The notes below the pieces were generated by a model. It was given only the letters and a program-made list of their open reading frames with translations. It made no database searches and was not told the origin of the DNA. Position numbers and translations under genes: made by a program. Of a stretch of 33,179 nucleotides of DNA, positions 1 to 33,179 are shown in pieces (position 1 is the stretch's first letter; the number at the start of each line of letters is the position of its first letter). This DNA comes from a virus, in the IMG/VR virus record IMGVR_UViG_3300029309_000166, positions 1-33,179 of that record. One strand, given 5' to 3'.

Positions 1-104
1 TTTTTTATTAACAATTCGTTTGCGTCTTTAAACTCTTTAAAATCGACATATTTACAACGATAATAACCAAGTCGTCTTGCAAGTTCGTTTCGTAAACTTA
101 TACC
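1..104. repeat. Left copy of 104-bp terminal overlap
   Basis: This stretch matches 33076-33179 at a constant offset of 33075, with one mismatch: T at 6 against A at 33081. On the minus strand the mismatch changes an Ile codon from ATT to ATA, so it is silent. The overlap sits inside the primase-helicase gene, and removing one copy restores a continuous frame. It therefore reads as an assembly or circular-permutation overlap. A genuine short terminal repeat is possible but less likely in the middle of a gene. Confidence 0.9.
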
Positions 105-755
105 AGCATTGTCATTGTCGGTGCAAAGAATTATTTCTTTTTTATTTTCAAAATATTTGTAACAATTGTCAAGATATTCTAAATTCTGATTTCCTTTTGA
201 CGCACCATTCGGAACAGAAACAACACTATACATTCCCGATTCATATAAAGACAATGCGTCAATTTCGCCTTCTACTATATAACAAACGTCAGTTTCTAAA
301 TTAAGATTATTTAATCCATAAAATATTAATTCAGCACCAGAAACCATTTTAAAATTTTTATCGCCTGACCGATACTTGATATTGATGACATCATTATTTC
401 TGAAATAATTAAAATTAATGCAACGTTGTTTCTTTTTTACTTGCGGAAAATATTCAAGTGATTGTCCAATTTTCCAATAAGAAAGTGTTGATTCTGAAAT
501 GCCACGTTCTTTAAAGTATTTAATAATTTTGTCATTTAAATCAAGATTGGTTTTTTCTGGTCTAACATATTTGTTTTCTTTGACCGTTCCTGACCAACCG
601 CAATGATGACAATTGTAAACGCCTTTTTGTAAATCTACTGACAAACAACGGTCACTTTTGTTTTTTCGTTCATGACTACATTTTGGACATTGTGTCTTTT
701 GATTTCCTCTTTGATTTTTAATTTTTATTCCTAGTTCTTCAAATTTATCTATCAT
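1..755 (-). CDS. Primase-helicase, N-terminal part (continues at the right end of the window)
   Basis: This is the N-terminal part of a T7 gp4-like fusion that makes RNA primers and unwinds DNA at the phage fork. The start is ATG at 755. A zinc-binding domain is visible as CPKC (residues 23-26) and CHHC (49-52). A Toprim domain follows, with VEGEID (161-166) and the DND metal-binding motif (213-215). There is no stop before base 1. Crossing the circular junction, the frame joins 33075-32160 for a total of 556 residues, close to the 566 of T7 gp4. The start overlaps the end of the preceding small gene by 11 bases, suggesting coupled translation. The family is clear from the motifs; the join across the ends is inferred from the repeat and the preserved frame. 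Confidence 0.93.
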   Translation of the reverse strand, partial: MIDKFEELGIKIKNQRGNQKTQCPKCSHERKNKSDRCLSVDLQKGVYNCHHCGWSGTVKENKYVRPEKTNLDLNDKIIKYFKERGISESTLSYWKIGQSLEYFPQVKKKQRCINFNYFRNNDVINIKYRSGDKNFKMVSGAELIFYGLNNLNLETDVCYIVEGEIDALSLYESGMYSVVSVPNGASKGNQNLEYLDNCYKYFENKKEIILCTDNDNAGISLRNELARRLGYYRCKYVDFKEFKDANELLIK

Positions 756-942
756 TTTCAATAACTGTTTTTTCTTTTTGAATTCGTTCCATGACTTCGA
801 TTGTTGCGTCACAAAATTGAATTACGTTAAATAATTGTTTTTTACATTCTAATAAATCCGGCACACATGCTGGGTCGAATGAATATTGTTTTGAAATTTT
901 TGTTAAAATATTATTTTTTATTTGTTCTTCAATATATATCAT
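745..942 (-). CDS. Small hypothetical protein (65 aa)
   Basis: This short acidic/basic mixed protein has no motif that I recognise. It contains two cysteines and a helical, lysine- and glutamate-rich C-terminal half. It overlaps the preceding PD-(D/E)XK-like gene by 4 bases (ATGA-type overlap) and the following primase gene by 11 bases. This tight packing is the main evidence that it is translated. It lies in the replication operon and may be an accessory replication or nuclease-associated protein, but that is only inferred from position. Confidence 0.65.
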   Translation of the reverse strand: MIYIEEQIKNNILTKISKQYSFDPACVPDLLECKKQLFNVIQFCDATIEVMERIQKEKTVIENDR

Positions 943-1433
943 AATTTTAATTGTTTAAGGGTTAAAAGTTTTGATTTTTCTAATACGAATGATTTAATTC
1001 TAGTCATTCTTAAATTTTCTTTTTTATAAACCATTTCGTTTGTTGCAAATCCTTCAAATCTGTATCGCGGATAAATGCAAGAAAACAACGCGAAAAAATC
1101 GCAATCGCTTTTTAAATGCGCCGGAATCATTAAAGGATTTTTATAATTTCTATTTGCTTTTATGTCAAATGTTTTGTTTTTATAAACACAATCGTATTGG
1201 TCTGTTCCCTCATTTTTTGAAAATATTTCAATTTTAAAATCGGGAAACAAATTCAGTTCCCGACAAAAAATGAATTCAGCACCAAAACCGATAATGTCTA
1301 ATTGTGAATCGTTGATTTTATTAATTGTTCCTTTACCTCTACCAACAGAACAATTTTGTTCGTGTCTTGCATTTCCAACCATTTCAACAATTTGTTGTTC
1401 AAATTTATTTAATGTAAAGACCTTTTTATTCAT
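939..1433 (-). CDS. PD-(D/E)XK-like nuclease domain protein (164 aa)
   Basis: The order of residues fits the PD-(D/E)XK nuclease fold: Glu53 in a GFGAEFIF helix, Asp81 in a YDCVY strand, then D90-I-K92 in the next strand. These would be the helix-1 acidic residue and the D...DxK metal site. The substrate is unknown; such phage proteins include resolvases, exonucleases and restriction-type enzymes. The gene overlaps the initiator-like gene upstream by 8 bases and the 65-aa gene downstream by 4 bases, placing it in the replication operon. The nuclease assignment rests on the motif pattern only and could be wrong if the strand spacing is coincidental. Confidence 0.6.
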   Translation of the reverse strand: MNKKVFTLNKFEQQIVEMVGNARHEQNCSVGRGKGTINKINDSQLDIIGFGAEFIFCRELNLFPDFKIEIFSKNEGTDQYDCVYKNKTFDIKANRNYKNPLMIPAHLKSDCDFFALFSCIYPRYRFEGFATNEMVYKKENLRMTRIKSFVLEKSKLLTLKQLKL

Positions 1434-2250
1434 TTTTAGCGTAGTTAAATAATTCAGTTAGTTCACGTTCATTAAAAACATTTTCAAGGTTAAATTGATT
1501 TAATTTTCTTTTATCAGTCATTGCACCTAGTTTTTCTTCATTGTCATCAAAGTAAATGAAATAATCTTTGATACCTTTTATTTTATGAAAACATTTGGGT
1601 TTGTCCTGAAACTGTTGCATAAATCGGTGAATATACTTCACACCGTTTTTGTCATTGTTTCTTAATTTGGTTAATGACAAAAAATTATTAGACCAAAAAT
1701 TATCGTTTCTTATTTTCTGACAAACTCTAAAAACCTTTCTTAAATCATATTTGTCAATACGTTCTATTTTATCAAGTGTATCTAACCATTTATTCTTTTG
1801 TGATTTTGTTTTGGGTTGGTATCTTAATGGAAATAAATTTATAAAATGTTCTAAAGATTTATTGGCGATTTCTGAATAATCTATATTATTATTATTATTT
1901 ATATTATTTTGTTGCGGATTTTCCGCGTCGGTTTTTTCCGCGTCGGTTAACCCGCTTTGGTCATCTAAATAATAATTATAACCGGCAAATTTACCGCCAA
2001 TTTTAACAGATTCCCGACGTAATAAATTAAATTTTTCTAACTCTTTTATTTTAGAATTTATGGCGTCTTTGCCTTCTTTAAAATGATTTATAATAAAACG
2101 AATTGTGATTGGTTTTGACGAATCATGTGAAAATAAATAAGCATAAAGACCGGTTGCGCCAATAGAAATGTTCTTTGTCCTGAAGACGCAATTTGGCACA
2201 ATTGTAAAGTTGTCAAACCTTTTGGGTTTGTAAATTCTATTTATTTTCAT
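1426..2250 (-). CDS. Winged-helix replication initiator-like protein (274 aa)
   Basis: Residues 1-100 look like a winged-helix DNA-binding domain of the kind found in phage replisome organisers. They include an ATGLYAYLFSH helix followed by a stretch aligning with recognition helices (IRFIINHFKEGKDAI, KIKELEKFNLL). A low-complexity linker containing runs of Asn (about residues 115-122) separates it from a helical C-terminal domain of about 150 residues, which is probably for partner or helicase loading contacts. It sits between nuclease genes and the primase-helicase, as expected for an initiator or helicase loader. The exact family is not certain from sequence alone. Confidence 0.6.
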   Translation of the reverse strand: MKINRIYKPKRFDNFTIVPNCVFRTKNISIGATGLYAYLFSHDSSKPITIRFIINHFKEGKDAINSKIKELEKFNLLRRESVKIGGKFAGYNYYLDDQSGLTDAEKTDAENPQQNNINNNNNIDYSEIANKSLEHFINLFPLRYQPKTKSQKNKWLDTLDKIERIDKYDLRKVFRVCQKIRNDNFWSNNFLSLTKLRNNDKNGVKYIHRFMQQFQDKPKCFHKIKGIKDYFIYFDDNEEKLGAMTDKRKLNQFNLENVFNERELTELFNYAKNE

Positions 2251-2260
2251 TAAAGTTGGT

Positions 2261-2512
2261 TTATCTTTTTTTAAATAATTCTTTTTTTGAATCTAAAAAA
2301 TTTCTGTAATCATCAAATTGTTTTTTAAAATCTTTAAATGTAATATCAGATTCGCCGTAAATTTCCCAAAGAAAATCAATAAATGCGTCAAACTCGACGC
2401 GATTCATTTTCCCGACATACTTCATTTTAATTGGAAGGTTTGTCGTTTTGGTTTCAGTCCACCGAACCTTTTGTCTTTCAGAATCAAAAAAAACGGATTT
2501 ATAAAACATCAT
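2261..2512 (-). CDS. Hypothetical protein (83 aa)
   Basis: No recognisable motif. The protein is rich in aromatic and charged residues, with several Phe-Asp pairs and a lysine-rich C-terminus. It overlaps the end of the VRR-NUC gene by 14 bases and ends 11 bases before the initiator-like gene, so it is part of the same minus-strand operon. A role in replication or recombination is inferred from position only. Confidence 0.6.
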   Translation of the reverse strand: MMFYKSVFFDSERQKVRWTETKTTNLPIKMKYVGKMNRVEFDAFIDFLWEIYGESDITFKDFKKQFDDYRNFLDSKKELFKKR

Positions 2513-2909
2513 TCATATAGTTAATTATTAAATCTTTTGCACTTTCATAATCTCGACAAACTTCCGCTTTCCAACCTACCGCATTTAATTGTTTAATCCA
2601 ACGCGCCTGACTTTGTGTTGGTTTATTATAACCTACTTTTAATTCAATTGCAAGTCCATTAAAACCGGAACATGCGTTAAAAATCAAAATGTCAGGAACA
2701 CCCGCTTTAACGCCAAGATATTTAATTTTAAATCTCTCAAACGGTGTGCGTTTACCTTCATTGTTTGGGTGTGTAAATATCACATGTGGAAATTCATAAT
2801 CCAACAATTGAACAATTCGGTGTTGTAATTTATCTTCTTTTCCTAAATATTTTTCATAAGGGTTTGCCATTCTTATAAAATAAAAAAAATATTCAGAAAT
2901 CAAAGTCAT
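2499..2909 (-). CDS. VRR-NUC domain endonuclease
   Basis: The protein shows the VRR-NUC signature of the PD-(D/E)XK superfamily: GVPDILI (Asp73), then GLAIELKVG (Glu89, Lys91), then TQSQARWIKQL with the conserved Gln and Trp. The upstream HPNNEGKR segment is also typical. These phage enzymes act as structure-specific nucleases, for example on branched DNA. Two starts are possible. The ATG at 2909 abuts the stop of the 49-aa ORF; the internal ATG at 2870 (MANPYEK) gives a more typical N-terminus. The first 13 residues are hydrophobic and atypical, so I slightly prefer the internal start. Confidence 0.85.
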   Translation of the reverse strand: MTLISEYFFYFIRMANPYEKYLGKEDKLQHRIVQLLDYEFPHVIFTHPNNEGKRTPFERFKIKYLGVKAGVPDILIFNACSGFNGLAIELKVGYNKPTQSQARWIKQLNAVGWKAEVCRDYESAKDLIINYMNDVL

Positions 2910-3059
2910 TTAATTGAATAATAATATTAAAATAAATGTTATAATTAACCCTGCGTAAGAAATTAAAACTAATTTCATTGATTTTTCATATCGTTTTTCG
3001 TCGAAGTTTTCTTCGGATTTTTTTAAATATTCCTTCCCTTCGTTTAGGTAATGTTTCAT
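2910..3059 (-). CDS. Small single-span membrane protein (49 aa)
   Basis: An ATG at 3059 opens a 49-codon frame. The first 28 residues are charged (KEYLKKSEENFDEKRYEKS), followed by a strongly hydrophobic segment of about 20 residues to the C-terminus. This indicates a tail-anchored inner-membrane miniprotein. Its stop at 2910 abuts the first possible ATG of the VRR-NUC gene. It overlaps another small frame (2986-3141) by 74 bases, so both may not be translated. No function is recognised; phage membrane miniproteins often modulate host or exclusion functions. Confidence 0.5.
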   Translation of the reverse strand: MKHYLNEGKEYLKKSEENFDEKRYEKSMKLVLISYAGLIITFILILLFN

Positions 3060-3141
3060 AATTATTAATTTTTGATTCGTAACTAACAAAATTTATTTCC
3101 TTGAAATAATTATCATTCAAGAAATTCAAATATTTGCTCAT
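2986..3141 (-). CDS. Small basic ORF (51 aa)
   Basis: The ATG at 3141-3139 overlaps the TGA stop of the DnaA-domain gene as ATGA, the coupling arrangement seen repeatedly in this genome. The product is 51 residues with an aromatic/Asn-rich N-terminal half and a strongly basic C-terminus (KKIRRKLRRK). The C-terminal third is antiphase to the membrane miniprotein at 2910-3059. The ATGA overlap supports translation. The basic tail may simply reflect the overlapping frame. No family is recognised. Confidence 0.4.
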   Translation of the reverse strand: MSKYLNFLNDNYFKEINFVSYESKINNYETLPKRREGIFKKIRRKLRRKTI

Positions 3142-3542
3142 TTTATTTGTTTCAACAATGCCTTTTGGTTTCTTTGTAATTTTGAAATTTCGTCCCTTAA
3201 TTTTATGTTTTCTAAAATCAAAGAATTGTATTTGAAAATAATTTCACTTATTGTCATTGATTCTGGTTTTTGATAAATTTTATTTAACCTTTTGTAAATA
3301 TATTTATATTTAAATAAAAGCGATTTGTTAAGACGACACATTTCGGGAAACTCTTTTATTGCATGTAAAATTGTGGAATGGTGTTTGTTTACACAATCAG
3401 CAATGTTTTTAAATGTTGCGCCTTTTATTTCCCGACATAAAACATAAAAACACGCCCTTGCTTCAACATATTTTAATTCCCTAGAATTAATATTTAAATC
3501 CAAACCAAAACATTCTTCGACAATTTTTTTAATTCTTTCCAT
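3138..3542 (-). CDS. Stand-alone DnaA domain IV-like protein (134 aa)
   Basis: Residues about 20-65 match the C-terminal DNA-binding domain of bacterial DnaA. They include REL.YVEARACFYVLCREI followed by the helix-turn-helix region GATFKNIADCVNKHHSTILHA, which resembles the DnaA-box recognition signature (DHSTVLHA in DnaA). The AAA+ domain is absent. The rest is helical and may form a coiled coil at about 100-134. Such a protein could bind DnaA boxes in phage or host DNA, to recruit replication or to compete with host DnaA. It overlaps the exonuclease gene by 14 bases, placing it in the recombination-replication operon. Confidence 0.8.
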   Translation of the reverse strand: MERIKKIVEECFGLDLNINSRELKYVEARACFYVLCREIKGATFKNIADCVNKHHSTILHAIKEFPEMCRLNKSLLFKYKYIYKRLNKIYQKPESMTISEIIFKYNSLILENIKLRDEISKLQRNQKALLKQIK

Positions 3543-4383
3543 AACCTGACATTATAATTGATAAATCATTTTCATTTATGTTTTCTGTGATATAACCAGA
3601 ACAACGACCATGTTTTAAATAATATTTCCATTTTGCAAATGCTTGTTTATAAGCATTGCGACCCGATTCAATCATTTTTTCGTCAAGGGAAAACAATTGA
3701 ATGTCTGCAAACGGAATTCGTGAACCGTCACTATGTTCAACAATTTCTGATTCTATTGCAATAAATCTAAAATTTTCAGGCGGGACGCCTAAATAATCAG
3801 AATAAACAACCGCTTGTAAATGCCAATGATATTGATAACATTGTGAACGGAATTTATAAGGGTTTGTTGATTGCGTTGTTTTTATATCTGAAATAAATTT
3901 TTTGTCAAAATTAAAACAATCGGGACGCACTTTAAAGTTGTTTCCGTCAGCATAAACATAATAGGAATGTTCTTTTTTGCCTTCTAAATAATCTAAAATG
4001 TATTGGTTATAATAAAAACCGGATTCGTCTTTTTCATATAACACACGCTTTATTTCTTCAATCCTCAACATGTCGTCTTCGCTAATCATGGTTTTTCCCC
4101 TTGACAATTCGATTTGTTGTTGATATAACATTTTCCCTTCTTTTGAACGTCGGTCAACTTTTTTTGTAACAAAGATTTCTTTGTCAAATAATTCTGGTTC
4201 TAAAATTGCCGTGTGAACCGCAGTTCCAAAATTCATTGACGCAGTAGGTTTAAACCTTTGCGCCAAAAAATGCTTTACAGTTGTTGAGTATATTTTTTTT
4301 AATACACTTGACGAAATATGATTTCGTTCTTCATGATAAGATTCGTTTGATTCTACTTTTTCAATGATTCTTTCTATTTTCAT
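3529..4383 (-). CDS. RecE-like PD-(D/E)XK exonuclease
   Basis: The protein resembles the exodeoxyribonuclease VIII/RecE-like family (DUF3799). It has the early helix motif GTAVHTAILEP (His57), Glu138 before a KKEHSYYV strand, then KVRPDC (Asp155) and SDIKTT (Asp166, Lys168), followed by YQYHWHLQAVVYSDYLG with the usual Gln-Tyr helix. It probably resects double-stranded DNA 5' to 3' to expose single strands for the ERF annealase encoded two genes upstream. Together with ERF and the SSB it forms a complete phage single-strand annealing system. A 78-base gap with a strong hairpin separates it from the SSB gene. Confidence 0.88.
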   Translation of the reverse strand: MKIERIIEKVESNESYHEERNHISSSVLKKIYSTTVKHFLAQRFKPTASMNFGTAVHTAILEPELFDKEIFVTKKVDRRSKEGKMLYQQQIELSRGKTMISEDDMLRIEEIKRVLYEKDESGFYYNQYILDYLEGKKEHSYYVYADGNNFKVRPDCFNFDKKFISDIKTTQSTNPYKFRSQCYQYHWHLQAVVYSDYLGVPPENFRFIAIESEIVEHSDGSRIPFADIQLFSLDEKMIESGRNAYKQAFAKWKYYLKHGRCSGYITENINENDLSIIMSGYGKN

Positions 4384-4399
4384 TCTTATTGGTTTTAAA

Positions 4400-4455
4400 A
4401 TAAGACGGGGAAGTAAGTTTGTGGATTTGTTTCCTGAATGATTTCCCCGCCTTAT
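4400..4455 (-). other. Hairpin between SSB and exonuclease genes
   Basis: Bases 4400-4412 and 4443-4455 form a 12-bp stem (ATAAG and CGGGGAA arms) broken by one A/C mismatch, around a loop of 30 bases. On the minus strand it lies after the SSB stop and before the exonuclease start. Only a weak T-rich stretch follows. It may be a leaky terminator, an RNA stabiliser that raises SSB over exonuclease expression, or a protein-binding site. G/C-rich pairing is unusual in such A/T-rich DNA. Confidence 0.6.
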
Positions 4456-4461
4456 TAATTA

Positions 4462-4809
4462 TTAAAATGGTAAATCGTCATCACCTTGCGCAACCTTTGT
4501 TTCTTTTTGTGGTTGAACAAAATCAGATTCACCGTTGTCAGCAATGATTGACCAACCTTTTATGTTGGCGAACCATTTCATATTTCCCGTTTTTTTGTCT
4601 TCGTAACTTTTTGAAAATACATTTACGCCAACAGAAACTTTTTGACCTTCAGCGAAATCATCTAATTTCGCGCAACCGTCGTTGATAAACTCAACATAAG
4701 TTTCGTTATTGTATTTGTCTTCGGTTTGTAATAATACACCCCTTTTTTTAAACGTGTCCGTTACTTGAACAACGGGTTCAATTGTAATAATTGTTCCTTT
4801 TACATACAT
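4462..4809 (-). CDS. Single-stranded DNA-binding protein, DUF3127-type
   Basis: This 115-residue protein has the pattern of the OB-fold DUF3127 family common in Bacteroidota phages. An N-terminal strand (KGTIITIEPVVQVTDTFKKR) is followed by ETYVEF, a GQKVSVGVNVFSKSYEDKKTG segment and KWFANIKGWSI. The C-terminus is acidic and ends DDDLPF, like the partner-binding tail of bacterial SSB. It would coat single strands made by the exonuclease and at the replication fork. It lies directly after the ERF gene with a 5-base gap and ahead of the exonuclease. Confidence 0.85.
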   Translation of the reverse strand: MYVKGTIITIEPVVQVTDTFKKRGVLLQTEDKYNNETYVEFINDGCAKLDDFAEGQKVSVGVNVFSKSYEDKKTGNMKWFANIKGWSIIADNGESDFVQPQKETKVAQGDDDLPF

Positions 4810-4814
4810 AATTT

Positions 4815-5390
4815 CTATTTTTTAAAATGATTATTTAACATTGTCTGGTGTTTCTTTAAAAGTTCCACTTCTTGACAATACTTCTGCGCACCTTCAAAGT
4901 CATTGTTTTTTATAAACGTTGTAATCTCTGAAATTTTGCTTTTGGATTTTTTTTCAACCTTCTCTGGTTCTTCTTGTGTTGCGTTACCGTCGTCGTCTTC
5001 GCTTGGCAATGCCAACAATGACGCCAATGTATATCGCCTAAAATAAGTGATTGCAGAACCTAAATTTTGAGGTTTTAAACCACTTGGCAAAGGCAATGAA
5101 GAATGAATCATATCTTCACCGTCCGAAATAATTGTCCAAACTTTTATTGAATCTGATTCATCATTATAAACACGGTCAACGTTTTTCAACACTTCTTTTG
5201 TTGTCCCGAATGGTTGTGTTACAACAAGGTTGTAAGACGACAAAACCGGTCTAACAATTTTTAATAAATTGTTAATGTCAAAATATTTTGAATTAAAAAA
5301 TTTATTGTCAGTCGTTTTTTTAACGCCTGAAATTTCTATTTGAACACGCAACAATTTGTCGTGAATGTTCGTTTTAGTTTTCGCACTCAT
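4815..5390 (-). CDS. ERF-family single-strand annealing protein
   Basis: Residues 1-130 match the ERF superfamily of phage recombinases: NIHDKLLRVQIEISGVKK, FNSKYFDINNLLKIVRPVL and the characteristic LGSAITYFRRYTLASLLAL. After an acidic SEDDDGNA turn comes a lysine/glutamate-rich linker, then a short helical C-terminal region. The protein anneals complementary single strands during recombination-dependent replication or repair. Length (191 aa) is typical. It is the second gene after the early-type promoter at 5650-5681, directly following the small HTH-like gene, and precedes the SSB. Confidence 0.9.
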   Translation of the reverse strand: MSAKTKTNIHDKLLRVQIEISGVKKTTDNKFFNSKYFDINNLLKIVRPVLSSYNLVVTQPFGTTKEVLKNVDRVYNDESDSIKVWTIISDGEDMIHSSLPLPSGLKPQNLGSAITYFRRYTLASLLALPSEDDDGNATQEEPEKVEKKSKSKISEITTFIKNNDFEGAQKYCQEVELLKKHQTMLNNHFKK

Positions 5391-5393
5391 AAT

Positions 5394-5621
5394 TTATTTA
5401 ACTTTAAAAATTGATTTGATTATTTCTGAAAACCGAATTCCGTTTTCTTCCATTATTAGCATTTCGCCAATAGTGAATCTTTGCGGGTCTTCAATTTTCT
5501 TTTTTAGTGTTGGCGCGGTAATTTCCAACATTTCTTCAATGTGATATTTTTTAAAACGATTGTTCTTTAATTCGTCACGAAACATTCGTTCAAAAACCGC
5601 CTTTTCGTTTATTCCAAACAT
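5394..5621 (-). CDS. Small HTH-like DNA-binding protein (75 aa)
   Basis: This is the first gene of the leftward replication-recombination operon. The segment HIEEMLEITAPTLKKKIEDPQRFTI has the spacing of a Cro/XRE-type helix-turn-helix, followed by a helix (IGEMLIMEENGIRFSEII). Its position directly behind the promoter at 5650-5681 suggests an early regulator that may act on its own promoter or on the palindromic elements upstream. No lysogeny partner is seen, so a phage repressor role is not implied. The HTH call is from pattern only. Confidence 0.6.
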   Translation of the reverse strand: MFGINEKAVFERMFRDELKNNRFKKYHIEEMLEITAPTLKKKIEDPQRFTIGEMLIMEENGIRFSEIIKSIFKVK

Positions 5622-5649
5622 AATTTGATTTTTAAAAAATTCGTAACAA

Positions 5650-5681
5650 CAAACTTATAAAAAATTTATTTTAATAACAAA
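5650..5681 (-). promoter_or_regulatory. Early-type Bacteroidota promoter for the recombination operon
   Basis: On the minus strand TTTG (5681-5678), a 20-base A/T-only spacer and TAAGTTTG (5657-5650) match the Bacteroidota consensus TTTG...TAnnTTTG. The start ATG lies 29 bases downstream of the -7 element. The spacer begins TTATTAAAA, similar to four other promoters in this genome. Confidence 0.75.
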
Positions 5682-5775
5682 ATTTATTTTTTTTAGACAC
5701 AAAAAAAATGCTTGATTTTTAAGATTTTCTTTTACATTATGTTAAATAAAAAATGAAAGAATTTTTTGATTTTTC

Positions 5776-5955
5776 TACGAAGGAAAATTTCGATTGCTGG
5801 ACTTTCTCGGATTTTTGATATACTATATCCACAGAGGGGTCAAAGTTGCTTAAAACGTCTAAAAAGTGCCTTAAAACGCATTTTGGAAAAACGCTTTTTT
5901 TTGCCAAAAATGGCTAAAAATAGGGCAAAAATCATGGTCAAAAAACACTTAAAAC
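5776..5955. promoter_or_regulatory. Non-coding element, copy A: 14-mer, palindrome and phased A-tracts
   Basis: In this gene-free region (5622-5960), the 14-mer TACGAAGGAAAATT begins at 5776. A perfect 13-base palindrome GATATACTATATC lies at 5817-5829, followed by ATCCACAGAGGGG from 5827. From 5852 to 5954 short A-tracts (and one T-tract) recur mostly every 10-11 bases, the signature of intrinsically curved DNA. A related element with identical spacing lies at 24015-24182. It could be a regulator-binding upstream element for the promoter at 5650-5681 or part of an origin. Confidence 0.6.
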
Positions 5956-5960
5956 ACACG

Positions 5961-8363
5961 CTATTTAAATTTAAAATTGCCTTCAATTTCAGGCGTTGGA
6001 AATGGTGTTCCTTTATGCAAAACAAGTTTGTAAATATTTTGTTTAACGTCATATTTCATGCCGTCAATGTAGCAACATGAATCGTCTTTTAAGTTGTCAA
6101 AATTGACATAAATCCTATTACTTGGATTTAAAATAATTCGTTTTAAATTCTTAACAGAAACTTCATATCGGGTCACAAATGTTTGTTGTAACTTCAAAAC
6201 TTTTTTTGCTTTTTCAGACAAACGACCCGTCAAGGTTTGATTGCCTGACGTGTCAACTTGAATTTTAAAATCGTTTGTAAAGTCCCCTTCAGAATAACTT
6301 TGAATTTGTGGAATGTTTTCTTTTTTTATTTTTGAATTGTTTGAATCCTTTACATTAATTGTAAAATCAAAACTTTTATTTTGTCCGTCACTATCAACCG
6401 AAACACTTAAATTATCAAAATATAAACCTTTAAATTGGTCTGCTTGATTACCACTTGTTCCACTACCCGTTCCAAAATTAGACGGTTTGTAAATTGTCAA
6501 CTTTGCGTCTAATAATAAAACCGCGCCTTGACCTTGTTCAATTTGAACACCCGTTTGACTTATTGATTTCCAAGCGTTAAAATCTTGCGGTGTTCTTAAA
6601 CTCACTTCATTTTTAATAACAGTTGAACCGGTCTTAAATTCATTATCTTCGGCGTCATAAAACAATCTATTTGACGTCTGCGTATTTGTTGAACGTCGCA
6701 TTTCAACTGCATAAGCAAAACGAATTTGTAATTGGTCATTCGTTACGCCTTGAACAAATTCTTGTTGACAATAATAATCAAACTTGATATTAATGTTAGG
6801 TTTAGAACCTGACCAATTTTTTCTGAATAAAAATTGTTGAAGTGTTGTCCCAACATCAACTTCAATTCCTTGAACAATAAATGAAGGTTGTAAAAGGGAC
6901 GCTGGTAAATTAGAATCAAACAATGTAATTTTTAAAGAACTTTTACCAGAATTATTTATTGGTGTTTCTTGTTTTGAAACGCCACCCGCTAAAAGTTGAA
7001 TTCCTAAATCAGGATTTGAACTTGTTGAAGTTCCGCCATGCACTTTGTCAAATTCAACTGTTGGATTAAAAGTTAATATTTCGTTTCTAAATTTTTCCCG
7101 TGATAAATCAACTTTACCTTGATAGGCAAATAAAGGCGGTAAATATTCCGCCGTCATATCATTACCAATTGGCAATAAATCACGTTTGATTGTAACTGTT
7201 GATTGTCTGCCTTTGCCGTTTACAATTTCGCTTGAATCGGTTGCACTATTATATTGATATTGTGTGTAATATTCGATTGAAGAACCACCACTTTTTTGAA
7301 TGTTTCTTGCTTGTTCAGACAACGCAAGTTGTTGCGTTGGTGTTAAAGATTGTAAAGTTGTGGACGTGTCCGGTGAAATTTGTTTTCTGAATTCCCCAAT
7401 AATATTTGAATGAATCCAATTGTCATCATAAAACAAAACACCGTCTTGTTGATACAATTTGAAATTTGTATAAATTGACATTCTTGTAATAAAATCTTTT
7501 AATGTCAAAAATTCAAAATCGTCTTCAAAAACCAAATCACCGTGAACGTCAATGTTATCAATGTAATGACTTATTTGTGACGAACTTGTTAAATTACCCC
7601 TAACATTTATTTTGTCAAATAATTTAAGATTATTTAATAAAGTGTCTGTTAAATAATCAACAAATTTTGGTCTATTAGAATTCAATAGAACCTGAACGAC
7701 TGATAAACCAGATTGAATTATATTATTATAGTTTGCGTCCCACTCTCGACCCTGAACGTTGGGTTGGTATTTATCCATTATTCCCAATTCGTCAATTCCC
7801 GTCAACTGTATTTTAAATGGTTTTTGTGTGACGACTTCTTTATAATTATCAGCAACAAGAAAACCGCGCCAGACGTCGCGATAAAAATTTGATTTTGTTT
7901 TTGTTAAACCTTTTGCAACACATTTGTAATCGTCAACAACACCGCCGTCATTTACAACCCTTTCAATAAAATCAATGTCGTTTGTTTTATATATAACTTC
8001 AGAAATTTCGTTTATACAGTCAGCACCTTCAAGAACATTAATTCCCGCAACATTGTCTAATCTTTTTTCAAATATTTCTGCTCTTGAACATGCAGAAAAA
8101 ACCCTGATTTGATATTCGTTTTCGTCAAACAAATAAAAATCGTCATATTCTGTTTCGTCTGTGCAATATAAATTTAATGTGCAACGTGAACCAATAATCG
8201 GTTTAAAAAAATCGTTGTCACCTGACCATTCAACAACAACGGGGTCGTTAGTTCCAATCATAGGAAAAACCGAACCGGAATAATTTCTTTTCCAAATCTC
8301 GACTTTTTTTGGATTTTCTTCATTGTCGCCGAATTCCAATCTGTATTTTGGCGCGTAACTCAT
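5961..8363 (-). CDS. Tail-tip/baseplate protein (800 aa)
   Basis: This large protein follows the tape measure gene with a 3-base gap, the place where siphoviruses encode the distal tail and tip proteins. The first 200 residues (SGSVFPMIGTNDPVVVEW..., GFLVADNYKEVV) resemble the N-terminal part of Bacteroidota phage tail-tip proteins, which form the hub below the tail tube. Further on are beta-rich segments including an FKGLYFDNLSVSVD strand typical of jelly-roll domains (about residue 640-660). It probably closes the tail and triggers DNA release on receptor contact. I cannot name a precise family. Confidence 0.7.
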   Translation of the reverse strand: MSYAPKYRLEFGDNEENPKKVEIWKRNYSGSVFPMIGTNDPVVVEWSGDNDFFKPIIGSRCTLNLYCTDETEYDDFYLFDENEYQIRVFSACSRAEIFEKRLDNVAGINVLEGADCINEISEVIYKTNDIDFIERVVNDGGVVDDYKCVAKGLTKTKSNFYRDVWRGFLVADNYKEVVTQKPFKIQLTGIDELGIMDKYQPNVQGREWDANYNNIIQSGLSVVQVLLNSNRPKFVDYLTDTLLNNLKLFDKINVRGNLTSSSQISHYIDNIDVHGDLVFEDDFEFLTLKDFITRMSIYTNFKLYQQDGVLFYDDNWIHSNIIGEFRKQISPDTSTTLQSLTPTQQLALSEQARNIQKSGGSSIEYYTQYQYNSATDSSEIVNGKGRQSTVTIKRDLLPIGNDMTAEYLPPLFAYQGKVDLSREKFRNEILTFNPTVEFDKVHGGTSTSSNPDLGIQLLAGGVSKQETPINNSGKSSLKITLFDSNLPASLLQPSFIVQGIEVDVGTTLQQFLFRKNWSGSKPNINIKFDYYCQQEFVQGVTNDQLQIRFAYAVEMRRSTNTQTSNRLFYDAEDNEFKTGSTVIKNEVSLRTPQDFNAWKSISQTGVQIEQGQGAVLLLDAKLTIYKPSNFGTGSGTSGNQADQFKGLYFDNLSVSVDSDGQNKSFDFTINVKDSNNSKIKKENIPQIQSYSEGDFTNDFKIQVDTSGNQTLTGRLSEKAKKVLKLQQTFVTRYEVSVKNLKRIILNPSNRIYVNFDNLKDDSCCYIDGMKYDVKQNIYKLVLHKGTPFPTPEIEGNFKFK

Positions 8364-8366
8364 GTT

Positions 8367-11045
8367 TTATCTAATTCGTTCGGTTATGTTGTTTGCTCTG
8401 TCTAATGCTAAAACTAAATCTTGACCGTCTAATTTAAATGAACCGCCAACGTTGACGTTTGTTCCTTGACTAGGCATTAAGTTTTTTAATTTATCTAGTG
8501 GCGCAATAACTTCGGGGTTTGATTTAACCCCCGTATATTCACCGACAAGACCCATTGTTTCACCGCTTACAATACCACCTTTCGCAAACGCTTGTGGTTT
8601 TGATTTACCGATTTGTTTTGATTTTGCGCCAAACACTTTTGCTAACGCAATTAATAAAATACCACCAGCAATTGCAACAAAAGGATTGATTGATTCAAAC
8701 GCTTTTTTAACCGCTATAAGACCGATTCCGATTTCAACCATTAATTTACCTAACATTCCCATTAATGACGCAATTCCACCCATTAAAACTTTCCCCATGC
8801 CTTCACCAAAACTCGACGCACCGGTCATAATATCAGCAAACGCGTCACCCATTGACATTGACATATCCATTAAAGAACCTTTCATTGCGTCTGCAAAACC
8901 TTGATTTAATGATAATAACGCTTCATTCATTGTCATTCCGGCGTCTGCAAGTTCTTGTGTCTTTGTTTGTGTAACATCAACCATTTTTGTTAATGCTTGT
9001 GCTTCATTATCAAACATCATGTTTGCAAGACGTTTTCGTTCTTCAACAGTCAATCTTAAATCGTCATTAAACGTTGCAAAAACACCAGAATCGTCAATCG
9101 CTAAATCCTTTCTAGCGTCAGACATTTCGCGCACAAATGCTTCAACATGGTCAGGCGGAACACTTCCAAGTGTAGTTGGAATCTGTAATAAATTTAATTT
9201 GCTTTCAAGTTCGTTTTGTATATCAACAAAAGACATGTCAACTTTTGAAGGAACTAAATCAACATTTACCGGTAAAATCACTTCCCTTTTTTTTCTAGGT
9301 TCACCGTCACCGCCACCGTCATCACTTGTGTCAACTTCAGGAACGTCAACTGATAAATTATTTAAGTTTTCTAAAATTGCCTGATTATCAAGATTTGCTT
9401 GGTGTTCTTCTTTTTTTGCTTCAATTATTTCTTCAACAATTCCTTTGTGTTCTTGTAATAATTTGATTTCATTTTCTGCGTTTCTAATACTTCGAAAGGC
9501 GTGACCACCTTGTTTTCCTTGAAACGATTCAATGATTTTTTGTTGTTCTTTAATCTTGTTGTTAATTTCTTCTAAACTTCCAACGGATTCGTCAAGTGTT
9601 TGCGCAGAAACTTCATTGTGTAGTTGGTCAAGTTTTGCTTGTTTCTTTGCTTTAAAATATTTTCTTAATGCCAAAACAACCGCCAAAATTCCACTTGCAA
9701 TTGCAATAAAAGGATTCGCCATCATTATTGTTGAAAGTGTTCTAACGGCGATTCCAACTTTTTTAAATAAACTAGGCAACGCCATAAGTCCTTTAGCACT
9801 CGCCAAAAATTTAACAAACCCAACAACACCAGAAATTCCGACCGCTAGTTTTCCAATTATAATCAACGCTGGTCCGATTGCAATAACAAGACCCCCAATT
9901 CCTATAATAACATTTTGCGTTCCCTGACTTAAATTGTTGAAAGTTTGAAATGCGCCTGAAACAACTTCCATTAATTTTGACAATGCTGGTTGCAACGTTG
10001 TCAACAATATTGACCCCATGTCTTGAAAATCTTCAGACAAAATGTTCATGGATTTTTTTAATTTCTGACTTGACGTTTGTTCTAATGTTTTAAAAGCGTC
10101 TTCAGTCAATCCGGTTGAATTGTTCATTCCTTCCATGATTTGTTGCGTGGATTCAAAGTTTTCACCTAATAAATCCATAACACCCATTAACGCCCGTGCA
10201 GAACCAAAAACCCTTGCTTGTGCGTCGTCATTTTCACCGAATCTTTGTTTTAATAATTGTAATGTATTTAATAACCCGTTTTCCTGAATGTTTTGTCTTA
10301 ATTTTTCAGACGACAAACCCATTTGTTCTAATGCTAACGCACCGTCTGTTGACGGTTTTAGAATAGACATTAAAATATTTTTTAACTGCATTGACGCAGT
10401 TGCAGAATTTGTTCCGGTTCTTGACATTGACGCTAGAACCCCGCCGACTTCATGGAACGTGACGCCCATTGCTGACGCAATTGGAATCACCTGACCGATT
10501 GAACCAGCAAGTTCGTCGGCGTTAATTTTACCAAGTTTAACCGCGTTCATCAAAACGTCTGTTGCTTCAGCACCCGACAAATTTTCGTGACCGTAAGCGT
10601 TCATTGAAGACGTCACGGCGTCAGCAATTGTTTTAACTTCACCAAGTCCCAGCGCAGACGCTTTTGAACTTGCTTCCAAAACTTCAAGTGCTTCTTTAGA
10701 TTCAAGACCCGCAGAGGTTATAAAAAATAACGCGTCCGCAGTTTGTCTTGACGAAACACCCGTGTCCCTTGCAATCTGTTTGACCGCCGGTGTCATTTTT
10801 TTGACTTCCTCTGCACTTCTTCCAACAAGTGTTTGAATTTTAGTCATGGACTGTTCGAAGTCCATTCCCATTTTCATTGCAGTTCCACCAGCAAGAGCAA
10901 GTGGCAATGAAATTTGTGCGGACATTTTAGAACCGACCGCCGACATATTTTTTCCGAATTTATTTAATTTTGTTTGCGCAGTATTTAAACCTTTTGAAAA
11001 GTTTTGAATATTTGCTATTAAATTAAATTTAAGGGTTGCTGACAT
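8367..11045 (-). CDS. Tail tape measure protein (892 aa)
   Basis: The protein has the N-terminal Phage_tail TP901-type tape measure pattern: NTAQTKLNKFGKNMSAVG, GMDFEQSMTKIQTLVG, ALFFITSAGL and AGSIGQVIPIASAMGVTFHEVGGVLASMS. Hydrophobic segments (about 375-460 and 760-800) would span the membrane during DNA delivery, and the middle is coiled-coil-rich. At about 1.5 angstrom per residue, 892 residues imply a tail near 130 nm. It follows the tail chaperone genes and precedes the tip gene, the usual siphovirus order. Confidence 0.95.
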   Translation of the reverse strand: MSATLKFNLIANIQNFSKGLNTAQTKLNKFGKNMSAVGSKMSAQISLPLALAGGTAMKMGMDFEQSMTKIQTLVGRSAEEVKKMTPAVKQIARDTGVSSRQTADALFFITSAGLESKEALEVLEASSKASALGLGEVKTIADAVTSSMNAYGHENLSGAEATDVLMNAVKLGKINADELAGSIGQVIPIASAMGVTFHEVGGVLASMSRTGTNSATASMQLKNILMSILKPSTDGALALEQMGLSSEKLRQNIQENGLLNTLQLLKQRFGENDDAQARVFGSARALMGVMDLLGENFESTQQIMEGMNNSTGLTEDAFKTLEQTSSQKLKKSMNILSEDFQDMGSILLTTLQPALSKLMEVVSGAFQTFNNLSQGTQNVIIGIGGLVIAIGPALIIIGKLAVGISGVVGFVKFLASAKGLMALPSLFKKVGIAVRTLSTIMMANPFIAIASGILAVVLALRKYFKAKKQAKLDQLHNEVSAQTLDESVGSLEEINNKIKEQQKIIESFQGKQGGHAFRSIRNAENEIKLLQEHKGIVEEIIEAKKEEHQANLDNQAILENLNNLSVDVPEVDTSDDGGGDGEPRKKREVILPVNVDLVPSKVDMSFVDIQNELESKLNLLQIPTTLGSVPPDHVEAFVREMSDARKDLAIDDSGVFATFNDDLRLTVEERKRLANMMFDNEAQALTKMVDVTQTKTQELADAGMTMNEALLSLNQGFADAMKGSLMDMSMSMGDAFADIMTGASSFGEGMGKVLMGGIASLMGMLGKLMVEIGIGLIAVKKAFESINPFVAIAGGILLIALAKVFGAKSKQIGKSKPQAFAKGGIVSGETMGLVGEYTGVKSNPEVIAPLDKLKNLMPSQGTNVNVGGSFKLDGQDLVLALDRANNITERIR

Positions 11046-11070
11046 TTATTCGGTATTTTCAACAAAAATA

Positions 11071-11409
11071 CTAAATTTTCAAGATTGTTTTTTTTGTGAT
11101 TTTATTTATTTGTTTTTCAAAGTTTTCTAAATCTTGTTTTGTTGGAATTACCACTTCTTTTTTATACATTTTATCTTGTGGTAATGGAAATAATTTTTTG
11201 GGTTCAATCAAGTGTGATTTTTTTGTGACGTTGGTGTTATAAATCATGTGTGACAAATAACGAATTTTTTCCCATTCTAAATTTTCTTTTATTTGGTGTG
11301 CTTCACCAAGTCGTCGCGCTTCAGAAATTGTCAATTTCCAAAACTCGTCAGGGTGTAAACCAACAACGCCAATGTAAAAATCTAGTGTGTCTTCAAAAGT
11401 TAGACCGCC
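11071..11409 (-). CDS. Tail assembly chaperone, frameshifted C-terminal part (gpGT-like)
   Basis: This frame has no start codon of its own at its beginning. It is open from the slippery site at 11409-11415 and reads GGLTFEDTLDFYIGVVGL, then HPDEFWKLTISEARRLGEAH, then a helical EWEKIRYLSHMIY region. These are typical of the T half of siphovirus tail chaperones. Made by -1 frameshifting, the fusion would have about 239 residues (127 from the upstream frame plus 112). It would help load the tape measure and polymerise the tail tube. A start at TTG 11334 would lose the conserved HPDEFW region, so the fusion is far more likely. Confidence 0.85.
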   Translation of the reverse strand, partial: GGLTFEDTLDFYIGVVGLHPDEFWKLTISEARRLGEAHQIKENLEWEKIRYLSHMIYNTNVTKKSHLIEPKKLFPLPQDKMYKKEVVIPTKQDLENFEKQINKITKKTILKI

Positions 11410-11789
11410 TTTTTTTTTTCTTTTTTGTCTTTAGTTTTTGCGGTTCTAGGAATTCCCATGTTTAAAGGATTGCCAAGAATTTTTGTTGTCATCATTGTTT
11501 CGACCATTTCATTTATTTTGTTTGCGTCAAATTCTTCTAACCAAACGCCAACAGTAAATTCATTATAATCGACAACGTTTCCTTCTTCTTGGTCATACGC
11601 TTTCAAACCAGAGAAAATCAACGCCCGAATCGTGGACATTGAAATTCCTGATTCAAAAATTTGCCCTAGTTCTTCCAAAGGGACTTGAAGACATTCCGTC
11701 AAGTTTGCCCAGAAATTAAAACTAAAATGCAACGTTCTTTGTTTACCGCCAATTTCGGCGGTGTAATAACCTCTTTTTTTGTGTTTCAT
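11400..11789 (-). CDS. Tail assembly chaperone (gpG-like)
   Basis: A 129-residue protein encoded between the major tail protein and the tape measure, the standard place of the gpG chaperone. The N-terminus (YYTAEIGGKQRTLHFSFNFW, NLTECL, STIRALIFSGLKAYD) resembles tail-chaperone proteins that recognise the tape measure during assembly. It ends in a Lys-rich tail (KDKKEKKKAV) encoded by a run of ten A residues, where ribosomes can slip into the -1 frame to make the longer gpGT form. It is the second gene after the promoter-like site at 12260-12267. Confidence 0.87.
   Translation of the reverse strand: MKHKKRGYYTAEIGGKQRTLHFSFNFWANLTECLQVPLEELGQIFESGISMSTIRALIFSGLKAYDQEEGNVVDYNEFTVGVWLEEFDANKINEMVETMMTTKILGNPLNMGIPRTAKTKDKKEKKKAV
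11409..11415 (-). other. Programmed -1 frameshift site A AAA AAG
   Basis: In the zero frame the last codons of the gpG-like gene are AAA AAA AAG GCG GTC TAA. The heptamer A AAA AAG is the classic dnaX-type slippery sequence, and a -1 slip leads directly into the conserved GGLTFEDTLDFYIG frame. The preceding GAA plus the run of ten A residues may increase slippage. Tail-chaperone frameshifting at this place is a conserved feature of siphoviruses. Confidence 0.85.
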
Positions 11790-11808
11790 GTGTTAATCTA
11801 ATTTATTA

Positions 11809-12231
11809 TTAAGATACAGTTCCGCTTGTAATTATTCCGGTTGTTGTTATTGAACCTGAATAAGTCACCGGCGATTCCATTTCACCAGAAATTTCAACTG
11901 AACTGATAAAACCTTCACCAGATAAAATTTGGTCGCCTGAAGTTGTTGTTCCTAATGTCCAATCAACCTTTGTTCTTGCGTTTGCCAATTCTGATAATTC
12001 TTTAACGTTGTTTGAATCTGTATAAGACACCAAACCTTCAAATGAAATTTCACCAGACCTAACACCGCCAATAACTTCTTGATAACCGCCCGAATCTTTT
12101 GTTGTTGCTTCAGGTAAATCAATTGACAAACTTAAACTTGCGCTTGTAGAATGTCCAATTACTGTTGGCGTTCCGCCGTCTGCTGACACTTTTAATAATA
12201 AGTTAGTTCCGTTAAAAACATTACTTGCCAT
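11809..12231 (-). CDS. Major tail protein (140 aa)
   Basis: A compact beta-rich protein of the TP901-1-like tail tube class. It opens NGTNLLLKVSADGGTPTVIGHSTS and contains LSLSIDLPEATTKDSGGYQEVI, GEISFEGLVSYTD and a Ser/Thr-rich C-terminal strand region (SGEMESPVTYSGSITTTGI). These fit subunits that stack as rings around the tape measure. The gene lies just before the chaperone pair, as in most siphoviruses. A TATATTTG site 29 bases upstream could drive high expression. Confidence 0.88.
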   Translation of the reverse strand: MASNVFNGTNLLLKVSADGGTPTVIGHSTSASLSLSIDLPEATTKDSGGYQEVIGGVRSGEISFEGLVSYTDSNNVKELSELANARTKVDWTLGTTTSGDQILSGEGFISSVEISGEMESPVTYSGSITTTGIITSGTVS

Positions 12232-12259
12232 TTTTTAAAATTTAAAAATTAATATTATT

Positions 12260-12267
12260 CAAATATA
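12260..12267 (-). promoter_or_regulatory. Possible promoter -7 element for major tail protein
   Basis: Minus-strand TATATTTG matches TAnnTTTG, 28 bases before the ATG at 12231. No clear TTTG or TTG lies at the expected upstream distance, so this is a half-supported promoter. Confidence 0.35.
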
Positions 12268-12291
12268 ATGATTTTGAAGGTTTTTAAATAT

Positions 12292-12621
12292 TTAATTTAT
12301 ATAGTTGATTCCACTAAAACTGTGAACACCGTTGTTGTCTAAAACAACTTCATATTGTTGAAATTCTGTTGGTTGGGAATCAACATCAACCCAAAGAATG
12401 TCAACATGATATTTTGTTGAAAACTCTGCGTCTTTTGTGATTTCGCCGTCTTCGTTAAACTCTGGTTCTTTTAACATTATTTTACCTAATTCGACAATTG
12501 CGTGACTGTATAATTCAACTTCATAAGTTTCATCACCGTTAGTCACAGTTTCTTTTGGCAAAGTTCCTTTAACTTCGTCAAATTTTTCTTTTGTGTCAAA
12601 TTCGTATTTCTTAAAAATCAT
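12292..12621 (-). CDS. Hypothetical virion-region protein (109 aa)
   Basis: The chosen start is the ATG at 12621, which overlaps the stop of the upstream fibre gene as ATGA. A longer reading from 12702 would add 27 basic residues lying inside the fibre gene. The protein begins MIFKKYEFDTKEKFDEVKG and has an acidic middle and a beta-like C-terminus ending SFSGINYIN. The position between tail fibres and the major tail protein suggests a small structural or assembly protein, possibly a fibre chaperone. No family is recognised. Confidence 0.7.
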   Translation of the reverse strand: MIFKKYEFDTKEKFDEVKGTLPKETVTNGDETYEVELYSHAIVELGKIMLKEPEFNEDGEITKDAEFSTKYHVDILWVDVDSQPTEFQQYEVVLDNNGVHSFSGINYIN

Positions 12622-13985
12622 GAATGTAAAGTTAATAAATTTAATTCGGTTTGTGATTTTGGTTCGTCTAATATTAATATTTCTTTGACCCTTCCATTCC
12701 AAGTGTTAGTTTGACCCCCTCTTTTCATAAATAATAAATCATTAAATTGTCGTCCTAATTTTATGTCAGGGTTTTTAAAAGCACTTGGAAAATCGGTATT
12801 TGTGATTCCGTCAACTGAAACAATACATTCATTACCATTTGTTGCAGAAGGTTTTGGCATAAAAGAAAAACCAATATTATAAATTCTGTTTGGTTCTGGG
12901 TCATCAATTATTTTACTTGCTGAAATTACCGTATTAGAAAACATATATTCCAAACCCAAATGGTATTGACCCCCAACCTTGTGTTCTCCATTAAAATTTC
13001 CGACTAATTTTAATGAAACAAAAGATTTATTTGTTGTACTTCCGGTTGTTCCGGTTTGTTGTAAAGTTATAAAACGACTTGTTGAATCATAAGGTTTTCC
13101 AGCAATTGAAACCTTCCAAATTATCGTCCCGCCGTTTTCAATACCGTTCGCCAAGTTTGGTAAATTATATTCGCAATTTCCAATTCGTCTATAATTATCA
13201 TTTGTTCTTGTTAGATTTTGCCCAGCAACTCTAAAATAAGAAGAAACATTATTGTTAAACTCTCTTTGATAACCGGTCACATAACAAAAGAAACCAGCAC
13301 TTGTTGAATCACTTGTTGACGATTCAAAAATTTTAAAATCTTGTGTGTTTACAAAAGAACCAGAACCCGTTCCGTTTTCTAAAAAATCAACCTTAATTCT
13401 AAACCAACCATTTTTATATTTTGCAAAACTAAATTTTGCGTTGTCACTTGTGTTTGTAGTTTCTGTTTTAACAATTGTTGAATTATCTAAATCAAATATT
13501 GCGTAAGTAAAACCATTATTATTTGACATGCGCCAACCAACAAAAGGCGTGTTACCTTTTTTTACAAACAAAGACAAACAAACGTGACGATTACTTGTTT
13601 GTCCAAATTGTTTTCTTAAACTAGCGTTTGGACTTGTGTTTGTTAACTTTGTTACAATCATATTTGAATTTGGCGCAGAAACTTCGACTGTTTGTTCTTG
13701 CGACATGTTTAATTTATTATATTCACCAGAACCAAAATTTTCAGAATTAGAAACCCTTTGTGTGGATTGTGTTTCAGACAACAAATCACCGTTTGGATTA
13801 TTTTCAAAATCAATTCTTGAAGTCATTGCGGGGTCAAAAATAAGCGCACCGGAACGGTTTTTATAACTTCCATGTGTAAACCTTGAATTTCTTATTGCAA
13901 GGGTTTTAAAACGCCCGTTAGATTCGTCATACGCTAACGTTTTATTGTTTTTAACTGCCCAATTACCATTGCCAAATTTTATCAT
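12618..13985 (-). CDS. Fibre/receptor-binding-like protein B with jelly-roll domains (455 aa)
   Basis: This beta-rich, Asn/Ser/Thr-rich protein appears paralogous to its upstream neighbour. It starts with a short region (FGNGNWAVKNNKTLAYD, ALIFDPAMTSRIDF). A carbohydrate-binding-like jelly roll follows at about 75-260, with the pattern HVCLSLFVKKGN, KFSFAKYKNGWFRIKVDF and a YQREFNNNVSSYF end. A second LamG/concanavalin-like region spans about 270-450 (GGTIIWKVSIAGKPYD, NTWNGRVKEILILDE). Such modules in phages commonly bind host surface glycans. The gene overlaps its upstream paralogue by 4 bases. Confidence 0.7.
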   Translation of the reverse strand: MIKFGNGNWAVKNNKTLAYDESNGRFKTLAIRNSRFTHGSYKNRSGALIFDPAMTSRIDFENNPNGDLLSETQSTQRVSNSENFGSGEYNKLNMSQEQTVEVSAPNSNMIVTKLTNTSPNASLRKQFGQTSNRHVCLSLFVKKGNTPFVGWRMSNNNGFTYAIFDLDNSTIVKTETTNTSDNAKFSFAKYKNGWFRIKVDFLENGTGSGSFVNTQDFKIFESSTSDSTSAGFFCYVTGYQREFNNNVSSYFRVAGQNLTRTNDNYRRIGNCEYNLPNLANGIENGGTIIWKVSIAGKPYDSTSRFITLQQTGTTGSTTNKSFVSLKLVGNFNGEHKVGGQYHLGLEYMFSNTVISASKIIDDPEPNRIYNIGFSFMPKPSATNGNECIVSVDGITNTDFPSAFKNPDIKLGRQFNDLLFMKRGGQTNTWNGRVKEILILDEPKSQTELNLLTLHS

Positions 13986-15391
13986 TGTATTTCATAATTT
14001 TGTGACGTTGCAAGTTCTGAAAATGAAGAAGAACTTGTCAATTGAATTCCTTCAACGTCTGTTAATTTTTTATTCCACAAAAAGACCCCATTTGTTGATT
14101 GTCTTTGGTTGGCGTCGTTTGTAACGTTTCTTCCAATTCCAATTCCAATTCCTGAATAAGAAACATTCCCAACATTGCCTTGAAAAATTTTGTAACCGTT
14201 TACAAATAATTCAACAGATTGTTCATCGATATAATTAATTAATATTTTCATATAATCAAGACGTTCCGTCACGTAATTCACAAGTTGGTCACTTACTGCA
14301 CCAGATTGATTTGTTTTACGAATTTTTAATTGTGTATTAGAATGAAAGATTAAATGCAACCCAAATTTATTTGTGTTTTTATTACAAACATGAAACAAAA
14401 CATGCGTGGACGCGTAACGGTCAATTTTACCTTCCCAAAAAACAGAAATTGGATAATTAGTTGGGAAATTTGTCATATCGGGTGAAGATAATCCAACACC
14501 GGTGTTGAAATAATCACGTTGTCTTGTTGCTGGTGTTAATGTCGTTTTAATATAAGAAGACACATCAGACGCGCTTGACTGCGAATTTGTTTCGACTTGC
14601 AATCCATAAACCAAGATATTACCAGCGTTGTTTCCGTTGTAATTTGTATCAATTGTGTTTGTTGTAGCATTTTTTTTTCCAATTAGAATTTGTAAAGTTG
14701 GCGTTTGTGTTCCCGCCTTAAACTGAAATTCACAACGAAACCAACCATTCGGAAATTTGGTTATTCTTGCTCTTTTATTATTAATGTTTGTTGTTGTATC
14801 TGAAACATAACCGTCAACAATATTAAAACGCATTTCATCATTTCCATTGTTATTTGTTATAAAAAAAGCGCAACCAGAACGACCGTTTGTTGAACCACTT
14901 TTAAACCAACCAGAAACCATGTATTTACGATTAACAACAAGTGGAACTTGAACGCCACTTTGCAACAAACCCATTTGTTGTTGAATTAAATGAACTCCGG
15001 TGTTGTTGTTTTCTGTTAATTTAGTTGAACCAACAATTCCGCTTGGACTAACTTCGATTGTGTCTGTTGATTGTGTGCAATTAGAACTTGACCACAAACC
15101 ACCGTTTGCAGTCACTTTCGGATTTTCAGAATCTACCAAAACGTTTGTTCTTAACATTTGAATTTGAAGTTCTGGACAACCAACAACAAGACCATTATTA
15201 ACTTGATAATTTAAAGTCGGTCTATTAGCAAAAACGTTTTCAACAATTCCTGAAGAATCAATTCTTGATGAATTTGTTGTCCTTTGTGCGTATAAATCAC
15301 CGTTTCCGTTTGTTGGAATTATTGTATATGCTTTATTATTTTTATACGCGCTTGGAACAAATCCAAAATTTGCGGTGTCTTTTAAACTCAT
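13982..15391 (-). CDS. Fibre/receptor-binding-like protein A with jelly-roll domains (469 aa)
   Basis: The N-terminal 60 residues (FGFVPSAYKNNKAYTIIP, SSRIDSSGIVENVFANRPTL) resemble the 'TRSS-TRVN-G-IE-V--N-PRLDY' header of Bacteroidota phage fibre proteins. A carbohydrate-binding-like domain follows at about 90-300 (KYMVSGWFKSGSTNGRSG, ITKFPNGWFRCEFQFKAG, ILVYGLQVE, SSYIKTTLTPATRQRD). The end is a LamG-like domain (ISVFWEGKIDRYASTHVLF, SVELFVNGYKIFQGNVGNV, GVFLWNKKLTDVE). It probably recognises the host surface. Its ATG overlaps a TGA of the small basic frame as ATGA. Confidence 0.72.
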   Translation of the reverse strand: MSLKDTANFGFVPSAYKNNKAYTIIPTNGNGDLYAQRTTNSSRIDSSGIVENVFANRPTLNYQVNNGLVVGCPELQIQMLRTNVLVDSENPKVTANGGLWSSSNCTQSTDTIEVSPSGIVGSTKLTENNNTGVHLIQQQMGLLQSGVQVPLVVNRKYMVSGWFKSGSTNGRSGCAFFITNNNGNDEMRFNIVDGYVSDTTTNINNKRARITKFPNGWFRCEFQFKAGTQTPTLQILIGKKNATTNTIDTNYNGNNAGNILVYGLQVETNSQSSASDVSSYIKTTLTPATRQRDYFNTGVGLSSPDMTNFPTNYPISVFWEGKIDRYASTHVLFHVCNKNTNKFGLHLIFHSNTQLKIRKTNQSGAVSDQLVNYVTERLDYMKILINYIDEQSVELFVNGYKIFQGNVGNVSYSGIGIGIGRNVTNDANQRQSTNGVFLWNKKLTDVEGIQLTSSSSFSELATSQNYEIQ

Positions 15392-15555
15392 GTTAAATTT
15401 TTTACAAATTTAAAAAATAAAATTTACCTTTTACCGCCTTGTCCCCTTGACTTTTTTTTATAACCGTTTTGTCCCTTTGACGCATTTTTGGAATGAACTT
15501 GTGGACGCTTTTTTCTTTTGGGTCTAACGTAAGTGTGAACGATTTTTCTAGGCAC
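15388..15555 (-). CDS. Small very basic protein, possible frameshift at an A7 run
   Basis: A GTG start at 15555 overlaps the holin stop by 8 bases. It opens PRKIVHTYVRPKRKKRPQ, then VHSKNASKGQNGYKK, rich in Lys and Arg. The zero frame reaches a TGA at 15388 that overlaps the ATG of the fibre gene (ATGA), giving 55 residues. At the seven-A run (about 15453-15459), a -1 shift gives a shorter end SRGQGGKR (stop at 15425). That end resembles the C-termini of small basic proteins I recall from Bacteroidota phages. Whether the run marks a programmed shift, a base-call error or neither cannot be settled here. Function is unknown; nucleic-acid binding is plausible from charge. Confidence 0.6.
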
Positions 15556-15964
15556 TTTGTTTTATTTTTTCAAAACTACGTCCGCCAAAATATGCCACAA
15601 AAACAATTTGTAAAAGTTCCTTAATAATGTTAAGTTCATTTATTTGCATAAACCAACCAATGATAAAAGAAACACTTAAAAACAATAAAACAATCGGTCT
15701 GACATTTTTAGTCAACCAAGAACCCGTTGAATCCGCAACCCAACGTTTCGTCACCTCTTGCATTTCGACCAAATCCATTTCAAGAAGTTTTAACGCAGTT
15801 TCTTTGTCTTGTTGGGGTAACACCTCATCTTTTTCAATAAGACCCTTTAAAACGCCTAAAACACCCGTTGAAGGCAATGAATCACCAACTAAGTCAACAA
15901 TCTTTGACCCGCTATTCGACAAAAATTTGCCAACCTTTGTTTCAGAAAATTTTTTTTTGCTCAT
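15548..15964 (-). CDS. Holin-like membrane protein (138 aa)
   Basis: The protein resembles the 'holin of 3TMs' family (PF11351). A soluble amphipathic N-terminal half contains KVGKFLSNSGSKIVDLV and LLEMDLVEMQEVTKRW. It is followed by VRPIVLLFLSVSFIIGWFM, a clear membrane span, and a second hydrophobic segment IIKELLQIVFVAYFGGRSFEKI. The ADSTGSWLTKNVRP motif just before the span is characteristic. It would permeabilise the inner membrane to time lysis. The ATG abuts and overlaps the upstream endolysin stop by one base, forming a lysis pair. Confidence 0.85.
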   Translation of the reverse strand: MSKKKFSETKVGKFLSNSGSKIVDLVGDSLPSTGVLGVLKGLIEKDEVLPQQDKETALKLLEMDLVEMQEVTKRWVADSTGSWLTKNVRPIVLLFLSVSFIIGWFMQINELNIIKELLQIVFVAYFGGRSFEKIKQSA

Positions 15965-16326
15965 TATTTATAAGTCCAAATAACCTTTTTTGGTTTTTCG
16001 TCATCAATATCAATGTGGATAAATGAATTTGCAACACCGATTCTTGTAATACCTAATTGAAAACAACACTTTAAAAAATGAAATCTGTCTTGTGAATTTG
16101 TGATTGACACGTCAACCGCCAAACCTTTCATGTGTGATGAATCTTTAACGCCACCGATTTTTTTATTGTGTTTTTCTGTTCTATAACCAGAATTTATTTT
16201 CATAGGTTTTCCAAATCTGTCGCGTAATTCGTCAAGTATTTTTAAAAATGCTGGGTTCATTTTTGACCCAGAACCTTTTTTGTCTGGCGAATCAAATTCC
16301 GAAAGTGTAAACCATTTTAAATTCAT
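15964..16326 (-). CDS. M15-family peptidase, endolysin
   Basis: This 120-residue enzyme has the zinc-binding arrangement of the peptidase M15 D-Ala-D-Ala carboxypeptidase/L,D-peptidase fold: SSHMKGLAVDV (His65, Asp72) and FIHIDID (His104). The substrate-side motif KINSGYRTEKHNKKIGG is also typical of M15_3 phage lysins. No signal peptide is seen, so release by the adjacent holin is expected. It would cleave peptide stems of the thin peptidoglycan. It overlaps the outer-membrane-like gene upstream by 4 bases and the holin downstream by one. Confidence 0.92.
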   Translation of the reverse strand: MNLKWFTLSEFDSPDKKGSGSKMNPAFLKILDELRDRFGKPMKINSGYRTEKHNKKIGGVKDSSHMKGLAVDVSITNSQDRFHFLKCCFQLGITRIGVANSFIHIDIDDEKPKKVIWTYK

Positions 16327-17402
16327 AATTTATAATTAAGACCAACTTTCAGGTAAGACAATCTTTTGTCCCAAAATTTGGTCAGTTCATATTCTGCAAA
16401 TATACCAATTTTGCGCGACACGTCCCAACCGGTGTTCAATCCGACGTTATAATCTAACCAATCTTTTTTGTCAACGTAAAGTTCATAACTGTAATTATGG
16501 TCACCGATAACGTGTTCATGATAAGGCATTACGTTAAACCAAGAATGTAAATGAAATTTATCGCGATAGTGATAGAACGAACCACCGACGACAAAAGAAA
16601 GCGTTCCCAATGTTCCAATTTTATCAAGTTCCCGTTTGTTAAATTCGTTGACGATTGATTGATAAATGTTTCTTCTAAAGTCCGCGTCAGTATCGGCGAC
16701 CCTTTCGCCTTCAGGATTTAACCAATACCAATCAAAGTTGTCCAATTGACCGTCATTGTCATAATCTATTCCGTAATAATAATCAACAAATCCTTCAGAA
16801 TATGCCAAGTCCCACCAATTATTATTTTCTAAATATTCGTCAATTGGTAAATAACCAAATGGTTTGTGTGTTCTTAAATTAAGACCCGCCGACAATGATA
16901 ATTTTTTTATTGGAACTCTGAATCTTAAATCGGCACTTTTATAATTTAAATTTATTAAACCGTTGTTTTGTAACTCTAATTTTGTTGACCAATATTTGCC
17001 AGAATATCGGACAAAATATCTTTCATTTTTATATTCTCTGTTCTGTTGTTTTCCCTTACTGTATTGAAATAAATATTCTAAACCTTTAATTGAAGAACCG
17101 TTCGCATTTAAAGACAATTTTTCATTTCCTGAATAATATTTAGATTCTTTAAATTCATAATCCCAACGTGCAATTTTTCTGATTCCAAAAGTCACCAAAT
17201 AATCATTTGAAATTTCTGGCGAAACATTTATTAAGTCACCGCCTTGTGTAACGAAATAACGTTCCGGTTCAAACAATGGTGACGATTCTGAATATGAACC
17301 AAAAACGGTTGAATATTTTAAAAACTTTTTGACAAAATTGTCTTGACCATTTACGTTTGCGCTAATTAAAAAAACGCAAATTAACATTAATATTTTTTTC
17401 AT
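16323..17402 (-). CDS. Secreted outer-membrane beta-barrel-like protein (359 aa)
   Basis: A signal peptide is clear: MKKILMLICVFLISANVNG, then Gln-Asp. The mature protein is rich in alternating hydrophobic/aromatic strands (KGLEYLFQYSKGK, RYFVRYSGKYWSTKLELQN, LSLSAGLNLRT, IGIFAEYELTKFW, SYLKVGLNYKL). The C-terminal strand suggests an outer-membrane beta-barrel or a periplasmic beta-sandwich. An Asp-rich loop IDYDNDGQLDNFDWYW could bind calcium. It is encoded in the lysis operon directly before the endolysin, so it may aid outer-membrane disruption, block the receptor against superinfection, or alter the host envelope. No precise family is recognised. Confidence 0.6.
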   Translation of the reverse strand: MKKILMLICVFLISANVNGQDNFVKKFLKYSTVFGSYSESSPLFEPERYFVTQGGDLINVSPEISNDYLVTFGIRKIARWDYEFKESKYYSGNEKLSLNANGSSIKGLEYLFQYSKGKQQNREYKNERYFVRYSGKYWSTKLELQNNGLINLNYKSADLRFRVPIKKLSLSAGLNLRTHKPFGYLPIDEYLENNNWWDLAYSEGFVDYYYGIDYDNDGQLDNFDWYWLNPEGERVADTDADFRRNIYQSIVNEFNKRELDKIGTLGTLSFVVGGSFYHYRDKFHLHSWFNVMPYHEHVIGDHNYSYELYVDKKDWLDYNVGLNTGWDVSRKIGIFAEYELTKFWDKRLSYLKVGLNYKL

Positions 17403-17411
17403 AATTATAAA

Positions 17412-17750
17412 TTAAAATTTTTGTGATAAAATTTCTTCGATAAATTTATTAATTGTTTTTTCCCAATCGTCCGGCAATTCTAAAAGAATATTTGCTTCAA
17501 TTCTCGTTTCTTCATTGCCGTTATTAAATAGAATAATTGTTGGAACTGTTGTCACAGATTCTTTGAAAAATATTTTTGAATCTTTTGTTATGTCAAAAAT
17601 GTGTGTATTGTATTTTTTAAAATTATTTAGTTCGGCACTTTTGACAAAATCTGCGGTAAATTGAACGATTGAAATTCCTTCTTTATATTGTTGCGCTTTT
17701 AGGCAAAAGCAAATAAAAAAAACAACGATAAAAGAAATAAATTTTTTCAT
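17412..17750 (-). CDS. Exported thioredoxin-fold protein lacking CxxC (112 aa)
   Basis: A signal peptide (MKKFISFIVVFFICFCLKAQ) precedes a thioredoxin-like domain. The strand SIVQFTADF corresponds to the active-site strand, and SVTTVPTIILFNNG carries the cis-proline (Pro70) of the fold. However, the expected WCGPC position reads ADFVKS (33-38), with no cysteine, so redox catalysis is unlikely. The domain may be a scaffold or binding module in the periplasm. It is encoded 9 bases upstream of the outer-membrane-like gene and abuts the coiled-coil membrane gene. Confidence 0.7.
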   Translation of the reverse strand: MKKFISFIVVFFICFCLKAQQYKEGISIVQFTADFVKSAELNNFKKYNTHIFDITKDSKIFFKESVTTVPTIILFNNGNEETRIEANILLELPDDWEKTINKFIEEILSQKF

Positions 17751-18023
17751 TTAATTTTTCATATCATAAATCCTGACTTCTAATTTTTCTAATGTTTCTT
17801 TTATTTCTTTTACGTCTTCTTGTGTGGTCATAATTGCTTCACGAATTAATTTGTCTTTTAATTCATATTCTGTTTTTGATACTTCAGCAATGGGAAGTTC
17901 TTTTGCGTCTTTTATATCGCTTTGAATTGTTGCATACATCAACGTCATTGAAACGCAGAAAGTGACAACAATCACGATTGTTTTTAAATCTAGTGTTAAT
18001 TTTGTTGATTCGTTTACTTCCAT
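17751..18023 (-). CDS. Membrane-anchored coiled-coil protein (90 aa)
   Basis: I chose the ATG at 18023 (MEVNEST); an ATG three codons earlier is also possible. A single membrane segment (TIVIVVTFCVSMTLMYATI, about 16-36) is followed by a long charged region with heptad spacing (LIREAIMTTQEDVKEIKETLEKLEVRIYDMKN), suggesting an oligomeric coiled coil on the periplasmic or cytoplasmic face. The second gene of the lysis operon, it could be an antiholin, a spanin-like linker or a second holin. The architecture is clear; the role is inferred from context. Confidence 0.65.
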   Translation of the reverse strand: MEVNESTKLTLDLKTIVIVVTFCVSMTLMYATIQSDIKDAKELPIAEVSKTEYELKDKLIREAIMTTQEDVKEIKETLEKLEVRIYDMKN

Positions 18024-18151
18024 TTGCAACATTTCGCATGTAAATAATCTTCTTTATAAACTCGACATTTACAACAAATTTTCATTTTGTTTAAAAGTGT
18101 GTTCCAACGCCAAATCAAACCGAATTTAATAATTTCAAGAATTCTTTTCAT
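18014..18151 (-). CDS. Small zinc-ribbon-like protein (45 aa)
   Basis: An ATG at 18151 opens a 45-codon frame ending at 18014, overlapping the next gene's ATG by 10 bases. The N-terminal half is basic and aromatic (KRILEIIKFGLIWRW). The C-terminal half has CCKC (26-29) and HAKCC (39, 41-42), giving a possible CxxC...HxxC metal site. It is the first gene behind a promoter and only 4 bases follow the -7 element, implying a leaderless or near-leaderless message. It opens the lysis operon; function is unknown. Confidence 0.65.
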   Translation of the reverse strand: MKRILEIIKFGLIWRWNTLLNKMKICCKCRVYKEDYLHAKCCKWK

Positions 18152-18155
18152 GTGA

Positions 18156-18163
18156 CAAATTTA
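18156..18163 (-). promoter_or_regulatory. Promoter -7 element of the lysis operon
   Basis: Minus-strand TAAATTTG matches TAnnTTTG and is followed by four bases and the ATG of the zinc-ribbon-like gene. A TTTG lies 24 bases upstream (18191-18188), longer than the ideal spacing. The site stands directly behind the ncRNA terminator, as expected for a new transcription unit. Confidence 0.6.
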
Positions 18164-18187
18164 ATCAAAAAAAAAATAAAATTTTTG

Positions 18188-18216
18188 CAAAAAAAAACCC
18201 CCTAATAAAAGGGGGT
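18188..18216 (-). terminator. Rho-independent terminator after the structured RNA
   Basis: Minus-strand ACCCCC (18216-18211), a loop of eight bases and GGGGG (18202-18198) are followed by a run of T (complement of the A-run 18189-18197). It closes the structured-RNA unit and insulates the lysis operon promoter just downstream. Confidence 0.9.
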
Positions 18217-18659
18217 ATATTAAAACAAATAAAAGTTCAAGGCGCGTCATTAGGTTAATATAAAACTGCAACACTCAATTTTTATAACCTCGTCGTTGTT
18301 GCCGACTTCCCAATAAATCAGTTATTCACGCTCATTATTCTACTCCAACGCTTTAATGAAAGTTTTTGAGATATGCTTTGCGTTCCCACGCTTTTTTCAA
18401 CCTCGCTTGGCAACACCTTTTTGTCATTGTCGTTGGATTAAAAAATCAAATAATGAATTCTTTTTTTTTAAACCTTCCGCGTCGTAACCTTTTGACTACA
18501 CCCCTAGAGGCGGGGGGATTCGAACCCCCACTACGTTATCCTGTTCCTCAATTGTTTTTGCAAACCCTATAATTAAAATCTCACCTTTAATCAAGGTTTG
18601 TATTGACCAAGTTTTAAACTTTTATTTGTATTTCAATGAACGTTTGTAATTAATAATTA
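18190..18659 (-). ncRNA. Structured RNA with circularly permuted tRNA/tmRNA-like elbow
   Basis: This stretch lacks a convincing gene but has its own promoter (18665-18695) and terminator. On the minus strand a T-arm GGGGG-TTCGAAT-CCCCC (18529-18513) is followed at once by CGCCTCT and AGGGGTG. These pair as a 7-bp acceptor stem with a G3:U70 wobble, the alanine identity element used by tRNA-Ala and tmRNA. Next come TA and a D-arm GTC-AAAAGGTTAC-GAC (18496-18481) with U8, A14, G18G19 and A21 in place. The 3' half thus precedes the 5' half. The RNA ends pair over 15 bp (18226-18240 with 18614-18628, one G:U). A 12-bp hairpin lies at 18559-18600, and GCGT-GGGA-ACGC is also visible. Two-piece tmRNA genes are permuted this way. 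Against it: a single A at the junction leaves no separate discriminator and CCA, and no typical ALAA tag is found. A GOLLD/ROOL-like giant RNA or an attachment-site remnant are alternatives. Confidence 0.6.
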
Positions 18660-18664
18660 CACGG

Positions 18665-18695
18665 CTAAATTAAAACAATTTTTTAATATACCAAA
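18665..18695 (-). promoter_or_regulatory. Early-type promoter of the structured RNA
   Basis: Minus-strand TTTG (18695-18692), a 19-base spacer starting GTATATTAAAAAATTG and TAATTTAG (18672-18665) match the extended pattern found at 5650, 23297, 23902 and 31516. Transcription would begin near 18659, about 130 bases before the T-arm. No frame follows, so the product is most likely an RNA. Confidence 0.65.
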
Positions 18696-18724
18696 CATTT
18701 TTTAAAAAAAAATAAAATTATTTT

Positions 18725-19648
18725 TCAATTTATTTCTTCAACAACGTTTGTAACAGAGATAATTGCGCGGAAATAATAATGGTCTTCGTCCGCGTCTTGG
18801 AAGTATTTGACCGCAATATTTGTGATTTCAGTATTGTTTATATTATTAAAATCAGTCGTAAAATTATTATTTTGTTGACGAAACCAAGTGTTTAAATTTA
18901 CTTTTAAAGCGTAAGTTATTTGTCCAACAATATTATTTAAAACAAGTTCCCCGCCACCCGAACCAATTACACGGTCAACAACTTCGATTTTTGTGACCAC
19001 TTCATTAATTGGGTTTTGTTGATTATTAAGTGTTTCTTCTTGTGTGTCTGAATAAATATGAATAAAAGGAAAAACGGGTTTTGGAATAACTCGGTTGTAA
19101 ATCCTTAAAGGTTTTATCATGTTAGGGTCAACTTTGTGCAATTGAATATTGTCAATAAAAAAACCATTTGTCGCAGACGTTGTTGAATAGATAGCAAAAT
19201 TTTGAACATAACTTCCGCCCAAAGGAATCTTTAATAAAACTGCGTTATAACCTTCTTCAATCAATCGTCCGTTTGGCGCGTCAAAGGTTAAATAATTATT
19301 ATTCCCAAATTCATTGACAACGTCTTTGTTTATATTTGTTGGATTTATAAACGCTAAACCGTTTGTTTGAAGATTTTCAACTTTGAAAGATAAAACATAA
19401 TATTGTCCTTTAGTAATAAAATTTTGAAAAAATTGGTCTTCAGGTCTAATCATGCCTTCTTGACTGTCTGCATAAAAAAAAGCACCTCGACCAGCAACAA
19501 AAGAAAAATCACCCGTTGCAACCCAATTATTAGTTGGGTCAATAATTCCGCTATCCTCAATTAAATTATCTGAAACAAATTTCCAAATCGGACTTTGATT
19601 TATAGCGGTCAAAAGTCCGCGTCTGACGTATTGTATTATTCCCCTCAT
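18725..19648 (-). CDS. Tail terminator protein with inserted jelly-roll domain (307 aa)
   Basis: The two ends look like one small tail terminator protein. MRGIIQYVRRGLLTAIN (1-17) and RIYNRVIPKPVFPFIHIYSD, TEVVTKIEVVDRVIGSGGGEL-like segments (182-235) and a C-terminal beta region together make about 145 residues, the usual length. Residues about 19-178 interrupt it with a carbohydrate-binding-like module (NLIEDSGIIDPTNNWVATGD, KGQYYVLSFKVENLQ, GGSYVQNFAIY, GFFIDNIQL). The GxxIDNxxL ending is characteristic of CBM_4_9-like jelly rolls. The protein would cap the tail tube and join it to the head, with the insert displayed outward. It overlaps the gp10-like gene by 4 bases. Confidence 0.75.
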   Translation of the reverse strand: MRGIIQYVRRGLLTAINQSPIWKFVSDNLIEDSGIIDPTNNWVATGDFSFVAGRGAFFYADSQEGMIRPEDQFFQNFITKGQYYVLSFKVENLQTNGLAFINPTNINKDVVNEFGNNNYLTFDAPNGRLIEEGYNAVLLKIPLGGSYVQNFAIYSTTSATNGFFIDNIQLHKVDPNMIKPLRIYNRVIPKPVFPFIHIYSDTQEETLNNQQNPINEVVTKIEVVDRVIGSGGGELVLNNIVGQITYALKVNLNTWFRQQNNNFTTDFNNINNTEITNIAVKYFQDADEDHYYFRAIISVTNVVEEIN

Positions 19649-20103
19649 TGAATTCGTTTTAATTTAGATTTGATTGTTGAAATAAGTTTGGGAATGTGTT
19701 GTTTTACTGCCGGAAATAAGAATGGTTGAGGTGGCATATAACCCGCCTTTGAACCTTTGAATTGTTTTGCGTAACCTTCAGGAATTCCAAGTTCTTTTAA
19801 AAATTTTAAAGACACAAAACGACCCGTTCCAAATTCAACATAAGGCGCATATTTTTTTGAAAATTCAACAAACGCGTTTTGCATTTGAACACCAAATTTA
19901 ACGGATTGTCTTAAACCACCACCACGCATTTTTGGATTCTTATTAACCGGCGCGTTTTGAACTGAAGTTTTTGCAATGCTCATGATTGTTTTTGCCACTT
20001 CATTTTTGACCGTGACGTTCATTCCTTTTGCTTTTTTCAAAAGTTTATTTGCGTTTGCTAAATCGCCTTTGTTAAGTTTGATTTCAAATGTTTTTTTACT
20101 CAT
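19645..20103 (-). CDS. HK97 gp10-family tail completion protein (152 aa)
   Basis: The sequence follows the HK97-gp10 family of siphovirus tail-completion proteins. A helical N-terminus (KTIMSIAKTSVQNAPVNKNP) precedes GGGLRQSVKF, a FVEFSKKYAPYVEFGTGRFV strand pair with the conserved YAPYVEFGT motif, and MPPQPFLFPAVKQH near the C-terminus. It acts at the head-tail junction. Length is normal. It overlaps the head closure gene by 8 bases and the tail terminator gene by 4, in the usual gene order. Confidence 0.92.
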   Translation of the reverse strand: MSKKTFEIKLNKGDLANANKLLKKAKGMNVTVKNEVAKTIMSIAKTSVQNAPVNKNPKMRGGGLRQSVKFGVQMQNAFVEFSKKYAPYVEFGTGRFVSLKFLKELGIPEGYAKQFKGSKAGYMPPQPFLFPAVKQHIPKLISTIKSKLKRIQ

Positions 20104-20452
20104 TGTCTAGTTTTGTTGCTTCAATAATTATATAATCATTAATGTCATATTCATAAACTTTATTCATTTTAAATTTTTGTGAATCATAAATAATAAAATC
20201 ACCTAAATCATAATTATTATTTAATGATTTTTTTCTAACGATAAAAGACGCCAAAACTTTATTGACGGGTTCACCAAATTGGTCTTTTATTGCTGAATTT
20301 TTAAAAGAAACTTTTGCCCATATCGTCGCAGTTGTTGTTGTTCCCGTGATTGAATATTCACCATACGAATTTGGTCTGTCATCTACTGCACCCGTTCCAA
20401 ACAAAGTGTTTCTAACAATTTGAATTCTTTTATTTAATTTTCCAACATTCAT
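20096..20452 (-). CDS. Head closure (head-tail joining) protein (118 aa)
   Basis: The protein matches the phage head-tail joining family (PF05521, SPP1 gp16-like): GKLNKRIQIVRN at the N-terminus, an ATIWAKVSFKNS strand, FIVRKKSLNNNYDLGDFIIYDSQKFKMNKV in the middle and YIIIEATKLD at the end. It seals the connector after DNA packaging and provides the tail docking surface. It overlaps the connector gene by one base. Confidence 0.88.
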   Translation of the reverse strand: MNVGKLNKRIQIVRNTLFGTGAVDDRPNSYGEYSITGTTTTATIWAKVSFKNSAIKDQFGEPVNKVLASFIVRKKSLNNNYDLGDFIIYDSQKFKMNKVYEYDINDYIIIEATKLDNE

Positions 20453-20994
20453 TAAACATACATTGATTTAAAACCAGCAACCAAATTTTTTGCGCCAATA
20501 GGAATTGAATTTATTGTTTGACCAATTACATAATTAGTTCTATTTTCATATAAATCAGCAACGATAATTTTGATTGCATGGTGAACCGCATTTATTTGAA
20601 TGTCGTCTTGTTCTGCAATTGATTTTGTGTTATATGTAACAATTACATTTTTTGCGTTTGTTTGTTTTAAATCAATGCTTTTGTTTTTGATTCCGTTAAC
20701 CTCATAACTTCCGGTTTCTAAATTTAACCCGTCAACTTGAACGTTAGTGATTGAATTTATTGGTGAAAATGGAATATCAAATTTTCCGGTTTCTGACAAT
20801 GGTATATAATATTTTCTGCTTTTTGCAACTAGGTCACGCGACAAATAATTTTCTAAATAAACACGCGCTGAAGTAATCATGTTTTGAATCAAGGTGTCGT
20901 CGTCTGAATAATCAATTTTTAAATAAGATTTTACATCTGCGGTTGACAAAGACAAAGAACCCGTTTCGGAATCAACTGAAATTTCTCTATACAT
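20452..20994 (-). CDS. Head-tail connector, gp6/Phage_connect_1-like (180 aa)
   Basis: The start TADVKSYLKIDYSDDDTLIQNMITSARVYLENYLSRDL is the typical pattern of phage gp6-like head-tail connectors, which form a dodecameric ring under the portal. The beta insertion (FDIPFSPINSITNVQVDG) and a C-terminal helix with YENRTNYVIG are also usual. It resumes the structural operon after the accessory cassette and a terminator (21016-21047), and is about 3.4 kb from the capsid gene, an unusual distance. A TATCTTTA site upstream could serve as promoter but is weak. Confidence 0.9.
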   Translation of the reverse strand: MYREISVDSETGSLSLSTADVKSYLKIDYSDDDTLIQNMITSARVYLENYLSRDLVAKSRKYYIPLSETGKFDIPFSPINSITNVQVDGLNLETGSYEVNGIKNKSIDLKQTNAKNVIVTYNTKSIAEQDDIQINAVHHAIKIIVADLYENRTNYVIGQTINSIPIGAKNLVAGFKSMYV

Positions 20995-21015
20995 AACAAA
21001 ATTTTTTGTAAAGAT

Positions 21016-21047
21016 AAAAAAAAAGGGTCACTTTAATTGTGACCCTT
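21016..21047 (-). terminator. Terminator after PD-(D/E)XK gene
   Basis: Minus-strand AAGGGTCAC (21047-21039), a 7-base loop and GTGACCCTT (21031-21023) form a perfect 9-bp stem followed by a T-run. It separates the accessory cassette from the connector operon. Confidence 0.93.
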
Positions 21048-21080
21048 CAAAACCAACTCTTGTTATATTATTAATGAAAA

Positions 21081-21479
21081 CTAATAGAACAACGCGAAGT
21101 TATTAAAATTATTTTTATATTTTCCGTCAATGTTGATTCTAACTGTTTTTTGTTGATAATTTTTTATTATAAAAAACCCGTTTAACTGTTTGTGATATAT
21201 AGCAAAAAAATCAACTTCATGCGCCGTGTAAAAATCATTTCCGGTTCTCAAATTAACTTTGATTGAATTTTTGCCCTTCGTTTTTTTTCTTTTGTGAATG
21301 GATTTGATTTGAATTTTTAACAACTTATTGTGATTGTCTAAAACACAATCATAAGGCGAAGAATCTAACAACGGCATTGATATTGAAAAACCTTTTTGCA
21401 TACTTAACACGGCGAATTTATATTCAGCAAGACAACCAATTAAGTTGTTGTCAAACGCGTTTAACGACGATATAAGCAA
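21081..21479 (-). CDS. PD-(D/E)XK endonuclease-like protein (132 aa), TTG start
   Basis: The residues fit the group I intron-associated PD-(D/E)XK endonuclease family: Glu19 in LIGCLAEYKFAVLSMQKG, Asp44 in SPYDCVL, and IQIKS with Gln57 and Lys59 (Gln replacing the usual Glu). The family's N-terminal helix must be included. No ATG precedes it, so TTG at 21479 (or another non-ATG codon further upstream) is the likely start. The gene is flanked by terminators on both sides, so it forms a single-gene unit. Such genes often move independently; a self-mobilising or anti-host nuclease role is inferred. Confidence 0.65.
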   Translation of the reverse strand: MLISSLNAFDNNLIGCLAEYKFAVLSMQKGFSISMPLLDSSPYDCVLDNHNKLLKIQIKSIHKRKKTKGKNSIKVNLRTGNDFYTAHEVDFFAIYHKQLNGFFIIKNYQQKTVRINIDGKYKNNFNNFALFY

Positions 21480-21520
21480 CGTTAAGGGGTTTTTTTGGTT
21501 AGTTGGTATAAAGTTAAGGA

Positions 21521-21557
21521 AAAATAAAAAAACCCCCTTAAATCAATTAAGAGGGTT
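21521..21557 (-). terminator. Terminator upstream of PD-(D/E)XK gene
   Basis: An 11-bp stem (21557-21547 with 21541-21531, one G:T) and 5-base loop are followed on the minus strand by TTTTT-A-TTTT. It ends the transcript of the membrane miniprotein genes. Confidence 0.92.
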
Positions 21558-21588
21558 TCAAACATAAAAAACAAGAAAAAAATTATTC

Positions 21589-21738
21589 TCAAAGATTCTT
21601 CAAATATACAATTATTGAAATTAAAAAAATTGTATTTATGACGAATCCAAATATGTCGTTGTAAATTATTAAATCTCTAGTTCCTAAAAAGGCAAACAGA
21701 AAAATAATTATGTAAATGATTCTTGTGTCTTTTTCCAT
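21589..21738 (-). CDS. Small two-span membrane protein (49 aa)
   Basis: I place the start at the ATG at 21738 (MEKDTRIIYIII), because it overlaps the stop of the previous miniprotein as TAATG. A longer reading would run antiphase through that gene. Two hydrophobic segments (IIYIIIFLFAFLG and IFGFVINTIFLISIIVYL) flank a short polar link. It is probably an inner-membrane miniprotein of the accessory cassette, followed by a strong terminator. No family recognised. Confidence 0.55.
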   Translation of the reverse strand: MEKDTRIIYIIIFLFAFLGTRDLIIYNDIFGFVINTIFLISIIVYLKNL

Positions 21739-21860
21739 TAAAATAAAATTTTGTCGATTATAGATTCCAGCGCACAAAAAATAATTACAACAATCCAAAC
21801 AAAGATTGTAAATACGCCGACACTAAAATAATAAAACGAATCCTTTTTTACTTTTTTCAT
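21738..21860 (-). CDS. Small single-span membrane protein (40 aa)
   Basis: This frame of 40 codons starts with an ATG overlapping the stop of the upstream gene (ATGA) and ends in a TAATG overlap with the next ATG, so it is tightly coupled on both sides. The N-terminus is basic (MKKVKKDSF), followed by about 22 hydrophobic residues (GVFTIFVWIVVIIFCALE), giving a likely single inner-membrane span. Function is unknown. Confidence 0.6.
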   Translation of the reverse strand: MKKVKKDSFYYFSVGVFTIFVWIVVIIFCALESIIDKILF

Positions 21861-22174
21861 ATACCTACATTTTTAAACCAAAACTTTTTGGCGTTAATTA
21901 AATAACTTTCAAAGTCGTCGTTAAATCCTAAAATCCATTTGTTAAACTTGACATCTTTTTTCATTTTCTTTGATTCAACTTCTGCCATAATTTTATTGAC
22001 TTCGTTGCGCTTAACAACCAGATAATTAAGTTTTTTAACCAATTCAAATGTTTCTAAATCAACCATGTCTTCAACTTTTACTGCGCCTTGTGAAAACTCT
22101 AAAATATAATTCACAATATCAACGCGACTTCTAATTTGAATGACTTCGATATTTTGATAAACGTAATTTTCCAT
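21857..22174 (-). CDS. Hypothetical helical protein (105 aa)
   Basis: The start at 22174 (MENYVYQN) is preferred to 22207, because the extra 11 codons would be encoded by a strong hairpin at 22189-22211. The protein has mostly helical character with valine-rich and basic segments (LLK-like KKLNYLVVKRNEVNKIMAEVE, ESKKMKKDVK). No motif is recognised. It is part of the non-structural cassette between capsid and connector, directly downstream of the 349-aa gene. Confidence 0.6.
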   Translation of the reverse strand: MENYVYQNIEVIQIRSRVDIVNYILEFSQGAVKVEDMVDLETFELVKKLNYLVVKRNEVNKIMAEVESKKMKKDVKFNKWILGFNDDFESYLINAKKFWFKNVGI

Positions 22175-22188
22175 TTTAATTTTATTGT

Positions 22189-22211
22189 GGGGGTGTAGTT
22201 TCAACACCCCC
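22189..22211 (-). other. Perfect 8-bp hairpin in an intercistronic gap
   Basis: GGGGGTGT and ACACCCCC (22189-22196, 22204-22211) pair perfectly around a 7-base loop. On the minus strand it lies 7 bases after the 349-aa gene's stop and has no T-run behind it, so it is not an ordinary terminator. It may stabilise the upstream message or shape initiation of the next gene. Confidence 0.7.
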
Positions 22212-22218
22212 GTTATTT

Positions 22219-23268
22219 TTAATATCTATTAACCCATTTTGCCTTTTGTGGCGGGTTAATATCCAACCAATTATAAATCTCTCTTAATTGAACAGTTGAC
22301 GTCTTTAAGTCAGTATCGTCACCGCACCAAGCGTTGTTAATTTTTCTTATATCGCCAGTCAATTTGACTTTTTTATCAAACCTTCCAATGGTTGTTTTTT
22401 TGCCAATCTTGACATTTGCGAAATAATAAATTCTGTCATCACCTGATTCACCGCCGGTTTTATACCATGCACGGGAAGAACTCCAATCGTAGTCACCGAC
22501 TTCGTCTTTTTCAATGAACGTGACACCTTCACGAAGTTTGTTTGTTAAATCCTCAAAAAACTTTTCTGTTTTTTCTTTGTGTTCGTCTTCAACGGGTTTA
22601 ATTAAATTGTTTCTTTGCAAATTTAATTCCTCTTGTTTGTCCATGAATTGCAATTGAACACCCATTGCGAACGACTTGAATTCGTCCATGTCTAATTCTG
22701 ACATTGCTTGAAAACCTTCTGTGTTTAATATTGGCGTCCAACCAAAATTTTCTGAAGTTTGTCCAACAGTTTTAAAATAGATTTCGCAAGGGTGGTCACC
22801 GTCTTTATTTGATAAAATATTTTCAATACCTTTTTTGCGGTCGCTATAAGTATATCGCCAAAGACGTTCTTGAATGTTAGGAACGTTAATCATTAAGAAA
22901 ACTTTTGGCATTTTTTGAAATGCGTCATGCTTCATTAACCTTTCATAATTCATTTTTTCACCTCCGTCATGTCTTCTATTAAAATCAATGGGGTCATCTA
23001 ATTTTAATTTTTCAACAAATGCTTTATAATCTTCGCTGACTTCTTTTGGTATTAAAACAAATTCGGTGAAGTCCGTGTTGTAACCTCTGTTCATTGTCAA
23101 TGACAAGTCAAAATGTTTAGTGATATTTTCTGGCAATTCTTCAATTATATGTTTGCCAACAAATGCGCCAATGTCACGTGTGTAATAAAACTCATGTGAT
23201 AATGCTCTATAAAAGTTGTCAATCTCTTTGACCTCTTTTTCGATAATACTATGTAATAAATTTTCCAT
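22219..23268 (-). CDS. Unknown protein of accessory cassette (349 aa)
   Basis: This is the largest gene of the cassette. I do not recognise a family. The sequence is acidic and mostly helical with a possible coiled coil at about 205-250 (KQEELNLQRNNLIKPVEDEHKEKTEKFFEDLTNKL). A C-terminal region is rich in Trp and Asp (DYDWSSSRAWYKTGGESGDDRIYYF, WCGDDTDLK). It has no signal peptide or membrane span. It follows its own early-type promoter (23297-23326). A host-takeover or anti-defence role is plausible from position but not shown by motifs. Confidence 0.65.
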   Translation of the reverse strand: MENLLHSIIEKEVKEIDNFYRALSHEFYYTRDIGAFVGKHIIEELPENITKHFDLSLTMNRGYNTDFTEFVLIPKEVSEDYKAFVEKLKLDDPIDFNRRHDGGEKMNYERLMKHDAFQKMPKVFLMINVPNIQERLWRYTYSDRKKGIENILSNKDGDHPCEIYFKTVGQTSENFGWTPILNTEGFQAMSELDMDEFKSFAMGVQLQFMDKQEELNLQRNNLIKPVEDEHKEKTEKFFEDLTNKLREGVTFIEKDEVGDYDWSSSRAWYKTGGESGDDRIYYFANVKIGKKTTIGRFDKKVKLTGDIRKINNAWCGDDTDLKTSTVQLREIYNWLDINPPQKAKWVNRY

Positions 23269-23296
23269 TTCTTATTTTTTAAAATTAATGTTAGTG

Positions 23297-23326
23297 TAAA
23301 ATTAATAATTTTTTTTTAATTACAAA
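23297..23326 (-). promoter_or_regulatory. Early-type promoter of the 349-aa gene
   Basis: Minus-strand TTTG (23326-23323), an 18-base spacer TAATTAAAAAAAAATTAT and TAATTTTA (23304-23297) match the extended early pattern, except for the last base of the -7 element. The ATG lies 28 bases downstream. Confidence 0.5.
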
Positions 23327-23344
23327 CTTTTTTTTACTTTTTTT

Positions 23345-23659
23345 TTATTCAATGATTTCTTTCACATCTTCTGGATTGAAACGCGCAACAAATCTTGCTG
23401 AACTTATAGTTTCAATTTCCCAACGTCTATATTGATAGTTCAATTCAACAATCCAACCGCACTTTAATTTGTATGTAATACCATAAGGCGAAGTTTGTTT
23501 TATTAAAACTTCACGTTTTAAATCTTTTTTCCACTCATTTACGGTGTTTGCTGGAAATAGTAAAAACATTTTTTTACTTGTGTTCTCGTCTTTTATAAAA
23601 TCTTTATTGACATTACATTTTATATTGTATCTTTTTATAAATAATTCTTTGTATTTCAT
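23345..23659 (-). CDS. Hypothetical protein (104 aa)
   Basis: A basic protein opening MKYKELFIKRYNIKC with alternating beta-like segments (YGITYKLKCGWIVELNYQYRRWEIET) and an acidic end. No motif is recognised. It follows the 68-aa gene by 15 bases and is likely co-transcribed from the promoter at 23902-23933. Its place near that promoter suggests early expression. Confidence 0.6.
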   Translation of the reverse strand: MKYKELFIKRYNIKCNVNKDFIKDENTSKKMFLLFPANTVNEWKKDLKREVLIKQTSPYGITYKLKCGWIVELNYQYRRWEIETISSARFVARFNPEDVKEIIE

Positions 23660-23674
23660 TTTAATAATCTTTTG

Positions 23675-23881
23675 TTATAAATATTTTTCATCAATAAATT
23701 TACCACGATAAACAAAATTTCCATTTTGTCTTATTTTTGAAATCGTGTTTGATTTTGTGTTGCCAATAATGTCAACAAATTCGCCCGTGTCTGTGTTATA
23801 CACACAATAAAACGGTTTGCCATATTTTCCGCCGGAAAGGTCTTCTTCCCATTCTTTGATAATTGTAACTTCTACTTTCAT
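23675..23881 (-). CDS. Hypothetical protein (68 aa)
   Basis: The first gene after the early-type promoter at 23902-23933. The protein is beta-rich (VEVTIIKEWEEDL, KPFYCVYNTDTGEFVDIIG, NFVYRGKFIDEKYL) and resembles a small single-domain fold, but I do not recognise the family. The promoter-proximal position suggests it is made early and in quantity. Confidence 0.6.
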   Translation of the reverse strand: MKVEVTIIKEWEEDLSGGKYGKPFYCVYNTDTGEFVDIIGNTKSNTISKIRQNGNFVYRGKFIDEKYL

Positions 23882-23901
23882 TTTTTAAAAATTTGATTTT
23901 G

Positions 23902-23933
23902 CTAACTTAAAAAAACTTTTTCTAATTACCAAA
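23902..23933 (-). promoter_or_regulatory. Early-type promoter of the accessory cassette
   Basis: Minus-strand TTTG (23933-23930), a 20-base spacer starting GTAATTAGAAAAAG and TAAGTTAG (23909-23902). The -7 element differs from TAnnTTTG by one base. Its arrangement below the curved element B mirrors the promoter at 5650-5681 below element A. Confidence 0.6.
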
Positions 23934-24014
23934 TTTTTTTTTCTAATTGAAAATAATTTATTGTTTTTTGCAAAAAATATATTTTAAAAATAAACTAAAT
24001 TTTATTAAAAATCG

Positions 24015-24182
24015 TACGAAGGAAAATTGCGTTTAATGAACTATCTCAAAAAAGTAATACTAGTAATCCATAAAGGGGGTAAAGTGCGGGAAATCGCTTA
24101 AAAATGCCCTTAAACGGCATGTTTGATTTTATTAAAAAACGTTAAAAAAAGGCAAAAAAAAAGCAAAAAAATTGTAAAAAAA
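24015..24182. promoter_or_regulatory. Non-coding element, copy B: 14-mer, palindrome and phased A-tracts
   Basis: The 14-mer TACGAAGGAAAATT starts at 24015, the palindrome TACTAGTA is at 24058-24065 and ATCCATAAAGGGG starts at 24066, exactly 51 bases from the 14-mer as in copy A. From 24072 to 24182 about ten A-tracts recur close to every 10-11 bases, implying strong intrinsic bending. The region 23882-24413 has no convincing gene. A 28-codon hydrophobic frame (24192-24278, minus) is too weak to call. Confidence 0.6.
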
Positions 24183-24278
24183 CAAGCGTTTTTAAATCAA
24201 AAAGGTTCGATAAGATTCTTTTGTTAAGTTGATTGACAACGAAAATATAAAGAAAAATACCAAACCTTTTCTAGTCAT

Positions 24279-24326
24279 AACAGCCGTTCGGAACAGCCAC
24301 AAAAGAACAAGTTCCGACCCAAGTTC
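24279..24326. repeat. Cluster of short direct and inverted repeats
   Basis: AACAGCC occurs at 24279-24285 and 24292-24298. AAGTTC occurs at 24309-24314 and 24321-24326. GAAC-AA-GTTC (24305-24314) is an inverted repeat. The cluster adjoins the curved element B and could be binding sites for a phage or host DNA-binding protein. Confidence 0.45.
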
Positions 24327-24361
24327 TTTACAAATGACGTGTTAAAGATACAAAAAAAAAT

Positions 24362-24392
24362 ATAAAAAAAAGGGGGTAAAAAACCCCCTTTT
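24362..24392 (-). terminator. Terminator after the major capsid gene
   Basis: AAGGGGGT and ACCCCCTT (24370-24377, 24383-24390) form an 8-bp stem with a 5-base loop. It has A-runs on the plus strand to the left, so the minus transcript ends in a T-run. It lies 24 bases after the capsid stop. Confidence 0.92.
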
Positions 24393-24413
24393 AATTAACA
24401 ATAAAAAAATTGT

Positions 24414-25625
24414 TTATGAACTTGCAAGTGCAGTTTTGTCAGTTGAGAAGTCACCTTTAACAAATGCGTTCGGTAAATATACCGCAACCGCACCCCTTAA
24501 TTGACATCTAACAGTCACAAAACCGTCCCTTACGTTTGTTCCGTCTTCTCTAAAGAATCCTAAAGAAACATTGTCTTTAATCCAATATTGACAACCTTGA
24601 CTGAAGTTTCCGACTAAATATTTGTCAGAAGTGATTGCAGTTGAAGGAATGACCGGAACGCCATTTATTCTTGGAACAAGTCCTTGTTGGAAATCTTTAA
24701 TTAAATATTCCGCTTGACTTGATTTCAATAATAAGATTTTATGAAAATCACTTGGGTTCATTAAGATATAATCTGCTTTATAATTAGCAAGTGCTAATTG
24801 ATTTAGCGCAACAACGATACAATCAAACTCGTTTGCGTTAGAAATTGCGTTAGCAAATCCACCCGCAGAAAACGACGTTGCTTGTGTGAAAATTCCGTTG
24901 TATTGTGGCGCAGAACCCGTTCCGTCAAGAATTTGTGCGTCCTCTACCGCCAATAATTTTTGCGGTGCGCGGTTGCTCAAATACGCTTGAAGTTGAGGTG
25001 TTGAAGACATCATTTCTTCACTTATTCTGAAATAAGTTCCCATTTTTTCAATATTGACTGAAGTTGCAGTCATGTTAAAATCAGATTGAGAAAGTGCGAC
25101 ACCTTCATTTTTTACCGCAGTTCCGTCAGAATATGCGCTTTCGCTAATATATCTAACAACGTCAGAATCTGTGTTGCCGACCGGTAAAATTGACCTCATG
25201 TGAAATTCCCTTGCTGGGTCGTATTTAAATTCTTCAACCCTTGTCGGTGCAATGACATCACCGCTAAAATCGGCTGAAATTGTCATGTCCGCTTTTGTCA
25301 ACATATTTGCTGACTTTAAATTTAACGTTACCGCGTTTGAATTTCCATTTCTAAAATTATCTAACGCGCCTTCGTTTAAAGATTTAGATAAAGCACCAGA
25401 AAAACTTAAAGGTCTGTTATTCGATTTGTCTGCAAGTTTTTTTTGCGACATTTCAACTGCGTCCATTCTTTCATTGAATTTGGCAGTCAAATTTTCGATT
25501 TCTCTTTTTAATGTTTCATCTGCTTTTTTATCTGCTCTTTCTATTGCTTGATTAGACGCCTTTTCAATCTTACTGTCAATAAGATTTCCTAATTGGTCTA
25601 ATTCTTTTTTTACATTATCTTCCAT
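24414..25625 (-). CDS. HK97-fold major capsid protein (403 aa)
   Basis: The N-terminal 80 residues are a charged coiled coil (delta/scaffold domain: KKELDQLGNLIDSKIEKASNQ ... REIENLTAKFNERMD) that would be removed by the S78 protease encoded just upstream. The HK97 capsid fold follows: GDVIAPTRVEEF, EFHMRSILPVGNTDSD, VKNEGVALSQSDFNM and KMGTYFRISEEMM, with an ILDGTGSAPQYNGIFTQ loop, YILMNPSDFHKILLLKSSQ and a GFVTVRCQLRGAVAVYLPNAFV end. It builds the icosahedral shell. A strong terminator follows, suiting abundant expression. Confidence 0.96.
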   Translation of the reverse strand: MEDNVKKELDQLGNLIDSKIEKASNQAIERADKKADETLKREIENLTAKFNERMDAVEMSQKKLADKSNNRPLSFSGALSKSLNEGALDNFRNGNSNAVTLNLKSANMLTKADMTISADFSGDVIAPTRVEEFKYDPAREFHMRSILPVGNTDSDVVRYISESAYSDGTAVKNEGVALSQSDFNMTATSVNIEKMGTYFRISEEMMSSTPQLQAYLSNRAPQKLLAVEDAQILDGTGSAPQYNGIFTQATSFSAGGFANAISNANEFDCIVVALNQLALANYKADYILMNPSDFHKILLLKSSQAEYLIKDFQQGLVPRINGVPVIPSTAITSDKYLVGNFSQGCQYWIKDNVSLGFFREDGTNVRDGFVTVRCQLRGAVAVYLPNAFVKGDFSTDKTALASS

Positions 25626-25648
25626 GATAAAAAGTTTTTAAAAGATTA

Positions 25649-26329
25649 TTATTTATTTAACTTATTTAACAAATAACCGTAAACATTAAAATCGTTTTTT
25701 AATTCTGGCGTTGTGACTTCTAACGTCGGCAACGTAGAAACATTTTTAAAAATTGTTTTTAATTTGATTATTTCTGATTCTATTGCATACCCCATTTCAT
25801 CAGAGATATTGCCTTTTCTAATTAATTTAACAAGTTGGTCATATCTTTTAAGTTGGTCTTCAATTTCTTGTGTTCCCTTTACGTCAAGAATCTTTGCTTG
25901 GTCATTAGACGCTAAAGACACCGCAGAAACTTCATATAATTTTACTTCTGAAATTTCTCTGTAACCTTCTAATTGTCGTTTTTGTATTGGTAAAATGCCA
26001 ACAGAATTTTCAGTTAACACACCCGCTTTCATCAATTCTAAAACGTCCATTCCTAATTGGGTCTTTGGAATTTCAGCAACAAACATCAAACCTTTTTCAT
26101 CTTCATATAATTCATTCATTTTTCCTAAAGGTTGGTCAAGTTTGTGTTGATAATAATATTTAACGCGATACCCGTTTTCTTCAATAGTTTTTTTATAAGC
26201 ACCTCTTTTAATAATATCCTTGTCAGAATCCATGTTATCAAAATAACTTGCATAACCTTTAACAAGACCTTTTTTGTCGTCTATGTCTTGAACCGTTCCA
26301 AGTGGCGATTGTTTAAATATCATTTCCAT
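25649..26329 (-). CDS. Prohead protease, S78 family (226 aa)
   Basis: The start is put at ATG 26329 (MEMIFKQ); the ATG at 26323 is also possible, and the 17 residues of a longer reading look untranslated. Motifs of HK97-type prohead proteases are clear: VKGYASYFDNMDSDKDII, YYQHKLDQPLG with His62, LTENSVGI with Ser109, and KLYEVSAVSLASN with Glu133. It trims the capsid delta domain during maturation. It is encoded between the MuF-like gene and the capsid gene, with a TAATTTTG promoter-like site 14 bases before the ATG. Confidence 0.93.
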   Translation of the reverse strand: MEMIFKQSPLGTVQDIDDKKGLVKGYASYFDNMDSDKDIIKRGAYKKTIEENGYRVKYYYQHKLDQPLGKMNELYEDEKGLMFVAEIPKTQLGMDVLELMKAGVLTENSVGILPIQKRQLEGYREISEVKLYEVSAVSLASNDQAKILDVKGTQEIEDQLKRYDQLVKLIRKGNISDEMGYAIESEIIKLKTIFKNVSTLPTLEVTTPELKNDFNVYGYLLNKLNK

Positions 26330-26343
26330 AATTACATTTTTTT

Positions 26344-26351
26344 CAAAATTA
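26344..26351 (-). promoter_or_regulatory. Possible promoter -7 element before the protease-capsid genes
   Basis: Minus-strand TAATTTTG matches TAnnTTTG and lies 14 bases before the protease ATG. No well-spaced TTTG is seen upstream. A separate promoter here would raise capsid expression. Confidence 0.4.
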
Positions 26352-26366
26352 CAAAATTTAAAATAA

Positions 26367-27215
26367 TTAATATTGACCAAACCCCGTTCCGAATCCTAGA
26401 CCCTCAACGTCTGCGATTGTTTGCGCGTCAGGATTTGGAATTGGCATTGTAACGCAACGACAATTGACCGTTTCTTTTGCGCCACCTCTAGGGTCACCGG
26501 CGCGGGACATTGCCATTCCGCCAACCATAAAATCTTTTTCCATTGAAATACCTTTTGAGTTTGCGCCAAATATAGGATTTGTCCCCGCTTCCATGTGTGA
26601 ATCACGTTCACGTCCGTCACGCGCAGAAATCCAAACTTTATTCATGTCGTTTTTATTATAAAAAGTCAATGCGCTTTGTTGTATTGCTAAATTTGAAATT
26701 CTTGTTGCTTCAGTTTTTGCCAAACGTTTTGCATAAATCATTGATTGTGATTTTGATTTCTGTAATAGAATTCTTGCTTGTTGTTCATTTCCTAACGACG
26801 CAAATTCTGGGTCTTGCATTAATCCAACAAAAACTTTTTGTGCGTTGATTGTTGCGGTGTTAGATATTTCATTTCCAAACAATTCAGAAACTTCACGCGC
26901 ATAGATTGTAAAAACTTGTTCCCATTGATTTTGAAACGGTTGTGTGTTGACATTTTTTCTGACATAAGGCGCAAAAGAATCAACCCACCAATTCGCGAAT
27001 TGCAAACCTACTAATTTATAAATTTTTATATAAAGTTGCTGAATTCTAAATTGTGAAAAATATAAACCCGCTTTGAAACTTCCGCGTTGCAAATCGCGAA
27101 AACATTTGTCGTTTTCTTTTTTATAAAAATTATAAATTTCTCTAGTTAATTTTGATTCTGATTTGGTTAATTCTTTGTCGTAATCAAACCATAAATCAAA
27201 TCTTGATTTACTCAT
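26367..27215 (-). CDS. MuF-like minor head protein (282 aa)
   Basis: The C-terminal half shows the Mu gpF/SPP1 gp7 signature: RLAKTEATRISNLAIQQ, KVWISARDGRERDSHMEA and GNPIF-like positions followed by the conserved AKETVNCRCVTMPIP with its CRC motif. The N-terminal half is helical. The protein is a minor capsid component near the portal, sometimes ejected with DNA. It overlaps the portal gene by 8 bases and precedes the protease, the standard order. Confidence 0.92.
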   Translation of the reverse strand: MSKSRFDLWFDYDKELTKSESKLTREIYNFYKKENDKCFRDLQRGSFKAGLYFSQFRIQQLYIKIYKLVGLQFANWWVDSFAPYVRKNVNTQPFQNQWEQVFTIYAREVSELFGNEISNTATINAQKVFVGLMQDPEFASLGNEQQARILLQKSKSQSMIYAKRLAKTEATRISNLAIQQSALTFYNKNDMNKVWISARDGRERDSHMEAGTNPIFGANSKGISMEKDFMVGGMAMSRAGDPRGGAKETVNCRCVTMPIPNPDAQTIADVEGLGFGTGFGQY

Positions 27216-29460
27216 TTTCTAATTTATCTAATAAATTTTTTGTCCAACGCAACATGGATTCACCACCCCAACCAAGAAACGCCACATAACCTTTGTCGCG
27301 ATACGGTTCATCTTTAAATTTAGGATTGATTTTATCATAACCGCCACCCTTTGTTCGTGAAAGGAAACTAAAGGTTCTTTTGATTGTAGATAATGACAAT
27401 GCTTCGCGATTGACTAATTGATTCATTCTAGTCAACCCAACTGAAGTCATTCCCTTAACTTTGTCCCTTCCGTGTTCTTCAATCCAATTTTTAACACGCT
27501 TTGCGTTGTTGGTTGCGGATTGCGGATAATTGTCATAAGTTTCCGCCTTTACTTCAAGACCTTCAACGTCAATGTTTTTGGTTGACATTGGGTGTCCTTC
27601 CGGCAATAAATCTTGGTCATGTTTTCCACTTCTAAACCTTCCGTTTCTTAATGCGTAAAGATATGAATTGACACGCGCCATTGCCCATTGTTCGGGTGAA
27701 GAAACTGACGGTCTAACACTTGAAGGGTTTGTTCTATAAGCACCGATTCCCCTTTTATAAACTGCGTAAAGTGTGCGGACGTTTGTTCTTTTAGATTTTA
27801 CGTTACCTACTTTTTCATTGTGGTCGTCTGCTTTTTTTTTTAATGCTTTTTCTAAACGTGCGGACATTTGTTTTTGTTCGTCCTCATGTGGTTTTCCGTA
27901 ATGATATTTTTCGTCTTGTAATGCTTCATCATATTCGTCATGAGTTGCAAAAGGCATATAAATTTCATTGCCGTCGTATGTGTGAGTATGATAACCTTGA
28001 CCCTGACCGTTCCAACCCATTTCACGCGCCCTTCGTTCTGCTTCTTCTTGCGTAGTGTAGGCGTCATGGAACGCGGGTATTTTTTCTTTAAACATTTTAT
28101 CGACGTTTTCTGTGTCTGGTTCAAGTGTTAAATCCGAACCGCCTAACGGCGCAAGATTTAATGGAATAAATATTTCATTCATTTGCTCATTGTCTTCAAA
28201 CATTCCGTAATTCATTGCTTCACGTTTTTCATTTGGCGTCAACCACCATGAAGACGACATCTGCGAAACAACTTTGTCCATTTCTTCTTGCAACTCTGCG
28301 ATTCCCGTGAAGTCAAAATCAATGCAAAGTTTTTCACCATATTTAGGAACTAACCAACGATTTAATTCGTCGCGAACTTTTATTAATTCAGGAATCACCG
28401 CGTTTTGATATAATGATTTTTTTGCTTCACGCATATTATTAAACGTTGACGATTCTGTATTATTTAACAAAGAAACCGGCACGTTATAAATATTACACAA
28501 ATCCTTTATTGACGCGTTGTATTGTTCGATTAATGATAAATCTGACGCACTCAGTCCAAAGTTGACCCAAGACATTTTTTTTGGTGAAATAAGAATGTCA
28601 CCAGCATTGCTTGAACCTTGATGACTTTGTCTGAATTTGTCTTTTAATTGTTGCGCTTGAACTTCATTGATTCCGTCTTCTTCTTGGGTTGTCAAAATAC
28701 CTCTTGCGGTTTGATTCTGTAAATATTTAACGCCGGTTGTAACTGCTTCATTGTTAGTTGTTAACGAACGAAAACCCGCTTTCAATGGTGATTGACCGTA
28801 AAGGTTAGAACCCGAACCGTTGTAATTAGGATTAAAATTTTTAATGTGACAAATCAAATCTGCGGGAATCTTATAAGTTCCGTTGTAATTCAAAGAATAA
28901 TCCTTAACCGGTTCTAACAATCCACCAGAATTGATTTCCATGTGTTGCGACGGCAAAATATAAAGTTCCTTAAATTTTTCAGCATTAACACCAGAATCCG
29001 GCGCGATTCCGTATATATAACGATTCCCCGTTAACAATCCAAATGCAATCAATTCTGTCATAAATGAATTATATGATTGCGCTGGATTTGGTCGATTTAA
29101 TAATTCATGTAATTCGGTATCTTCTAATTCAACCATTGCGTCTTTACGAATCATTCTTTGACGCAACATTGATTCTGTTGTTTGCAATCCTGACGTTAAT
29201 GATTTATATTTTTGATATTTATTTTCTGATTGTTTTTCATAAACTTGAAATGGAATAATTCCTGACGCCCTTGTTATAATATTTATTAAAGAATAAACGG
29301 TTGCATTTTGTCTGTAACCGTCATTAATAAATGATTCGTCGTTCTCTGCATTAAAAACAACAGATGAACCAAGATAATTATAAATTGCTCTGTTATATGC
29401 TTCAGCCGTCCTTTGTGAATTTTTAACGAAAAAATTTCGCAGATTGTCAATTAAACCCAT
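27208..29460 (-). CDS. Portal protein with extra C-terminal domains (750 aa)
   Basis: Residues 1-440 are an HK97-type portal: YSLINIITRASGIIPFQVYE, ELLNRPNPAQSYNSFMTELIAFGLLTGNRYIYG, LICHIKNFNPN, YLQNQTARGILT, YNASIKDLCNIYNVPVSLLNN and PELIKVRDELNRWLVP. The usual length is about 400-450 residues. Here a Glu/Arg-rich linker leads to an extra region of about 300 residues, including YAVYKRGIGAYRTNPSSVRP with WAMARVNSYLYALRNG (about 570-630). A final domain reads SVGLTRMNQLVNREALSLSTIKR followed by YRDKGYVAFLGWGGES (about 680-740). Similar modules occur in other phage head proteins. Whether the extension remains part of the portal or is cleaved is unknown. Confidence 0.9.
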   Translation of the reverse strand: MGLIDNLRNFFVKNSQRTAEAYNRAIYNYLGSSVVFNAENDESFINDGYRQNATVYSLINIITRASGIIPFQVYEKQSENKYQKYKSLTSGLQTTESMLRQRMIRKDAMVELEDTELHELLNRPNPAQSYNSFMTELIAFGLLTGNRYIYGIAPDSGVNAEKFKELYILPSQHMEINSGGLLEPVKDYSLNYNGTYKIPADLICHIKNFNPNYNGSGSNLYGQSPLKAGFRSLTTNNEAVTTGVKYLQNQTARGILTTQEEDGINEVQAQQLKDKFRQSHQGSSNAGDILISPKKMSWVNFGLSASDLSLIEQYNASIKDLCNIYNVPVSLLNNTESSTFNNMREAKKSLYQNAVIPELIKVRDELNRWLVPKYGEKLCIDFDFTGIAELQEEMDKVVSQMSSSWWLTPNEKREAMNYGMFEDNEQMNEIFIPLNLAPLGGSDLTLEPDTENVDKMFKEKIPAFHDAYTTQEEAERRAREMGWNGQGQGYHTHTYDGNEIYMPFATHDEYDEALQDEKYHYGKPHEDEQKQMSARLEKALKKKADDHNEKVGNVKSKRTNVRTLYAVYKRGIGAYRTNPSSVRPSVSSPEQWAMARVNSYLYALRNGRFRSGKHDQDLLPEGHPMSTKNIDVEGLEVKAETYDNYPQSATNNAKRVKNWIEEHGRDKVKGMTSVGLTRMNQLVNREALSLSTIKRTFSFLSRTKGGGYDKINPKFKDEPYRDKGYVAFLGWGGESMLRWTKNLLDKLENE

Positions 29461-29479
29461 TAGTTAAGAAAATTTGTTT

Positions 29480-29487
29480 CAAAAATA
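29480..29487 (-). promoter_or_regulatory. Possible promoter -7 element before portal
   Basis: Minus-strand TATTTTTG matches TAnnTTTG, 19 bases before the portal ATG, in the 43-base gap after TerL. No matching -33 element is evident. Confidence 0.35.
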
Positions 29488-29503
29488 CAAAATTTTAATT
29501 TCA

Positions 29504-30685
29504 TTATATAACGAAGAAATTGTCACTAAATCTAAACTTTGTGTAAACCACATAACGAATTGCGTCAAGTAAATGTTCAGGGACATTTTGTATTGGTTTA
29601 TTTATAATCGTTCCGTCCTTTAATTCGTCCCATAAATAGGATTGTTGTTCTTTAAAAATATTTGTTGATTCTTTAGAAACATAAACTTTAAATTCTTTTA
29701 TTTTAGATATACCAGCATTAACAGACCCCGCGCCTTTTGTTGAGGGTTTTACAATCAATCCAGCGCGTCTTAATTCTTCACCGGATTTTGGTTCTGCGGA
29801 ATCATAAATAATTTGCAATCCTTCAAGATTTTTTTCGTTAATATAATTAACAATATCTTGATTCGTCATTGCTTTACGATATAATAATTCATGAATGTAA
29901 ATTGAATCTTTATGACGACCAACAAGACACATTCCAAGATTGTCAACAGAAAATCCAAAGTCAAGTCCGATAAAATATTCAATGTCTGGGAAATCTTTGT
30001 AATCAATATATTTCCAATTAGTGTAAATCTGTCTTTGACTAAACACGGCGCGTTGACCTAAACCAAAAACATTATAATAATCCAAGTCACGTTCTTTTAA
30101 TTTTTCAATCTCTTTTATAACTGATTCTGGTAAAAACTTATTATCACGCCACGTTGAAATAAATGTTTTAACATCTGGGTCATCTTTGTCAATCAATTCT
30201 GTATATAACCATGACACGGGTTCGGACGGATTAAAGTCAAGAATTAATTGTTTACGACAACGCATGTTGACTTGACGAAATGTTTCATAATTACATTCGT
30301 TTGCTTCATTCATAAAGACAATGTCATGTGACGCACCGCGAAGTTTCATTGGTTCGTCTGCGCTAATCATTTGAATTATTTTGTTTTGGAACTTAATTGT
30401 GTTTTCTGACTTGTTATGAACGCAAATATCGTAAAGACCTAATTTATCTAATATTGAAAGAAAGTCCCGTAAAACGCTTCGTTTTAAACTCGGAAGGGTG
30501 TTTCTTATTATTGTAATTGTTAAAGGTTCTTTTACATTAATCATTTTATAAATCAACGCTTGACAAATAGAATAAGTTTTCCCAGAACGCGCACCGCCTT
30601 GAAATATCAAGATTCGTTCTTGATTGTTAATGACTTGATAAAACTGTTTGTTGCAGAATTCCTTTATTCTTTTGCTGGATTCCAT
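29504..30685 (-). CDS. terL: Terminase large subunit
   Basis: The packaging motor. The ATPase domain has Walker A GGARSGKT (30-37) and Walker B IVFMNEANE (122-130, with the catalytic Glu). The nuclease domain shows its three acidic residues: Asp242 in YFIGLDFGFSVD, Asp295 in IIYDSAEP and Asp374 in HLLDAIRYV. It belongs to the Terminase_3 (SPP1/PBSX-like) group, which is consistent with headful packaging and with a circularly permuted genome. Its start overlaps TerS by 22 bases. Confidence 0.96.
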   Translation of the reverse strand: MESSKRIKEFCNKQFYQVINNQERILIFQGGARSGKTYSICQALIYKMINVKEPLTITIIRNTLPSLKRSVLRDFLSILDKLGLYDICVHNKSENTIKFQNKIIQMISADEPMKLRGASHDIVFMNEANECNYETFRQVNMRCRKQLILDFNPSEPVSWLYTELIDKDDPDVKTFISTWRDNKFLPESVIKEIEKLKERDLDYYNVFGLGQRAVFSQRQIYTNWKYIDYKDFPDIEYFIGLDFGFSVDNLGMCLVGRHKDSIYIHELLYRKAMTNQDIVNYINEKNLEGLQIIYDSAEPKSGEELRRAGLIVKPSTKGAGSVNAGISKIKEFKVYVSKESTNIFKEQQSYLWDELKDGTIINKPIQNVPEHLLDAIRYVVYTKFRFSDNFFVI

Positions 30686-31008
30686 TCAATTAATTTGGAT
30701 TCGATATTGCCTTGAACTTCCGTAATATTTTTTTCAATGAATCCACGTTTGCGACCTTTTGTTTTTAAATAAAATAAAATCGCCGGAACATTGTTTTCAG
30801 AAATCAATTCATGCAGTTTAGATTCTGCAAAGTCCAACGCAATTTCTGTAATGTCGTCAACCTCTTTTTTAAATGCTGGGTCATTGTCAATCCAATTATA
30901 AAAAGTTTGTCTTGACACTTTTGCTTTTTTACATGCAGTCGTTACAACGCCCAACGATTGTGTTAACGCCTTAATTAATAATTTCTTTTTGATTGATTTA
31001 ATTGACAT
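30664..31008 (-). CDS. terS: Terminase small subunit
   Basis: The start is ATG 31008 (MSIKSIKKKLL); the longer reading to 31044 would cover the promoter. A homeodomain-like helix-turn-helix is seen at about 10-40 (ALTQSLGVVTTACKKAKVSRQTFYNWID), followed by KKEVDDITEIALDFAESKLHELISENNVPAILFYLKTKGRKRGF, the pattern of DNA-recognising small terminases. It binds the phage pac region and hands DNA to TerL. The gene begins only four bases after a TAnnTTTG element, so its message is probably leaderless or nearly so. Confidence 0.9.
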   Translation of the reverse strand: MSIKSIKKKLLIKALTQSLGVVTTACKKAKVSRQTFYNWIDNDPAFKKEVDDITEIALDFAESKLHELISENNVPAILFYLKTKGRKRGFIEKNITEVQGNIESKLIEWNPAKE

Positions 31009-31012
31009 ATTG

Positions 31013-31045
31013 CAAAAGTAACAATTTCTTTTTTTATGTGTCAAG
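31013..31045 (-). promoter_or_regulatory. Promoter of the packaging/head operon
   Basis: Minus-strand CTTG (31045-31042), a 21-base spacer and TACTTTTG (31020-31013). The -7 element fits TAnnTTTG exactly. Only CAAT separates it from the TerS ATG, the same spacing as the lysis-operon promoter at 18156-18163. Confidence 0.72.
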
Positions 31046-31062
31046 AAATGTAAAGTGGTGGT

Positions 31063-31089
31063 AAAAAAAACCCCCTACAATGAGGGGGT
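31063..31089 (-). terminator. Terminator before the packaging operon
   Basis: CCCCCT (31071-31076) and AGGGGG (31083-31088) form a 6-bp stem with a 6-base loop, followed on the minus strand by an eight-T run. It ends early transcription just before the TerS promoter. Confidence 0.92.
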
Positions 31090-31121
31090 CAAACTAACTA
31101 ACTAAAATTATTTTTATAAAA

Positions 31122-31493
31122 TTATGGGGTTTGTTCTGGGAATCTTAAAAAGTCAAATTCCGTGTAACCACTTGTCCAAGTTGGAATAATTATTTCTGAT
31201 GACCATTCGCCGGTTTCTGGGTGATACCCCATTCCCTGACTTACAGAACCTTCAATGATTAAACCTTTTTGAAATAAACTAGATAAAACGCCTTTATCTT
31301 GATTTGTTAATGAACCGTCATTGCGTTCAAATTCTGAATAACCATGACCAACACCGTCGTTTTCGCATGTCATTATTCGATACAACATTTCTGCTTCAAG
31401 TTTTGTAATTTTAATTTTTCTTGGTTCAACTTCAGTGTAATCCATAACATAATTTCTTGTTAGAATATCACTTAATTTTTTAACTTTTTTCAT
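31122..31493 (-). CDS. Hypothetical protein (123 aa)
   Basis: No family recognised. The N-terminus is basic and the middle helical (TKLEAEMLYRIMTCENDG), then a Gly/Glu-rich segment (HGYSEFERNDGSLTNQDKGVLSSLF) that could be a winged-helix-like region. The end is aromatic and proline-rich. It stands alone between an early-type promoter (31516-31546) and the terminator at 31063-31089, so it is a single-gene unit ahead of the packaging operon. Confidence 0.65.
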   Translation of the reverse strand: MKKVKKLSDILTRNYVMDYTEVEPRKIKITKLEAEMLYRIMTCENDGVGHGYSEFERNDGSLTNQDKGVLSSLFQKGLIIEGSVSQGMGYHPETGEWSSEIIIPTWTSGYTEFDFLRFPEQTP

Positions 31494-31515
31494 GTTTTAA
31501 ATTTTTAAATTCAAG

Positions 31516-31546
31516 TAAATTTAAAAAGATTCTTTTAAATACCAAA
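31516..31546 (-). promoter_or_regulatory. Early-type promoter of the 123-aa gene
   Basis: Minus-strand TTTG (31546-31543), a 19-base spacer starting GTATTTAAAAGAATC and TAAATTTA (31523-31516). It closely resembles the promoters at 18665 and 23902, especially the TTTGGTA start. Confidence 0.55.
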
Positions 31547-31552
31547 ATTATT

Positions 31553-31765
31553 TTAAGTTTTTTTATGTTTTTTATAAAAATAACTGTATAATTCCCAAAT
31601 CTTCTCTGAAGCAACGGTTTGATTAGGATAAAATTTTTTTGAATTTATTACGCGATTTCCGATTTTAATTTCAATTTGGACGTCCTTTCTGTTCTTAATT
31701 GGTTTAATATAAATTTTATAACCGTTATTCAAACACCATGATTGCGCCTTAAAATTTAACTCCAT
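31553..31765 (-). CDS. Hypothetical protein (70 aa)
   Basis: A basic protein with beta-like segments (GYKIYIKPIKNRKDVQIEIKIGNRVINSKKFY) and a lysine-rich end. No family recognised. Its ATG overlaps the end of the 46-aa ORF by 10 bases, and it is the last gene of the early operon before the promoter at 31516-31546. Confidence 0.6.
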   Translation of the reverse strand: MELNFKAQSWCLNNGYKIYIKPIKNRKDVQIEIKIGNRVINSKKFYPNQTVASEKIWELYSYFYKKHKKT

Positions 31766-31896
31766 GAATAAGTCATTCTTATAAACAGTAAATAAATGTT
31801 TAATTCATTAAAGTCAAATTTGTCTGCGTGTTCTTTTGGATAGTAAGTAAACCCAAACAAAATACCGTCGTAATATATATCAATTCGCAGATTCAT
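31756..31896 (-). CDS. Small ORF (46 aa)
   Basis: An ATG at 31896 opens a frame that overlaps the preceding gene by 17 bases and the following gene by 10. It fills an otherwise empty gap, so translation is plausible. The product has beta-like alternation (NLRIDIYYDGILFGFTYYP) and an aromatic, hydrophobic end (NIYLLFIRMTYSWS). No family is known. Confidence 0.55.
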   Translation of the reverse strand: MNLRIDIYYDGILFGFTYYPKEHADKFDFNELNIYLLFIRMTYSWS

Positions 31897-32158
31897 TTTC
31901 GGCAATATACAATAAAATCAAATAGCCGATTAAATCTTTTAAAGTGTCTTCATTAAACGTTTTGTCTTTAGTTGATAAATTTTTGATTCTGTTTAATTTA
32001 TCGTCTATTCTTGACCTTATAGAATCGGTCAATGACAAATGGTTTGCAAATACTCTGACTTTTGGATTTGTTGCAGAATCACCATAAGCGGTGTTTTTTT
32101 CAATTAACAAATCCGTTATTTCTTTTGTAAATTTTTTTATTTTTTCTTTTGTGTTCAT
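31880..32158 (-). CDS. Nmad1/DUF1599-like small protein (92 aa)
   Basis: The pattern LLIEKNTAYGDSATNP, SIRSRIDDKLNRIKNL and EDTLKDLIGYLILLYIAE resembles the DUF1599 group, now called nucleotide modification associated domain 1, found in phages next to nucleotide metabolism or DNA modification genes. The alternating acidic/basic helices may form a MazG-like four-helix fold. It follows the primase-helicase by one base, suggesting coupled expression. The catalytic role is not established for this family. Confidence 0.6.
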   Translation of the reverse strand: MNTKEKIKKFTKEITDLLIEKNTAYGDSATNPKVRVFANHLSLTDSIRSRIDDKLNRIKNLSTKDKTFNEDTLKDLIGYLILLYIAENESAN

Positions 32159-32159
32159 T

Positions 32160-33179
32160 TTAAAATGGAATATTATTGTCTTTAATTACTTCTAATTTTT
32201 TCATTGATTTATTTATGGGTTTGTAAACACCGCCGTTTGCAAAATCTGGCGCAACTTCAAAACCGCCCAATTGCCCGTTCTCTTTGCGTTTGACTTTTTC
32301 AATATATACTTTAACTAAATCAGATTTAAACTTTGTTTTATTGCCGACGCAACGATAAGTGATAATTCCGTTAAATGTTTTATTATAAAAGTCCGCAGAA
32401 CCAGAAATAGAATAAAGATTAGGTTTCTTAAAAACGCCGTCTTCAGATTCTATTTTTCGCGGGTGTGCTACCAAAAATAAATGTGTGTTTGTCTGTTGAA
32501 CAAATTGTGTCAACAACGAAAGTTGTCTTCCTATATATGAAAAATCTTTTTGTGCTGAATGGTCTAACATATTAAACGGGTCAATTACACAAATTTTGAT
32601 TCCCTTTTGCAATACTAGTTGTCTAAATTGGTCAAGGATTGATTTTAAAGTCAAATTTGATAAATCTATTCTAACCCAATGAAAATGATTTTGAATAAAA
32701 TCTTTACAATCATTTAGTTCATTCATATTGCAATTTTTTTGATAATATTTATTAGCAATTCTTTTGATGTGTCCTTCGTAGGGAAATGATTCTGGTGAAA
32801 ACATTGCAGTTCTAAAACCGTATTTATTAGCAAGGTTGACCAACACTTGGTCAAGAATATCTGATTTCCCTGAATTTGGAATTCCTGAAACAACCGTCCA
32901 TTCACCAAGTTGAATTCTTAAAAACGTGTCAGATTCGCCAAGACCCAATGAATAATTTGTCACACCATTTTCAGAATATTTTAAAACAGAATCCCAAATG
33001 TCATCAATATTTAATATTCCTTCTAACGGATAATTTTTAGCGTTTTTAATAGTGTTTCTTAACGCTTCAGCACCTTTTTTAATTAACAATTCGTTTGCGT
33101 CTTTAAACTCTTTAAAATCGACATATTTACAACGATAATAACCAAGTCGTCTTGCAAGTTCGTTTCGTAAACTTATACC
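32160..33179 (-). CDS. Primase-helicase, C-terminal helicase part (continues from the left end)
   Basis: This is the RecA-fold helicase half of the T7 gp4-like protein. Walker A GIPNSGKS falls at residues 316-323 of the 556-residue protein. A Walker B-type strand KICVIDPFNML and the VAHPRK motif follow, and the C-terminus is DNNIPF. A frame opening at TTG 33089 is an artefact of the window; the real reading enters from upstream through the Toprim end (RNELARRLGYYRCKYVDF, KDANELLIKKG). The last 104 bases duplicate the first 104. It unwinds the fork and is linked to the primase in the same chain. Confidence 0.93.
   Translation of the reverse strand, partial: GISLRNELARRLGYYRCKYVDFKEFKDANELLIKKGAEALRNTIKNAKNYPLEGILNIDDIWDSVLKYSENGVTNYSLGLGESDTFLRIQLGEWTVVSGIPNSGKSDILDQVLVNLANKYGFRTAMFSPESFPYEGHIKRIANKYYQKNCNMNELNDCKDFIQNHFHWVRIDLSNLTLKSILDQFRQLVLQKGIKICVIDPFNMLDHSAQKDFSYIGRQLSLLTQFVQQTNTHLFLVAHPRKIESEDGVFKKPNLYSISGSADFYNKTFNGIITYRCVGNKTKFKSDLVKVYIEKVKRKENGQLGGFEVAPDFANGGVYKPINKSMKKLEVIKDNNIPF
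33076..33179. repeat. Right copy of 104-bp terminal overlap
   Basis: Counterpart of bases 1-104 with a single silent mismatch at 33081. Treating it as overlap gives a circular length of 33,075 bp, and the primase-helicase frame is preserved across the join (755 plus 916 bases equals 557 codons). Confidence 0.9.

Follow-up and report, generated by a model that had tools for sequence, protein, structure and literature searches.

Locus and putative RNA gene

The window, the whole stretch of 33,179 nucleotides analyzed here (IMG/VR record IMGVR_UViG_3300029309_000166), represents a small tailed phage, probably of a Bacteroidota host. The ends of the record overlap by about 100 bp (positions 1 to 104 and the last ~103 bases, with one indel), with a primase/helicase gene spanning the overlap, and the genome of ~33.1 kb is therefore probably complete; it is probably also circularly permuted, although classed as linear. 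Between a neck/tail-completion gene and a zinc-ribbon-like open reading frame (ORF), the minus strand has a gene-free stretch of ~570 nt, and within it positions 18662 to 18190 look like a stand-alone RNA gene, judged by the signals at both borders:

18725 to 19648, minus strand: upstream neighbor, neck/tail-completion gene, with its C-terminal part homologous to relatives
18665 to 18695, minus strand: promoter-like element TTTG-19-TAATTTAG
18190 to 18662, minus strand: putative RNA gene of ~470 nt, free of ORFs, with promoter-like and terminator signals
18190 to 18216, minus strand: intrinsic terminator ACCCCCU-UUUAUU-AGGGGGU, followed by a T-run
18014 to 18151, minus strand: downstream neighbor, 45-residue zinc-ribbon-like ORF, 64% identical in the related record L013

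The element at 18695 to 18665 is presumably a Bacteroidota-type promoter, and the window stretch that carries it matches intergenic DNA that lies 3' of the capsid gene in relatives. The RNA limits of 18190 to 18659, proposed earlier in a sequence-only reading of this DNA, agree with this element and the terminator. The zinc-ribbon-like ORF is preceded by a promoter-like sequence of its own (TAAATTTG), so that a separate RNA gene is likelier than a leader. A similar promoter-like element is found at 23933 to 23902, in a non-coding stretch of ~530 nt (23882 to 24413) located 3' of the capsid gene of the window, which may hold another RNA.

A permuted tRNA-like module

All elements listed by the sequence-only reading (T-arm, acceptor strands, TA, and D-arm) are present in the minus-strand sequence, and their order is circularly permuted, running from the T-arm through the acceptor hairpin to the D-arm:

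18513 to 18529, minus strand: T-arm of 5 bp, GGGGG-TTCGAAT-CCCCC, with the loop UUCGAAU
18499 to 18512, minus strand: capped acceptor hairpin CGCCU-CUAG-GGGUG
18497 to 18498, minus strand: linker UA, equivalent to tRNA positions 8 and 9 and conserved in the family alignment
18481 to 18496, minus strand: D-arm GTC-AAAAGGTTAC-GAC, with 3 bp, an A.C mismatch as the fourth pair, and A14, G18G19, and A21 in place
18475 to 18538, minus strand: complete tRNA-like domain, matched by the family model R1 (see below), with a weak closing stem

The T-stem pairs in 5/5 positions, the acceptor in 5, the D-stem in 3/4, and the closing stem in 3/5. The acceptor strands CGCCTCT and AGGGGTG (18512 to 18499) are contiguous, without a spacer. 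Both strands of the 7-bp acceptor helix proposed earlier are thus there, but since they touch, seven pairs are impossible in the uncut strand, and the intact RNA can form either five acceptor pairs with a CUAG cap or six around a loop of 2 nt. In the uncut RNA, the G3:U70 pair, which had been read as the alanine identity pair, is loop-adjacent, and with U-G at this place in 9/36 related sequences, it does not qualify as a conserved feature of identity. The C-UA-G cap is also found in the loci L100, L117, and L121.

A descriptor of the T-arm, acceptor hairpin, and D-arm has one match in the window. In order-1 Markov sequence it matches 25 times per 7.3e8 bases on both strands, giving an expectation of 0.0023 per window, an optimistic figure, as the descriptor had been tailored to this locus; with this proviso, a chance origin of the module was rejected.

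Relation to the YrlA-type Y RNAs

This permuted order of arms is the hallmark of the tRNA-like domain in YrlA, a bacterial Y RNA known as a circularly permuted tRNA mimic with a crystal structure (PDB ID 6CU1) (PMC11472068; PMC8394870). The basal stem of YrlA holds Ro60/Rsr, and its tRNA-like domain binds PNPase, and Y RNA tRNA-like domains are modified by DusA and TruB (PMC8394870; PMC8058203).

ARAGORN does not match the window, and Rfam yields nothing at gathering scores. In the covariance-model check suggested in the sequence-only reading, no model reached its gathering score, and the tmRNA models (tmRNA_permuted, 17.3 bits; tmRNA, 12.7 bits) matched only around the T-arm; the top match at a lax threshold, YrlA (22.1 bits versus a gathering score of 69), aligned in register across the T-arm, acceptor hairpin, and D-arm. 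The E value of this match is 0.034 over 4227 families, which by arithmetic corresponds to ~4e-4 for YrlA alone over the whole window. The other YrlA-like RNAs found in this analysis are likewise under the Rfam gathering threshold, at 28.7 to 51.5 bits. For GOLLD and ROOL, there was no Rfam match at the gathering score, nor up to an E value of 10 over the region.

The window RNA shares with YrlA (RF02553) the T-arm, the capped acceptor hairpin, the UA linker, the D-arm, and the lack of an anticodon arm, and folding prediction suggests that a terminal stem may be a further common feature. Unlike YrlA, it has a weak closing stem and no recognizable Ro60-binding motif, and there is no Ro60 gene in the phage genome: neither a TROVE match nor a phrog_850 protein was found in the phage record, so that a Ro60 of the phage's own was dismissed. 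With ~470 nt, it is also about four times longer than known Y RNAs, which are defined by a length of 90 to 150 nt and a layout of terminal stem plus tRNA-like domain (PMC8394870). The domain in the window is a poor member of its family, as seen from the closing stem (3/5), the D-stem (3/4), and the Rfam score (22 versus 69). The Y-RNA-type identity of the module is nevertheless well supported, and the elements in their order, together with the YrlA alignment, bear out the earlier description, which was of a phage-encoded structured RNA resembling a circularly permuted tRNA.

The domain family

Pattern scans found the permuted domain in IMG/VR records, for example, L100, L098/L104, and L002, and in Bacteroidota genomes; it is present in at least 25 phage records. 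We built a covariance model, R1, from eight such domains, leaving the window out. R1 scores 39.0 bits (E = 3.5e-11) on the window, where the second-best place reaches 7.3 bits; the score is partly inflated, as most training loci were fetched by patterns modeled on the window. Single pattern matches without the fold (L118 and L122) score at most 17.1 bits, and hence about 20 bits of the R1 score come from structure. Junctions between neighboring tRNAs match R1 too, with up to ~41 bits in one set and more in another.

In an alignment of 36 distinct sequences, 18/20 pairs are changed on both sides and 92.9% of the cells are paired, counts that lean towards the model because the alignment was fitted to it, a few rows being tRNA junctions. 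The covariation score is 0.762, compared with 0.205 for shuffled alignments and 0.07 to 0.19 for slid partners.

L002, L007, L008, and L009 carry a compact permuted tRNA-like domain (e.g., L002, 2296 to 2360) with the perfect closing stem GGCCA/UGGCC. It is flanked by the terminase and by a surface-lipoprotein-like gene, the product of which has, in our impression, an archaeal (DPANN-like) look. In the Chryseolinea-type loci L112, L114, L115, L123, and L125, tRNA halves in ordinary order enclose an inner permuted domain, resembling two interlocked tRNAs.

Predicted scaffold around the module

The module is embedded in a larger predicted scaffold, which is probably closed by a long stem joining both ends of the RNA:

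18645 to 18661, minus strand: predicted 5'-end hairpin UGUAAUU-AUU-AAUUACA, pairing probability 0.88
18614 to 18637, minus strand: 5' strand of the putative terminal stem, AUUGAAAUACAAAUAAAAGUUUAA, pairing probability 0.83 to 0.96
18561 to 18600, minus strand: predicted hairpin CAAACCUU/AGGGUUUG with inner GAUUAAAG/UUUUAAUU, pairing probability 0.87 to 0.94
18332 to 18456, minus strand: predicted 3' insert with the long-range helices UCAUUAUUU/GAAUAAUGA and UCCAACG/CGUUGGA (pairing probability 0.61 to 0.85 for both) and the hairpin GCGUGGGAACGC
18219 to 18240, minus strand: 3' strand of the putative terminal stem, UUGAACUUUUAUUUGUUUUAAU

The predicted terminal stem has ~22 AU-rich pairs and beats only 98.3% of Markov shuffles (p = 0.017), a modest gain over chance, and the fold of the entire window RNA is only marginally better than that of shuffled sequences (z = -1.5). 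In the fetched phage relatives, blastn detected no counterpart of the entire RNA, and none was recognized among the matches listed when viral and genome contigs were scanned with patterns, so that the scaffold is without covariation support. A distant blastn search against phage records matched nothing but short fragments of tRNA-Gly and of Bacteroides phages, and the 307-residue neighbor used as a query gave no relatives.

The slot in related phages

None of the relatives in which the slot is visible (~30 to 70% protein identity) has the RNA at this place. In L013 the slot holds a 63-residue lipoprotein-like ORF instead, in L355 and L399 only a terminator and a promoter, and in L372 and L373 a different small RNA-like element; in many fetched relatives, the neck gene almost abuts the next gene. 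Running R1 on 60 of the loci fetched with the 359-residue neighbor revealed no stand-alone domain, the best scores being at most 25 bits and mostly at tRNA genes. Among these phages, the RNA is found in a single lineage but not in the related ones, and it is an accessory insertion into a slot whose content varies.

The element of L372 (1340 to 1560) and L373 (4740 to 4960) reads GUAAUCCU...AGGAUUAC and lies behind a promoter-like box, TATATTTG. The neck-protein homologue of the window (18725 to 19648) has an N-terminal extension of ~160 residues which is missing from most relatives, with L372 and L373 matching over a longer stretch. Another protein of the window, at 16323 to 17402, is a conserved tail-module protein with a signal-peptide-like start and without a PHROG or phage-record match; we read it as having the look of an outer-membrane barrel.

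Genomic company of the domain

A Ro60-like protein (phrog_850) is encoded in 17/28 domain-bearing phage records, compared with 2/28 controls, which were domain-free records from the same kinds of scan (Fisher p = 4e-5); a TROVE match is found in 13/28 of the records with the domain. In L100, a YrlA-like RNA is located directly behind the phrog_850 Ro60-like gene. Downstream of this first Y RNA, L100 contains a second permuted-tRNA-like unit (ACAGGUUCGAUCCCUGU and the hairpins that follow, 4250 to 4653).

The compact domains of Bacteroidota fall into two classes. Class A comprises domains beside TROVE, classic Y RNAs that often occur several in tandem; these RNAs show a UACUUC element, and some phage Y RNAs show CAGCAA. 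Class B domains are located beside slipin/Band-7 genes together with RtcB or with a T4-type RNA ligase and polynucleotide kinase (Rnl/Pnkp), without TROVE, and the usual layout is two tandem domains within a long intergenic stretch. Since the domain recurs beside Ro60, RtcB, slipin, and Rnl/Pnkp in Bacteroidota, the module belongs to RNA-repair islands. On class B RNAs, Rfam gives solely sub-threshold YrlA and tRNA matches, and the literature searched, a set outside which the main Y RNA papers lie, contains no description of them.

Class B loci, with the RNA in the intergenic stretch before slipin, include L165, L166, L175, L176, L178, L180, L183, L186, L188, L111, L113, L117, and L121, among others. 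Their RNAs have a GUUUCUGUAUAGC hairpin, often an anticodon-arm-like hairpin, and a 3' element AUACCG, and a WYL regulator is found nearby. L166 is a tRNA-rich island with more than 15 tRNAs in 9 kb around slipin and the tandem tRNA-like-domain RNA.

Comparing the scaffold of the window by eye with class A (TROVE-linked) and class B (slipin-linked) RNAs revealed nothing in common beyond the tRNA-like domain, and the Ro60-linked elements UACUUC and CAGCAA are absent upstream of the domain in the window RNA. The Ro60/Y RNA pair of the L100 phage has the same module as the window and a near-identical acceptor hairpin (CTCCTCTAGGGGAG versus CGCCTCTAGGGGTG), but its RNA is compact and directly behind the Ro60-like gene, whereas the window RNA is long and alone. 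The slipin/RtcB-linked RNAs of L175, L176, L186, and L188, among others, resemble the window RNA in being long RNA-like stretches with a YrlA-type module and in the likely host phylum; they differ in having two tandem modules, the conserved GUUUCUGUAUAGC and AUACCG elements, and adjacent repair genes, none of which were seen in the window. The nearest parallel is a phage RNA in L274, of ~300 nt with one internal domain and a long terminal stem (p about 0.001 versus shuffles) in a record in which no Ro60 gene was found. It belongs to a different phage and shows no sequence similarity to the window outside the domain.

Possible mode of action and alternative explanations

We consider it reasonably probable, taking identity and general mode together, that the locus encodes a stand-alone phage RNA in which the Y-RNA module, left unprocessed, mimics the tRNA elbow or serves as an elbow decoy. 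The RNA would stay uncut rather than be made into a tRNA, because it has neither a spacer nor a tail to give an acceptor end; the unprocessed tRNA mimic that had been named as the alternative in the sequence-only reading is the option favored by this lack of a spacer or CCA for a free 3' end. Contacts between the D-loop and T-loop would fold the module into a tRNA elbow, which may function as the effector domains of Y RNAs do. Lacking an anticodon arm, the module would imitate only the elbow and the acceptor/T-stem side of a tRNA. The RNA may thereby bind elbow-recognizing host proteins, such as PNPase (alone or together with host Ro60), enzymes that modify tRNAs, or components of the RtcB/slipin RNA repair of the host, which would be tethered or occupied during infection. 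PNPase in the RYPER complex, TruB, and DusA read this side of tRNA (PMC8394870) and are therefore candidate targets, and a role as a competitive inhibitor has been proposed for the YrlA domain (PMC7790460). Because the RNA gene is missing from close relatives, it may have been gained by this virus as a means to engage host machinery for tRNA handling or RNA repair.

Three readings would take the arm order differently. A permuted two-piece tmRNA (RF04321), or a remnant of one, has the same permuted order of its tRNA part and a G-U pair in the acceptor. It is largely refuted, and we give it hardly any weight: three-frame translation of the sense strand detected no coding frame and no tag frame with a resume codon in the window RNA, the RNA has no spacer, CCA, or free ends, its D-arm is canonical, its G-U pair is not conserved, and the Rfam tmRNA models are far below threshold and confined to the surroundings of the T-arm. 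Processing of a permuted tRNA gene via a circular intermediate is equally hard to credit at a locus with no anticodon loop or anticodon stem halves, a weak closing stem, and contiguous acceptor strands, and to our knowledge bacteria do not process such genes, even though tRNA genes with a circular permutation are known (PMC3978253). The module could also be a functionless relic of two adjacent tRNA genes whose outer halves have decayed, considering that tRNA-tRNA junctions share the arm order and match R1. We regard this as improbable: the spacer-free pairing between the acceptor strands would not be expected of two different tRNAs, the CUAG cap is common to Y-like RNAs, the RNA has its own promoter-like element and terminator, and the genome of the window contains no tRNA genes.

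Two further explanations overlap with the elbow mimic that we prefer. The RNA might be a canonical Y RNA in disguise, with the terminal stem binding the host Ro60 (Rsr) and the domain tethering PNPase, which would result in a phage-modified RYPER. The layout of a terminal stem plus a tRNA-like domain matches that of Y RNAs (PMC8394870), more than half of the domain-bearing phage records have their own Ro60-like gene, and TROVE genes adjoin such RNAs in some Bacteroidota, but the length, the missing UACUUC and CAGCAA elements, and the lack of TROVE and phrog_850 in the phage make this rather unlikely. Since the phage is without Ro60 and the RNA without a recognizable Ro60-binding motif, we slightly prefer occupation of, or competition for, elbow-binding proteins to a canonical Ro60-Y RNA complex. 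Alternatively, the elbow mimic might serve counter-defense by absorbing host defenses that cleave tRNAs or sense tRNA damage, as suggested by the recurrence of the domain next to RNA-repair genes, by the competitive inhibition proposed for the YrlA domain (PMC7790460), and by the accessory nature of the RNA, inserted in a slot that varies between relatives. An RNA without an anticodon arm cannot, however, decoy an anticodon-reading nuclease, nor does it offer a free CCA end, and we hold this explanation to be doubtful as well. More speculatively, the window RNA and possibly that of L274 might form a new class of large phage RNAs, with a Y-RNA module but no Ro60, that act as counter-defense RNAs by occupying the elbow-binding proteins of host tRNA-cleavage or RNA-repair systems; the tandem-module RNAs of class B would then be the host-side counterpart. 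We see only a modest chance for this proposal.

Implications

The module itself is already known, and the long stand-alone phage RNA that carries it without Ro60 is a new variation on it; the RNAs of class B, next to slipin/RtcB, may be a more general find than the window RNA. The tRNA mimics of Y RNAs have chiefly been described as short RNAs that accompany Ro60. For the elbow mimic proposed here, function is inferred, and the window RNA provides a concrete, testable phage gene for the function of the domain, a question that stands even for YrlA. If the proposal is true, then the mimic would be, beyond an accessory of Ro60, a portable part of RNA repair and of the conflict between phages and their hosts, a view based on the window RNA together with the slipin/RtcB islands that lack Ro60.
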